The notes beneath the pieces are model-generated. The model ran no database searches. It was given only the letters and a program-made list of their open reading frames with translations, and was not told where the DNA came from. Source: Gammaproteobacteria bacterium (GTDB lineage Bacteria; Gemmatimonadota; Gemmatimonadetes; Longimicrobiales; Gaopeijiaceae). Taken from it: a stretch of 54,639 nt of DNA. Both the position numbers and the translations under genes were made by a program. The stretch spans positions 1 through 54,639 of the forward strand of contig VXNP01000148.1 in the NCBI GenBank assembly GCA_009840525.1, written 5' to 3'. Shown here piece after piece: positions 1-54,639 of this stretch (its first letter is position 1; each line of letters begins with the position of its first letter).

Positions 1-242
1 CCCTCTCCTCTCTCCCCCTTTTTTTTCGACTCCTATGGTCTTTTTCTACCGCTCCGGGGGGTGGCGGGGGGGCGGGGCCCCGGGGGGCGCCGGGCGCGAA
101 AGCGTTCCGGCGCCGGTTGCACTTGTGCGCGCGCGGCACCTTGTCCAATCTGTAAAGGAGAAGTACCGCAGTCTCTCCGTTTCGCGGCCGCGCTCCAGGG
201 GCCGCGAGAGCCCGTCGCACCCGGCAACCCCCTACCCGTATC
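1..242. other. Leader region upstream of rho, no gene seen
   Basis: This stretch opens with a pyrimidine-rich run and a T tract (about 18-27), followed by a very G-rich segment. An AAGGAG Shine-Dalgarno-like sequence sits at 155-160, but no ATG, GTG or TTG follows at a useful distance in the rho frame, and a TAA at 153-155 closes that frame upstream. A short open frame here reads CPICKG, but nothing else supports coding. It is best read as the 5' leader of rho. Confidence 0.4.
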
Positions 243-1385
243 GTGTCGGACAGGCAATCCCTAGGCATACTTCAGGTTCTCGGCAGCGGATCCGGATTCA
301 TCCGCCTGCAGAAATTCGGCTACACCGCGTCCAAGCAGGACGTGTACGTCGGCCCCAAGGTCATCCGGCGCTTCGGACTGCGCACGGGCGACGAGATCGC
401 CGGCGACGTCGGCAACAGGCCGCGCAACGGCAAGGCGCCGCCGCTCACGCGGGTGATCGCGGTCAACGGCGAGCCGCCCGATGTGTTGCGCGATCGGCCC
501 GAGTTCACGCGTCTGAGCGCGCTCCACCCCAGGAATCAACTCAAGCTCGAGTGCGAGATCACGCACTATGGGCAGCCCGACTTCACCAATCGCGTCATCG
601 ACCTCTTCTGTCCCTTCGGCAAGGGTCAGCGGGCGATGATCGTGGCTCCGGCGAAGGCGGGGAAGACGACCATCCTGCAGCGGGTGGCGCAGGGCGTCGT
701 TACGAACCACCCGGACTGTCATCTCTACATCCTTCTGGTTGACGAGCGGCCGGAAGAGATCACGGAGATGGAGATGTGCGGGTACGGCGAGGTCATCGCC
801 TCCAGCTTCGACTACCCGGCCGAACGCCACGTGGCGGTCGCCGAGATCACCATGGAGCGCGCCCGCCGGCGGGTCGAGATGGGCCAGGACGTGGTCGTGA
901 TCCTGGACTCGATCACGCGCCTCGCCCGCGCCCACAACAACGTCGAGGAGGGAAGCGGGCGCACGCTCTCGGGCGGGCTGGACGCGAGCGTAATGGAGAA
1001 GCCCAAGCGGTTCCTGGGCAGCGCGCGCAATATCGCCGACGCTCAGGGCGGGGGTTCGCTGACCATCGTCGCCACTGCGCTGGTGGACACCGGATCGCGC
1101 ATGGATCAGGTCATCTTCGAGGAGTTCAAGGGCACCGGCAACAGCGAACTGCTGCTCTCGCGCGACCTCGCCGACCGGCGCATCTTCCCGGCAATCGACC
1201 TGGTGGCCTCGGCCACCCGGCGCGAGGAGCTCCTGCTCTCGCCCGAGGCGCTCACCCTCTCGCGCGCCTTCCGCCGTCAGTTGTCGCACAAGTCTCCGGC
1301 GGAGGCCATGACGGAGCTGCTCGGCCTGATGGGGCGGACGCGCGGCAACGACGAGCTGCTGGAGATGGCGCGCCAGCTCAACTGA
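243..1385 (+). CDS. rho: Transcription termination factor Rho (short form)
   Basis: Hexameric RNA-dependent ATPase that ends transcription. Domains visible: a cold-shock-type primary RNA-binding domain at residues 1-80 (GSGFIRL corresponds to RNP1), then a RecA-type motor. The P-loop APAKAGKT is at 135-142, Walker B VVVILDS at 217-223, the Q-loop (TLSGGLDASVMEKP) at 241-254, and the R-loop EFKGTGNSE near 300. At 380 residues it starts almost at the cold-shock domain, so the roughly 45-residue N-terminal helical domain of the E. coli protein (419 aa) is missing. The start is GTG at 243; upstream in frame there is no start codon before a TAA at 153. No clear Shine-Dalgarno precedes it. It converges on the SRPBCC gene, with a hairpin over its stop codon. 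Confidence 0.97.
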   Translation: MSDRQSLGILQVLGSGSGFIRLQKFGYTASKQDVYVGPKVIRRFGLRTGDEIAGDVGNRPRNGKAPPLTRVIAVNGEPPDVLRDRPEFTRLSALHPRNQLKLECEITHYGQPDFTNRVIDLFCPFGKGQRAMIVAPAKAGKTTILQRVAQGVVTNHPDCHLYILLVDERPEEITEMEMCGYGEVIASSFDYPAERHVAVAEITMERARRRVEMGQDVVVILDSITRLARAHNNVEEGSGRTLSGGLDASVMEKPKRFLGSARNIADAQGGGSLTIVATALVDTGSRMDQVIFEEFKGTGNSELLLSRDLADRRIFPAIDLVASATRREELLLSPEALTLSRAFRRQLSHKSPAEAMTELLGLMGRTRGNDELLEMARQLN

Positions 1386-1400
1386 CGGACGGTCGGTCAG
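1382..1400. terminator. Palindromic hairpin over the rho stop codon
   Basis: CTGAC-G-GAC-G-GTC-G-GTCAG is symmetrical: outer 5-bp arms (1382-1386 and 1396-1400), a G-G mismatch, and inner 3-bp arms. It lies exactly between the convergent rho and SRPBCC genes and includes the rho TGA. There is no T tract, so it is not a classic intrinsic terminator. It could act as a two-way roadblock or an RNA 3' end stabiliser. Confidence 0.35.
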
Positions 1401-1410
1401 AGAGCCCGGA

Positions 1411-1920
1411 TCACGGCGAACTGGCGTCACGCAGCCGTTCCAGCCCCACCTCCATCTCCCGGCCCTGCAGCCGATCCATGGCGCGCGCCACGTATCCCAG
1501 GATGGGATTCCACCCGAAGTCGCCGGTTTCTCTCCAGGTCACGCGGGTGCCGTCGCCGAGGCGGTCCAGGTCGATCGTCCCCTCCGTGATCATCGACCCG
1601 CCCTCCACCTCGACCCGGTAGCCAACCCGCTCCCCCGAGACGCTCTCGACGATGGTGAAGACGCCGTCGCCGAACTCCGGATCGTTCCAGCTGCGCCCCG
1701 CTCCGACGCCGCTTGGCGGGCCGAAGCGCTCCGCGGCGGCGTCCGGCCAGTCGGTCCACGCATCCCACAGCGACACGTCGTTGATGTAGGCGAACACCTG
1801 CTCCGGGACCGCGGGCATCTCCAGCGAGCGCTCGACCTCCCAAGTGCCGGGAAGGATGAGCCCGATGGCGAGCAGCGAGATGAAGACCACCGCGAGGAAA
1901 CTGAAGAACTTCACCGCCAT
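1411..1920 (-). CDS. SRPBCC-family protein with N-terminal membrane anchor
   Basis: 169 residues. A single hydrophobic segment (FFSFLAVVFISLLAIGLIL, about residues 5-23) anchors the protein. The rest (about 28-165) reads as a START/Bet v1-like ligand-binding fold of the polyketide cyclase/SRPBCC group, with the typical opening 'MPAVPEQVFAYINDVSLWDAW' and the ending 'RVTWRETGDFGWNP...RAMDRL'. The ligand is unknown. The start was chosen at MAVKFF because CGGAG sits 7 nt upstream; a longer frame reaching 1974 adds only Arg/Ser-rich residues. It lies 43 nt downstream of the TesA-like gene on the same strand and is probably co-transcribed with it. Confidence 0.8.
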   Translation of the reverse strand: MAVKFFSFLAVVFISLLAIGLILPGTWEVERSLEMPAVPEQVFAYINDVSLWDAWTDWPDAAAERFGPPSGVGAGRSWNDPEFGDGVFTIVESVSGERVGYRVEVEGGSMITEGTIDLDRLGDGTRVTWRETGDFGWNPILGYVARAMDRLQGREMEVGLERLRDASSP

Positions 1921-1963
1921 GGTGTGGCTCCGGGATCGAGAAGGGCGAGGAGGGGATTTGCGG

Positions 1964-2725
1964 TCAGCGGCCATCGATGCGTCTCAGCACCGGCTCCAGG
2001 CTGGTCCAGACGGTTTCGGCGATGATCTCGTGCCCCTCCACCGAGGGGTGGATGCCATCGGGCTGGTTGAGTTCGCGAATGCCGCCCACGTCCTCCAGGA
2101 GGAAGGGGATGAGGGCGACGTCCGCCTCGCGGGCCACCTGGGGGAAGACGGCCCTGAAGCTCTCGGTGTAGCGTTGACCCAGATTGGGCGGCGCCTGCAT
2201 GCCCGCAAGCAGGATCTCGACTTCCGGATATCGAGCCCGGGTCTCCCCAATGACGGCCAGCAGGTTGCCGCGCAGGGCATCGACATCCTGCCCGCGCAGG
2301 CCGTCGTTGGCGCCCAGCTCGACCACGAGCACGCGCACCGGCATGCGCAGCAGCCACTCCAGGCGCCGCAAGCCTCCCGCGCTGGTGTCGCCGCCGACGC
2401 CCGCGTTCACCACCCGGAAGGGCAGCGCGGCGCGGTCGATTCGCGCCTGGACCCTCGCGGGGAAGGCGTGTTCCCGTGCGTTGTCCAGGCCGTAGCCCTC
2501 GGTGAGGCTCGTGCCCAGGAAGAGGACAACACCGCGCTCGCGCGAGATGTCTGTCGTAGAGACGGCGGATTGTGACGCAGGCGGCGAGGAGGGCGAGCCG
2601 GCCTCGCTGGCGGCGTCCGTTGCCGCAACTTCCCGATCCGGCGAACGTAACGCTCCGGGGTCTTCTGCTCCCCCGCACGCGGGCAGGAACGTGAGCAGGC
2701 CGAATGCCGTCAGGCGTCTCCACAT
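1964..2725 (-). CDS. tesA: TesA-like SGNH/GDSL esterase, lipoprotein
   Basis: 253-residue secreted esterase related to E. coli TesA (acyl-CoA thioesterase I/lysophospholipase L1). Catalytic blocks in order: GTSLTEGYG (nucleophile Ser), NAGVGGDTS (oxyanion Gly), VELGANDGLRG (Asn), QPDGIHPS (Asp/His). The N-terminus MWRRLTAFGLLTFLPACGG looks like a lipoprotein signal with Cys17 as the lipidation site, followed by a Ser/Ala-rich linker to about residue 60. Its ATG is the reverse complement of the CAT that overlaps the start of the ABC ATPase gene on the other strand, so the two genes diverge from one another's start codon. The tesA-ybbA-ybbP neighbourhood is well known in other bacteria, which supports all three assignments. 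Confidence 0.88.
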   Translation of the reverse strand: MWRRLTAFGLLTFLPACGGAEDPGALRSPDREVAATDAASEAGSPSSPPASQSAVSTTDISRERGVVLFLGTSLTEGYGLDNAREHAFPARVQARIDRAALPFRVVNAGVGGDTSAGGLRRLEWLLRMPVRVLVVELGANDGLRGQDVDALRGNLLAVIGETRARYPEVEILLAGMQAPPNLGQRYTESFRAVFPQVAREADVALIPFLLEDVGGIRELNQPDGIHPSVEGHEIIAETVWTSLEPVLRRIDGR

Positions 2726-3470
2726 GATGATCGTCGCCGAAGATGTGAGCAAAGCGTACGGGCGCGGCAGCCGCTCGCTGGTCGTCTTGCGCGACATCGA
2801 CCTGCGCGTCCCCGAAGAGGACTTTATCGCCCTCGTGGGTCCCTCGGGAAGCGGCAAGACCACCCTGCTGGGCCTGCTCGCCGGGCTCGATGCGCCAACG
2901 ACGGGTTCGGTCAGCCTGGGCGGCGAACGGCTGTCGGCCCTTACCGCCGACGAGCGGGCCGCGTTCCGGGCGGAAAAGGTAGGCTTTGTCTTCCAGACCT
3001 TCCACCTCCTGCCCACCCTCACGGCGCTTGAGAACGTCATGGTTCCGCTGGAGCTGGCCCCGCGCGCGACGGCGTCGGGGAGTGCCAGGCACGGACCCTG
3101 GGTCAGGCCGCGGGTGCGGGCCCGCGAGCTGCTCGAGCGGGTGGGGCTCGCCGAGCGCATACACCACTACCCGGCGCAGCTCTCCGGCGGCGAGCAGCAG
3201 CGGGTCGCTCTCGCCCGCGCCTTCGCCAACCGGCCGCTGGTGCTGTTCGCGGACGAGCCCACGGGCAACCTGGACTCGGCGGCCGGGGCGGTGGTGGTCG
3301 AGCTGATGGAGGAGCTCAACCGGGAGTGCCGTACCACCATCGTGCTCGCGACCCACGACCTCGAGCTGGCCGCCCGAGCGAGGCGCGTGATCACCCTGCG
3401 GGACGGGCGCATCACGTCGGACCGCCGGAACGGGCATCCGGGCAGCCCGAACCGCCGCGAGGCGGAGTGA
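2724..3470 (+). CDS. ABC transporter ATPase, YbbA/LolD-like
   Basis: 248-residue nucleotide-binding subunit of a MacB/FtsX-class exporter. Motifs: Walker A GPSGSGKT, Q-loop FVFQTFHLLP, signature LSGGEQQRVALARA, Walker B VLFADEPTGNLD, H-loop ATHD. These are typical of the YbbA/LolD/MacB group. Either of two adjacent ATGs (2724 or 2727) could start it; neither has a good Shine-Dalgarno. The stop overlaps the permease start by four bases (GTGA), so the two are translationally coupled. An insertion of about 15 residues (ATASGSARHGPWVRPRVR) before the signature motif is longer than usual. Divergent from the tesA-like gene. Confidence 0.93.
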   Translation: MMIVAEDVSKAYGRGSRSLVVLRDIDLRVPEEDFIALVGPSGSGKTTLLGLLAGLDAPTTGSVSLGGERLSALTADERAAFRAEKVGFVFQTFHLLPTLTALENVMVPLELAPRATASGSARHGPWVRPRVRARELLERVGLAERIHHYPAQLSGGEQQRVALARAFANRPLVLFADEPTGNLDSAAGAVVVELMEELNRECRTTIVLATHDLELAARARRVITLRDGRITSDRRNGHPGSPNRREAE

Positions 3471-6028
3471 TCCCCTTCTCGCTGCGGCTCGCCTGGAGGG
3501 AGGGCCGCGCGGGCATGCGCCGCATCGGGGCGTATGCCGCCTCGGTGGCTCTCGGGGTCGCCGCGCTGGTGGCGGTGCACTCCTTCAGCGGGGACGTGAT
3601 CCGGTCGATACGGGAGGAGTCGCAACTCCTGCTGGGCGCCGACCTGCGCCTCAGTTCCAACGCCCCTATCTCCGACAGCGTGGGCGCCATCGCCGACTCG
3701 GTGGTGACGGAGGGAGGGCGCCTCTCCCGGGTCACCGGGCTGGTGTCCATGGTGTACGCGCCTGGGAGCGGGGCCACGCGGCTCACCCAGGTGCGGGGGG
3801 TGGAGGGGGGCTTCCCGCTCTACGGGCGAGTGGAGACCACGCCTCCGGGTATCTGGCCGCGCCTGGGCGAGCCCGGGGTTGCGATCGTGGACGAGGCCAT
3901 CCCCATCCAGTTGGGGGTGGGCGCGGGCGACACCCTGCAGGTCGGCACCTCCTCCTTCGTCATTCTGGGCACCGTGCGCGGCCTCCCCACCGACATCGGC
4001 TTCCAGAGCGCCATCGGGCCGCGCGTGTTCGTCGCCCGGAGCGACCTCGCCGCCAGCGGGCTGCTCGAGTTCGGCAGCGTCGCCCGCTACCACATCTATG
4101 TGCGCATGCCCGCGGGAGAGGACCCGGAGGACCTCGAGGGCCGCCACTGGCGCTTCTTCCGCAACCAGGCGGTGACCTCGGTGACCGCCCAGGACCAGGC
4201 CCGGAGGCTCACCCGGGGCACGCGCATGCTCGCCTGGTTCCTGCGGGTCGTGGGGTTGATCGCGCTGCTGCTCGGAGGCATCGGCGCGGCCAGCGCAATC
4301 CACGTGTACGTGAAGGAGAAAACCACGTCGGTCGCGGTGCTGCGCTGCATCGGCGCGCGCGAGCGGAGCGTCTTCAACGCCTACCTGTTTCAGGCGGTGG
4401 CGCTCGGGCTCGTCGGCTCGGTCGCGGGGGTGCTGGGTGGGATCGGGCTGCAGCGCCTTTTGCCCCTGTTGATCGCCGATGTGCTGCCCGTGGCGATCGA
4501 GGCGCGTGTCGACCGGACGGCCGTGGTCGCGGGGATGGTGACCGGGATGGCGGCGGCTGCGCTGTTCGCGCTCGTCCCGCTTCTCCGCATCCGCGGCATC
4601 GCTCCCCTCCAGGCCCTGCGCGCCGACTTCGAGCCGCAGGTGACGGCGCGGGCGCGGCTGGATCGCGTGTTCGCGTTCGGCGCTCTGGTCGGCGGGATGC
4701 TGTTGCTCAGCCTGTGGCAGGCCCCCGAGCCCGAGCACGGCCTCGCCTTCGCCGGTGGCCTGAGCGCCGCCCTGCTGCTGCTCTACTGCACCGCGGTTGC
4801 CTTGACCCGCCTGACCCGGCGGTACTTCCCGGCGCGCGCGTCGTACGCCGTCCGCCAGGGCGTCGCCAACCTCTTCCGGCCCCAGAACCAGACCGCCGCC
4901 GTCATGCTCGCGCTCGGGCTGGGCGCCTTCCTCATCACCACCGTGCTCGCGGTGCAGGCCAGCCTGGGCCGCGCGCTCTCGGTGGACGGCGGGCAGGAAC
5001 AGCCCAATCTGCTCTTCTTCGACGTCCAGCCCGACCAGCGGGACGGCGTGACCGACCTGGTGGCGGAGGCGGGCGGTGGCCCGGTCGACCTGACCGCCGT
5101 GGTGCCGGCACGCATCTCCGGCCTGAATGGCCGTCCGGCCGCGGCGATCCTGCGCGACCGCAGGGACGGCGGCCCGGCGCGCTGGGCGGTGCGCCGCCTG
5201 TACCGCAACACCTCGCGCGCCGAGCTCTCCGACACCGAGGAGCTCGTGGCCGGCCGCTGGTGGGGGGAGGGGACGGCCCGCGGCGGCGACAACGGCGGCG
5301 ACCCGCCCGACGGCGTCTCCCTCGACGCCGACCTGGCCGACGACCTCAGGGTCGGGATCGGCGACCGGATCACATGGGACGTCCAGGGCGTCCCCGTGAC
5401 CACCACCGTTGAGAACCTGCGCCGCGTCGACTGGGACCGCTTCGACCTCAACTTCCTGGTGGTCGCCGAGCCCGGCGTCTTCGACCAGGCCCCGCGCAGC
5501 TACCTGGGCCTCGCCCGCATCGTCGACCCGGATGCCCGCGCGCGCATGCAGCGCAACCTGGTGCTCAGCCTCCCCAACGTCTCCGTGCTCGACCTCGCGC
5601 TCATCCAGGAGGCCCTCGACACCATCCTCGGCCGCGTGGGCGGGGCCATCCGCTTCCTCGCCTTCTTCATCGCCCTCGCCGGCGTGGTGGTGCTGGTGGG
5701 CTCCCTCTCCACGTCCCGTTTTCAGAGGATGCGCGAGAGCGCCCTCCTGAAGACGCTGGGCGCGCGCCGCTCCCTCGTACGGCAGGTCCTGCTCGCGGAA
5801 TACACCAGCCTGGGCGTGCTCGCCGGGCTGACGGGCGCGCTGCTGGGTGTGTGTTCCGCGTGGGCGCTGGTCGAGTTCTTCTTCGAACTCGACTTCCACC
5901 TGCCCCTCGGGCGCGTCGCCGGCGTGTGGCTGGTGGTGGTCGCTCTGACCGTGGTCACCGGGTTCGCCAACAGCCGGGGCGTTCTGCGGCGGAAGCCGCT
6001 TGCGACGCTGCGCGCGGTGGCGGAGTAG
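3467..6028 (+). CDS. ABC transporter permease, YbbP-like (two FtsX domains)
   Basis: 853-residue inner-membrane permease pairing with the upstream ATPase. Layout: first membrane segment near residues 18-38, a large periplasmic domain with 'LLGADLRLSS' (typical of YbbP), an FtsX block of three segments around residues 255-385 beginning ARRLTRGTRMLAWFLRVVGLIALLLGG, a central transmembrane pair around 405-455, a second periplasmic domain, and a C-terminal FtsX block at about 725-850 with 'RMRESALLKTLGARRSLV'. E. coli YbbP has about 800 residues. Start GTG 3467 in GTGA, coupled to the ATPase. The substrate is unknown; the TesA/YbbA/YbbP set is usually linked to lipid or envelope handling. It ends only 9 nt from the convergent aminotransferase. 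Confidence 0.9.
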   Translation: MIPFSLRLAWREGRAGMRRIGAYAASVALGVAALVAVHSFSGDVIRSIREESQLLLGADLRLSSNAPISDSVGAIADSVVTEGGRLSRVTGLVSMVYAPGSGATRLTQVRGVEGGFPLYGRVETTPPGIWPRLGEPGVAIVDEAIPIQLGVGAGDTLQVGTSSFVILGTVRGLPTDIGFQSAIGPRVFVARSDLAASGLLEFGSVARYHIYVRMPAGEDPEDLEGRHWRFFRNQAVTSVTAQDQARRLTRGTRMLAWFLRVVGLIALLLGGIGAASAIHVYVKEKTTSVAVLRCIGARERSVFNAYLFQAVALGLVGSVAGVLGGIGLQRLLPLLIADVLPVAIEARVDRTAVVAGMVTGMAAAALFALVPLLRIRGIAPLQALRADFEPQVTARARLDRVFAFGALVGGMLLLSLWQAPEPEHGLAFAGGLSAALLLLYCTAVALTRLTRRYFPARASYAVRQGVANLFRPQNQTAAVMLALGLGAFLITTVLAVQASLGRALSVDGGQEQPNLLFFDVQPDQRDGVTDLVAEAGGGPVDLTAVVPARISGLNGRPAAAILRDRRDGGPARWAVRRLYRNTSRAELSDTEELVAGRWWGEGTARGGDNGGDPPDGVSLDADLADDLRVGIGDRITWDVQGVPVTTTVENLRRVDWDRFDLNFLVVAEPGVFDQAPRSYLGLARIVDPDARARMQRNLVLSLPNVSVLDLALIQEALDTILGRVGGAIRFLAFFIALAGVVVLVGSLSTSRFQRMRESALLKTLGARRSLVRQVLLAEYTSLGVLAGLTGALLGVCSAWALVEFFFELDFHLPLGRVAGVWLVVVALTVVTGFANSRGVLRRKPLATLRAVAE

Positions 6029-6037
6029 AAGCTCCCC

Positions 6038-7213
6038 CTACGCTCCCGCCCGCGCGTACGCCCGCAGCCGTTCGCTCGCCGTCTCCAGGCTGCCGATGCG
6101 CTTGCAGAAGACGAAGCGCACGTAGGTGCTGTCCCCGGCTTCCACGTTGAAGAAGCTCGATCCCGGCACCGGGATCACTCCCGCATCGCGCCCCAGCGCG
6201 CGCGAGAAGGTGTCGTCGTCCTCATCGGAGAGATCCGAGAAGTCGGCCATGATGTAGTAGGCGCCTTCCGGAGGGGAGCAGCGGAATCCGCCCTCGCGCA
6301 GGCCCTGGTACAGGACTTCCCGCTTCGCCTGGTAGCTCTGCTTCAGATCTTCGTAGAACTCGGGCCCGAGCGCGTTCATCGCCGTCGCGACCCCTTCCTG
6401 CAGCGGTGCGGGCGCGCCCACGGTCAGGAAGTCGTGCACCTTGCGGATCTCGTCGGTCAGGTCGGCCGGCGCCACGATGGTGCCCAGCCGCCAGCCGGTG
6501 ACGCTGTAGGTCTTGGAGGCGCCGGAGACGGTGACCGTGCGCTCGCGCATGTCGGGGAGAGTGGCCAGCGGGATGTGCTCGCCCTCGTAGTAGATGTGCT
6601 CGTAGATCTCGTCCGTGAAGGCGAGCAGATCGTGACGCCGGCAGATGTCGGCGACCCCCTTCAGCTCCTCGCGGTCGAAGACGCGTCCGGTGGGGTTGTT
6701 GGGCGTATTGAGGATGATGGCGCGCGTGTGCGGGGTGACGTCCGCCTCGAGCCGTGCCGCGTCCAGGCGGAACTCCGGCGGCTCCAGCCGATGGAACACG
6801 GGCGTGGCCTCGCACAGGATGGCGTCCGGGCCGTAGTTCTCGTAGAACGGCTCCAGCACGATCACCTCGTCGCCCGGGTTGATGACCGCCATCATGATGG
6901 ACGCCATCGCTTCAGTAGCCCCGCAGGTGACCGTGATCTCGCGCTCGCCGTTCACCTCCATCCCGTACCACTCACGGTACTTGCGCACCAGCGCGTCGCG
7001 GTAGCGCGGCGAGCCCCACGTGATCGCGTACTGGTTGATGTCGCTCTGGATGGCCTCACAGGCGGCGTCCTTGATCACCTGCGGCGCCGGGAAGTCCGGG
7101 AATCCCTGGGCCAGATTCAGCGCCCCGCACTCCTGTGCGACACGCGTCATCTCGCGGATGACGGACTCGGTGAAGAGGCGCGTCCGGCGCGCCGTGCGTG
7201 GCTTCTGGGTCAT
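6038..7213 (-). CDS. PLP-dependent aminotransferase, class I/II
   Basis: 391-residue cytosolic fold-type I aminotransferase. Diagnostic features: LAQGFPDFPAP near the N-terminus, the substrate/PLP Asn motif NTPNNPTGRVF, Asp-Glu-Ile-Tyr (FTDEIYEHIYYEG), the Schiff-base lysine in VSGASKTYSVTGWRLG, and the C-terminal Arg in TYVRFVFCKR. The 'QGFPDFPAP' opening and 'SKTYSVTGWR' favour the kynurenine/methionine aminotransferase branch over aspartate aminotransferase, but the substrate cannot be fixed from sequence. The start MTQKPRT was chosen over upstream in-frame Met codons because the upstream part is low-complexity. It diverges from the S9 peptidase across 292 nt. Confidence 0.9.
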   Translation of the reverse strand: MTQKPRTARRTRLFTESVIREMTRVAQECGALNLAQGFPDFPAPQVIKDAACEAIQSDINQYAITWGSPRYRDALVRKYREWYGMEVNGEREITVTCGATEAMASIMMAVINPGDEVIVLEPFYENYGPDAILCEATPVFHRLEPPEFRLDAARLEADVTPHTRAIILNTPNNPTGRVFDREELKGVADICRRHDLLAFTDEIYEHIYYEGEHIPLATLPDMRERTVTVSGASKTYSVTGWRLGTIVAPADLTDEIRKVHDFLTVGAPAPLQEGVATAMNALGPEFYEDLKQSYQAKREVLYQGLREGGFRCSPPEGAYYIMADFSDLSDEDDDTFSRALGRDAGVIPVPGSSFFNVEAGDSTYVRFVFCKRIGSLETASERLRAYARAGA

Positions 7214-7505
7214 GGTGTGTCGTGCTCGCTGGTGGGTGACGGATCCGGGGGCCAGTGAACGGCCCGCCCGGGCCTGGAGGGAGTCGCGGTGGGCACGTGG
7301 GCGTGCGCCTCCGTGCGGCGAAGCTGCAAGCTCTGCGGAGCGGGGCGGCTGGGCAAGTGGGGAGCGGCAACTCGCGCGCTTGCAGCCCTGATCCCAATCC
7401 GGGCATATTGCCAGCACCGCGCGGGGCGGCGGGGGAGGTCCCGTCACACCCACGCGGTCAACGGATCCGCGAGCCGGATCCGATCACCCTTGGCAGGTCG
7501 GGAAC
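7214..7505. other. Divergent intergenic region
   Basis: 292 nt between the aminotransferase and S9 peptidase starts, transcribed outward in both directions. It is GC-rich and shows no recognisable gene. AGGTCGGGAAC just before 7506 is the likely ribosome site of the peptidase. I see no convincing sigma-70 boxes. Confidence 0.3.
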
Positions 7506-9590
7506 ATGTACGGTCTACGGGTCACTCGGGCTCAGGAAAGCGCCCATCGAGTCGCCGCTCTCGCGCTCTTCGCCATCGCCTTCTCCCTCTGGGGCGCATC
7601 TGCCGCAGCGCAGCAGACACCCTTCGGCGTCGATGACGCCATCAACCTCACGCGCGTATCCGATCCGCGCATGTCCCCGGACGGGGAGCGGGTGCTGTTC
7701 TTGCGCTCCGAGCTGGACTGGGACGAGAACGAGCGCATCACCTCGCTCTGGATCGTGAACTCCGACGGCACCGATGCCCGCCGCTTCACCGGGGAGGACG
7801 GCGACTCCGGGGCGCGCTGGTCCCCGGACGGCCGCTGGGTGGCGTTTCTGCGCTCCGCCGGGGACGGCGGGGACCGCACGCGGCAGGTCTTCATCATCCG
7901 CACGGATGGCGGGGAGGCGCGGGCGCTTACCGAACATCCCACCTCGGTGCGCTCCTTCCAGTGGGGGGACGCGAACTCGATCTTCTACCTCGCCAACGAC
8001 TCGCTTCCCGACGACGAGGAGGAGCGGCGCGAGGACGGCTACGACGCCATCTTCGTCGACGAGGCCCCCAACGGGCAGACGCGCGGCGAGTGGTCGAGCA
8101 TCTGGACGATCGCCCTGGACTCCGAGGATGAGGACGACGCCGAGGCGCGGCGGCTCACCACCGGCAACCTGCGCATCGGCCAGTTCGCGGTGGCGCCCGG
8201 GGCGGATCGCGTCGCCTACACCTACCGCAGCGAAAACCGGCGCAACGACGGCTATCTCTCCGAGATCGCGCTGCTCGACGTAGCCACCGGCGAGGCCCGC
8301 GACCTGACCGAAAACGAGGCGCCGGAGAGCGGGCTGGCGTGGTCTCCCGACGGCACACGGCTGGCGTTCGGCGCTCCCGATCTCGAGACCTGGGAGCTCG
8401 ATCAGGGCAACCTGTACGTCATGGACGTCGAGAGCGGCGACGTGCGCCAGATGGCGGCCGACATGATGATCGATATCCGCGGCACGCCCGAGTGGCACCC
8501 CTCCGGCGACGCCTTCTATTTCGCGGGGCTGGACCGGACGGTCGCCAGCCTCTACCGGCTGAGCGTGGACTCGGGCGAACTGGAGGCGGTCTCCTCGGGG
8601 GACGGCATCCTGTCCTCGCCCAGCTTCTCGGCGGACTTCACGCGCTACGCCTTCACGCACAACACGCCCACGTCTCCTGGCGACATCTTCGCCGCCGGGA
8701 CCGACGGGAGCGCGCCGACGCGCCTCACCGAAGCCAATCCATGGATGGCGGAGAGGCAGCTGGCGGAGCCCGAGGTCGTCCAGTGGACGAGCCGCGACGG
8801 GCTCCCCATCGAGGGCATCCTCTACCGCAGCGTCAATCCCGAGGCCCAGTCGCTGGTGCTCGAGATCCACGGAGGCCCGGCGGGCGTCTTCACCCGCGGC
8901 TTCGACGCGGACGCGCAGATCCTGGCCGCGGCGGGATACTCGATCATCCAGCCCAACGTGCGCGGCTCCTCCGGCTACGGCGACGAGCTCCTGCGCGGCA
9001 ACATGAACGACATCGGCGGCGGCGACTACGACGACGTCATGACCGGGGTCGACTATGCGCTCGAAGCCGGCGTCGCCCACGCTGATTCGCTGGCGGTGAA
9101 GGGCTGGAGCTACGGCGGCATCCTGGGCGGCTGGACCATCACCCAGACCGACCGCTTCAAGGCCGCGAGCCTGGGGGCGATGGTGTCGGACTGGCAGAGC
9201 GAGTTCGGGACCGGCTTCCATTTCGACGTCCTGCGCTGGTACCTGGGCGGTGATCCGTGGTCGAACCGGAACCACTGGCTCGAGCGGTCGGCCTACTCCC
9301 ACCTCGACCAGGTGACCACCCCGACCATCCTCTTCCACGGGGAGCGGGACCAGACGGACACCATGGCGCAGTCGATGAACTTCTTCGCGGGGCTGACGCA
9401 CCTGGGCGTCGAGAGCCGCTTCATCCTCTTCCCGCGCGAGGGCCACGGCATCTCCGAGCCCCGGCATCACCGCACGCGCCTGGTGGAGGAACTGCGCTGG
9501 CTCGAGTTGTATGTGCGCGGCAACCCGGACTGGGAAGCGCCGGAGCGGCCCGAGGAAGAAGGCAAGCCACGTCCCGTGACCGATGATTGA
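7506..9590 (+). CDS. Secreted S9 family serine peptidase (prolyl oligopeptidase/DPP-like)
   Basis: 694 residues. A long signal peptide (hydrophobic ALALFAIAFSLWG, cleavage near ASAAAQQ, about residue 36) sends it to the periplasm. An N-terminal beta-propeller with repeated 'SPDGxR/W' blades (residues about 45-420) precedes an alpha/beta-hydrolase domain. The catalytic triad is intact: Ser535 in GWSYGG, Asp615 in GERDQTD, His647 in REGHGIS. It probably cleaves short peptides after Pro or Ala. A VPS10-like propeller protein follows immediately, and the two may share a transcript. Confidence 0.93.
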   Translation: MYGLRVTRAQESAHRVAALALFAIAFSLWGASAAAQQTPFGVDDAINLTRVSDPRMSPDGERVLFLRSELDWDENERITSLWIVNSDGTDARRFTGEDGDSGARWSPDGRWVAFLRSAGDGGDRTRQVFIIRTDGGEARALTEHPTSVRSFQWGDANSIFYLANDSLPDDEEERREDGYDAIFVDEAPNGQTRGEWSSIWTIALDSEDEDDAEARRLTTGNLRIGQFAVAPGADRVAYTYRSENRRNDGYLSEIALLDVATGEARDLTENEAPESGLAWSPDGTRLAFGAPDLETWELDQGNLYVMDVESGDVRQMAADMMIDIRGTPEWHPSGDAFYFAGLDRTVASLYRLSVDSGELEAVSSGDGILSSPSFSADFTRYAFTHNTPTSPGDIFAAGTDGSAPTRLTEANPWMAERQLAEPEVVQWTSRDGLPIEGILYRSVNPEAQSLVLEIHGGPAGVFTRGFDADAQILAAAGYSIIQPNVRGSSGYGDELLRGNMNDIGGGDYDDVMTGVDYALEAGVAHADSLAVKGWSYGGILGGWTITQTDRFKAASLGAMVSDWQSEFGTGFHFDVLRWYLGGDPWSNRNHWLERSAYSHLDQVTTPTILFHGERDQTDTMAQSMNFFAGLTHLGVESRFILFPREGHGISEPRHHRTRLVEELRWLELYVRGNPDWEAPERPEEEGKPRPVTDD

Positions 9591-9666
9591 GCCAGACCCG
9601 AAGGCGAAGACCGAGTCGGACCTCAACGCGAAGACCGCGCCGGACCCGAAACCCAGAGGTACCCCC

Positions 9667-12600
9667 ATGCGCCGCATGAGATGGACCAGGTTGTCAGTAG
9701 TTGTCAGTATATTGTCAGTTGGAGCCCCGATATTGTCAGTTGGGGCCCCGCTGGCCAGCCAGAGCGTTGCCCCGGAGCACTTCTCGGTGATGCAGGCGCG
9801 TTCCATCGGGCCTGCGGGGATGAGCGGACGCGTGTCCGACGTCGAGGTGGTGCTCTCGAACCGGAACGTCGTCTACGTCGGCTCTGCGAGCGGAGGGGTG
9901 TGGAAGTCCGACGATGGCGGGCACGTCTGGCGCCCTGTCTTCGACGACCAGCCCGTGGGCAGCATCGGCGCCGTAGCCGTCTTCCAGCCCAACCCGGAGA
10001 TCGTCTGGGCGGGCACCGGGGAGGGGAATCCGCGCAACAGCGCCGGGGTTGGCAACGGCATCTACAAGAGCACCGACGGGGGCGGAAGCTGGACCCACCT
10101 GGGACTTGAGGACTCGGGCAAGATCCATCGCGTGCTCACGCATCCGTCCGACCCCGAGATCGTCTACGTGGCGGCGCTCGGGCCCACCTGGAGAACGGGC
10201 GGCGAGCGCGGGGTCTTCCGCACGCGCGACGGGGGCGAGACCTGGGAGGCGGTGCTCCAGTCGAACGAGCGAAGCGGCGCGGGCGAGCTGATCATGGATC
10301 CGGTCAACCCGGACAAGCTCTTCGCGGCGCTCTGGGAGCATCAGCGCTGGCCCTGGGCCTTCGAGTCGGGCGGGCCCGGAAGCGGACTCCACGTGACGCG
10401 CGACGGCGGCGACACCTGGACGCAGCTCACCGAGGAGGACGGGCTGCCGGCGGGCATCCTCGGCCGCATCGGGCTGGCGATCCCCGCGGAACATCCTTCC
10501 GTCGTGTACGCGCTGGTGGAAGCCGAGCGGAGCGAGCTGCTGCGCTCCGATGACGGCGGCCGCAACTGGAGGACCATCTCCGACGCGCCCGGAGTGGCGC
10601 CCCGGCCCTTCTACTACGCCGATCTGCGCGCCCATCCGTCCAACGAGAACCGCATCTATTCGCTGCACGGGGCCGTGACCGTGTCCGAGGACGCGGGCCG
10701 CACGTTCACCACCGTGGTGCCCAGCGCGATCATCCACGGCGACATCCACGAGCTCTGGATCGATCCCGACGATCCCAGCCGGATGATCCTGGGCAACGAT
10801 GGCGGCATCGCGTTCACGTACGACCGCGGAAGGAACTGGCGCTTCGTGGAGAACCTGCCGTTCGCCCAGTTCTACCATATCGAGGTCGACAACGAGATCC
10901 CGTTCAACGTCTACGGAGGCCTTCAGGACAACGGCTCGTGGTGGGGGCCTTCGGACGTCTGGGGCGGGCGCGGGGTCATGAACGCGCACTGGCACCGGGT
11001 GGTGAGCGGCGACGGCTTCGTGGCGGCGCCGGATCCGAGCGATGCGCGCTACGGCTATTCGTCGTCGCAGCGCGGCAACCTGCAACGCTTCGACAGGGTC
11101 ACGGGCCAGCGCAAGGCCATCCGCCCGGCGCATCCCGAGGGCGAGACGCTCCGCTTCCACTGGAACGCGGCCTTCGCCACCGACCCCTTCGACTCGACCA
11201 CCATCTACATCGGCAGCCAGTTCGTGCACCGGAGCCGCGACCAGGGCTCGAGCTGGGAGATCATCTCGGGCGACCTGACCACTAACGACCCGTCCAAGCA
11301 GCAGGCGCACCTGAGCGGCGGGCTCACCATCGACGCGTCGGGCGCCGAGGAGCACACGACCCTCCTGACCATCGCGCCGAGCGCCCTGGAGGAGGGACTG
11401 ATCTGGGTGGGGAGCGACGACGGCCGGGTGCACGTGACCCGCGACGGCGGCGTCTCGTGGACCAGTCTGGAGGAGAACGTCCCGGGCGTGCCCGAAGCTA
11501 CCTGGATCCCGCACATCGAGGCCGGCAAGCACGATCCCGGCACGGCCTACATGGTCTACGACGACCATCGCCGCGGAAGCTGGACGCCCGACGTCTTCCG
11601 CACCGGCGACTACGGGGCGTCATGGCAGTCCATCGCGAGCGACGACATCTTCGGCTTCGTGCACGTCATCGAGGAGGACCCGGAGGAGCCCAACCTGCTC
11701 TTCGTGGGGACCGAGTTCGGGCTGTACGTGAGCCTGGACCGCGGGGCGAGCTGGTGGAAGCATCCCGGCGTTCCGCCCACCCCGGTGCGCGACATCGTGG
11801 TGCATCCGCGCGACGGAGACCTGGCGCTGGGGACGCACGGACGCGCGGCGCTGGTCGTCGACGACGTGCGTCCGCTGCGGGCGCTGGCGGCCGACGCGAC
11901 GGTGGCCGCGCGGCCGGTGGAGGTCATGCCGGTCGCCCCGGTGCGCCAGCATACCCAGTCGGAGGGCATGGGGCTCACGGGATACCGTTCGGTCGGCCAC
12001 ACCATGTTCATCGGACCCAGGCGGCCGTACGGCGCGCTGATTCACTACTGGCTGGCGCCGGGCGAGATGGTGGCGAACGCTGAAGTGCAGATCGCCGACG
12101 GGGGCGGGGTGGTGGTGCGGACCCTCATGGGCACGACCGACCCGGGGCTCAACCGGGTGGTGTGGGACCTGCGCGACGAGACCGGGGGCGGCGGCATCGA
12201 GGTGATGCCGGGTACCTATTCGGTGCGCGTCAACGCGGGTGCCGGTTCGGGTGCGCAGACGCTGGAGGTGATCCCCGACCACCGCTTCCCCTACGATCCG
12301 GACGCGCGCGCGGCCAAGATCGCGGCGCGGAGGGAGGTCGCCGGCTGGATCACCACCGCGAACGAGGCGCACGACCGCCTGGAGCGCGCCCTCGACGGGC
12401 TGGACGTGGTGCTCGCCACCCTGGCGGACGACGACGCCCTGAGCGGCGAGGGCCGCACCGTGTCCGAGGTCGTGCGCGGGCTGCTGGAGCTCCACTTCAC
12501 CGGCCCCGAGTGCCAGGGCGGATGCGGCGGTCAGGCGACCGTGCGCCAGGTGCAGGCCGCCGCCGGCCCGCTCGCCAGTTCCTGGGACGCTCCCACTCCC

Positions 12601-12762
12601 AACGAGCGCCAGGCGATGAACAACGCCCTGACCGCGCTCCAGACCATCCTGGACGAAGTCAACGCCGTGTTCCAGGGCGACGTGGCGCGCTTCCGCCAGC
12701 GGCTGGAGGCGGTCGGCTTCACGCTGTTTCCGCCGGAGGGGCCGCTGAGGCTGATGCGGTAG
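9667..12762 (+). CDS. Secreted VPS10/sortilin-like BNR-repeat protein
   Basis: 1031 residues. After a signal peptide (RLSVVVSILSVGAPILSVGAPLASQS) come many Asp-box blades of the form SxDGGxxW, for example KSDDGGHVWRPV, STDGGGSWTHL, TRDGGETWEAV, TRDGGDTWTQL, SDDGGRNWRTI, TRDGGVSWTSL and SLDRGASWWKH. These build a sortilin-type propeller over residues about 40-720. A C-terminal Ig-like segment (PGTYSVRVNAG) and a helical tail with 'CQGGCGGQ' follow. Such proteins are often labelled glycosyl hydrolases, but no catalytic acid is evident; the role is unknown. ATG 9667 (AGAGG upstream, directly before the signal peptide) was preferred over ATG 9583, which would add 28 charged residues and overlap the peptidase by 8 nt. 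The 3' end overlaps the sigma-factor gene by 44 nt, tail to tail. Confidence 0.85.
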   Translation: MRRMRWTRLSVVVSILSVGAPILSVGAPLASQSVAPEHFSVMQARSIGPAGMSGRVSDVEVVLSNRNVVYVGSASGGVWKSDDGGHVWRPVFDDQPVGSIGAVAVFQPNPEIVWAGTGEGNPRNSAGVGNGIYKSTDGGGSWTHLGLEDSGKIHRVLTHPSDPEIVYVAALGPTWRTGGERGVFRTRDGGETWEAVLQSNERSGAGELIMDPVNPDKLFAALWEHQRWPWAFESGGPGSGLHVTRDGGDTWTQLTEEDGLPAGILGRIGLAIPAEHPSVVYALVEAERSELLRSDDGGRNWRTISDAPGVAPRPFYYADLRAHPSNENRIYSLHGAVTVSEDAGRTFTTVVPSAIIHGDIHELWIDPDDPSRMILGNDGGIAFTYDRGRNWRFVENLPFAQFYHIEVDNEIPFNVYGGLQDNGSWWGPSDVWGGRGVMNAHWHRVVSGDGFVAAPDPSDARYGYSSSQRGNLQRFDRVTGQRKAIRPAHPEGETLRFHWNAAFATDPFDSTTIYIGSQFVHRSRDQGSSWEIISGDLTTNDPSKQQAHLSGGLTIDASGAEEHTTLLTIAPSALEEGLIWVGSDDGRVHVTRDGGVSWTSLEENVPGVPEATWIPHIEAGKHDPGTAYMVYDDHRRGSWTPDVFRTGDYGASWQSIASDDIFGFVHVIEEDPEEPNLLFVGTEFGLYVSLDRGASWWKHPGVPPTPVRDIVVHPRDGDLALGTHGRAALVVDDVRPLRALAADATVAARPVEVMPVAPVRQHTQSEGMGLTGYRSVGHTMFIGPRRPYGALIHYWLAPGEMVANAEVQIADGGGVVVRTLMGTTDPGLNRVVWDLRDETGGGGIEVMPGTYSVRVNAGAGSGAQTLEVIPDHRFPYDPDARAAKIAARREVAGWITTANEAHDRLERALDGLDVVLATLADDDALSGEGRTVSEVVRGLLELHFTGPECQGGCGGQATVRQVQAAAGPLASSWDAPTPNERQAMNNALTALQTILDEVNAVFQGDVARFRQRLEAVGFTLFPPEGPLRLMR
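9691..9739 (+). promoter_or_regulatory. Four TTGTCAG boxes at 10/11/21-bp spacing
   Basis: TTGTCAG occurs at 9691, 9701, 9712 and 9733, i.e. steps of 10, 11 and 21 bp, on one face of the helix. The boxes lie in the signal-peptide codons of the VPS10-like gene and give it the repeated peptide ILSVGAP. The same box with 11/21-bp spacing appears at 32782-32817 and with 21-bp spacing at 53479-53512. This could be an operator array, or a local duplication that happens to match. Confidence 0.35.
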
Positions 12763-13411
12763 GGGGGGACGACGCGGTTCGCGGCAGCATCCCCATCACC
12801 CGGCCTCGGCGGTCCATCTCGAACTCACAGCAGGCGAGCAGCCGGCGCTTCAGTTCCGCGCCCGCCCGCTGGACACGCGATTTCATGCCCGAGACGCTGA
12901 GTCCGATACGGCGCGCCGCCTCCGTCTGGCTGAGACCCTGGAACGAGGTGAGGAGGAGGGCCTCCGCCTGCTTCGGCGACAGATCGAGGATGAATGGCAT
13001 CAGGCACGCCTCGATTCGTCGCCGCTCCGCTTTCGACTCCTTCTCAGCCGCGGTCGGAGCCGACGATGCGGTCGGAGCCGAGGATGCGGCTTCGGCATGA
13101 GCCTGTACGAGGGCCCGCGACTCGACGGCGCGTCGCCGGTAGTGATCCGTGATGGCATTGGCGGCGACCCGGTAGGCCCAGGCGAGGGGGTTGCGGGCCT
13201 GTTCGAGACGCTTCCTGTTCTCGAGCAGCCGCAGCAGGATGTCGCCGGTCACGTCGTCGGTCCAGGCGGGGTCGACGCGGCCGGCGACGTAGCCACGCAG
13301 CCGACTCTGGAACTCGGACCAGCGAAGTCGTTCATCGCCATCGTCTGCCGCGCTCGGCCCGCGGTGTGTCACGTGGGATTGGCCTGTCGGGAAACGGCGG
13401 TCAGACGTCAT
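12719..13411 (-). CDS. ECF RNA polymerase sigma factor, SigZ-like
   Basis: 230 residues. Region 2 is seen at about residues 30-85 (WSEFQSRLRGYVAGRV...DDVTGDILLRLLENR...NPLAWAYRVAANAITDHYRRR) and region 4 at about 135-190 (LSPKQAEALLLTSFQGLSQTEAARRIGLSVSGMKSRVQRA). An Ala/Ser/Pro-rich linker separates them. The C-terminus carries 'LLACCEFEMDRRGRVMGMLPR', the Cys-Cys tail found in SigZ-type factors, which could bind a soft metal. No anti-sigma gene is adjacent. The start at 13411 falls inside the last codons of the upstream arsI (11-nt overlap), so expression is probably coupled to the arsenic enzyme. Tail overlaps the VPS10-like gene. Confidence 0.85.
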   Translation of the reverse strand: MTSDRRFPTGQSHVTHRGPSAADDGDERLRWSEFQSRLRGYVAGRVDPAWTDDVTGDILLRLLENRKRLEQARNPLAWAYRVAANAITDHYRRRAVESRALVQAHAEAASSAPTASSAPTAAEKESKAERRRIEACLMPFILDLSPKQAEALLLTSFQGLSQTEAARRIGLSVSGMKSRVQRAGAELKRRLLACCEFEMDRRGRVMGMLPRTASSPPTASASAAPPAETA

Positions 13412-13907
13412 GGCATACCGGCGCGGAGGCCCTGGCCGAGCCGCCACAGCATGCTCCCGTCGCGGCTTGGGCAGGGGCGGCAGCGGTGGGAACGGCGGTC
13501 TCGGTCGCTTGCCCATCGCAGCAGGCTGGTGTCGCGTCTCCGACGGGCGCATCGTCGGTGATCACGTACCATTCCCAGCGCAGTCCCTGAGGTTCGTCGG
13601 ACCAGACCTTGGTCTGCTCGGCGTGACAGCAGACGGCCTGTTCCTCGGTCTCGGCCAGGATGTTGGCCGTCTCCAGTCGCGCACCTGCCTCCCGCACCCG
13701 AGCGGCGTCGAATACCTCTACGCCGAGGTGGTTGATGCGCTCCGGCGCGTCAGGGTTCTCGAACAGGACCAGTTTCAGCGGCGGCTCATCGAGCGCGAAG
13801 TTCGCGTAGCCCGGGCGGCGCTTGTGGGGCAGGGCGCCGAAGAGCTTGCCGTAGTAGTCGACGGCTTCGTCGATGTCGCGCACGTTGAGGGCGAGCTGGA
13901 TTCGCAT
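13401..13907 (-). CDS. arsI: ArsI/CadI-type vicinal oxygen chelate protein (C-As lyase family)
   Basis: 168 residues. The glyoxalase-like fold matches the ArsI/CadI family almost word for word: MRIQLALNVRDIDEAV, RRPGYANFALDEPPLKLVL, INHLGVEVFDAARVREAG, TEEQAVCCHAEQTKVWSDEP. Predicted Fe(II) ligands are Gln4, His60 and Glu112; the vicinal pair Cys93-Cys94 would bind the organoarsenical. The family cleaves the carbon-arsenic bond of trivalent methyl- or aryl-arsenicals. The tail from residue 128 adds Cys-Cys pairs (PACCDG, GACCGG) and a final Cys-His, a metal-binding extension seen in some members. AGGGAG lies 8 nt before the ATG. Overlaps the SigZ-like gene by 11 nt. No other ars gene is nearby. 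Confidence 0.9.
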   Translation of the reverse strand: MRIQLALNVRDIDEAVDYYGKLFGALPHKRRPGYANFALDEPPLKLVLFENPDAPERINHLGVEVFDAARVREAGARLETANILAETEEQAVCCHAEQTKVWSDEPQGLRWEWYVITDDAPVGDATPACCDGQATETAVPTAAAPAQAATGACCGGSARASAPVCHDV

Positions 13908-14101
13908 GGTGCGTTCTCCCTGAAGTTCGTGTCGGCAATGATGTCGCGCGGTCCCGCGCCACCTCGCCGGTTGGCTCATGACTGAAAAGACGCACGAACC
14001 GGCGAAAGGACGCAACCGGCCCGTCGACCCGTAGCGATCCGAACCGCCCGGCCCTCAAGGCACCCTTGCCGGCCCGGTGCCTCGCCGCTCCCGGAGCACG
14101 G

Positions 14102-14122
14102 GCGGATTCATCCACGGACTGC
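14102..14122 (+). repeat. Dispersed 21-nt repeat, copy 1
   Basis: A 21-nt sequence beginning GCGGATTCATCC and ending GGACTGC is identical to 35774-35794. Both copies follow a GGAGC and lie upstream of a gene on the + strand (here 64 nt before the MFS gene). The core GGAT-TC-ATCC is a small inverted repeat. Confidence 0.5.
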
Positions 14123-14186
14123 TAGGCTTGATGCGCTCAGGCACTTGCGGAGGCTGGGCACTCGCCCAGGAAAGGAGGTCGACACA

Positions 14187-15470
14187 GTGGCCCGAATCCC
14201 CCGTCGCTCGCGGATACCCCCGCGCGCCTGGAGCACTCTCGTTCTGCTGGCGGTGGCTGAACTCATGGGCATGTCGCTCTGGTTCACCGCCAGCGCGCTG
14301 TCGCCGGAGCTGACAGCGCAGTGGGGGCTGAGCGAGGCTCAGGCGGGGTGGCTGACCACGGTCGTGCAACTGGGGTTCGTCGCCGGGACGGCGGTCGCGG
14401 CATTCCTCAACCTTGCGGACATTTTTCCGGCAAGACGCTACTTCTGCGTCTCGGCACTGCTGGGGGCGGCCGTGAACGCGCTGGTGCTCGTCGCGCCGGG
14501 GTATGGGTCGGCGCTGGCTCTGCGCTTCTTTACGGGCTTCTTCTTGGCCGGCGTCTATCCGCCGGCGATGAAGATGATCGCGACCTGGTTCCGGGACGCG
14601 CGCGGCTTCGCCATCGGCACGATCGTGGGGGCGCTGACGGTGGGGAAGGCGGTCCCGTACCTGCTGACGTCGGTCGAGGGAGGAGGCGCGGCGCTGGTGC
14701 TGGCGGGCGCGTCGCTGGCCTGCGCGGCGAGCGGACTTCTCGTGCTGACGACGTATCGGGACGGGCCCTACCGCTTCGAGCGCCGGCCCTTCTCGTGGCG
14801 GCTGGCGGGAACGGTCGTGTGGCACCGCGAAACCCGACTCGCGATCGCGGGCTACCTGGGGCACATGTGGGAGCTCTACCCGATGTGGGCGACCATCGCG
14901 CTCTTCTTCGGCGACTACTTCGCCGGGGGTGGGGGGCTTGCCGCGGCTGGCGGCGGTCTCCCCGGCGTGGCTGACGGTGGTCTCACCGGCACGGTCGCGG
15001 GCACGGTCTCCGCTGCGGCGCTTGCGGGGGTCGCCGGGTTCGGCGCGATCGCCATCGGCGGGGTGGGGGCGGTGCTGGCGGGCACCTGGGCCGACCGCCT
15101 GGGCCGCGAGCGCGTGACCATCTGGTCGATGGCGGTGAGCGGGGCCTGCGCGGCCGTGATGGGCTGGCTGCTCGCCGCTCCGTTCTGGCTGGTCGCGGTG
15201 GTCGCGGGGGTGTGGGGGTTCGCCGTGGTCGCCGACAGCGCACAGTTCAGCGCAGTCGTCACCGAGGTGGCGCCGCGGCACGCGGTCGGCACGGCCCTGA
15301 CTCTCCAGACCTCGCTCGGCTTCCTGCTCACCGCCGCCACGATCTGGATGACGGTCGAACTCGAGACCCGCTTCGGCTGGCGCGTCGCCTTCGGGGTCTT
15401 GGCGCTGGGACCGTGGGCGGGTATCGTGGCGATGCGCCGACTTCAACGGCTGCGCGCTGGCTCGACGTGA
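14187..15470 (+). CDS. Major facilitator superfamily transporter
   Basis: 427 residues with about 12 hydrophobic segments. MFS landmarks include MSLWFTASALSPEL in helix 1, the A-loop region NLADIFPARRYF, GFFLAGVYPPAMKMIATWF, and the mid-protein loop ADRLGRERVT. The pattern resembles NarK-like and organic-anion carriers of the nitrate/nitrite porter group, but the substrate is not clear. A Gly/Ala-rich insertion at about residues 248-285 sits between helices. The start is GTG 14187: a full AAAGGAGGT Shine-Dalgarno lies just upstream at 14172-14180. The VOC gene follows after 42 nt and may share the transcript. Diverges from arsI across 279 nt. Confidence 0.88.
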   Translation: MARIPRRSRIPPRAWSTLVLLAVAELMGMSLWFTASALSPELTAQWGLSEAQAGWLTTVVQLGFVAGTAVAAFLNLADIFPARRYFCVSALLGAAVNALVLVAPGYGSALALRFFTGFFLAGVYPPAMKMIATWFRDARGFAIGTIVGALTVGKAVPYLLTSVEGGGAALVLAGASLACAASGLLVLTTYRDGPYRFERRPFSWRLAGTVVWHRETRLAIAGYLGHMWELYPMWATIALFFGDYFAGGGGLAAAGGGLPGVADGGLTGTVAGTVSAAALAGVAGFGAIAIGGVGAVLAGTWADRLGRERVTIWSMAVSGACAAVMGWLLAAPFWLVAVVAGVWGFAVVADSAQFSAVVTEVAPRHAVGTALTLQTSLGFLLTAATIWMTVELETRFGWRVAFGVLALGPWAGIVAMRRLQRLRAGST

Positions 15471-15512
15471 CATTGAAGGCGCCCGTCAGACACCTCGCCG
15501 CAGGAGAACCCC

Positions 15513-15941
15513 ATGAAGAACCCCCCGGAAGGCTGGCCGAGAATCACGCCCGCCGTCTTCTACGATGACGCCGCAGCCGCAATCGACTGGCTGACCAGCG
15601 TCTTCGGATTCACCGTTCGCGTCCGAGTCGAGAACGACGAGGGGCAGATCGTCCACTCGCAGCTCGCGATGAACGGCGGCCTCATCATGGTCGGGCAGGC
15701 CGGCCTGACGCCCGGCCGCACGTACCCTCGGTCTCCACAGGCCGCGGGCGGCGCCAACACGCAGGCGCTGTGCGTGTTCGTAGACGATGTCGACGCCCAC
15801 TGCGAACATGCCCGCGAAGCCGGAGCCGCGATCACGACCGAGCCGGCGACCCAGGACTACGGCGAGGGCTACTGGACGGAACGCACCTACGAAGCCCGCG
15901 ACCCCGAGGGACACTACTGGTGGTTTCTGCAGCGCCTGTGA
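15513..15941 (+). CDS. VOC (glyoxalase/bleomycin resistance-like) protein
   Basis: 142 residues, a single-domain vicinal oxygen chelate protein of the PhnB/YkcA-like type. Visible: ITPAVFYDDAAAAIDWLTSVFGF (first beta-alpha-beta), LCVFVDDVDAHCEHAREAGA, and 'YEARDPEGHYWWFLQRL' at the end with the expected Glu/His metal positions. The substrate is unknown. AGGAG lies 6 nt before the ATG. It follows the MFS gene on the same strand. Confidence 0.85.
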   Translation: MKNPPEGWPRITPAVFYDDAAAAIDWLTSVFGFTVRVRVENDEGQIVHSQLAMNGGLIMVGQAGLTPGRTYPRSPQAAGGANTQALCVFVDDVDAHCEHAREAGAAITTEPATQDYGEGYWTERTYEARDPEGHYWWFLQRL

Positions 15942-15968
15942 AGCTTCCACTCCGGGCCTGTAGCGCGT

Positions 15969-16079
15969 CCCTGCAGCGTCTGCTCCGCAGCACTACACCG
16001 TCTCCTCTCCAGCACTACCCCGTTTCCTCCCCAGCACTACCCCGTCTTCGCCACAGGCACTAGAGGGTCTCCTCCACGG
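15969..16079. repeat. 22-bp direct tandem repeats, about 4-5 copies
   Basis: A unit close to CACTACCCCGTCTCCTCCCCAG repeats head to tail: unit starts at 15991, 16013, 16035 and 16058 (spacing 22, 22, 23), with a diverged copy before 15991. There is no spacer between units, so it is not a CRISPR array. It covers the degenerate end of the DUF222/HNH remnant on the minus strand. Confidence 0.75.
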
Positions 16080-16381
16080 CCTCCCGCCGCTGCATCGCAC
16101 GCCATGCGCCGCGACGTTTCCGCGGCAACGCGCACGCCGTCGAGATCCGAACGGCCGGGCTCGCCCTCTTCGGCCAGCGTCGCCGCTTCGGTATGGATCA
16201 CGACCTGATACCGCTCCGCGCGCGTACCCGATTCGTCCGTGCCCTCTTCGGAGTCTTCGCCGCACCCCGCCGTCAGGGCCCGCTCGGCCACCAGCCCGGC
16301 GGCATCCGCCCGGCGCTGCCTTGGCGTGGGAGACGCACCCCGAGCCTTGGCTCCCTCACGCCCTGAGGCCTCGGTGCCCAT
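16037..16381 (-). pseudogene. Remnant of a DUF222/HNH endonuclease (13E12-repeat family)
   Basis: About 115 codons remain open. Segments such as ADAAGLVAERAL, RYQVVIHTEA and VRVAAETSRRMACDAA match the middle of the DUF222 proteins that precede a C-terminal HNH nuclease domain in this family. Full members have 400-500 residues. Here the N-terminal half is missing, the HNH half is absent, and the 3' end runs into the 22-bp tandem repeats. It is a decayed fragment, typical of mobile or multicopy nuclease genes. Confidence 0.65.
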
Positions 16382-16760
16382 CCGACTCTCAGCGCGTCCG
16401 TCCTGTGTTCATCGGATGGCGAGGTCCCGTCGGTGCGAGATGGAGGACTGTCTCCCTCGACAGTCGCTTCGCTCTTCCATGAATTGTTCTCGCAGGTCGT
16501 CGCGGGCATGATCACCGGATTGCTCCTTGATTGGGTGGGGATACCTTCCGTGCATGGATAAATACAACGGGAGCATATTCGACTCTCTCAGATGCCCGCA
16601 GAGAGCAAAAAACCAGCGCCCCGGGTCATTCATGGAGGAGAATGCGGCCCAGATGCCTGCAAGGGGGTCTATCCAGTTGCCCAGACTGGTTTCAAAGGAA
16701 TCTCTGAGAGACTACAGAGAGAATACGCAACGGTGGTGCTGCGGGAGGGGTAGGAGGAGG
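16382..16760. other. Gene-poor A/T-richer stretch
   Basis: 379 nt between the nuclease remnant and the tRNA-like gene. Composition is more A/T-rich than the flanks. Short open frames on both strands lack homology I can recognise. It may be eroded upstream sequence of the nuclease gene. I see no supported gene. Confidence 0.4.
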
Positions 16761-16837
16761 TGCCCCGTAGCTCAATTGGATAGAGCATCCGACTACCGAC
16801 CGGGAGGTTGCGGGTTCGAGTCCCGCCGGGGGCGCCA
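16761..16837 (+). tRNA. tRNA-Arg-like gene, probably degenerate
   Basis: A 77-nt cloverleaf can be drawn: D-arm GCTC/GAGC with A20, T-arm GCGGG-TTCGAGT-CCCGC, discriminator G and encoded CCA. The body is that of bacterial tRNA-Arg. Faults: the first two acceptor pairs fail (T1-C72, G2-G71) because the 5' strand appears to have lost a C relative to the 3' strand CGGGGGC; A31-C39 is mispaired; and the loop reads CTACCGA, placing ACC at 34-36 instead of the ACG expected for tRNA-Arg. It is either a pseudo-tRNA or a gene carrying sequence errors. Its 3' end abuts the small-gene island. Confidence 0.6.
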
Positions 16838-16849
16838 CCTCTCCCCAAA

Positions 16850-16984
16850 TTAAACTTCACGATCCCTCCGGGTTCCGTCAAGTTTCTCGGCCTTCTCTCG
16901 CAGCTTCTTGAGCGTTTCCCGAGCCTTCGGGTTGGTGGGGGTCAGCACGGCCCGCGCAAGCTGCTCCGGCGTTGGGTTGCTCAT
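16850..16984 (-). CDS. Small hypothetical protein, 44 aa
   Basis: Reads MSNPTPEQLARAVL and ends KLREKAEKLDGTRRDREV: a charged, mostly helical peptide with a Lys/Arg/Glu-rich second half that could form a short coiled coil. Its ATG overlaps the stop of the 159-aa gene as ATGA (16981-16984), which argues for translational coupling and a shared role. No family is recognised. The stop lies 13 nt from the 3' end of the tRNA-like gene on the opposite strand. Confidence 0.5.
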   Translation of the reverse strand: MSNPTPEQLARAVLTPTNPKARETLKKLREKAEKLDGTRRDREV

Positions 16985-17460
16985 CCGCCCTCCGTACACT
17001 CTCTGGTAACCATAATGCCATCGAGTCGGAACTGGTTAGCCTCGCTCCGCAGCCAGCCCGACCACGTCAGCCGGGAGTCTGCCTCAACATCCTCCAAGCC
17101 CCACGTCAAGATGTTCTGCTGCACCACGTCTGTCCAGTGGTGGTCAAACAGGTCCACAAGGTCCCACATCTCCACGAATCCGTCACAGGCTTGGGCAGCC
17201 AGAACACTCGCCAACCGAGCCTGATCCCTTGCAAGGGTGAGGAGGCCGAGCGCCTCCATATCCCTTGCAACAACTTTGTCGGCAGCCTCGTCCAGCTTCT
17301 CCGCGGCATCGGTTGAGAAGGATTCCGCAGAGAATATCGGCAGAGCTTGCCCTTCCACGGGTCTTGCCCACGCGAACAGTATCATCACCAGGAGGCACAC
17401 CAAGGCGATGCCCAAGCTCCAGTTTACAAGGTTCTCCTCCGGCGTTCTCGGCAACCTCAT
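16981..17460 (-). CDS. Small membrane-anchored protein of unknown function, 159 aa
   Basis: One strong membrane segment (SLGIALVCLLVMILFAW, about residues 15-31) follows a short N-terminus with few charges, then a soluble, mainly helical domain (FSTDAAEKLDEAADKVVARDMEALGLL...) with two Cys. The exterior domain is acidic. Codon use and base composition are less GC-biased than the neighbours, which suggests acquired DNA. AGAGGG lies 5 nt before the ATG. It forms a two-gene unit with the 44-aa gene (ATGA overlap). I do not recognise the family. Confidence 0.6.
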   Translation of the reverse strand: MRLPRTPEENLVNWSLGIALVCLLVMILFAWARPVEGQALPIFSAESFSTDAAEKLDEAADKVVARDMEALGLLTLARDQARLASVLAAQACDGFVEMWDLVDLFDHHWTDVVQQNILTWGLEDVEADSRLTWSGWLRSEANQFRLDGIMVTRECTEGG

Positions 17461-17564
17461 GGCACCCTCTCTGATGGACGTGAGACCGTACCGTAGAAAG
17501 TTGCAGGGGGTTCTCTCCGGGTGTCAAGGGAATGCCTGACGCGTGGCCTTAACGGGAGCCCATC

Positions 17565-17699
17565 GTGACGCAAGTTTGGTACGCTGAAAGCGAGTCCAAA
17601 CCACAACTGATGGAACGAATGTTCATACACTTGGCGGAGACGGTAGACGACATTCTGACCGTTATCTCCGATTATCTGGACGAACAGCAGATACTCTAG
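17565..17699 (+). CDS. Possible small acidic protein, 44 aa
   Basis: Starts GTG 17565 with GGGAG upstream and reads MTQVWYAESESKPQLMER..., ending ISDYLDEQQIL. It is an acidic, amphipathic-looking helix. The protein-like composition and ribosome site support coding; the small size and lack of any recognised relative argue for caution. It lies alone in the A/T-richer island. Confidence 0.35.
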   Translation: MTQVWYAESESKPQLMERMFIHLAETVDDILTVISDYLDEQQIL

Positions 17700-17984
17700 G
17701 AAAACCCCATCTTGCGCATTCTCACGATGGAATCTTTCTTGTCTGGTCCTGTATAGAACAGGCGTTTTAACCCAAGCTTAGACAACAACTTACGTCACCA
17801 GCGCGCGCGAACGGCGTCTAGCGTGCTGGGTAGTTGCCCCTGCAGGGGCCTATATCGCGCGTCTGACAACTATTCCAGGGAGCGTCTCGGATGGTGTCGA
17901 CTCGTGGCTCCAGAATCCGTCAATGGTAGAATGGGACTATCAGATGTAAATTGGGGACATTCCGACGCCCTCGCGCCCCCGCGC
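17700..17984. other. Noncoding stretch with a 14-bp palindrome
   Basis: 285 nt with no supported gene. GCCCCTGCAGGGGC at 17836-17849 is a perfect palindrome followed by TATAT. Near the right end AAATTGGGGACATTCC (about 17946-17961) resembles the GGGGACA sequences that often flank REP-associated transposases, though no transposase gene is present. Confidence 0.35.
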
Positions 17985-19754
17985 TCACTCCACCGCCACC
18001 CCTCCTGGCGCCACCCGCTTCTCCGCCAGGCCGAGGGCCCCGTCGACCAGGAGGGCGAGCGCGGCGGCCGGGATTGCGCCCGAGAGGATCATGCGCGTGT
18101 CGGAGAGGGCCAGTCCGGCCACGATGGGGTCGCCGAGTCCGCCGGCGCCGATGAACGCGGCGATGGTAGCAGTGCCGACGTTGATCACGGCCGCGGTGCG
18201 GAGGCCCGCCATGATCACCGGGGCCGCGAGCGGGAGGCGCACGTGCCGGAGCAGTTGCGCGGGGGTCATGCCCAGTGCGCGCGCGGCGTCGACCGCTGCC
18301 GGGTTGGCGTCGCGTACGCCCGTGTAGGTGTTGCGCAGGATGGGGAAGAGGGAGTAGAGGAAGAGGGCGAACACGGCCGGGACGACCCCGATCCCCAGCG
18401 CGGGGATCATGAAGGCGAGCAGCGCGAGACTGGGGATGGTCTGCACCAGGCCGATCGCGCGGATCACGCCTTCCGCCCCTCCCGCGACCCGCACGAGCAT
18501 CAACCCCGCGGGGATGGCGAGCAGCGCGGCGGCCGCGAGGGAGATGATCACCAGCACGATGTGGCGGCGCGCGTGGCCCAGGATGTCGGTGCGATTCTGC
18601 CACATGTATGATGCGAAGCCGACGACCGGGCTCCGGGCGGACTCCGCAGTCGGGGCGGACCCCGCGGCCGCGGCTGAATTCCGCCCCGATTCCCGAGCCA
18701 CGGCCGATTCCGCCGGGTCCGATTCCCCGGTCTCTCCTCCATCGGCAACCACGAGCCCCAGCTCCGCCAGGGCGTCACGGGCGATTTCGGCCACGGGGTC
18801 ACCGTCCGACTCCGCGCGTCGGTTCCACTCCCGCACGCGTTCCTCGTCGAGCAGGCCCGAGAGTTCGCTCAGCGCGGCGATCGCGTCCGGTCGCCGGCCC
18901 CAGAAATCCCCGTTGACCAGCCCGGCGGCCTCGTAGGGCGGGAAGAAACCGCGGTCGTCCTCGAGCACCACGAGGTCGTAGCGCGCGATCAGTCCATCCG
19001 TCGAGTACCCGTCGATGACGTCGACCCCGGACTCGACCAGCGCCTCGTACTTGACCGCCTGCAGCAGCGGCAGGACCTCGGCCGCCTCGAAGCCATAGGC
19101 GGCGCGCAGTCCCGGAAGCCCATCGGAGCGCCCGATGAAGTCCGGCGTGAAGCCCGCGCGAAGACCGCCGGCCTCGCGCGCCAGATCGCTCAGCGTGGTG
19201 AGCCCCAATTCCTCCGCGGTCTCGCGGCGCACGGCGATGGCATAGGTGTTTTCGAACCCGAGCGGCGCCAGCCAGCGCGCGTCCCATCGCTCGCGAAAGG
19301 TCCCCGCCACATGGCGATAGACGGCTTCGGCATCGGCCTGCATCTCCTCTCCGAGGATGGCCGCGAGCGCGGTGCCCGTGTACTCGGGATAGATGTCGAT
19401 GGCGCCCGCGCGCAACGCTCCAAAGGCGATTTCGGTGGCGCCCAGGCCGAAGCGTCGGTCCACTGCGATGCCGCCGGCCTCCAGGAGCTGAGCGAAGATC
19501 TCGGCCAGGACGTAGGATTCCGCGAATGGTTTCGAGGCGATGATGACGGGGGGGCGGTCATCCTGGGGCGCAGGTCCGGGCTGTCGAGCGGGCGAGGTGG
19601 GTTGACCCGTAGCCGCGTCAGGAGTGGCCGTGTCAAGTGCTGGCAATGCCTCGCGGGCCAACGTCACCGCCGGCTCGGACGGCGGGCGCGGCGGCGCGGC
19701 CCACGCGACACCGACAACCACGACGATCAGCAGTCCCACCCGTCTCATTCTCAC
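17985..19754 (-). CDS. Betaine-family ABC transporter: binding protein fused to permease (EgtU/OpuB-like)
   Basis: 589 residues. Order: signal/first membrane segment (VGLLIVVVVGVAWAA), a Pro/Ala linker, a type-II periplasmic binding domain at about 69-345, a linker, then a five-or-six-helix permease at about 390-585. Binding-domain landmarks are IIASKPFAESYVLAEIFAQL, DIYPEYTGTALA, ENTYAIAV, DVIDGYSTDGLIARYDLVVL and EDDRGFFPPY, all typical of OpuBC/ProX-type quaternary-amine binders. The permease has the EAA-like loop DAARALGMTPAQLLRHVRLP. Fusions of these two parts are known (for example EgtU), usually with the permease first; here the binding domain is first. GTG 19754 overlaps the ATPase stop (GTGA). 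Divergent from egtB/egtD, so ergothioneine or a related betaine is a plausible substrate. Confidence 0.9.
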   Translation of the reverse strand: MRMRRVGLLIVVVVGVAWAAPPRPPSEPAVTLAREALPALDTATPDAATGQPTSPARQPGPAPQDDRPPVIIASKPFAESYVLAEIFAQLLEAGGIAVDRRFGLGATEIAFGALRAGAIDIYPEYTGTALAAILGEEMQADAEAVYRHVAGTFRERWDARWLAPLGFENTYAIAVRRETAEELGLTTLSDLAREAGGLRAGFTPDFIGRSDGLPGLRAAYGFEAAEVLPLLQAVKYEALVESGVDVIDGYSTDGLIARYDLVVLEDDRGFFPPYEAAGLVNGDFWGRRPDAIAALSELSGLLDEERVREWNRRAESDGDPVAEIARDALAELGLVVADGGETGESDPAESAVARESGRNSAAAAGSAPTAESARSPVVGFASYMWQNRTDILGHARRHIVLVIISLAAAALLAIPAGLMLVRVAGGAEGVIRAIGLVQTIPSLALLAFMIPALGIGVVPAVFALFLYSLFPILRNTYTGVRDANPAAVDAARALGMTPAQLLRHVRLPLAAPVIMAGLRTAAVINVGTATIAAFIGAGGLGDPIVAGLALSDTRMILSGAIPAAALALLVDGALGLAEKRVAPGGVAVE

Positions 19755-20599
19755 CCGATCCCCGCCCGCTTGAGCAGCTCTTCCACGTACCCATCCGCCG
19801 GCGTGCTCAACAATTCCTCCGGACGCCCCACCTGCATGAGGGCGCCGCCCTTCATGACCGCGATCTCATCCGCCAGTTCCACGGCTTCGTGGAGGTCGTG
19901 GGTGACCAGGAGCGAGGTTACCCCCATCCCCGCGCGCAGGTTGTGGAAGCTCCTCCGCAGTTCGCTGCGCGTGATCGCGTCCAGGGCGCCGAAGGGCTCG
20001 TCCAGCAGGATGATCTCCGGGCTGCCCGCCAGCGCCCGCGCGATCGCGACGCGCTGACGCTGACCTCCCGAGAGGTCCCGGGGCCAGCGGTCCCCGAAGC
20101 GCGCCGGGGGCAACCCCACCCGATCCAGCGCCGCGCGGGCCTGTTCCTCGGCATCCTCTTCCCCTCGCAGCCAGGGAACCAGCGCCACGTTGCGGAGCAC
20201 CGACCAGTGCGGCAACAGCCCGCCCTCCTGCTGTACGTAGCCGATGGCCCGGCGCAGAGCCACCGGATCGAAGGACGAGACGGGTCGCCCACCGACATCC
20301 ACGAAGCCCGCGTCCGGTCTGACCATGGCGTTGAAGCAGCGGAGCAGCGTCGTCTTCCCGGACCCGCTCTCACCCACAAGAGCAACGCACGATCCCCGCG
20401 CCACATCCAGCGAAACCCGATCGAGCGCGATCGTGGCGCCATAGCGCTTCACGACTTCGTAAGCGCGCAGGGCTGGTTCGTCGAGGGCTGGTTCGTCGGG
20501 GGCTGGTTCGTCGAGGGCTGGTTCGTCGAAGTGCGCGGCTGGGTCGTCGAGGTTCGCGGACGGTTCGCGCTCACTCGGGGCCCGCGAATCGCGCCCCAT
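19751..20599 (-). CDS. Betaine-family ABC transporter ATPase (OpuBA/EgtV-like)
   Basis: 282 residues. Motifs: Walker A GESGSGKTT, Q-loop IGYVQQEGGLLPHW, signature LSGGQRQRVAIARA, Walker B IILLDEPFGALD, H-loop LLVTHDLHEAVELAD. 'YVQQEGGLLPHWSV' is the typical Q-loop of the OpuBA/OpuCA/ProV branch. There are no C-terminal CBS domains. The first 40 residues are unusual: a Pro/Asp/Glu/Ala tandem (DEPALDEPAPDEPALDEPAL) encoded by four 15-bp DNA repeats. The start at ATG 20599 is a choice; a GTG two codons upstream is possible. Coupled to the fused permease by a GTGA overlap, and divergent from egtB. Confidence 0.9.
   Translation of the reverse strand: MGRDSRAPSEREPSANLDDPAAHFDEPALDEPAPDEPALDEPALRAYEVVKRYGATIALDRVSLDVARGSCVALVGESGSGKTTLLRCFNAMVRPDAGFVDVGGRPVSSFDPVALRRAIGYVQQEGGLLPHWSVLRNVALVPWLRGEEDAEEQARAALDRVGLPPARFGDRWPRDLSGGQRQRVAIARALAGSPEIILLDEPFGALDAITRSELRRSFHNLRAGMGVTSLLVTHDLHEAVELADEIAVMKGGALMQVGRPEELLSTPADGYVEELLKRAGIG
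20470..20529. repeat. 15-bp tandem repeat, four copies, in-frame
   Basis: GGGCTGGTTCGTCGA repeats at 20470, 20485, 20500 and 20515, with one substitution in copy 2. Because 15 is a multiple of three it encodes DEPAL-type units in the ATPase N-terminus, so copy number could change without a frameshift. Confidence 0.85.
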
Positions 20600-20819
20600 G
20601 GTCACGCGCCGACGCCCGCAGGATCCGGGCCGCGTCCGGCACCGGCTTGCGTTCGCGTCCCGCAGCCGCACCTTATGGTTCGGCACTCTCCAGGACCATC
20701 TGGGCGTTGTCTCAACGACGGACGCAAGGAGTCGAATCCATCAAAGGGGTTGCATCCCATTCCGCGCATCCTCTCCGGCACGGGCGCTCCATGGTAGCCG
20801 GGAAGCAAGGTCCCGGACA

Positions 20820-22169
20820 ATGACGGTCCCCGCCCTCCCGCTTGGGCTGCTGCGCGATCGCCTTGGCGAAGCCCGGAACCGCACCCTCGAACTGGTTGCC
20901 CCATTGAGCGACTCCGCCGTGACTCGGCAGCACAATCCGCTCATGTCGCCCATCGTCTGGGATCTGGGCCACATCGCGCACTTCGAGGAGGTGTGGCTGC
21001 TCGAGAATATCGACGGCGCCGGCTCCGGGGCCGAGGGGCTGCGCGGCATCTACGACGCGTTCCGCCATCCTCGCGCCACGCGCGACCAGCTGCCGCTCCC
21101 GGACCGGGCCACCTGCCTCGCCTACCTGGCCGACGTGCGCCGCGCGGTGCTCCAAAGGATGGACGGGATCGACCCGCGCGCCGATGCCCCGCTTCTCCGC
21201 GGGGCCTACGTCTTCAACATGGTGCTGCAGCACGAGTACCAGCACAACGAGACCATCCTGCAGACGCTGCAGTTGATGGAGGGCGAGCCGTATGCGGGAT
21301 TGGGCGGGGGTCGGTGTGGGATGGCGACCGGCGATGGGGTCGAGAGGGGCGAGCCGGGGGAGCCTCATACGCGCTCGACGGACATGATCCACTTCCCGGG
21401 CGGGGAAGTCTCCATCGGCACCGACGACCGGTCGCAGGCCTACGACAACGAGCGCCCGCGCACCCGCCTGCGGGTGGAACCGTTCCGCATCGACCGCCAT
21501 CCCGTCGACAATGCCGCCTTCATGGACTTCATCGCGGCGGGCGGCTACCGGACCGACGCGCACTGGAGCGAGGCCGGCCTCGCGTGGCGCGCCGGGGAGC
21601 GTGCGGAAGCCCCTCTCTTCTGGTTCCGGCGGGACGGCGTGTGGTGGACCCGCGCGATGGGCAGCGAAGTGCCCGTCGATCCCGCGCTCCCGGTCTGTCA
21701 TGTCTCCTGGTACGAGGCCGACGCGTTCGCGCGGCGCGCCGGGAAGCGGCTCCCCACCGAAGCCGAGTGGGAGGTTGCCGCGAGCTGGGATCCGGTCCGA
21801 GCGCGCGCCCTTCTCTACCCCTGGGGCGACGAACCCGCGACGCCATCGCGCGCCAACCTGGACGCCGTCCGCCCCGGACCGGACCGGCCGGGGACCCATC
21901 CCGGCAACGTCTCGCCGCTCGGCTGCTACGGCATGATCGGCGACGTATGGGAATGGACGGCATCCCGCTTCCTTCCCTATCCGGGATTCCAGCCCTTCCC
22001 GTACCCGGAATACTCGGAGGTCTTCTTCGGGGACGAATACCGGGTGCTGCGCGGCGGCTCCTGGGCCACGCGCCCGGGCGCGATCCGCAACACCTTCCGC
22101 AACTGGGACTTTCCGCAGCGCCGGCAGATCTTCTCGGGGTTCAGGTGCGCGAGCGACGCGAAGAGCTAG
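20820..22169 (+). CDS. egtB: Ergothioneine biosynthesis sulfoxide synthase EgtB
   Basis: 449 residues. The N-terminal DinB-like domain carries the Fe(II) ligands: His51 in DLGHIAHFEE and His138/His142 in LQHEYQHNE, the EgtB three-His arrangement. A C-terminal FGE-sulfatase-like domain follows (IHFPGGEVSIG near residue 190, VSWYEADAFARRAGKRLPTEAEWEVA, GDVWEWTAS, RVLRGGSWATR, and FSGFRCASD near the end). EgtB joins hercynine and gamma-glutamylcysteine or cysteine using oxygen. ATG 20820 was chosen because it begins the DinB fold (ALPLGLLRDRLGEARNRT); the frame is open further upstream. It overlaps egtD by 25 nt and diverges from the betaine transporter. Confidence 0.95.
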   Translation: MTVPALPLGLLRDRLGEARNRTLELVAPLSDSAVTRQHNPLMSPIVWDLGHIAHFEEVWLLENIDGAGSGAEGLRGIYDAFRHPRATRDQLPLPDRATCLAYLADVRRAVLQRMDGIDPRADAPLLRGAYVFNMVLQHEYQHNETILQTLQLMEGEPYAGLGGGRCGMATGDGVERGEPGEPHTRSTDMIHFPGGEVSIGTDDRSQAYDNERPRTRLRVEPFRIDRHPVDNAAFMDFIAAGGYRTDAHWSEAGLAWRAGERAEAPLFWFRRDGVWWTRAMGSEVPVDPALPVCHVSWYEADAFARRAGKRLPTEAEWEVAASWDPVRARALLYPWGDEPATPSRANLDAVRPGPDRPGTHPGNVSPLGCYGMIGDVWEWTASRFLPYPGFQPFPYPEYSEVFFGDEYRVLRGGSWATRPGAIRNTFRNWDFPQRRQIFSGFRCASDAKS

Positions 22170-23110
22170 ACGAGCTGGCGCGCGGTCTGGCGCGCACGCC
22201 CAAGACCGTCTCGTCGCGCTACTTCTACGACGAGCGCGGATCGGAACTCTTCGAGGCCATCACCCGGCTTCCCGAGTACTACCTCACCCGTGCCGAGCGC
22301 GGGCTGCTGACGCGCATCGCGCGCGGACTGGTCGGGGAGGTGCAGCCGCGCTCGCTGGTCGAGTTCGGAGCCGGGAGCGCGCGCAAGACCCGGATTCTGC
22401 TGGACATGATGACGGCAGGGGGGAGAGCCGCGGTCTACGTTCCGGTCGATGTCAGCGAGGATTTTCTGTTCGACACGGCGCGGCGGCTCCGCGACGAATA
22501 CCCAACGCTCAAGGTGCGCCCCGAGGTCGCGGACATGACGCGTGGCCTCCGGCCTGCGGCTCGGCCGCCGGCGCCCTGCATCTACGCGCTTCTGGGAAGC
22601 ACGATCGGCAACTTCACCCATGAGGAGGCGGTGCGCATGGTCGCCGGGTTGAGTTCGGGGATGCGCGAGGGGGACGTGTTCCTGCTGGGTGCGGATCTCC
22701 GCCCGAGCCCCGGCAAGTCGCTCGAGTCACTCGAGGCGGCGTACAACGATGCCGCCGGAGTGACCGTGGAGTTCAACCGCAATCTGCTGCGGGTGCTGAA
22801 CGCCCGCTTCGGCACCGATTTCGACCCTTCGCGCTTTCGCCACCGCGCCTGGTATGATGCCGCCAATACGCGCATCGAGATGCACTTGGAGGCCCTCTCG
22901 GCGCATGCGGTGGCCTTGCCCGGCGGTCCGGTGATATCCTTTCGGGAAGGTGAGACGCTGCGCACCGAGATCAGTTGCAAGTACGACCGGGCGGCGGTCC
23001 ACTCGCTGCTGCTGCAGGCGGGTCTCGAGATGGTGCGCTGGTGGACGGACGAAGGGTGTCGATTCGCGCTGGCGCTGGGCGCCGTGAACTCGGGAGGAGG
23101 CTCTCCGTGA
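22145..23110 (+). CDS. egtD: Histidine N-alpha-methyltransferase EgtD
   Basis: 321 residues, the usual EgtD length. It trimethylates the alpha-amine of histidine to hercynine using SAM. Signatures: TPKTVSSRYFYDERGSELFE, ITRLPEYYLTRAE, the SAM loop LVEFGAGSARKTRILLD, YVPVDVSEDF, LLGSTIGNF and EISCKYDR. The GTG at 22145 lies inside the last codons of egtB and gives the full-length family N-terminus. GTGA links it to the next gene (start 23107). With EgtB it forms the core ergothioneine route. Confidence 0.95.
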   Translation: MRERREELDELARGLARTPKTVSSRYFYDERGSELFEAITRLPEYYLTRAERGLLTRIARGLVGEVQPRSLVEFGAGSARKTRILLDMMTAGGRAAVYVPVDVSEDFLFDTARRLRDEYPTLKVRPEVADMTRGLRPAARPPAPCIYALLGSTIGNFTHEEAVRMVAGLSSGMREGDVFLLGADLRPSPGKSLESLEAAYNDAAGVTVEFNRNLLRVLNARFGTDFDPSRFRHRAWYDAANTRIEMHLEALSAHAVALPGGPVISFREGETLRTEISCKYDRAAVHSLLLQAGLEMVRWWTDEGCRFALALGAVNSGGGSP

Positions 23111-24066
23111 AGAAGATCGGGTTGGTGGGTGTCGGGACGTTCGCGCTGATCGTTTTGATGAGAATGTTCTTCGGGGGCGAGGCCGCGGCTGCGGGAGCAG
23201 CCTCGGTGGACCATGCCGCGCCGACCGGCGAGGTCCCCGCCCCAACCGCGGCGGAAGCTGCGGCGCCAGCCGCCGCGGCTGCGAACGCGGCGCCCGGCGG
23301 CAGGCCATCCCCGGCCATCCCGCCGCGCCCCGCGGCCGCGACCACCCCGGCCCTGCAGGAAGCCCAGGAGGCGCCGCCCCAGGAGGCACCTCGCCGGCGC
23401 CGCTGGCGGAGCTACAACCGCTACCCGGGACCCATTCCCACCCCGGAGGAGTGGCGCGCCCCCGAAGGCCCGGTGCGGATCGCCCTGCAGGTCGGTCACT
23501 GGCGAACCGAGGAGGCTCCCCGCGAGCTGTCGGGACTGCGGCGCAACGGGGCCAACTGGAACGGGCTGGCCGAGTGGGAGGTGAACCTCGAGATCGCGCG
23601 CCACACCGGCGCCATGCTGGAAGAGCTGGGCTACATGGTCGACATCCTGCCCGCCGTGGTGCCCCCCGACTACCGCGCCCACCTCTTCATCGCCATCCAT
23701 GCCGACGCGAGCAACGACCCTGGCACGACGGGCTACCGGGTGGCGGCGCCGGGCCGCGACGCCACCGGACGCGCCTCCGACTTCGTCGACCTGCTCAACC
23801 GGAGATACGGCGAGGTGACCGGCATCAGGCGCCTCCCGACCGTGACCCGGCGCATGCGCAACTACTACGCCTTCAACTTCCGCCGCTACGAACACGCCCT
23901 GCATCCCATGACCATCGCGGTGATCATCGAAACCGGCTTCCTCACCAACGCCGGCGACCGCGAAGTAATCGTGTCGCAGCCCGACCTGGTGGCACGCGGG
24001 ATCGTCGAGGGCATCATCGCGTTCCCGATCACGCCGCCGCCCGGACGGGCCAGCACTTCGCCGTAG
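23107..24066 (+). CDS. Membrane-anchored N-acetylmuramoyl-L-alanine amidase-like protein
   Basis: 319 residues. An N-terminal membrane segment (IGLVGVGTFALIVLMRMFFGG) leads into an Ala/Pro linker (about residues 25-95) and then an amidase_3-like zinc hydrolase fold. Expected zinc ligands: His in LQVGHW, Glu in WEVNLEIARHTG, His in LFIAIHADAS; the catalytic Glu is in IETGFLTN. The role would be cutting the stem peptide from murein in the periplasm. GTG 23107 overlaps the egtD stop (GTGA) with GGGAGGAGG upstream, so it is translated with egtD although its function looks unrelated. Confidence 0.85.
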   Translation: MKKIGLVGVGTFALIVLMRMFFGGEAAAAGAASVDHAAPTGEVPAPTAAEAAAPAAAAANAAPGGRPSPAIPPRPAAATTPALQEAQEAPPQEAPRRRRWRSYNRYPGPIPTPEEWRAPEGPVRIALQVGHWRTEEAPRELSGLRRNGANWNGLAEWEVNLEIARHTGAMLEELGYMVDILPAVVPPDYRAHLFIAIHADASNDPGTTGYRVAAPGRDATGRASDFVDLLNRRYGEVTGIRRLPTVTRRMRNYYAFNFRRYEHALHPMTIAVIIETGFLTNAGDREVIVSQPDLVARGIVEGIIAFPITPPPGRASTSP

Positions 24067-24097
24067 CCCACCCCGCCAATCCAGCGCCGAGACATCC

Positions 24098-24799
24098 ATG
24101 GAACTCAACAACGCCGTCGCGCTGATCACCGGCGGGTCCGAGGGGATCGGCCGCGCCATCGCCGAGGCGCTGATCGCGGAGGGCGCGATCGTGACCATTA
24201 CCGGTCGCCGGAAGGACTTCCTGCAGTTGACCGCCGAGGAGACCGGGGCGCACTGGATCGCGGGCGACGTGAGCGTCGAGGCGGACGCCGTGCACACCGT
24301 GAGCGAGGTGATCAGGAAGCACGGCCGCCTCGACATCCTCGTCAACAACGCCGGCTTCGGCCTCTTCAAGCCGCTGGTGGACATGACCATTGAGGAACTT
24401 GAGCGGGTCTATCGCACCAACGTCTTCGGGGCCTTCCTGATGGCGCGCGAGGCCGCCCGTCACTTCATCGATCGGGGAAGCGGCGAACTAATCAACATCG
24501 CTTCGACTTCGGGGCTCCGGGGGAGCGGCGGACGCACCGCCTACGCCTCCTCCAAGTTCGCGCTGCGCGGCATGACCGAGTGCTGGCGCGATGAACTGCG
24601 CCGCCACGACATCCGGGTCACGCTCGTCAATCCTAGCGAGGTCATGACCAACTTCGCCGCCAAGGCGGGCGTCGAGCGGGCGCGCTCCGACAAGAAGCTC
24701 ACGCCCAGGGAGATCGCCAGCGCGGTGGTGGGTGCGCTCAAGGTGGATGCCCGCGGCTTCGTGCCCGAGCTGTCGGTGTTCGCCACGAATCCTTTCTGA
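24098..24799 (+). CDS. SDR-family oxidoreductase (FabG/YdfG-like)
   Basis: 233 residues. Classical short-chain dehydrogenase: TGGSEGIGRA (cofactor loop), GDVSVEAD, LVNNAGFG, catalytic Ser in IASTSG, Tyr/Lys in YASSKFA, and VNPSEVMTNF. The Arg pair after the cofactor strand (TGRRKDF) favours NADPH. The substrate is unknown. It starts 31 nt after the amidase and precedes the DUF3667 gene by 5 nt, continuing the egt-direction gene string. Confidence 0.9.
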   Translation: MELNNAVALITGGSEGIGRAIAEALIAEGAIVTITGRRKDFLQLTAEETGAHWIAGDVSVEADAVHTVSEVIRKHGRLDILVNNAGFGLFKPLVDMTIEELERVYRTNVFGAFLMAREAARHFIDRGSGELINIASTSGLRGSGGRTAYASSKFALRGMTECWRDELRRHDIRVTLVNPSEVMTNFAAKAGVERARSDKKLTPREIASAVVGALKVDARGFVPELSVFATNPF

Positions 24800-24804
24800 G
24801 CATC

Positions 24805-25929
24805 TTGCCGGGGATCTGCCCGAACTGCGGGTCCGTCCGCCTGGACCGCTTCTGCAGCCGATGCGGCCAGAACGACCGCGACTACATGCGCGGCCTGTGG
24901 TCGGTGGTGTCAGAGGTCTTCCGCGAGATGTTCGAGCTGGATTCGAGGCTCTTCCGCACCCTGAAGTCCCTGCTCTTCAAGCCCGGACACCTGTCCAGCG
25001 AGTTCTCCCGCAACCGCCGCGCCGCCTACATGTCGCCGGTCCGGCTCTACCTCTTCATCAGCTTCGTGTTCTTCCTGGTGCTGTCGATTTCAGCGGGCGG
25101 ATGGCTGCGGAACCTGGATCTCTCGGATGCGGATGTGCAGATGGGCGGTAGCGGCGACGATCCCGCGGCAGCGGACAGCGCCCTCGCGGTGACCGACAGC
25201 GTGCTGGCTGTGGTGGACAGCGCGCTCGCCGATCGCGGGCTGCCGGCCGGACTCGGGCTGGGTGCGTTTGTGGACAGCGTGCTGGCGGATAGCACGCTGA
25301 CGGCGGACACACGAGCGGATATTGCGGTTGGCCAGGCGATCGATACCGTCCAGCTCGAGGCCCTGAAGGCCCGCCTGCTGCCCGAACACGCGCGCAAAGT
25401 CGATGACATCTTGGGCCGACCCGGTGATCCGCCCGCGAAGCAGGTGGTCCGCGGCCTCGCCGGATCGGTGGATCCGGACGAGCGCGCCAGTGGCGTCCCC
25501 GCATGGCTCATCCGCTACGGGCGAGGCCTCCTGATCGACCTCTTCCACGAGCCCCGGGCCTTTCTGCAGGAGGCCATCGGCAACCTGCCCATCGCGATGT
25601 TCTTCCTTCTCCCGGTGTTCGCCATGATCCTCGGGGTCTGCTACTTGCGCAGGAAGAGGTTCTTCGTCGAGCACCTGGTGTTCGGCATGCACATCCACAC
25701 CTTCGTGTTCCTGATGGCGACGACGGCGCTGCTCGTGCCCGGCGAGGGGGCCGGCAACTGGGTGCAACTGTTCCTTGTCGTCGTTTCCCCGCTCTATGTC
25801 CTCATCGCCATGCGCAGGTTCTACGGCGAGGGATGGGGCCGGACGCTGGTCAAGGGGTTCGTGGTGTGGAACCTGTACTCGTTCGTGCTCTTCCCGGGCC
25901 TCGCGCTGGCGCTCTTCATCCGAACCTGA
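24805..25929 (+). CDS. DUF3667-type zinc-ribbon membrane protein
   Basis: 374 residues. It opens with a zinc ribbon (CPNCGSVRLDRFCSRCGQ) as in DUF3667 proteins. A conserved stretch follows (RTLKSLLFKPGHLSSEFSRNRRAAYMSPVRLYLFISFVFF), then a long Ala/Asp/Ser-rich extramembrane loop (about 100-230) and four C-terminal hydrophobic segments (about 240-370). The function is unknown. TTG 24805 places the ribbon at the very N-terminus, as in the family; there is no in-frame ATG between the SDR stop and the ribbon. Confidence 0.8.
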   Translation: MPGICPNCGSVRLDRFCSRCGQNDRDYMRGLWSVVSEVFREMFELDSRLFRTLKSLLFKPGHLSSEFSRNRRAAYMSPVRLYLFISFVFFLVLSISAGGWLRNLDLSDADVQMGGSGDDPAAADSALAVTDSVLAVVDSALADRGLPAGLGLGAFVDSVLADSTLTADTRADIAVGQAIDTVQLEALKARLLPEHARKVDDILGRPGDPPAKQVVRGLAGSVDPDERASGVPAWLIRYGRGLLIDLFHEPRAFLQEAIGNLPIAMFFLLPVFAMILGVCYLRRKRFFVEHLVFGMHIHTFVFLMATTALLVPGEGAGNWVQLFLVVVSPLYVLIAMRRFYGEGWGRTLVKGFVVWNLYSFVLFPGLALALFIRT

Positions 25930-25950
25930 CGCCGTGCCGCGACAGCATCC

Positions 25951-28017
25951 TCAGCGCACCCGCCCGAAGCGCACGTCGCGCGTCCTCCCGTTCGACAGGT
26001 AGAACCCGATCACCTGGTCGTTGCGGTCGCGCTCGAAGCGGAAGGTGAAGCCGCCGCCCGAGAAGGTGTCCGGCTGGCCCGGCTCGAGCGTCGCGTCGTC
26101 CAGCCGGCGCTGCTTCATGACCAGTTCGCCATCCGCCTGAACGATCTCGAAGAACGTCTCGATCTCGTCGCTGAAGTAGCGGCCCTCGAAGTCGGCCAGC
26201 GCCTCGGGATCGTCGCCCTCCTCCGCGCCGGGCACGCGCGTCCCCGGATGCAGGCCGTTCTGGTCCAGGGTCATGCGGCTCACCGTGCCGTCTTCGCCGC
26301 GGTGGAAGATGATCGTCGCTTCGACACGGCTGATGGCGAACGTGGAGTCGGAGGTCGGCACCATCGCGAGACGGGGCTGGCCGGTGGGCTCCGCGTAGAA
26401 GGTGTCGTCTTCGCGGGTGAAGGTGAGGATGAAGGCGGGCGTCTCGTCGAGCGCGTAGCGGCCGGCGAAGTCGTCGAAGTCCTCCGGATCGTAGTCGGCG
26501 GGATCGAAGGCGCCCTCATCCGCCTCCTCCGCCACGGCATCCTCCGGCTTCATCGCGTCCGCGAAAAACGCTTCGGCCAGCTCGTACGCGACCGCGCTGT
26601 TGAAGCCCGCATGGTTGCTCTGGGTGGTGATGCCGGCGTTGATCTCCGGGTAGTAGGCCAGCATCGATCGGTGTGCCACGTCCGCGCCTCCGTGGGACAC
26701 CCGCCTGAGGCCGCGCTGCTGGTCGACCGAGAGGCCGTAGCCGTAGCCGGTCTCTTCGCCGTCGGAGAGGACGTAGGACGTCATCATCTCCTCGAAGATC
26801 CCGGCGCTGCCGATCCGCGCATTCGCGTAGTTCTCCACCCAGGCCTGCAGGTCGTCCAGCGTGGAGTACATGCCGCCGGCTCCGGCCGCGCCACCCAGGT
26901 CGCCGATCTGCAGGAAGCCGTCGGGCCCGGGCGTGTAGCCCTCCGACATCTCCGGGACGATGTGGATGGGTGATGGGCGGACCAGGGTGCGGGTCATCCC
27001 CAGCGGCTCGAAGACGTTGTCGCGCATGAAGGTGGGGAAGTCCTGGCCCGAGGTGCGCTCGACGATGACCGCGGCCAGCCCGAAGGCGGTGTTGTTGTAG
27101 TTCCACTCGGCGCCGGGCTCGTTCTGGAGCGCGGGCTGGCGCTGGACGATGTCGATGATCTCGGAACGGTCGATCCAGTCGCCGCGGTCGAGGCGCCGCC
27201 CGGTCATGCGCGTCAGGTTCAGGAACTCGCGCAGCCCGGAGGTATGCGTGATGAGATGGCGTACGCTGATGGTGTGATCGAACTCGGGCAGCTCCGGGAT
27301 GTGCTTGCGGATGTCGTCGTCCAGCGAGAGCAGTCCACGCTCGGCCTGCAGCATGATGGCGAAGGCCGTGAACTGCTTGGAGGTCGATCCGATGTTGGTG
27401 CGCGTGTCGGTGGCGAACGGGATGCCGTAGCCGAGGTTGGCCATGCCGTAGGCGCTGGAGAAGAGTGTCTCGCCGTCGCGCCAGACCTGAACGGCCGCGC
27501 CCGGCGAGTCCTCGCCGTCGTAGCGGGACATGAGCTGGTCGGTGAGCTTCTCCGGGTCGGTCTCGAGCGGCTCGAGGCGAAGCAGGGTGACGGTGTAGTC
27601 ACCCGATTCGCCCTCCGAGGGGGTCAGTTCGACCGTGTACGCGCCGGCTTCCGGCGGACGCACCGCGAAGCGCTCCGCGCCGCGGCCAGGTCCGGAAGAG
27701 TTCCCCCAGGGTGTCTCTCCGTCCGGTCCGAGCACCCGCACGTCGACGTCCGCGGAAACCTGATCGACCTCGCCGAGCACGAAGTAGTCTTCGCCGGCCT
27801 CGAAGCTGTAGCGCGCGGTGTCGCCCTCGGAGAAGGAGCCGGACAGCGTGCGGCCGACGGAGAGGGGGGTCTGCGCGGAGAGGTCGCCCGCGAAGAGCAG
27901 CGCGCTGACCGTGACCGCCACGAACGGTAGCGAAACCGTGACGGCGCGAAGGGCGGAGGCGGCGCGCAGGATACGGCGGGGGGGAGAATTCAGGGTCGTG
28001 TTGGGCCGATCACTCAT
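25951..28017 (-). CDS. Secreted serine hydrolase, beta-lactamase/class C PBP fold
   Basis: 688 residues. A signal peptide (AVTVSLPFVAVTVSALLFAGDLSAQ, cleaved near residue 45) is followed by a PPC-like beta-sandwich (about 50-140: GSFSEGDTARYSFEAGEDYFVL...GAYTVELTPS). Next is the serine beta-lactamase domain (about 155-500) with SxxK in GSTSKQF, YxN in EWNYNNTAFG, and the HxG motif in VSHGGADVAH. Two C-terminal beta domains hold the repeated 'DFEGRYFSDE' and 'DFAGRYALDE' units typical of lipocalin-like DUF3471 regions. Probable esterase or D-aminopeptidase of the periplasm. Converges on the DUF3667 gene; diverges from vapB across 58 nt. Confidence 0.9.
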   Translation of the reverse strand: MSDRPNTTLNSPPRRILRAASALRAVTVSLPFVAVTVSALLFAGDLSAQTPLSVGRTLSGSFSEGDTARYSFEAGEDYFVLGEVDQVSADVDVRVLGPDGETPWGNSSGPGRGAERFAVRPPEAGAYTVELTPSEGESGDYTVTLLRLEPLETDPEKLTDQLMSRYDGEDSPGAAVQVWRDGETLFSSAYGMANLGYGIPFATDTRTNIGSTSKQFTAFAIMLQAERGLLSLDDDIRKHIPELPEFDHTISVRHLITHTSGLREFLNLTRMTGRRLDRGDWIDRSEIIDIVQRQPALQNEPGAEWNYNNTAFGLAAVIVERTSGQDFPTFMRDNVFEPLGMTRTLVRPSPIHIVPEMSEGYTPGPDGFLQIGDLGGAAGAGGMYSTLDDLQAWVENYANARIGSAGIFEEMMTSYVLSDGEETGYGYGLSVDQQRGLRRVSHGGADVAHRSMLAYYPEINAGITTQSNHAGFNSAVAYELAEAFFADAMKPEDAVAEEADEGAFDPADYDPEDFDDFAGRYALDETPAFILTFTREDDTFYAEPTGQPRLAMVPTSDSTFAISRVEATIIFHRGEDGTVSRMTLDQNGLHPGTRVPGAEEGDDPEALADFEGRYFSDEIETFFEIVQADGELVMKQRRLDDATLEPGQPDTFSGGGFTFRFERDRNDQVIGFYLSNGRTRDVRFGRVR

Positions 28018-28075
28018 GGATTCTTCTTGGGAAAGGGTCTGGATCTGTGGCATCAGACATACCATAATATCTACC

Positions 28076-28342
28076 ATGGAAACTACCATCGACAAGGCAG
28101 GCCGCCTGGTTGTGCCCAAGGCGGTTCGCGAGGCAAGCCGGTTATACCCCGGAACCCGCGTACGATTCCGGGTCCAGGACGGCCGGGTGGAGATCGAGCC
28201 GGTGCCTCTGGACGTATCGCTTGAACGGCGTGGCGCCGCCGTGGTCGCGGTGCCGCGGGAGGGACGGCCGGTGTTGACGGCTGCGGAGGTCGACGAGACG
28301 ACGGCCAGTCTCCGCTCCGGCGCCTCGACAGCCAGCGAGTGA
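28076..28342 (+). CDS. AbrB/MazE-type antitoxin (VapB)
   Basis: 88 residues. The swapped-hairpin DNA-binding domain is at residues 1-45 (METTIDKAGRLVVPKAVREASRLYPGTRVRFRVQDG), followed by a toxin-binding tail. It neutralises the adjacent PIN toxin and should repress its own promoter. The upstream A/T-rich CATACCATAATATCTACCATGG (split around 28057-28079) contains CCAT repeats that could be its operator. Overlaps vapC by GTGA. Confidence 0.9.
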   Translation: METTIDKAGRLVVPKAVREASRLYPGTRVRFRVQDGRVEIEPVPLDVSLERRGAAVVAVPREGRPVLTAAEVDETTASLRSGASTASE

Positions 28343-28785
28343 CGGCTCCCCCGGTGCGCCGATACCTCTGCGATACCAGCGCCCTCGTCGCGACGGTCTG
28401 CTCCTGGCACGAACACCATGCGCGAACGCTTGCGGAGCGCGAGCGTCGCGAGCGTGCCGGTGAAGAGCTTGTCCTTGCCGCTCATTCCCTGGCGGAGGCT
28501 TACGCCGTCCTCACCAGGCTCCCCGGACCGAATCGCCTGCGATCCGACGACGCCATCGAGTTGCTCGAGGCGAACTGGCGGGAGACGCCGGTCGTGCATC
28601 TGACGGCAGCCGAGAACTGGCGCGCGTTGCGCAGAGCTCAGCGGCGGGGAGTGATTGGGGGGCAGACCTACGACATGCTCATCGCGGCGTGCGCCCTTAA
28701 GGCCGGCGCGGCGACTATTGTCACCTGGAACGTGCGCCACTTCGCCGCCGCGGCACCCGAGATCGGGGTGGAAGCGCCGGCCTGA
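28339..28785 (+). CDS. PIN-domain toxin (VapC)
   Basis: 148 residues. PIN nuclease acids are visible: Asp in YLCDTSAL, Glu in SLAEAYAVL, Asp in TYDMLIAACA, and the closing TWNVRHF. It would cleave RNA, often tRNA, when freed from VapB. GTG start inside the vapB stop (GTGA). It ends 4 nt from the convergent S9-like gene. Confidence 0.9.
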   Translation: MTAPPVRRYLCDTSALVATVCSWHEHHARTLAERERRERAGEELVLAAHSLAEAYAVLTRLPGPNRLRSDDAIELLEANWRETPVVHLTAAENWRALRRAQRRGVIGGQTYDMLIAACALKAGAATIVTWNVRHFAAAAPEIGVEAPA

Positions 28786-28789
28786 CGTA

Positions 28790-30805
28790 TCACTGTCTCT
28801 CAAGACCGGCGGGAGTTGGCTCGCCGTATTCGATCTCCGTCACCAGGAATTCCTCGAAGAAGTCCAGCATGTCGTGGAGTTTCTCGATCGTATTGTCGCG
28901 CCCATATACATAGTATCCTTCGCCGGGATAGGCCTTATATCGCACGATCTTGTAGTGCTGATCGAGCTTGCGGGCGAAGTCGAGGGCTGCGGGAGCCCCG
29001 CCTTCCTCCAGGCGCCAGTCGGCCGCAATACCTTCGCCCTGAATGACGAAGGTAGGCGTCGTAACCTGATGGGCCTTGAATATCGCGGAACTGTTGAGAT
29101 AGACGTCGCGATTCTCAGGGTAGGGGCCCAGCTCGTACTCGACCAGCTTGATATGCTGTAACTCATGGACCTCGGTGTGGAAGTCGGTCATGTCGCCGTA
29201 GCCCGAGAGCGAGATTGCGGCCTGGAAGACGTCCGGGGCGAAAGCCACCGCGGCCATGGTCATGATGCCGCCGTAGCTGGTTCCGGTAACCGCGATCTTG
29301 TCGGGGTCGACGTAGGGCAGGGTCTTGAGATAGTCGACGCCCGCCAGCACGTCCTCCAGGTCGCAGTGGCCCCAGCATTCGTTGTTGAGGTCCTCGAATT
29401 CGAGGCCGTAGCCGGAGCTGCCGCGGATGTTCGGCATGAGCACGACGTAGCCGCGCTGGGCGAAGAAGTGGACCTGCTGGTGGCGACGGAACTGGTCGTC
29501 GAACTGGGACGTGGGGCCGCCGTGGATCCACATCACGCCGGGGAAGCGCTCGCCCGGGGCGGCGTCCGGGGGCCGGTGCAGGTAGGCCTCGATGGTGAGC
29601 CCGTCGGTGCTCGGGTAGCGCACCTTGCCGGGCATGTGCAGCGCGTCCGCCGCCCCCGCGGGGATCTCGCTGTGCAGGAGTTGCTTCTCACCCGAGGCGA
29701 CATCGATGACAAAGAACTCCGCCGGCCGCACCGGGGTCTCGAAGGTGTAGCTGATGCGGTCGCCGTCAGGAGACCATTCAGGGCGGAGCGCCGCGCCCGC
29801 GTCCGGGTCCACGAGGACCCTGGGTTCGCCGCCGTCGGCCGACACCACGCGGAGGGAATGGACGCCGTCACGGTTCTCCGTGTAGCTGATCCAGCGGCCG
29901 TCGGGGGACCAGCGGGCGTCGCTCTGGTCGTAGTCGGACGCCGCGACGGGGCGCGGATCGCCCCCGGAAAGGGGCACGAGCCAGAAGTTCAGCCAGCCGC
30001 TCCGTTGAGAACGGTAGAGGATGGTCTCACCGTCGGGGGCAACCTGCGCGGCCCCGAACGCCCTGCCGGCGCGGTAGTCGAAAAAGCCCGTGTCGCGAAC
30101 GACAATGCGCGGGTTGCTTCCGTCGGGGTCGATCTCGATCACGTCGTGGTCGACCCAGCGGTCGTCCATGCGAACGTAGAGCAGCCGGTCGCCGTCGGGG
30201 GTCCAACTGGGATAGCCCTCGTAGAGGGGGTCGCCGGTCAGTCGGTGCACCTGCCCGTCCGGCACCGACACCGTCCAGATGTCCATGTTGCCGAAGCGGT
30301 CGCCGGAGAAGGCGATCCACCGGCTGTCCGGCGACCACGCCAGTCCGTTGGCGCGCGCGGCCAGCCTGGTGAGCTGCACATCGGTGGTAACGCGCATGCC
30401 GTTGCCTTCCTCGGCGGACCAGAGCCAGATCTCCGGCGCACCGCTCTTGTCGGAGGTGTAGGCGATCCAGCGGCCGTCGGGCGACCAGACGGGCTGTGGC
30501 GCGCCGAGCGAGCCCACCCCGCTCAGGCTGAGGTCGTCGGAGAGCGCGCGGAAGGCGCCGTCCTCCGTGGCGACCGCCCCCAGCCCGCCCCCCGAAACGA
30601 AGGTGATCATCGACCCGTCGGGAGCCCACTGGGGCGAGCGGCTGCCACCGACCGCCGCCCGCAGGTCGACCAGCGCCTCCGCACTGATGGGGCCCTCGGC
30701 CATCGAGTCTGCCGCACCACCTTCGGCCGCGGGCGCCTCCCGGGTGCAGCCCCACCCCGCCCACGCCGTCAGGATCGCCGCCGCCAACACCGTCAACCGT
30801 CTCAT
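28790..30805 (-). CDS. S9-family peptidase-like protein with Tyr at the catalytic His position
   Basis: 671 residues. An exported N-terminus (RRLTVLAAAILTAWAGWGC, perhaps a lipoprotein with an atypical lipobox) leads into a TolB/DPP-like propeller with WSPDGRWIAY blades (about 45-400) and an alpha/beta-hydrolase domain. The nucleophile Ser510 is intact (GTSYGG). At the position where S9 enzymes read GEGHG this protein reads GEGYYVYG (Tyr631), so the usual catalytic His is absent. The acid region is also altered (QGEGIAADW). It is either a variant with a different base or a non-catalytic binding protein. ATG 30805 begins the signal. Confidence 0.88.
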   Translation of the reverse strand: MRRLTVLAAAILTAWAGWGCTREAPAAEGGAADSMAEGPISAEALVDLRAAVGGSRSPQWAPDGSMITFVSGGGLGAVATEDGAFRALSDDLSLSGVGSLGAPQPVWSPDGRWIAYTSDKSGAPEIWLWSAEEGNGMRVTTDVQLTRLAARANGLAWSPDSRWIAFSGDRFGNMDIWTVSVPDGQVHRLTGDPLYEGYPSWTPDGDRLLYVRMDDRWVDHDVIEIDPDGSNPRIVVRDTGFFDYRAGRAFGAAQVAPDGETILYRSQRSGWLNFWLVPLSGGDPRPVAASDYDQSDARWSPDGRWISYTENRDGVHSLRVVSADGGEPRVLVDPDAGAALRPEWSPDGDRISYTFETPVRPAEFFVIDVASGEKQLLHSEIPAGAADALHMPGKVRYPSTDGLTIEAYLHRPPDAAPGERFPGVMWIHGGPTSQFDDQFRRHQQVHFFAQRGYVVLMPNIRGSSGYGLEFEDLNNECWGHCDLEDVLAGVDYLKTLPYVDPDKIAVTGTSYGGIMTMAAVAFAPDVFQAAISLSGYGDMTDFHTEVHELQHIKLVEYELGPYPENRDVYLNSSAIFKAHQVTTPTFVIQGEGIAADWRLEEGGAPAALDFARKLDQHYKIVRYKAYPGEGYYVYGRDNTIEKLHDMLDFFEEFLVTEIEYGEPTPAGLERQ

Positions 30806-30860
30806 CTCCGTATCCTCGTGTCCAAATGGTGCGGGGGGCGAGTGGGGGCTCGACCGGCTT

Positions 30861-31685
30861 CTAGGCCGCCCCGCCCGCCGCCGCGCCGGCAGGCGACAGG
30901 GCCCGTCCGCGCAGCAGTGCATCCACTTCCGTGACTCGCGGCTCGCCCGCCTCCGTGACCTCGATCACGGAGTGCGGCGGCACGACCTGCCATTCCCCAT
31001 CGCCGTCAAGCCGCTCCGAGGCGATCAGCGTACCCCCGGGAGCGAGCGAATGCCGGCGGGCGACGTACAACGAGTTGGTCTCGTCGAAGTTCGACGTGCG
31101 GATCACGGCCAGATTCCGTCCGTCGGCCAGAATCATGTTGAGCTTGCAGCGCACGTCCAGCGAGCCCGCCCGCTCCGCGGCCCGCGCCAGCGCCGTTCCG
31201 GGCGACGCCCCTTTCCTGACCTCCGCGATCGCAAGCAGGAAGAGGGTCTCCGTGTCGGATGTGCCCCGGATCTGCGTGTAGAGTTCGTCCGGCAGCGTCG
31301 AGCGCAACGCGCGCATCGCGTGAGTGTGGAACTTGCGCACGTATCCGTTCAGGCCGAAGGACCAGCGCTCGAACACGAACGGGGCCACCTCCCCCCGGTC
31401 CAGCGGAATGCCCGGGCTCGCGCTCCTCACGAGGGCCAGCGAACACGACGAACGCACGGACGAGAGCACATCCTCGAGGTCCGGGTCGTGCCAGATGGGG
31501 CGCGCTTCGCGAATCCGCACCGGGCGTCCGCCGTGATACCAGCCAACGCCATACCCGTCCGCGTTGTGGATCCCGTGACCCATCTCCCTTGCGTCATAGC
31601 TCTGCCGCACGAGCGTGTGGCTTCCCCCGAACACGATCGGGCGGACGGGCATTTCATCGCCGGAGTAGCATACGAATCGGCACAA
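30861..31685 (-). CDS. Class II glutamine amidotransferase, EgtC-like
   Basis: 274 residues of the Ntn-hydrolase fold. These enzymes use Cys2, freed by Met removal, as nucleophile; this fixes the start at TTG 31685, giving M-CRFVCYSG. Later motifs agree: NADGYGVGWY, LALVRSASPG (substrate Arg), FGLNGYV (oxyanion Asn) and SDTETLFLLA (Ser/Asp-Thr-Glu). GGAGAGA lies about 11 nt upstream. EgtC removes glutamate from the gamma-glutamyl sulfoxide in ergothioneine synthesis, and egtB/egtD lie 8 kb away. It may instead belong to the YafJ group, so EgtC is a proposal. Confidence 0.82.
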   Translation of the reverse strand: MCRFVCYSGDEMPVRPIVFGGSHTLVRQSYDAREMGHGIHNADGYGVGWYHGGRPVRIREARPIWHDPDLEDVLSSVRSSCSLALVRSASPGIPLDRGEVAPFVFERWSFGLNGYVRKFHTHAMRALRSTLPDELYTQIRGTSDTETLFLLAIAEVRKGASPGTALARAAERAGSLDVRCKLNMILADGRNLAVIRTSNFDETNSLYVARRHSLAPGGTLIASERLDGDGEWQVVPPHSVIEVTEAGEPRVTEVDALLRGRALSPAGAAAGGAA

Positions 31686-31764
31686 GGCGCTTGTCTCTCC
31701 TTCGGAGGATGATGGGTTGGTGCCTTCGGAGATGAAGGTTTGCCGGGGATGCGGCGCGTGCAAC

Positions 31765-32787
31765 TCAGGGCGGTGCGGCACCCCCCGCGCGGTCCGGGGC
31801 GAGGATCTCCGCCAGCAGGCTCGAGTCGACGTTGCCGCCCGAGACGATCGCTCCCGCGGGGCTGGCGCCAAGGTCGGGGATACGCCCGCACAGGAGCGCG
31901 GCCACGCCGGCCGCCCCGGCGGGCTCCACCACCATCTTGGCGGTCTCGGCGAGCGCGCGCACGGCCGAGGTGATCTCGGCGTCGCTCACCCGCACGACGT
32001 CGTCCACCAGGGCGCGCACATGCCGGTAGGTGATTTCGCCCGCCATGGGTGGGGCGAGCCCGTCCGCAACCGACCCGACGCGCTCCAGACGGGCCGGCCG
32101 CCCGATGCGCAGGCTCTCGGACATGGCCGCGGCCCCGTGCGGCTCCACGCCGAAGATGCGAAGGTCGGGCTGCAGGCGCTTCATGGCTGCGGCCACCCCG
32201 GCGATCAGGCCGCCGCCCCCCACCGGCACCACCACCACCTCCAGATCCACGGCTTGCTCGGCGAGCTCGAGCCCGGTGGTGCCGTGGCCGGCGATGACGG
32301 CGGGGTCGTCGAAGGGGTGGGTGAAGAGCATCCCCCGGTCTCGCGCCAGCGACTCCGCCAGCGCGAAGGCCTGGTGCACGTCGTCGGCGACGACCACCTC
32401 CGCCCCGTAGCCGGCGCTCGCCCGCGCCTTGGTCTCGGAGGCGCCCGCGGGCATGACCACGGCGCACGGCACATCCACGCATCCCGCCGCCCACGCCAGC
32501 GCCTGCGCGTGGTTCCCGGCCGACACCGTAACCACGCCGCCGCGGGCCGCCTCACCGGCGGCCAGCACCTTGTTGAGCGCCCCGCGCACCTTGAAGGAGC
32601 CGGTCTTCTGCAGACTCTCCATCTTCAGGCGAAGCGGGATGCCCGCCTGGCTGCTCAAGCGCCGCGACGACAGCACCGGAGTCCGGTGCAGCCGGGCGCC
32701 GATGCGGACCCGAGCCTCCTGGACATCGTCCAGCGTTACCAGCGGTTCGATTCCCGAACCCGGGAGGGTGGGGGACACGGATGACAA
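31765..32787 (-). CDS. Threonine/serine ammonia-lyase (PLP)
   Basis: 340 residues, fold-type II PLP enzyme. The PLP lysine is Lys66 in QKTGSFKVRGA; the phosphate loop is VGGGGLIAG and the Asn of the substrate loop is in SAGNHAQALAWA. There is no C-terminal ACT domain, so it resembles catabolic TdcB or serine racemase-like forms rather than allosteric IlvA. Start TTG 32787 or GTG 32778; the TTG codon lies inside a TGACAA box. The gene is followed at 79 nt by the EgtC-like gene on the same strand. Confidence 0.9.
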   Translation of the reverse strand: MSSVSPTLPGSGIEPLVTLDDVQEARVRIGARLHRTPVLSSRRLSSQAGIPLRLKMESLQKTGSFKVRGALNKVLAAGEAARGGVVTVSAGNHAQALAWAAGCVDVPCAVVMPAGASETKARASAGYGAEVVVADDVHQAFALAESLARDRGMLFTHPFDDPAVIAGHGTTGLELAEQAVDLEVVVVPVGGGGLIAGVAAAMKRLQPDLRIFGVEPHGAAAMSESLRIGRPARLERVGSVADGLAPPMAGEITYRHVRALVDDVVRVSDAEITSAVRALAETAKMVVEPAGAAGVAALLCGRIPDLGASPAGAIVSGGNVDSSLLAEILAPDRAGGAAPP

Positions 32788-32817
32788 GTTACTGACAACA
32801 TGATGTCATTTACTGAC
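32782..32817. promoter_or_regulatory. TGACAA boxes at 11/21-bp spacing plus inverted repeat
   Basis: TGAC starts at 32782, 32793 and 32814 (steps of 11 and 21). On the minus strand this gives TTGTCAGTA twice. TGACA-ACATGA-TGTCA (32793-32808) is an inverted repeat in the middle. The array covers the start codon of the ammonia-lyase and lies 170 nt before the beta-barrel gene that diverges from it. Same box and spacing as at 9691 and 53479. Confidence 0.45.
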
Positions 32818-32987
32818 GATATGACCCCGGGCGACCGAGCGCTGACGAAGAAGGCTGGCGCGCCAGCCAGGTACCGGTGCGACAATCGGGGATGATGCGC
32901 CACGTACTGCGCGCGCGCCAGTAGGTGACGGCTGCTCATCCGTGCCTCCGTGGGAACAACCGCCGTCTGGCGGGATACTTGCGGCGC

Positions 32988-35225
32988 ATGCCCCGACGCC
33001 AGCTGCCGCCACGACTCCCGCTCATCCTCGCGCTGACGTGGCTCGCGCTCGATCCGACTCCGCGGGCGGCCGAGGCTCAGGGTCTGTATTCCGACCCCGG
33101 ATCGCCCCTTGAGACCGGACTGGTGCAGCGGGTGTTCATCGGGCCTCACTTCACGGACGCGTTCGCGGGCAGCCTCCTGCCGGTTCGCCGGAGCCGCGAC
33201 CGGTGGACTCCGTTCTCCTTCCCCTACGGCCTCGAACCTCCCTCCCGCGGGGACTCGGCGGGTACCGAAGCGACGCTGTTCGGGGGTGGGCGGGCGCTCG
33301 CGGGCGGACGGTTCCGGCATGCCGACCGGGTTGCGGACGGCGCTCTCTTCGAGGCCGCCGGCCACTACTTGCGCGGTACCGACTGGCCGTTCGCCGACCC
33401 GGTCGAGGCACGGCTGCGCGAGAGCAGCGCGCTCGTCCCGGCGCGGGACGACCAATTGGAGCGATGGGGCGCCGCGGTCCGCTACGACCTGCGCCCGGAC
33501 GACCCGGGCGGCTGGGTCTTCGAGGGCGGTCTGGACCGCCTGCGCGGCAACCAGCTCACCGAGGTCGGCGCAGCCTACGCCCGCAGCTGGACCCGCTGGC
33601 ACGGCCGGGCCAGCTACCACGAAGGGCGCCTGTCCGCCGACGCCCAGGTGCGGGGACGCGGGGCGGGGGAGGCCGTGTTCTACCGCACCGCCCGGGACAT
33701 CGAGGACCGGTCGCTCTTCTTCGCCGGCCGCATCGGCCACTCGGCCGGCTTTGCTGGCCGGCACAGCCTTCGGTACGGCCTGGACGTGCGCGGCGTGCGT
33801 CCCTCCACCAACGGCACGGTGACCGGCGTCTACGAAGATGCGGACGACATCCTGGTCGCCGGTGGCTACCTCGACTCGGTCACCCGCATCTCCCGTTGGC
33901 TCGACGTGGCGGCGGGCGTCCAGGTCGAGCGCCACTCCCGCGTCGAGGGTGTCAACCTGTCCCCCTTCGCAAGCCTGATCTTCAGGCCCGCGCGCGGCCA
34001 CAGCTTTCTCGCGACAGCCGCGCGCGTCGCATTCATGCCTTCGGCGGACCACTTCCTGTTGGATGTCGGTGCGGGGCGAATGACGGCCGGCGTGCTCATC
34101 TACAACGTGCTGGCGCGCGGCGTCCCAGAAAGTGGCTTCACCTTCAACGACCGCTGCCCCGGGGGCTTCGGGGGAATGTGCATGCGCTCGCCGCTCGCGC
34201 CCGGCGAGAGGCTGCCGGCGGACCCGGCGGTGCTCTGGAATACGCTGGTAGAGATCGCGGCGGCCAGCGATCCGCTGGCGCTCGGACCCCTGCGGCCGTT
34301 CTTCAGAGATCCGGAGCCGGGAGAGCTCCTGCCGCGGCTCCTCCTCTTCAATCAGAAGGAGTGGGCAGCCGGCCAGCCTCCCTTCCTGGGCGAGGAGGTG
34401 CTGGGTCGTCCCATCGGCGTGGACCCCATCGATCCGCTCCAGCCCAGCATCATCAACTCGCTGTCGCTGCAGTACCGGTTCGAGGTCGACGGACGGGGCC
34501 GCATCTCGGCGGCGGTCGGGCGGTCCTCCATAGACAACTTCATCGGGCCGCTCCGGGTCGAGACCCCGACCGTCTTCTTCGAGCCCGCATCCACGCGCGC
34601 GTTCATCGAGAAGCGCGTGGAGCCGATGGTCAGGCAGGGGATCGTCTTTCCCGCGTTGCGGGACCTGCTGATTCACGACCTCACCAACCTGGTGCTGCAG
34701 CTGCCCGTCGGCACGATCATGCCGGACCAGGTGACAACCCCGGGCCTGCTGCTTACCTACCGAAACTACGGCAGGGTCGACTTCTGGACCGCCGGCCTCT
34801 CGGCGGAAGTATCGCTAACCCCCGCGCTTTCCCTCGAGGGCACGCATGCGCACATCAGCGAGCAGTGCTTCGACTTCGTAGAGGATGCCGAAACCGACTG
34901 CTCGAACCTGGAGGACATCTCCCTCAATCTGCCGAAGACGAAAAGCAGCTTTTCGGTTCGCTATGAGGCCGCGGACGCGGGCTATTCCGCGGAGGCGCGC
35001 ATTCGACGCCAGCGCGGCTTCTACGCCAACGCCGGCGTCTATGCCGGGGAGGTGGAAGGGTACACCGTGCTCGATGCCCAGGTGCGCTTCCCGGTTCCGG
35101 GTCTGCCGCGCGCCAGCGCCACGCTCACCGGCGCCAACCTCCTCGACGACCGTCACCAGGAGTTCATCGGGGCGCCCGAGATCGGCCGCCTGTTGGTGGC
35201 CAGCCTGACCTATGCCTTCCGTTGA
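32988..35225 (+). CDS. Outer-membrane beta-barrel protein, TonB-receptor-like without plug
   Basis: 745 residues. Signal peptide LPPRLPLILALTWLALDP with cleavage near AAEAQ. The rest consists of alternating amphipathic strands broken by Gly/Asp turns and ends in 'RLLVASLTYAFR', with an aromatic near the C-terminus as barrel proteins have. 'TYRNYGRVDFWTAGLSAEVSLTP' and 'YTVLDAQVRFPVPGLPRASATLTGANLLDDRHQEFIG' are typical of the last strands of TonB-dependent receptors. I see no plug domain and no N-terminal carboxypeptidase-like domain. The substrate is unknown. ATG 32988 was chosen for the signal peptide; a GTG at 32925 is possible. Confidence 0.78.
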   Translation: MPRRQLPPRLPLILALTWLALDPTPRAAEAQGLYSDPGSPLETGLVQRVFIGPHFTDAFAGSLLPVRRSRDRWTPFSFPYGLEPPSRGDSAGTEATLFGGGRALAGGRFRHADRVADGALFEAAGHYLRGTDWPFADPVEARLRESSALVPARDDQLERWGAAVRYDLRPDDPGGWVFEGGLDRLRGNQLTEVGAAYARSWTRWHGRASYHEGRLSADAQVRGRGAGEAVFYRTARDIEDRSLFFAGRIGHSAGFAGRHSLRYGLDVRGVRPSTNGTVTGVYEDADDILVAGGYLDSVTRISRWLDVAAGVQVERHSRVEGVNLSPFASLIFRPARGHSFLATAARVAFMPSADHFLLDVGAGRMTAGVLIYNVLARGVPESGFTFNDRCPGGFGGMCMRSPLAPGERLPADPAVLWNTLVEIAAASDPLALGPLRPFFRDPEPGELLPRLLLFNQKEWAAGQPPFLGEEVLGRPIGVDPIDPLQPSIINSLSLQYRFEVDGRGRISAAVGRSSIDNFIGPLRVETPTVFFEPASTRAFIEKRVEPMVRQGIVFPALRDLLIHDLTNLVLQLPVGTIMPDQVTTPGLLLTYRNYGRVDFWTAGLSAEVSLTPALSLEGTHAHISEQCFDFVEDAETDCSNLEDISLNLPKTKSSFSVRYEAADAGYSAEARIRRQRGFYANAGVYAGEVEGYTVLDAQVRFPVPGLPRASATLTGANLLDDRHQEFIGAPEIGRLLVASLTYAFR

Positions 35226-35254
35226 GTGTGCGCCCGTGGTAACGTTTGCGCGCA

Positions 35255-35273
35255 GCCGGAAGCAGGATCCGGC
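35255..35273. terminator. Hairpin after the beta-barrel gene
   Basis: GCCGGA (35255-35260) and TCCGGC (35268-35273) form a 6-bp stem with a 7-nt loop, 30 nt after the barrel stop. No T tract follows, so at best it is a weak or factor-dependent terminator. Confidence 0.25.
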
Positions 35274-35306
35274 CTGTCGCGATCCACATCCCGCGGAGAC
35301 CCGGCC

Positions 35307-35756
35307 TTGAGCGAGTTCACCACACTGAGATGCGCGTTCTGCCGCTCGCTGAACCGGATCGGCCTGGCGGAGGCGCGCACCGGACCACGGTGCGAGAGTT
35401 GCTCGCGGCCCATCCTCATCGATCGGCCCGTCAAGGTCGAGGCCGAGGACTTCGAGGCCACCGTGCTCGGGGCGGGCGTGCCGGTGCTCGCGGACTTCTA
35501 CGCGGACTGGTGTGGTCCCTGCAAGCTGGTCGTGCCCCTTCTGGACGAGATCGCGGCGGCGGAGCGGGGGCGGCTCCTGGTCGTGAAGATCGACAGCGAC
35601 CGCTCGGCCGAGCAGTGCCAGCGCTACGCCATCCGCAGCGTGCCGACGATCCTGCTGTTCCGGGACGGGGAAGAGATCGGCCGCAGCCTCGGCTTCGAGC
35701 CGGAGGTCATTCGCGGGTTCGTCCGCGACGCCGTGGGAGCCGAGGCCAGCGCCTAG
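35307..35756 (+). CDS. trxC: Thioredoxin, TrxC type with zinc ribbon
   Basis: 149 residues. An N-terminal zinc ribbon (CAFCRSLNRI...CESC, residues about 9-36) precedes a thioredoxin fold with active site DWCGPCK and the cis-Pro in SVPTILLF. This two-part layout defines thioredoxin 2. It reduces disulfides in the cytosol; there is no signal peptide. TTG 35307 with GGAGA 8 nt upstream is favoured over a longer frame from 35226. Lies between the barrel gene and argG on the same strand. Confidence 0.92.
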   Translation: MSEFTTLRCAFCRSLNRIGLAEARTGPRCESCSRPILIDRPVKVEAEDFEATVLGAGVPVLADFYADWCGPCKLVVPLLDEIAAAERGRLLVVKIDSDRSAEQCQRYAIRSVPTILLFRDGEEIGRSLGFEPEVIRGFVRDAVGAEASA

Positions 35757-35773
35757 CGAGCCGCACCGGGAGC

Positions 35774-35794
35774 GCGGATTCATCCACGGACTGC
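35774..35794 (+). repeat. Dispersed 21-nt repeat, copy 2
   Basis: Identical over 21 nt to 14102-14122. Here it lies between the thioredoxin stop and the argG start, 16 nt before the argG ATG, so it would be in the leader of the argG message or overlap its promoter. Confidence 0.5.
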
Positions 35795-35810
35795 CAGTGA
35801 GAGAGACACC

Positions 35811-37006
<1,196 letters not shown>

Positions 37007-37010
<4 letters not shown>

Positions 37011-38422
37011 CCGACCCCGGAGAGCCAGGAGCCGGCACTTCGGGTCACGGGCTCTGGGGGGGGCGATTCTCCGAGGGGATGGCGCCGGAGATGGCGGCGC
37101 TCAACCGCTCGCTGGACATGGATTTCCGCTTCTGGCCCCAGGATGTGCGGGCGAGCCGCACCTGGGCGCGGGCGCTCCTGCGAGCCGGAGTCCTGACCCA
37201 CGCGGAATGGCAGGACATCGACGCCGGCCTGGAAGTGGTGGCGTCCCGCCTCGAGGGCATGGATCCCGCCACCGTGGAGGACGAGGACATCCACTCCCTG
37301 GTGGAGCGCCTGCTGGTCGAGGAGGTGGGCGAGGCAGGCGCCAAGTTGCACACGGGCCGTTCGCGCAACGATCAGGCGGCCACCGACGTGCGCTTGTGGG
37401 GCATGGACGCGGTGGCTTCACTCGACGGTCAGGTCGTCCGGCTGGGCAGCGCCCTGGCCGATCTGGCCGCCGGGTCGCAGGAGCTGGTGATGCCGGGCTA
37501 CACCCACCTGCAGCGGGCGCAGCCGGTGCGTGCCGCCCACTGGGTGCTCTCGCACGTCTGGCCGCTGGTGCGCGACCGGGCCCGCCTGCGCTCGGCCGCC
37601 GAAGAGGCCGCCGTGCTGCCGCTGGGCGCCGGCGCCATCGCAGGGTGTCCCTTCGCGGTCGACCGCGCCGCGATGGCCCGCGAGCTGGGCTTCCACTCCG
37701 TGACCCCCAACAGCATGGACGCGGTGGGCGACCGCGACTGGATCGTCTCCGTCCTCTTCGCGGGCGCGATGATCGGGGTGCACCTCTCGCGCCTGTGCGA
37801 GGACATGGTGCTGTTTGCCTCCGAGGAGTTCGGGTTCCTGAAGCTCTCCGACGGCTACTGCACCGGCTCGAGCCTGATGCCGCAGAAGAAGAACCCCGAC
37901 GTGGCCGAACTCGCGCGCGGCAAGAGCGGGCGCCTGGTGGGCAACCTGGTCTCCATGATGATTCAGTTGAAGGGCCTGCCGACGGGCTACAACCGCGACC
38001 TCCAGGACGACAAGGCCGCCCTCTACGACACGGTGGACACCCTGGAGCTCACCCTGCCGGCGGTGGCGGGGGCGATAGGCGGCGCGGCTTTCCAGCCCGC
38101 GCGCATGGAGGCCGCGCTGGATCCCGCCCTTCTGGCCACCGATCTGGCCGACTACCTGGTCAGGAAGGGCGTACCCTTCCGCACCAGCCACGAGGTCGTG
38201 GGCCGGGTGGTGCGCCGCGCGGAAGCGCTGGCCTGCTCGATCGCGGAGCTGTCCGCCGAGGCGCTCGCCGAGGAGCACGAGGCCTTCGGTCCCGGGGTGA
38301 CGGAGGTCTTTGACCCGGTCCGGTCCGCGGACGCGCGCGTGGTGAGCGGAAGTACGGGCCGCGAAGCCGTGGCCGCGCAGCTGGAGCAGGCGCGGGAGGC
38401 GCTCGGGGCGGCGCTCTGGTAG
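37007..38422 (+). CDS. argH: Argininosuccinate lyase
   Basis: 471 residues. It splits argininosuccinate into arginine and fumarate, the last step of arginine synthesis. Signatures: LWGGRF near the start, HTGRSRNDQ at 115-123, TPNSMDAVGDRD around 233-243, and the fumarase-superfamily signature GSSLMPQKKNPD at 287-298 with the catalytic Ser. Starts in the argG stop (ATGA), with GGAGGC upstream. Ends 4 nt from the convergent DAHP synthase gene. Confidence 0.98.
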
Positions 38423-38426
38423 GGGG

Positions 38427-39449
38427 CTACAGCGGAGCCAGCTTCCTCCCCGCGGCCTCCGCGAACGGGGCCAAATGCCCCATCATCCGCTCGAATTCCG
38501 CAAAATCCAGCGACTGATCCCCGTCCGACCACGCGGACTCCGGGTTCGGGTGCACCTCCACCAGGAGACCGTCGGCCCCGGCCGCGATTGCGGCGAACGC
38601 CAGCGGCGCCACAAGGTCGCGGCGCCCGCCCGCGTGGCTGGGGTCGGCGAACACCGGCAGGTGCGTCTCCCGTTTCAGCACCGGGATGGCGGCCAGGTCG
38701 AAGGTGTTGCGAGTCGCCGTCTCGAAGGTGCGGATGCCGCGTTCGCACAGGATCACCTGGTTGTTTCCCTGCTGCATGATGTATTCCGCCGACATCAGCA
38801 GATCCTTGATTGTCGCCGACATGCCCCGCTTCAGAAGAACCGGCCTCTGCACCCTTCCGACCTCGGTCAGCAGGTTGAAGTTCTGCATGTTGCGGGTGCC
38901 GATCTGGAGCACGTCGGCGTATCCCGCCACCAGCTCCACCTGCCGGGTGTCCATGACCTCGGTCACGACCGGAAGTCCGTGGGCATTGCGCACGTCCACC
39001 AGCAGCTCCAGGCCCGGCTGGCCCATCCCCTGGAAGGAATAGGGCGACGAGCGGGGCTTGAAGGCGCCGCCGCGAATGCCGTGTGCTCCGGCGGCCCGCA
39101 CCCGCGCCGCGGTCTCCCTCAACATGTCGTCACCCTCGACCGAGCAGGGCCCGGCGACCACTACCACTCCGCGTCCTCCCACCTCCACGTCCCCCAGCGG
39201 AATCCTCGTCGGATCCGCCGCGAATTCCCGCGAGGCCAGCTTGTAGGGCTTCATGACCGGGTGCGCGGCTGCCACCCCCGGGATGGAGAGCAGGGGGACG
39301 TGCTGGAGCCGCTCCTCGTCGCCGATGCATCCCACGACCGTCAGCGTCTCGCCCCGCGACACGTGCGTGCGCAGCCCGAGCGACTCCACGCGTTCGCGGA
39401 TGTGGTCCAGCTCCTCCTCGGTGATGCCCTGGCGGGTGACGAGAATCAT
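38427..39449 (-). CDS. aroF: 3-deoxy-7-phosphoheptulonate synthase, type I-beta
   Basis: 340 residues. First step of the shikimate pathway. An N-terminal ferredoxin-like regulatory domain (residues 1-70, [19 protein letters not shown]) is fused to the TIM-barrel core: [62 protein letters not shown]. The layout is that of the Thermotoga/Bacillus-type enzyme inhibited through its N-terminal domain. GGAG lies 6 nt before the ATG. Diverges from the aldolase gene across 177 nt that contain alternative hairpins. Confidence 0.96.
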
Positions 39450-39626
39450 CTGCTGCTCCGATCTGAAGCCTGTGCGCGTGTCCCGGAGCCGGAGTGTCCG
39501 CGCACCGACCCTGCGGGTGTCGGGTTGCCTTTCCGCTCCTGTGGCGCCCGAATAGATTCCGGGCGCGTTCGGCGCCCCAATATAGTCAACCCGCCGCTCA
39601 CGACAGCCCCCCTTCAGAACGATTCC
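39450..39626. promoter_or_regulatory. Divergent promoter region with two competing hairpins
   Basis: 177 nt between aroF (minus) and aldolase (plus). GCGCCCG (39544-39550) can pair with CGGGCGC (39560-39566); alternatively GGGCGC (39561-39566) can pair with GCGCCC (39572-39577). The two stems share a strand, so they exclude each other. AATATAGT at 39579-39586 offers a TATAGT -10-like box for the aldolase and TATATT on the other strand for aroF. If aroF starts there, the hairpins would lie in its leader. Confidence 0.35.
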
Positions 39627-40526
39627 ATGACGACGACCCGACCCTCGCTCCACGATCTCGACATCGACCTGGGCAAGCGCGCCCGCCTCCACAGAATCCT
39701 CTACCGGAACGGCCTCGGAAACGGGACCATGCTCGCCCTGCCCATCGACCAGGGACTGGAGCACGGACCGATCGATTTCTTCCCCAACCCTCCGTCGCAG
39801 GATCCCGAATTCCAGTGGCGGCTGGCCGTGGAGGGCGGCTTCAACGCGATCGCCTGCCACTACGGGCTCGCGCGCAAGTACATGCCGAAGTACGCGGGCC
39901 AGGTGCCGCTCATCCTGAAGCTGAACGGCAAGACCAACATCCCGCCCGCCGACAAGGCGCTGTCGCCGCTCACGTCCACCGTCGAGGACGCGGTGCGCAT
40001 CGGGGCGGACGCGGTTGGCTACACGCTGTACGTAGGCACGCCGCGGCAGGACGACGACTTCGCGCAGTTGCGGCGGGTGCGCCAGGATTCCGAGCGCTTC
40101 GGCATGCCGCTGGTGGTGTGGTCGTATCCGCGCGGCGAGGCCATCGACGCGAAGGGGGGCGCGACCTCGCTCTACGCGGTCGACTACGCGGCGCGCACGG
40201 CTCTCGAGCTCGGGGCCGACATCGCCAAGCTGGTGATCCCGCCCGCGATCGGCCCCAATCCCGCGCAGCCGGGCAAGTATGCCGAGATCGTCCACACCTA
40301 CGCGGAGGGCGCGCGGCGGGTCTTCCGCTCGGCGGGCCGCACCATGGTGCTGGTGAGCGGGGGCAGCAAGCTCTCCGACGAGGACATGCTGGACAAGGTG
40401 AGGATCTCGATGGAGTCCGGCGCTACCGGGCTCATCTTCGGCCGCAACATGTGGCAGCGCCCCTTCGAGGAGGCGCTCGACATCGTGCGCCAGGTGAAGG
40501 AGATCCTGAGCCGGTTCCCGTCCTGA
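39627..40526 (+). CDS. Class I fructose-bisphosphate aldolase, DhnA/FbaB type
   Basis: 299 residues. A Schiff-base aldolase of the archaeal/DhnA kind: [13 protein letters not shown] near residue 37, [25 protein letters not shown], the probable Schiff-base Lys in [14 protein letters not shown], and phosphate-binding [10 protein letters not shown] and [12 protein letters not shown]. It interconverts fructose-1,6-bisphosphate and triose phosphates. It heads a sugar-phosphate string with rpiA and rpe. Confidence 0.93.
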
Positions 40527-40566
40527 CGATCTCCCACCGGCGGCGCGCGGCACGGGAATCCGGGAC

Positions 40567-41277
40567 ATGACCGGCATCGACGCCCTGAAGCGGGCCGCCG
40601 CCGCCCGGGCGCTCGAGAGCGTCCGCGACGGGATGGTGCTGGGGCTCGGCACGGGCAGCACGATCCGCTTCTTCCTCGACCTTCTGGGGGAACGCGTGCG
40701 CGCCGGCAACCTGAGCGCCGTCGTCGGGGTGCCGACCTCCCGGCGGACGGCGGAGATCGCGCGGGGGCACGGGATCCGGGTCTCGCGCCTGCAGGCGCGG
40801 CCGCGCCTGGATCTGACGGTCGACGGCGCCGATGAGGTAGATCCGCGGGGCAACCTGATCAAGGGGCTGGGGGGCGCGCTGCTGCGCGAGAAGATCGTGG
40901 CGCAGGCGTCCGACCGGTTCATCGTCATTGTGGACGAAAGCAAGGCGGTAGAGCGGCTGGGCACGCGCAGCCCGCTGCCGGTGGAGGTGACCCGCTTCGG
41001 CTCCTCCAGCCACGAGGCCTTCGTGGCGGCGCTCGGGGCGGAGGTCGCAATGCGCCGTGCCGCCGACGGGAGCCGGTACGTCACGTCCAACGGCAACTAC
41101 ATTCTGGATGCGCGCTTTCCGGAGGGCATCGAGGATCCGGCGGCGCTGGACAGGGCCCTCCGCGCGCGGGCGGGCATCGTCGAGAACGGGCTCTTTCTGG
41201 GGATGACCACCCGGGCGCTGATCGCGGCGCCCGGCGGCGTGCGCGAGAGGACCGCGGCGCCAGGGGATATACGCTGA
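40567..41277 (+). CDS. rpiA: Ribose-5-phosphate isomerase A
   Basis: 236 residues. It converts ribose-5-phosphate to ribulose-5-phosphate. Motifs: [13 protein letters not shown] (phosphate loop), [28 protein letters not shown] (catalytic Asp/Lys region), [10 protein letters not shown], and [12 protein letters not shown]. Follows the aldolase by 40 nt and precedes rpe by 13 nt. Confidence 0.96.
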
Positions 41278-41290
41278 GGAGGTAGCTGGC

Positions 41291-41965
41291 ATGAAGGTTC
41301 GCATCGCCCCGTCCATTCTGGCGTCCGACTTCGGGCGGCTGGCCGAGCAGGTGGTGGAGGCGGAGGAGGCCGGCGTCGACTGGATCCACGTCGACGTGAT
41401 GGACGGCCACTTCGTCCCCAACATCACCATCGGTCCGGCGATCACGGAGGCGGTGCGGCGGGCGACGCGGCTGCCCGTGGACGTGCACCTCATGATCGAG
41501 GCGCCCGACCGCTACATCCAGGCGTTCGCCGACGCCGGCGCGGACTACCTGACGGTGCACCAAGAGGCCTGCCCGCACCTGCATCGGACGATCCAGCGCA
41601 TCCGCGCGGCGGGTGTGCGCCCCGGGGTGGCGCTCAACCCGGCCACCCCGGTGGAGGCGGCAGCGCCCATCCTTCCCGACATCGACCTGCTGCTGGTGAT
41701 GTCCGTGAATCCCGGATTCGGCGGACAGGCCTTCATCCCCTCCGCGCTCGCCACGCTGGCGCGGGCGCGTGAGCTGCTGAACGCCTGCGGGGCCGAGGAT
41801 ACGGCGCTCGAGGTCGACGGCGGGATCGACGCCACGACGGCCCCCGGGGTCGCCGGCGCGGGCGCGGACGTGCTGGTCGCCGGATCGGCCATCTACCGGC
41901 ATCCGCAGGGGGTGGCTGCCGGGGTCTCCGCGATCCGCAACGCCGTGGAAACCCCGGGCGGCTGA
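41291..41965 (+). CDS. rpe: Ribulose-phosphate 3-epimerase
   Basis: 224 residues, TIM barrel. Metal and catalytic residues: SILASDFGRL, HVDVMDGHFVPNITIGP, VDVHLMIEAP, MSVNPGFGGQAFIP, EVDGGIDATTAP. It interconverts ribulose- and xylulose-5-phosphate. AGGAGGTAGCTGGC directly before the ATG is a strong ribosome site. With the aldolase and rpiA it covers the non-oxidative pentose phosphate route. Confidence 0.97.
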   Translation: MKVRIAPSILASDFGRLAEQVVEAEEAGVDWIHVDVMDGHFVPNITIGPAITEAVRRATRLPVDVHLMIEAPDRYIQAFADAGADYLTVHQEACPHLHRTIQRIRAAGVRPGVALNPATPVEAAAPILPDIDLLLVMSVNPGFGGQAFIPSALATLARARELLNACGAEDTALEVDGGIDATTAPGVAGAGADVLVAGSAIYRHPQGVAAGVSAIRNAVETPGG

Positions 41966-41981
41966 CGCCGTAGCCACGAGC

Positions 41982-43355
41982 ATGGCCACCTTCCGGCGCA
42001 CGCATCGGCTGCCGCATTCACCGGCGGAAGTGTTCGCGTGGCACATGCGCCCGGGCGCGCTTGAGCGCCTGCTTCCCCCGTGGGAAAACGTGCATGTGGT
42101 GGCGCGCGATGGCGGCATCGCCGATGGCGGGACGGTGACCGTCCGGGCAGGTCCCGGGCCGCTGCGGGTTGCCTGGACGGTCCGCCATACGGCCTTCGAG
42201 GAAGGGGTCCTCTTCCGGGACGAGCAGGTGCGCGGCCCCTTCAACCACTGGGTGCACACGCATCGCTTCTCGCCGGATGGGGAGGGTGGGTGCGTGATGG
42301 AGGACGAGATCGACTGGGGTCCGCCGCTGAACGTGGACGCGGCGCCCTTCGTGCGGCGGATCGAGCGCATGCTCGAACGGGGCTTCGCGTTTCGGCATCA
42401 ACGGCTGGCAAACGACCTCGCGCTGCACGAGCGCTACCGGCAGCGGCGGCCGCTCACGGTAGCCATCAGCGGAAGCTCGGGCTTTCTGGGGAGAAACCTG
42501 CGCCACGTTCTCACGACCGGCGGGCACCGCGTGCTGCGCCTGGTGCGCTCGCGGAAGCAGGCCGGCGAGGGATCCGTGTACTGGAATCCCGCGAAGGGGC
42601 AGGTGGATCACGACGGGCTCCAGGGCGTGGACGCGATCGTGCACCTGGCGGGGGAGCCCCTCGTCGGCGTGCGCTGGACCGCGAAGAAGAAGCAGGAGAT
42701 CATGCGGTCGCGCAGGAACGGCACCGATTGGATCGCCCATACGGCGGCGCGTCTGTCGCCGCCTCCGCGGGTGCTCGTGTGCGCCTCCGCGGTCGGATTC
42801 TACGGCAATCGCGGCGACGAAAAGCTGACCGAGGACAGCCGGCCGGGCCGCGGCTTCCTGGCCGAGGTGTGCAAGGCGTGGGAACGCGCGGCGGCCCCCG
42901 CGCGCCGTGCGGGGATCCGCGTCGTGCATCTGCGGCAGGGGGTGGCGCTGTCGCCGGACGGGGGCGCGCTGCAGCTGATGCTGCCGGCCTTCCGGGCCGG
43001 CGCGGGAGGCCGGTTGGGCAGCGGACGGCAGTACTTTCCGTGGATCGGCCTGGACGACACGCTCGGGCTCATCCTGCACGCGATCGGCACCCCGCAGGTT
43101 CGTGGACCCATCAACGTCACGGCTCCATTGCCGGTCACCAACGCCACCTTCACGAGCGCGCTGGGGCGGGTGCTCCGGCGGCCGACCCTCTTGGCGGTAC
43201 CGTCGCTGGCCGTGTATGCCCTGATGGGCGAGATGGGACGGACCGCGCTCCTGGGCGGGCAGCGTGCCCTCCCTGCAAAGGCGGAACGCACCGGATACGA
43301 GTTCCTGCACCCGTCCATAGACGAGGCGCTGCGGTTCGGGCTGGGGGTGGCATAA
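41982..43355 (+). CDS. SRPBCC-TIGR01777 fusion, epimerase-like
   Basis: 457 residues. An N-terminal SRPBCC domain (about 1-150: FRRTHRLPHSPAEVFAWHMRPGALERLLPPWE...FRHQRLANDL) is joined to an NAD-dependent epimerase-like domain of the TIGR01777/YfcH family (about 160-455): VAISGSSGFLGRNL, HLAGEPLVGVRW, LVCASAVGFYGNRGDE, 'VHLRQGVALSPDGGALQLMLPAF' and 'FPWIGLDDTLGLILHA'. The fusion is common in the family; the reaction is unknown. It begins 16 nt after rpe and probably ends that transcript. Confidence 0.9.
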   Translation: MATFRRTHRLPHSPAEVFAWHMRPGALERLLPPWENVHVVARDGGIADGGTVTVRAGPGPLRVAWTVRHTAFEEGVLFRDEQVRGPFNHWVHTHRFSPDGEGGCVMEDEIDWGPPLNVDAAPFVRRIERMLERGFAFRHQRLANDLALHERYRQRRPLTVAISGSSGFLGRNLRHVLTTGGHRVLRLVRSRKQAGEGSVYWNPAKGQVDHDGLQGVDAIVHLAGEPLVGVRWTAKKKQEIMRSRRNGTDWIAHTAARLSPPPRVLVCASAVGFYGNRGDEKLTEDSRPGRGFLAEVCKAWERAAAPARRAGIRVVHLRQGVALSPDGGALQLMLPAFRAGAGGRLGSGRQYFPWIGLDDTLGLILHAIGTPQVRGPINVTAPLPVTNATFTSALGRVLRRPTLLAVPSLAVYALMGEMGRTALLGGQRALPAKAERTGYEFLHPSIDEALRFGLGVA

Positions 43356-43392
43356 CAGTCCACGGGCTGTCTGGCTGCGAAGTGCTGGCGGT

Positions 43393-43408
43393 CCCGGCGA
43401 TTTCCGGG
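43393..43408. terminator. Small hairpin between the TIGR01777 and LVIVD genes
   Basis: CCCGG (43393-43397) and CCGGG (43404-43408) form a 5-bp stem with a 6-nt loop, followed by TTATCG. Weak, but it lies in the only gap (92 nt) of this gene string. Confidence 0.25.
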
Positions 43409-43447
43409 TTATCGTCTCCCTGCGGATTCCTCGAGCTGGAGCGTGCC

Positions 43448-45502
43448 ATGCAGCGGCTGACCGTCCTCGCGATTCTGACCCTCCTGTCGACGTTTGCGTT
43501 CGCGCCCGAGCACGCGAGCGCGCAGGCCGGCGCCGAGAGCGTCGTGCGGCTCGAGGCGTCTCCGCCATCGGTGGTCGTCATGACGGGTGAGGAAGTCCCG
43601 TTCGAGGTGCGCGCCCTGGACGCCCAGGGCCGCGTGGTGACGGACGCCCAGGTGCGTACGGTGGCGCCCCGGGCGGCGGCGACCGTGCGCGGGGGGACGG
43701 TGCGCGGGCGGACGATGGGCGAGTACGAGATCGTGGCGACGCTGTTGGCGCCGCCCGGATACGAAGGAACCCCGCCCAGCCTGCGCGTGCCGCTCACGGT
43801 GCTGGCTCCCGAGGTCGCCGCGGTGGAGGTCAACGCCGAGCCGGGCCGCCTCTACCAGGGGACCACCCTCCGCCACACCGCCATAGCGCGCCACGCGGAC
43901 GGATCCGCGCGGCCGGGCCCGGTTGTGTCGTGGTCCAGTTCCGATCCGTCCGTCGCCACCGTCGACCGCTTCGGCTACGTGACCGCCAACGGCACGGGCG
44001 CGGTCACCATCCGCGCCGACGTGGAGGGGACGGCCGGCACGGTCGCCTACGACGTGGCCCCGTTCCCCGCGGTCTCGCTGGACATCACCGGGCTGGCGGA
44101 CGAGGTGCGCACTGGCGATGTTCAGCACCTCACCGCGGCGGCGCGGGACGCGGCCGGCGAGGTTGTCGCGGACGTGCCGGTGACCTGGACCCACACGGCC
44201 GTGCCCGATGCGGAGATGATCGCGTCCAGCGCGCCCGGCCAGATTGCGCGCGACCGCTTCGTCGCCGACGTGCCGGGCGTGTACACGATCGTGGCCAACG
44301 CTGGTCCGCTCTCGTCGCGCGCGACCCTCCAGGCCGTCGGCCGCGACGCGGTGCGTGAGCTCACGCTGGTGGGCACAGGGAGCACCGCCACCGTGCGCAC
44401 CACCGACTTCTGGGTGTTCGAGGGGCTGGACGGCCGCGACTACGCGCTCACGGGCGCCAAGATGTCGGACGGGTACGCCTACGCCTGGGACGTCACCAAC
44501 CCGGCCAACATCTTCAAGACCGACTCGCTGCAGGTGGACGCGCGCGCCGTCAACGACGTGAAAGTGTCCCCCGATGCACGCTACGCCACCCTCACGCGCG
44601 AAGGAGCCTCCAACCGGCGCAACGGGGTGGTCTTCCTCGACCTGGCCGACCCCGCCCACCCCGTGATCGCCTCCGAGGTGGTCGAGGGACTCACCGGCGG
44701 AGTTCACAATGCCTTCCCCGACGACGATTACGCCTACGTGCTGGCCGCCGGCGACAAGTACGTCATCATCGACGTCGCCGACATCTACAATCCACGCGTG
44801 GTCGGCGAGTACAACCACCCCGACAGCCGCCTCCACGACGTCTGGGTGCTGGACGGCATCGCCTACTCGGCCGAGTGGGAGAAGGGCATGGTGGCCGTGG
44901 ACGTGGGCAACGGGCGCTGGGGGGGCACCCCGGAGAATCCGGTGCTCATCTCCGAGCTGCCGGTGCCGACCGGCACCACGCACGCCATCTTCCCATACCG
45001 TTCGCAGTCCACGGACCGGTTCTACGTCTTTGTCGGGGACGAGAACATGCAGCGGAGGGGCCTCGCCAACGCGGGACCGCGGGGCGGCGGCACCTACCAG
45101 TTGCCGTACGACCCGGAAACTGGGATGAACGGGATACCGCTCGCGACCCAGGGCTACATCCAGGTGATCGACTTCACCGATCCGGACAACCCGGAGATGG
45201 TCGCCCGCTACGAGGTCAGCGAGTACGGCACCCACAACATCTGGGTGGAGGACGACATGCTCTACCAGGCGTACTACGAGGGCGGGCTGCGCGTGGTCGA
45301 CGTCTCCGGCGAGCTGATGGGCAACTTGTACACGCAGGGCCGCGAAATCGCCGTGCACAAGTCGACGGACGTGAACGGCTGGGTGCCCAACTCGACCATG
45401 GTGTGGAGCGCGATGCCCTTCAAGGGACACGTCTTCTTCTCCGACACCAACTCCGGGCTGTGGTCGGTGAAGGTGGAGCCGCCCGAGCGGCCCGTGTCGT
45501 AG
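43448..45502 (+). CDS. Secreted LVIVD-repeat protein with Ig-like (BIG2) domains
   Basis: 684 residues. Signal peptide MQRLTVLAILTLLSTFAFAPEHASAQ. Three Ig-like domains (about 30-300) include the BIG2 hallmark VSWSSSDPSVATVDRFGYVTANGTGAVTIRA. A beta-propeller (about 305-680) is built from LVIVD-type blades such as 'YVIIDVADIYNPRVVGEYNHPD', 'YIQVIDFTDPDNPEMVARYEVSE' and 'LRVVDVSGELMGN'. Probably periplasmic or surface-exposed; no enzyme residues are obvious. TGGAG lies 7 nt before the ATG. It precedes the QhpG-like gene by 54 nt on the same strand, so it may belong to that unit. Confidence 0.85.
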   Translation: MQRLTVLAILTLLSTFAFAPEHASAQAGAESVVRLEASPPSVVVMTGEEVPFEVRALDAQGRVVTDAQVRTVAPRAAATVRGGTVRGRTMGEYEIVATLLAPPGYEGTPPSLRVPLTVLAPEVAAVEVNAEPGRLYQGTTLRHTAIARHADGSARPGPVVSWSSSDPSVATVDRFGYVTANGTGAVTIRADVEGTAGTVAYDVAPFPAVSLDITGLADEVRTGDVQHLTAAARDAAGEVVADVPVTWTHTAVPDAEMIASSAPGQIARDRFVADVPGVYTIVANAGPLSSRATLQAVGRDAVRELTLVGTGSTATVRTTDFWVFEGLDGRDYALTGAKMSDGYAYAWDVTNPANIFKTDSLQVDARAVNDVKVSPDARYATLTREGASNRRNGVVFLDLADPAHPVIASEVVEGLTGGVHNAFPDDDYAYVLAAGDKYVIIDVADIYNPRVVGEYNHPDSRLHDVWVLDGIAYSAEWEKGMVAVDVGNGRWGGTPENPVLISELPVPTGTTHAIFPYRSQSTDRFYVFVGDENMQRRGLANAGPRGGGTYQLPYDPETGMNGIPLATQGYIQVIDFTDPDNPEMVARYEVSEYGTHNIWVEDDMLYQAYYEGGLRVVDVSGELMGNLYTQGREIAVHKSTDVNGWVPNSTMVWSAMPFKGHVFFSDTNSGLWSVKVEPPERPVS

Positions 45503-45556
45503 GCGCAACCGGACGAACAGCGAGCCTCAACCGGGACGCGCTGGCCGAGCGCCGGG

Positions 45557-47161
45557 ATGAAGGCCGGGGAATCCAACCGTATTTTCGACGCGGTCGTCAT
45601 CGGCGGTGGGCCGGCCGGGTCCGCCGTGAGCCGTCTGCTCGCGCGTTGGGGGCACTCGGTCGTCCTTCTCACGCGCCGGCCGACTGGCCATCCCGCACTT
45701 GCCGAGTCCGTTCCCCCCAGCGCGCGCAAGCTCTTCACCCTTCTGGGGATCGCGCCGGAGATCGACGACGCGGGTTTCTTCCCGGCCCGGGGCAATCTCG
45801 TCCGCTGGGGCGATGCCCCGCTCCGGCGAGCCGACTTCGCGCCCGGGAGCATCGGCCACCACGTAGTGCGCGACGTCTTCGACGCCCTGCTTCTCGATCT
45901 CGCTGAAGAAGCGGGCGCCGAGGTGCGGCGCGATGCCACGGTGCGGCGAGTGGTGGGGACGGAGGCCGGTCGCGAAGGGGAAGGGGAGCAACTGCAGCGA
46001 GTCGAGTATGAGGACTGGCATGGCGGCACGGGAGTCCTCCGGGCTCGCTTCGTCGTGGATTGCTCCGGCCGCACGGGAGTCATCGCGAACGCGGGCCTGC
46101 GCGTCCACGACCAGTCAAACGCCACCATCGCGCTGGCCGGGGTGTGGCGGGCGAACGCCGGCGCATCCCCGGCCGAGCCATACACCTTGGTGGAGAGCTA
46201 CCGCGACGGCTGGGCCTGGTCGATGCCGGTATCGGACGCGCGCCGCTACCTGACCATGATGATCGACCCCCGCAGGACCGAGCTGCTCAAGGGGCAGGGA
46301 CACCGCCGCCTCTACCTGGCGGAACTCGAGAAGACCCGGGAGGCCCGCCGTCTCGTGGCCGACGCTCGCCTTGAGAGCGACATCAGCGGGCACACCTCCT
46401 CCCAGTACACCGCCTCCCGCTTCGCCGAGGACGGGCTCCTGCTGGTCGGGGATGCGGGCAGCTTCATCGATCCGCTCGCCTCGGCAGGGGTCAAGAAGGC
46501 GCTCGCTTCCGCGTGGCTCGCGGCGGTGGTGGTCCACACCTGCATCTCGACGCCCGACATGCGCGACGTGGCGCTCGAGTTCTTCGACAACCGCGAACGA
46601 GCGACCTGGCTCGGCCACCGCCGCCACACGGCCCGGTACTACCGTGAGGCGGCCGCGGCGCACGGTCACGGCTTCTGGAGCGCGCGCGCGGCGGCCGCCG
46701 GGGACATCGAGGCGCCCGCGCGTCCAGACGCGGCGCAAGCCTCCGCCCTCGACCCCGCTGCGGAAGTACACGTCCCGGTCCCGACCGAGCCCGACATCGC
46801 CGCGCTGCGCAAAGACCCGGATGTCCTGCGCGCCTTCCGCGAACTGCGTGCCGCGCCCAGCATCCGCCTCCGCCCCGCGCCCGGCCTGCGCCATCCCCGG
46901 CTGCCCGCGGTACGCGGCCGCCGGATTGTTCTCGACGAGCACCTCGCCTCGCCCGCGCTTCCCGACGGCGTGCGCTTCCTGCGCGACGTCGACCTCCCGC
47001 CCCTCGTCGAAATGGCCGGCAGCTTCGAGCAGGTACCCGACCTCTACCAGGCCTACCTGGACCGCGTCGCCACCGTCTCGCTGCCGGATTTCCTGGGCGC
47101 GCTCTCCGTCCTCCTCGGCAAGGGGATGCTGACGAACGAACCCCAGGGAGGTCGCCGATGA
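45557..47161 (+). CDS. qhpG: FAD-dependent monooxygenase, QhpG-like (halogenase-fold)
   Basis: 534 residues. GGGPAG at 16-21 binds FAD; GDAGSFIDPLASAGVKKAL at 298-316 is the second FAD motif; WAWSMP at 219-224 matches the WxWxIP element of the flavin halogenase group. Where halogenases keep the catalytic Lys, this protein reads PARGNLVRWGD, without lysine, which favours hydroxylation. QhpG, of this fold, dihydroxylates the Trp of the amine dehydrogenase gamma subunit before quinone formation. The qhpADCB genes start 2.5 kb downstream on the same strand, which supports the call. The tail beyond residue 385 (about 150 residues) is longer than expected. ATGA overlap with the FGE-like gene. Confidence 0.72.
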   Translation: MKAGESNRIFDAVVIGGGPAGSAVSRLLARWGHSVVLLTRRPTGHPALAESVPPSARKLFTLLGIAPEIDDAGFFPARGNLVRWGDAPLRRADFAPGSIGHHVVRDVFDALLLDLAEEAGAEVRRDATVRRVVGTEAGREGEGEQLQRVEYEDWHGGTGVLRARFVVDCSGRTGVIANAGLRVHDQSNATIALAGVWRANAGASPAEPYTLVESYRDGWAWSMPVSDARRYLTMMIDPRRTELLKGQGHRRLYLAELEKTREARRLVADARLESDISGHTSSQYTASRFAEDGLLLVGDAGSFIDPLASAGVKKALASAWLAAVVVHTCISTPDMRDVALEFFDNRERATWLGHRRHTARYYREAAAAHGHGFWSARAAAAGDIEAPARPDAAQASALDPAAEVHVPVPTEPDIAALRKDPDVLRAFRELRAAPSIRLRPAPGLRHPRLPAVRGRRIVLDEHLASPALPDGVRFLRDVDLPPLVEMAGSFEQVPDLYQAYLDRVATVSLPDFLGALSVLLGKGMLTNEPQGGRR

Positions 47162-48057
47162 TGATGCCGGCGCGCTACAGGATGATGGTCGCCGGGGGAG
47201 CACTGGCGCTTCTGCTTCTACCTGGCTGCATGCGCCCGGTGAGTGCCCAGCAGCCTGGACCGGGTACTGTCTTCAGAGACTGCGAGGCTTGCCCGGAGAT
47301 GATGGTAGTGCCTCCGGGAAGCTTCATGATGGGATCGCCCCGAACCCCGCGAGGCATGTATGTCGACGAGGGGCCGCGCCACCGGGCGACGATCGGGTAT
47401 CCTCTGGCGGTGGGGGTATTCGAAGTGACCTTCGCCGAATGGGATGCCTGCGTGAGCGCCGGGGGCTGCCTGGGCTACCGGCCGGACGACCAGGGCTCGG
47501 GCCGCGGAAGGCGACCCGTCATCAACGTCTCCTGGGAGGACGCGCGGAGGTACGTCGCCTGGCTGTCGGAGCAGACAGGCGAAGCGTACCGGTTGCCGAG
47601 CGAAGCCGAATGGGAGTACGTGGCGCGTGCCGGGACGGAGACGGCGTGGTACTGGGGAGAGGACCCTGGGGAACAATGCCGTCACGCCAACGGATTCGAC
47701 CGCGAACTCGCCGAGAGACGCGGAGTGGAGGACGCCACGATCAGGGTCGTGCCCGTGTCCTGTTCCGACGGGTATGACGGGGTGGCCCCGGTGGGGTCGT
47801 TCGAGCCGAACGGCTTCGGACTCCATGACGTGTCGGGCAACGTCTGGGAGTGGACGGACGACTGCTGGAACGAAACCTATGCGGGCGCTCCGGCCGACGG
47901 CAGCGCCTGGAGCCGCGGATACTGCGTTCCCCGCGTGGTGCGCGGCGGCTCCTGGAACAACCCGCCCGGTCTCCTGCGCTCGGCGTTCCGTGACGGGATT
48001 CCGCGTGAAGACCGAGGGTTCAACGTCGGGTTCCGGGTTGCCCGGTCGATGCACTAA
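47158..48057 (+). CDS. FGE/sulfatase-modifying-factor-like lipoprotein
   Basis: 299 residues. Lipoprotein signal with lipobox LLLLPGC (Cys24). The formylglycine-generating-enzyme fold covers about 40-297: MMVVPPGSFMMGSP, VFEVTFAEWDACVSAGGC, INVSWEDARRYVAWLSEQTG, RLPSEAEWEYVARAG, FGLHDVSGNVWEWTDDCW, RVVRGGSWNNPP, NVGFRVARS. Several extra Cys are present (CEACPE, CVSAGGC, CRHAN, VSCSDG, DDCW, GYC); the copper-binding Cys pair of true FGE is not obvious, so it may be a structural relative. Its ATGA overlap with the QhpG-like gene implies coupled translation, a hint that it serves the same pathway in the periplasm. Confidence 0.85.
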   Translation: MMMPARYRMMVAGGALALLLLPGCMRPVSAQQPGPGTVFRDCEACPEMMVVPPGSFMMGSPRTPRGMYVDEGPRHRATIGYPLAVGVFEVTFAEWDACVSAGGCLGYRPDDQGSGRGRRPVINVSWEDARRYVAWLSEQTGEAYRLPSEAEWEYVARAGTETAWYWGEDPGEQCRHANGFDRELAERRGVEDATIRVVPVSCSDGYDGVAPVGSFEPNGFGLHDVSGNVWEWTDDCWNETYAGAPADGSAWSRGYCVPRVVRGGSWNNPPGLLRSAFRDGIPREDRGFNVGFRVARSMH

Positions 48058-48097
48058 GGCTTTTCGGACGGTCGGAGGAGCGCACCCTCCCTGGCAG

Positions 48098-48739
48098 TCA
48101 GTCGAGCTCCGGCGGTTCCCCCGTGTAGAAGGCGATCGTGCGCTTTGCCGCCGCACGCGCGGCGTCCGGCTCCTCTCCGGAAGCGACCGCCGCCTGCCCC
48201 CATCCTTCACCACTTCCCCGGATGAACGCCTTGCCGTCCCGCGACGTCGCAAAAGCCAACTCATCCGGCTTCAGCGCGTCCGGTCGCGCCAGGTGGAACG
48301 CCAGACCCAGGAGGCCCAGCTCCCAGCCGACGCCGGTCGCCCCCGGGCCGTACTGGCTCCAGTGTTCCGACAGCCGTTGCGTGTGCGTCAGGGTCAGCTT
48401 CGCCCGCCCGGCTCCATCTTGCGAGAACCGTACCTCCACCCAGCTCACGTCCTCGCCGAACTCCCAGGTAAGCGCGAAATGCCAGGGCCGCCCGCAGGCC
48501 GTGATCGAGCCACCCGCATTGCCTTCCAGCCGATAGCGCCCACCCGGTCTGAGTTCGCCCGTGACCGGAAGAAACCAACGTGCAAGCCGCTCGCTGGTGG
48601 TGACGGCGTCCCACAGATCCTCCAGGGATGTGTGATAACTGCGGGAGAGGATGACGGCGCGCGCGGGCTCTCCATCACGCTGCAGCACCGACACTGCGCG
48701 CTCCGTGGCGCCCTGGTGTTCTGCGACGTCGAAGTTCAT
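48098..48739 (-). CDS. SRPBCC (AHSA1-like) protein
   Basis: 213 residues. An AHSA1/CalC-type domain: VILSRSYHTSLEDLWDAVTTSERLARWFLPVTGELRPGGRYRL, then FSQDGAGRAKLTLTHTQ and GWELGLLGLAFHLA. The C-terminal 60 residues are an Ala-rich helical extension (AAKRTIAFYTGEPPELD). Function unknown; related proteins bind hydrophobic ligands. GGGAGG lies just before the ATG. It follows the PIN toxin by 12 nt on the same strand and converges on the FGE-like gene. Confidence 0.82.
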   Translation of the reverse strand: MNFDVAEHQGATERAVSVLQRDGEPARAVILSRSYHTSLEDLWDAVTTSERLARWFLPVTGELRPGGRYRLEGNAGGSITACGRPWHFALTWEFGEDVSWVEVRFSQDGAGRAKLTLTHTQRLSEHWSQYGPGATGVGWELGLLGLAFHLARPDALKPDELAFATSRDGKAFIRGSGEGWGQAAVASGEEPDAARAAAKRTIAFYTGEPPELD

Positions 48740-48751
48740 GAGTCCTCCCGG

Positions 48752-49174
48752 TTATTCGGCCCCAACCAAGGCGTCGCGAGGGGTGATGACCGAGCCAGAC
48801 CGCGGAGGGTTCTCCAACAGCAGCCGGTCGCCCGTGATGAGTTGACAACCGGGCTGGCTGGCGAGCAGCGCCCAAAGATGGTTGTCGCCCGGTTCCGGGG
48901 CGGCTTCGCTCTTGCTTGGCTCGCGCCACACCGCGTTCGCTGCCAGGTCGGTCAGCAGGCTGTCGATCTCGTCTTCGGTTTGCTGATGAAACCGTGCCAC
49001 GCCGGATCGCCGCAGCACTCCCGAATACTCCGAAAGCAAGGCTCCGGACATCAGATAGAGCAGCCGGCCGTCGAGCATTGCGTCGAGAATCCGCGACGGA
49101 GGGCTGTGCGGGTCGGCACTCGTCATTCCGGACACGACGACATTGGTATCCACGACGAAGACCCCCCGGGTCAA
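48752..49174 (-). CDS. PIN-domain toxin (COG1569-type)
   Basis: 140 residues. PIN acids: Asp in VFVVDTNVVVSG, Glu in LLSEYSGVL, Asp in EPGDNHLWALLAS, and the closing 'QLITGDRLLLENPP'. This is the 'putative toxin component near PIN' branch, distinct from the VapC at 28.3 kb. TTG 49174 overlaps the antitoxin stop as TTGA. It would be an RNase held in check by the upstream antitoxin. Confidence 0.88.
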   Translation of the reverse strand: MTRGVFVVDTNVVVSGMTSADPHSPPSRILDAMLDGRLLYLMSGALLSEYSGVLRRSGVARFHQQTEDEIDSLLTDLAANAVWREPSKSEAAPEPGDNHLWALLASQPGCQLITGDRLLLENPPRSGSVITPRDALVGAE

Positions 49175-49416
49175 TCGTCCTTCCCGGCTCGGTATCGCCT
49201 GGTTTCGCGCACCGCCAATGCCATCGCCTCTTCATCGCTCAAGCCGGCACTCGAACGCGCTCGCGCGACGATATCACGTGCCGTCATGGAAGGAAGGATA
49301 CCCCTGAATTCAAGGCTCTCTTCGATGATCGCGCCCATGGAGCGTCCTTGTCGGGCCGCGGCCTCTCGCAAGGCCCGGTGTGTACGGTCCGTCAAGCTGA
49401 TTGTGAGGCGTGGCAT
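49171..49416 (-). CDS. Ribbon-helix-helix-type antitoxin
   Basis: 81 residues. MPRLTISLTDRTHRALREAAARQGRSMGAIIEESLEFR has the beta strand and two helices of a ribbon-helix-helix DNA-binding domain; the acidic/Arg tail (LSDEEAMALAVRETRRYRAGKDD) should wrap the toxin. The ATG at 49416 was chosen because it begins the ribbon strand; ATG 49455 would add 13 residues. TTGA overlap with the toxin. Confidence 0.85.
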   Translation of the reverse strand: MPRLTISLTDRTHRALREAAARQGRSMGAIIEESLEFRGILPSMTARDIVARARSSAGLSDEEAMALAVRETRRYRAGKDD

Positions 49417-49461
49417 GGCACGAAATCCCGGGTTTCGACGACGGTGCTGAGACATGAAAAC

Positions 49462-49503
49462 ACCATAGCACCAACACATCACCGATGCAACGTGCATGCA
49501 TCG
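49462..49503 (-). promoter_or_regulatory. Putative antitoxin promoter with inverted-repeat operator
   Basis: On the minus strand TTGCAT (49490-49485) and TATGGT (49467-49462) are 17 nt apart, a plausible -35/-10 pair for the antitoxin gene. CGATGCA (49483-49489) and TGCATCG (49497-49503) form 7-bp inverted arms overlapping the -35, as expected for autoregulation by a dimeric antitoxin. The qhpA start lies 125 nt away on the other strand. Confidence 0.4.
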
Positions 49504-49627
49504 ACCCGGGCTCGTGTGCTCTCCGCCCCGCCGGATCTCCCCGTTTGTCTCCCGTCCCCGCAGGCGGTATCATCCCTATGCCGCATACACCGGTAAACAA
49601 GAGTTTCTCCAACTCCCGGGTCCCCGC

Positions 49628-51424
49628 ATGGTTCACCGCCCTCGTTTGACCCGCGCGCGCCTCCTGGCCGGATTGCTCGCCACAGGCTCGTTCGTCGTCG
49701 CCTCCGGCGCCAGCGCCCAGAGCGACGAGGAAGGCTTCCCGATCGACCACGAGACCATCCGCGCCCGCTGCGCGGCGTGCCACCTCCCGGATTCCGAAGG
49801 GCGCATGTCGCGCATCTCCTTCGAGCGCAAGACGCCGGAGGGATGGCAGGGCTCGCTGCAGCGCATGATCTCGCTCAACGGCGTGACCCTCGCGCCCGAG
49901 GAAGCGCGCGAGATCGTGAAGTATCTCTCGGACCACCAGGGATTGGCGCCCGAGGAGCTGCGTCCCGGTCTCTTCGAGGTCGAGAAGCGGATGATCGACC
50001 ACCGCTATCTGGCGGATACCGACGTCGAGTTCACCTGCATCCAGTGCCACTCGATGGGGCGGGTGATCACGCAGCGGCGCACGCGTGAGGAGTGGGAGCT
50101 CCTGATGTCAACGCACCGCGGCTACTATCCGCTCGCGGACTTCCAGGCCTTTCTGCGCATGGGCCCCACGCCCGATCAGCCCGGTCCCGACGGGGAGCCG
50201 CCGGACACGCGCCAGCCCATGGAGCGCGCCGTCGATCACCTCTCCGAGGTCTTCCCTCTCCACACTCCCGAGTGGGCGGCGTGGTCGGCCACCATGCGCC
50301 CGTCCCGCCTGGAGGGCACATGGGTCATGTCGGGTCATCAGCCCGGACGCGGCGCGCTCTACGGCACGGTCACCATGGGGGACGGCGGCGAACAGGACGC
50401 GTTCGTCACCCGTGCCAGCTACACGTTCCCGGCCACCGGCGAGACCGTCACCCGGCGGGGCCGCGGGCTGGTGTACACCGGATACCAGTGGCGTGGGCGC
50501 TCCTTCGAGTCCGATGAAGCCGATGGGGCGATGCGCGAGGTGATGCTGGTGGAGCGCGGCATGAACGAGATCAGCGGCCGCTGGTTCCGGGGCGACTACG
50601 ACGAGATCGGCATGGACGTGCGCCTCACGCGCGTGGCCGGCTCCCCGGTCGTCGCGGGCGTGCATCCCCGCGCCCTCCAACTGGGTGGCGGCGAGCGCGA
50701 GGTGCGCATCTTCGGAGCCGGGTTCGCGGACGGCGTCGGGCCCGGAGATGTGGATCTGGGCCCCGGGCTGACCGTCAACAGGGTGGTCAGCGCCTCCTCC
50801 GACGAGATCACCCTCAACGTGACCCTGGCGCCCGATGCGGCTCCGGGGGGGCGCGACGTTTTCGTCGGTGGAGCGAGTCTGGCGCAGGCCGTGGTCGTCC
50901 ACGACGGCATCGACCGCATTCAGGTGCTGCCGCGCACCGGGATGGCCCGCGTGGGCGGCATCGTCTTCCCGAAGGGCTACCAGCAGTTCGAAGCGGTCGC
51001 CTTCGACGATGGGCCTGACGGGCGTCCAAGCTCCGACGACGATCTGGAGCTGGGGCCGGTCGAGGTCGACTGGAGCCTCGAGGAGTACGCGGCGACCTTC
51101 GACGACAACGACATCGAGTTCGTCGGCTCGATCGACCAGACCGGACTTTTCGTGCCCGCGGCCGACGGCCCCAACCCGGACCGCGACCGAAACCGCAACA
51201 ACGTCGGCGACGTGTGGGTGGTGGCCGCACTCGCACAGGACGACAACGGCGACCGTCCCCTGCGGGCGCGCGCCCACCTGGTCGTGACCGTCCCGCTCTA
51301 TCTCCTTTTCGATGCGGGAGCCAACGTGAGCACGGGAGCGAGCCCGGATCCGGCGGCAAGCTCGAACGGACGAGGAAGCCGAACCCCCGGACCGAATCCC
51401 GGAATGGGAAGGAGCCCGCAATGA
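49628..51424 (+). CDS. qhpA: Quinohemoprotein amine dehydrogenase alpha subunit (di-heme)
   Basis: 598 residues. Signal peptide (LTRARLLAGLLATGSFVVASGASAQ, cleaved near residue 30). Domain 1 is a di-heme cytochrome c with CAACH (48-52) and CIQCH (137-141). Domains 2-4 are beta-rich, including GTWVMSGHQPGRGALYGTVTM and the Ig-like 'VVAGVHPRALQLGGGEREVRIFGAGFADG', as in the known alpha subunit of about 500-550 residues. It takes electrons from the tryptophylquinone of the gamma subunit and passes them to periplasmic acceptors. The Gly/Ser/Pro-rich tail (about 570-598) is an addition. ATG 49628 directly precedes the signal. ATGA overlap with qhpD. The gene set A-D-C-B secures the name. Confidence 0.93.
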   Translation: MVHRPRLTRARLLAGLLATGSFVVASGASAQSDEEGFPIDHETIRARCAACHLPDSEGRMSRISFERKTPEGWQGSLQRMISLNGVTLAPEEAREIVKYLSDHQGLAPEELRPGLFEVEKRMIDHRYLADTDVEFTCIQCHSMGRVITQRRTREEWELLMSTHRGYYPLADFQAFLRMGPTPDQPGPDGEPPDTRQPMERAVDHLSEVFPLHTPEWAAWSATMRPSRLEGTWVMSGHQPGRGALYGTVTMGDGGEQDAFVTRASYTFPATGETVTRRGRGLVYTGYQWRGRSFESDEADGAMREVMLVERGMNEISGRWFRGDYDEIGMDVRLTRVAGSPVVAGVHPRALQLGGGEREVRIFGAGFADGVGPGDVDLGPGLTVNRVVSASSDEITLNVTLAPDAAPGGRDVFVGGASLAQAVVVHDGIDRIQVLPRTGMARVGGIVFPKGYQQFEAVAFDDGPDGRPSSDDDLELGPVEVDWSLEEYAATFDDNDIEFVGSIDQTGLFVPAADGPNPDRDRNRNNVGDVWVVAALAQDDNGDRPLRARAHLVVTVPLYLLFDAGANVSTGASPDPAASSNGRGSRTPGPNPGMGRSPQ

Positions 51425-52986
51425 GCAACGCAGGCATCACTTCGCCGGGCGGTTTGTCGGTGAGCGCCGCGACCGCGACACCGGTTGCTGCTGCAGCCAC
51501 CGAGGCTGCGAACGGGGCCCCGGCGCCCGCGCCGCTCCTCTCATCCGGCGCTGCGCCGGCAGCCTCCGGTCTCCTCACTCCGGGGGAGTTCCACGCCTTC
51601 CAGGCGGACGGCGCAACGTTCCTCTACCTGGTGCCGAGCGCGGCGATCTTCCGCATGGATGACGCGTCGCTCGCGGTGCTCCGGGCGCTCGAGACCGCCA
51701 ACCGCACGCCGGCCGAGCTGGTGCAGCGGCTGGGGGACCGTTTTCCCGCGGAAGAAGTCACCAACCGCATCGACGAACTGCTGGGATTGCGCGCCATCGG
51801 CCTCCTCGGCAAGCCTGCTCCGGCTCCTCCGGACATGCTGCCGCCCAAGGGCTTTCCGCTCACCACGATGGTCCTGAACGTCACCAGCAAGTGCAATCTG
51901 GCCTGCACCTACTGCTACGAGTACGGCGACGACCGCATCGTCGAGGCCGACTCCAAACCCCGCTACATGGACCTCGAGACCGCCCGGGAGAGCGTCGACT
52001 TCATGTTCGAGCAGGGCGGGTCGAACCGGCTGGTGCACCTGACCTTCTTCGGCGGTGAGACCCTCCTCAACTTCAAGCTGCTCAAGAGCACCACGGCCTA
52101 CGCGCGGCAGCGCGCCCGCGCGGTGGGGAAGGAGGTCGACTTCAGCCTCACCACCAACGCGACCCTGCTCAAGCCCGAGATCGTCGACTGGCTGGCGGAG
52201 AACCGAGTGGGCGTGACCGTGTCCATCGACGGCCCGCGCGAAGTCCAGGACGGCCTGCGCGTCTTCTCCAACGGCATGGGCAGCTACGACATCATCCTGC
52301 CCAAGATCAAGGATCTGCTTGCGCGCCACCGCACCCGCCCCATCGGCGCGCGCGTTACCCTGACCAGCCAGAACCTGGACGTCAAGCACATCTTCAGGCA
52401 CCTGACCGAGGAGATCGGATTCTGGGAGGTCGGCTTCGCGCCGGTGACCAGTTCGTCGTGCCGCGACTTCTCCATCTCGGACGCTGGCTACGACAAGATG
52501 CTCGGCCAGTTCGAGGAGCTCGCCCACGACTTCCTCGAGCACGCGTGCGCCGACCGCCATCACGGCTTCTCCAACGTGAAGGACACCCTGGAGGAGATCC
52601 ACAAGGGCGTCAGCAAGGCGTACCCGTGCGGCGCGGGCCTCGGGCTCATGGGGGTGGCGACCGACGGCGACGTGGCGCTCTGCCATCGCTTCGCCGGGTC
52701 CGACGAGCACAAGATCGGGTCGGTGTCGGAGGGGGTCGACGTCGACGTGCAGTACGACTACCTGAAGAAGCACCACATCAACAGCAAGACCGACTGCCGC
52801 ACCTGCTGGGCCCGTCCCATCTGCGCCGGCGGATGCTATCACGAGGCCCATACCCGGTACGGCACCACTGCAACCCCGAACCTCCACTTCTGCGAGTGGG
52901 TTCGGAGCTGGACCGACACCTGTCTTCGCGTCTACGGAGCCATCTCGGAGCGCAACCCCGCCTTCCTGGCGCGGTTCGACGCCTGA
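51421..52986 (+). CDS. qhpD: Radical SAM/SPASM thioether-forming enzyme QhpD
   Basis: 521 residues. An Ala-rich N-terminus (1-50), a PqqD/RRE-like winged region (about 53-130, FHAFQADGATFLYLVPSAAIFRMD), then a radical SAM core with the cluster motif CNLACTYC (Cys158, 162, 165) and GGETLL at 211-216. The SPASM end has Cys403, 421, 459, 462, 468, 472, 491 and 501 for two auxiliary clusters. QhpD introduces the three intra-peptide Cys-to-Asp/Glu thioether bonds in QhpC before export. It sits between qhpA and qhpC exactly as in Paracoccus. Cytosolic. Start ATG in the qhpA stop (ATGA). Confidence 0.95.
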   Translation: MSNAGITSPGGLSVSAATATPVAAAATEAANGAPAPAPLLSSGAAPAASGLLTPGEFHAFQADGATFLYLVPSAAIFRMDDASLAVLRALETANRTPAELVQRLGDRFPAEEVTNRIDELLGLRAIGLLGKPAPAPPDMLPPKGFPLTTMVLNVTSKCNLACTYCYEYGDDRIVEADSKPRYMDLETARESVDFMFEQGGSNRLVHLTFFGGETLLNFKLLKSTTAYARQRARAVGKEVDFSLTTNATLLKPEIVDWLAENRVGVTVSIDGPREVQDGLRVFSNGMGSYDIILPKIKDLLARHRTRPIGARVTLTSQNLDVKHIFRHLTEEIGFWEVGFAPVTSSSCRDFSISDAGYDKMLGQFEELAHDFLEHACADRHHGFSNVKDTLEEIHKGVSKAYPCGAGLGLMGVATDGDVALCHRFAGSDEHKIGSVSEGVDVDVQYDYLKKHHINSKTDCRTCWARPICAGGCYHEAHTRYGTTATPNLHFCEWVRSWTDTCLRVYGAISERNPAFLARFDA

Positions 52987-53026
52987 GCCGGATCCACCGC
53001 GACCGAGTCAACGAGGAGAGAGACCC

Positions 53027-53449
53027 TTGGCACTGAAACCGATCAACCGCAAAGCGGACCGGATGGTGACCTACCTGGCGAACCAGGGCGACGTGCCCCC
53101 GGCCGAGCAGATGGCGGGTCCCGTGGGGCCGGCCGCGGGCGCGGTCGAGGGCGGCGCCGACGAGAACGCCGAGGATGTCGTCGCGCTCGGGGGACGGCTT
53201 CCGGAGGTGCCGGAGATACCGCACATCCCGCTGGGGTGCTCGCTGGTCTTCGCGCCGGGCTGGGAGGTCGACGAGGCGGGCGGCACCGCGGGACTCTGCC
53301 AGCCGGTGGAGCGCGACCTCTTCGACTGCCACCTGGCCTGCTTCTGGCCCGCCCACGTCCCGGATCAGTTGAACCACAGCCCGGACTGGACCGGCAAGTG
53401 CGCGGCCGCTCAGAACGACTGGCGCAAGCTGGAGATGATCTTCCCGTAG
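53027..53449 (+). CDS. qhpC: Quinohemoprotein amine dehydrogenase gamma subunit precursor
   Basis: 140 residues. The C-terminal part carries the whole catalytic core: Cys71, Glu80, Cys91, Asp97, Cys101, Cys105, Trp107, Asp113. Subtracting 64 gives Cys7-Glu16, Cys27-Asp33 and Cys41-Asp49 (the three thioether pairs) and Cys37-Trp43 (the cysteine tryptophylquinone), matching the known mature numbering; Asp33 is also the catalytic base. An extra Cys125 (mature 61) is present. The leader before the core, MALKPINRKADRMVTYL and on to about residue 64, is not a Sec signal and is far longer than the 28 residues known from Paracoccus. TTG start, with GAGGAGAG 7 nt upstream. Confidence 0.95.
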   Translation: MALKPINRKADRMVTYLANQGDVPPAEQMAGPVGPAAGAVEGGADENAEDVVALGGRLPEVPEIPHIPLGCSLVFAPGWEVDEAGGTAGLCQPVERDLFDCHLACFWPAHVPDQLNHSPDWTGKCAAAQNDWRKLEMIFP

Positions 53450-53478
53450 GCCGCGAGCCTCCTTTCCTCCACGAAACC

Positions 53479-53512
53479 TGACAAAATGGCAGACATGTCT
53501 GACAAAATGTCA
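53479..53512 (+). promoter_or_regulatory. Two TGACAAAATG boxes 21 bp apart at the qhpB start
   Basis: TGACAAAATG occurs at 53479-53488 and 53500-53509. The second extends to TGACAAAATGTCA, an inverted repeat. Each ATG in the boxes is in frame with qhpB, so the boxes overlap three possible start codons (53486, 53495, 53507). Compare the boxes at 9691 and 32782. Confidence 0.4.
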
Positions 53513-54598
53513 TACCTGGCGGTGCTGATCGCCCTCCTCCCCGCGGCCCTGGCGGCGCAGGAGGTGCGCTCGGGCGGCAACGGCACCATCTACATGGGGG
53601 CCTACAACGAGGCCGTCTACGTCATCGACGAGGCGACCCTCGAGGTCACGGAGCGCATCCCCGTCACCACCGGCATCCCCAACCTCATGCAGCTCTCCCC
53701 GGACAACCGGATGCTCTATGTGCGCGACGCCGCCATGGAGCACATCGAGGTGGTCGATCTGGCCGAGGGGCGCTCGGTCGACTCCTTCACCCTGAGCGAG
53801 GGCAACACGAAGGTGCGCATCCGCTCGATGGTGGTGGAGCCGGGCGGCGAGTACATCCTGCTCGGCGCGCGCAGCTACACCAAGCTGCTCGACCGCTTCG
53901 AGATCGGCGAATTCTCGATCCTGCGCGTCGACCTCGATTCGCACGAGGTAACCGACACCGTGCCGACCGAGGTGGGCGAGCAGCGCCAGGGCGCCAACCT
54001 CATGTTCTCGCCGGACGGCGACCTCCTCTACTTCTTCGGCCGCGACATCATCGCCGTGGAGACCGAGAACTTCACCGAGGTCGACCGCTGGGAGCTGTCG
54101 CAGCCGCTGGAGGAAGGGCTCGGGCGCATGAACATGAGCTTCCAGCGCAGTCCCTACGACGACGAGGGCATCTTCACGAACCTCTTCCGGATGACCGATC
54201 CGGTGCAGGGCCGTCAGATGATGGGCATCGCGCGCGTGGACCTCGCGGAGCAGGATGTCGACTTCTACACCCTCGGCCCCAGCGAGCGGGTGAGCTTCAC
54301 GCTGGCGCCGGGCGGACGCAAGGGGTACGGGCTCCGCTCGGAGATCGGCTTCTATGAGTTCTGGACCTTCGATCTGGAGGGTCGGCGGGTCGAGAGCCGG
54401 GTCGAGTTCCCCGGGCGTCCCCGCATGTCGCTGGTGCCGAGCTCCAACGGCGAGCTGCTCTACATCTACAACGCCGGCAACACCATCGACGTCTACGACG
54501 CCGACACCCACGAGCTGCTGCGCACGGTGTGGCTCGACGCCGACATGACGCGCTTCCTGCTGGTGCCCGGGGACGCGGCCACCAACGGCGGTTCGTAG
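53486..54598 (+). CDS. qhpB: Quinohemoprotein amine dehydrogenase beta subunit (YVTN propeller)
   Basis: 370 residues. A short signal peptide (LAVLIALLPAALAAQ) is followed by a seven-bladed YVTN-type propeller: MGAYNEAVYVIDEATLEVTE, LMQLSPDNRMLYVRDAAMEHIEVVDL, LMFSPDGDLLYFFGRDIIAVE, LYIYNAGNTIDVYDADTHELL. In the known enzyme this subunit, together with alpha, encloses the small gamma subunit. It follows qhpC by 36 nt, as in the A-D-C-B order. The start is uncertain: ATG 53486, 53495 and 53507 are in frame and none has a clear Shine-Dalgarno. Confidence 0.92.
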   Translation: MADMSDKMSYLAVLIALLPAALAAQEVRSGGNGTIYMGAYNEAVYVIDEATLEVTERIPVTTGIPNLMQLSPDNRMLYVRDAAMEHIEVVDLAEGRSVDSFTLSEGNTKVRIRSMVVEPGGEYILLGARSYTKLLDRFEIGEFSILRVDLDSHEVTDTVPTEVGEQRQGANLMFSPDGDLLYFFGRDIIAVETENFTEVDRWELSQPLEEGLGRMNMSFQRSPYDDEGIFTNLFRMTDPVQGRQMMGIARVDLAEQDVDFYTLGPSERVSFTLAPGGRKGYGLRSEIGFYEFWTFDLEGRRVESRVEFPGRPRMSLVPSSNGELLYIYNAGNTIDVYDADTHELLRTVWLDADMTRFLLVPGDAATNGGS

Positions 54599-54639
54599 GG
54601 TCGAGGCCGCCGGACGCCCCCGCACCGATTCCGCTGTCC

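Follow-up and report, generated by a model that had tools for sequence, protein, structure and literature searches.

The qhpC gene of the window, by which we mean the whole 54,639-nucleotide stretch of DNA analyzed here, raises two questions: what the long leader of its product does, and what to make of an additional cysteine that lies outside the known cross-links. The gene occupies positions 53027 to 53449 of the plus strand and encodes, from a TTG start, a QHNDH gamma-subunit precursor of 140 amino acids; the gamma subunit is the small, cross-linked component of this bacterial amine dehydrogenase, and its precursor is made by the ribosome. The predicted protein exceeds the curated cut-offs of two family models, PF08992 (112 bits against a cut-off of 25, E = 1e-32, residues 69 to 140) and NF037958 QH_gamma (118 bits against 50, residues 57 to 140), and aligns without gaps to the solved relatives 1jju_C and 1jmx_G. 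Together with the reading frame and its length, these matches bear out the original prediction that this stretch encodes a QhpC precursor. The genome carries a single qhpC copy, and QhpC is 93 to 99% identical in nine of the ten other genomes of the genus that were searched. Within its family the window's QhpC is ordinary, and its branch has features unlike those of the two model enzymes.

The cross-linked core spans C71 to P140 (53237 to 53446, plus strand), as delimited by the 1jju_C/1jmx_G alignment, PF08992 and a cross-phylum alignment. The published gamma-subunit cross-links comprise thioethers between Cys7 and Glu16, Cys27 and Asp33, and Cys41 and Asp49 and the CTQ formed by Cys37 and Trp43 (PMC7876137, PMC8172795). 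Read from the sequence, three Cys-Asp/Glu pairs (C71/E80, C91/D97 and C105/D113) and the Cys-Trp pair of CTQ (C101/W107) stand at the canonical spacing, each at its published mature position plus 64. All eight residues are invariant in an alignment of 25 sequences from several phyla, and the constant offset of 64 claimed earlier is confirmed by this invariance and by the gap-free alignment; the figure is a distance to the canonical alignment position and not itself a demonstrated leader length.

The surrounding genes, all on the plus strand, are those expected of a qhp locus. A qhpG-like flavin monooxygenase gene lies at 45557 to 47161 (NF049967, 238.1 bits, cut-off 240), qhpA for the diheme alpha subunit at 49628 to 51424 (start picked by inspecting the frame 49496 to 51424), qhpD for the radical SAM, thioether-forming enzyme at 51421 to 52986 (TIGR03906, 561 bits), and qhpB for the beta-propeller subunit at 53486 to 54598 (57.6 bits, cut-off 223). 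Because QhpB and QhpG both score below their NCBIfam cut-offs, they were assigned by similarity and position. The window ends just past qhpB; in the relative L033, an ABC transporter and a subtilase (QhpF and QhpE) come next downstream, and on another contig of the window's genome (C131) the terminal part of an ABC transporter occurs together with a homologue of QhpE (E = 1e-13). A single genome thus has the genes of both the alpha and the beta subunit as well as those for QhpD, QhpG, QhpE and QhpF, with the reservation already given for QhpB and QhpG.

Several other features of the region were recorded. Positions 47158 to 48057 encode an FGE/SUMF-domain protein that overlaps the end of the qhpG-like gene and has PvdO as its best NCBIfam match (225, cut-off 500); we rejected this gene as a conserved qhp component, since it is patchily distributed, being present here and in few relatives within the genus. 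A small minus-strand gene pair at 48752 to 49497, which by reading only resembles a PIN-type toxin with its antitoxin, sits between the FGE-like gene and qhpA. At its N terminus (51421 to 51590), QhpD is extended by about 55 residues, rich in Ala and Pro, ahead of the family-model start. The qhp genes of L032, L033, L034 and L038 are nearly identical to those of this Gemmatimonadota window, and their public MAG titles say Gammaproteobacteria or BD2-11 clade.

The leader begins with a conserved N-terminal motif, block 1 (M1 to R12, MALKPINRKADR; 53027 to 53062, plus strand), defined from cross-phylum alignments. A motif of this type, (K/D)HLxxINxKAxR, is present in QhpC of Gemmatimonadota, Acidobacteriota, Planctomycetota and Paracoccus/Pseudomonas, and the form M-(K/D)-H-L-x-x-(I/V/A)-N-x-K-A recurs in every QhpC leader examined except that of the divergent G345 protein. 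N7, K9 and A10 are invariant among 50 QhpC sequences from Gemmatimonadota, Acidobacteriota and Planctomycetota; among 25 from four phyla, a set that includes Paracoccus, Pseudomonas, Leisingera and Cupriavidus, N7 and K9 are invariant and M1 and A10 nearly so. A low-confidence AlphaFold2 model predicts a helix at residues 8 to 19, and AlphaFold2 applied to the 50 QhpC sequences gave no usable fold (mean pLDDT of 41.9).

Block 1 also bears on where translation begins. The annotated start is a TTG and in-frame ATG codons follow it, so that initiation at M13 or M29 would yield a short leader, and a start near Met29 had been named in advance as the observation that would overturn a long one. Such a start, however, would discard a block conserved in all phyla, in which the six relatives compared show no amino-acid change (M1 to R12), and would ignore the Shine-Dalgarno-like GAGGAGAGAG ahead of the TTG (53013 to 53022, plus strand), which is retained with minor changes in relatives within the genus. 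Because the motif is conserved across phyla and GAGGAGAGAG stands just before the TTG, we accept 53027 as the real start, and reject initiation downstream at M13 or M29, which carries almost no weight.

Is the leader, then, unusually long? From the start to the canonical position, Gemmatimonadota QhpC span 31 to 68 residues (median of 50), Acidobacteriota 33 to 60, Planctomycetota 29 to 58, and the classic proteobacterial set 26 to 28. At 64, the window's leader falls toward the upper end of the Gemmatimonadota range and within it, and such a length is not unusual, contrary to what had been proposed. The leader does start basic and become rich in Gly, Ala, Pro and Glu in its second half, as described earlier, and the alignment of leaders across phyla that had been suggested as a check resolves it into two conserved blocks separated by a variable spacer. 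This low-complexity spacer (residues 13 to 48; 53063 to 53170, plus strand), delimited from leader comparisons and the QhpD tree, accounts for most of the variation in leader length. It measures 36 to 39 residues in the window and 9 to 49 across Gemmatimonadota, is rich in Ala, Gly, Glu and Pro, and shifts in length repeatedly across the QhpD tree.

The original prediction held that QhpD, the flavin enzyme and the exporter may each recognize a separate part of the longer leader, and long leaders do recur in Gemmatimonadota (31 to 68 residues to the canonical position). The extra length nevertheless lies in an indel-prone, low-complexity segment under relaxed amino-acid constraint. Compared with L031, the window shows 9 nonsynonymous and 5 synonymous codon changes together with a 2-codon indel in the spacer, while the blocks and core have 0 nonsynonymous and 15 synonymous changes (Fisher p = 2e-4); the same contrast with L038 gives p = 0.02, the two pairs being related and not independent. 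Moreover, the QhpC of L067 (L067:7938-8261) has lost most of the spacer, about 23 codons relative to L057 and L058, in what is a natural deletion, although its QhpD and theirs share 98.5% identity across 466 residues, the QhpC cores do not differ in protein sequence and L067 is placed beside L057/L058 on the QhpD tree. Spacer length showed no coupling to the QhpD N-terminal extension among these three loci (QhpD start-to-cluster distance of 130 in all; spacers of 33, 34 and 10 residues for L057, L058 and L067). We therefore regard separate recognition parts in the spacer as improbable and the proposal as unsupported; in its simplest reading, the spacer looks like a flexible tether. The constrained portions of the leader are the two short blocks, the rest is unconstrained, and the L067 deletion offers a ready-made natural test.

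Block 2 (E49-D-V-V-A-L54; 53171 to 53188, plus strand) contains the predicted QhpE cleavage site, A53|L54. QhpC is known to carry a 28-residue leader that is taken off by QhpE (PMC7876137), and in Paracoccus QhpC (L107 to L109) residue 28 is the alanine of EVVA|MN(S/A)LVGC, six residues ahead of the first cross-linked Cys. In the cross-phylum alignment, D50-V-V-A-L54 of the window lines up with this EVVA28|M29. Past block 1 and ahead of the core, the pattern [DE]V[VIEAR][AG][LM] is present in all Gemmatimonadota (52/52), Acidobacteriota (11/11) and classic proteobacterial (8/8) sequences and in Novosphingobium, and in only 1 of 32 from Planctomycetota, most of which carry a looser xA(R/H)AL. 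The window's leader sequence thus holds both a conserved N-terminal motif and a QhpE-type cleavage motif. Because the cleavage site of the 28-residue Paracoccus leader aligns at window residues 50 to 54, cleavage probably falls at A53|L54, giving a leader of 53 residues and not 64; of the earlier comparison of about 64 residues with 28, the offset of 64 is correct and the leader length probably is not. The mature gamma subunit should then begin at about L54, with a predicted N-terminal extension (L54 to G70 by leader comparison; 53186 to 53236, plus strand) that makes it about 11 residues longer at this end than the Paracoccus protein, the first cross-linked Cys (Cys71) standing at mature position 18 versus 7, after 17 residues versus 6.

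The window's relatives likewise have additional residues that separate VVA from the first Cys, and the QhpE cut might therefore fall at another place. Cleavage at the canonical position, I64|P65, would give a 64-residue leader and a mature gamma subunit of Paracoccus length, and would suit both the gap-free core alignment and the good conservation of residues 65 to 70 (PHIPLG) in Gemmatimonadota. We consider it unlikely: the Paracoccus EVVA|M motif aligns at 50 to 54, not at 64, and the length of residues 55 to 64 differs among relatives.

We turn to the additional cysteine, Cys125 (mature position 61; 53399 to 53401, plus strand), which had been noted as lying outside the known bonds. It is indeed present, and it is invariant beyond the window: among distinct cores, Cys61 occurs in 71 of 71 that fall outside the classic proteobacterial clade and in 0 of 8 within it, where the residue is Ala; this classic group was drawn from plasmids, not from Pseudomonadota chromosomes. 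Two acidic positions follow the same distribution. Glu136 (mature 72; 53432 to 53434, plus strand) is acidic in every Cys61 core and Gly or Gln in the others, and Asp100 (mature 36; 53324 to 53326, plus strand) is Asp in every Cys61 core and Gly or Ala in the others, so that Asp/Glu72 and Asp36 accompany Cys61 in 71/71 cores and occur in none of the 8 classic ones. Asp131 (mature 67; 53417 to 53419, plus strand), six residues past Cys125, is invariant in both groups. Because the classic clade sits on one side of a single well-supported branch of the QhpD tree (100/99), the pattern at 61, 72 and 36 counts as one event and not as independent covariation; nine more core columns also distinguish the groups, bringing the total to 12. 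As judged from sequence, the Cys125-type gamma subunit is common to Gemmatimonadota, Acidobacteriota, Planctomycetota and one Novosphingobium.

A disulfide partner for Cys125 was sought in the window's QhpA and QhpB: QhpB has no Cys, QhpA has only the four heme Cys of its CxxCH motifs, and one further Cys in the qhpA frame lies upstream of the likely start. Since neither subunit has a free Cys, there is no evident disulfide partner within the heterotrimer in this genome. Of the remaining readings, a free thiol appears the most likely and a fourth thioether the second. We lean toward the view that Cys125 is conserved as a free thiol or for packing and forms no cross-link: Cys61 takes the place of Ala61, another small residue, and it changed once on the tree, in company with the nine columns that separate the groups besides 61, 36 and 72. 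This reading fits less comfortably with a periplasmic protein keeping the Cys in every one of 71 distinct cores, and with the identical distribution of the acids at 72 and 36. A fourth thioether made by QhpD outside the classic clade, from Cys125 to Glu/Asp136 or to Asp131, would give four such cross-links and not three. In its favor, acidic 72 occurs only with Cys61, the order of Cys and then acid is that of the three known bonds, neither QhpA nor QhpB of the window offers a free Cys for a disulfide, and the outlier G345 has Cys at both 61 and 72, as if a disulfide had replaced the thioether. In the known bonds the Cys lies 6 to 9 residues before the acid, and Cys125 lies 6 before Asp131 and 11 before Glu136. 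We hold the fourth thioether to be a tentative, minority reading; if Cys125 were cross-linked, QhpD would make one bond more than is known. We found no account of the extra Cys in the open-access papers searched, a scope outside which the primary QhpD (2015) and QhpE (2012) papers fall, and this Cys of the sampled nonclassic branches could not have come to light from the two model enzymes, both of them proteobacterial. Of all the details of this gene, it is the one that deserves experiment, and it is more interesting than the leader.

Together, these observations make it quite probable that the window encodes an ordinary QhpC with a two-part leader, in which conserved blocks flank a tether-like spacer, with cleavage near A53|L54 and a Cys125-type gamma subunit. 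Residues 75 to 127 of QhpD give a weak PqqD-like (RRE) match (PF05402, E = 7.8e-4), and the leader is reported to be required for QhpD binding (PMC7876137); on these grounds QhpD is the likely reader of block 1. By analogy with the known system, block 1 would dock on the RRE-like domain at the N terminus of QhpD, and QhpD would form the three Cys-Asp/Glu thioethers; QhpG would dihydroxylate Trp107 with the leader held by QhpD; QhpE would cleave after VVA53; and QhpF would export the product. The spacer would act as a tether only.

Relatives of this system differ from it in several respects. Other Gemmatimonadota and Acidobacteriota QhpC have both leader blocks, Cys61, Asp/Glu72 and Asp36 and differ in spacer length and composition, in the length from block 2 to the core and in small core details. 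Planctomycetota QhpC share block 1, Cys61, Asp72 and the core, but have a shorter leader from block 1 to the core, the looser block 2 and sometimes an extension ahead of block 1. A Novosphingobium plasmid (L112:7872-8216) encodes a Cys61-type QhpC; the QhpD from this plasmid clusters with a sequence from Acidobacteriota (100/99), a placement suggestive of interphylum transfer. A partial match in G226 (L143:6828-7085), in which a QhpC core fragment is joined to unrelated upstream sequence and followed by qhpB, was set aside as a probable misassembly. The divergent Planctomycetota locus G345 (L129/L142) keeps QhpA-like, QhpC-like and QhpD-like genes together; its QhpC-like protein (L142:7179-7736) has a long leader with DDVAM and seven Cys, including the equivalents of 61 and 72 and an extra one near 19, and its QhpD-like protein scores 393 bits, below the family cut-off of 453. 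The paired Cys suggest that positions 61 and 72 may lie close together. PapB and the ranthipeptide maturases are QhpD homologues that form Cys-Asp thioethers in a small peptide substrate (PMC8172795); the window's QhpD scores 286 bits against the PapB model (cut-off 340). A further point of reference is the QhpC of Paracoccus denitrificans and Pseudomonas putida (1jju_C, 1jmx_G; PMC7876137), which shares with the window the gap-free core, the eight cross-link residues, a KHLxPxNxKA N-terminal motif, the VVA cleavage block and the operon partners. Unlike the window's protein, it has a 28-residue leader with a 13-residue spacer, lacks Cys61, carries Gly/Gln at 72 and Gly/Ala at 36, and has Trp at position 42, where the window has Phe and its relatives Phe or Tyr.
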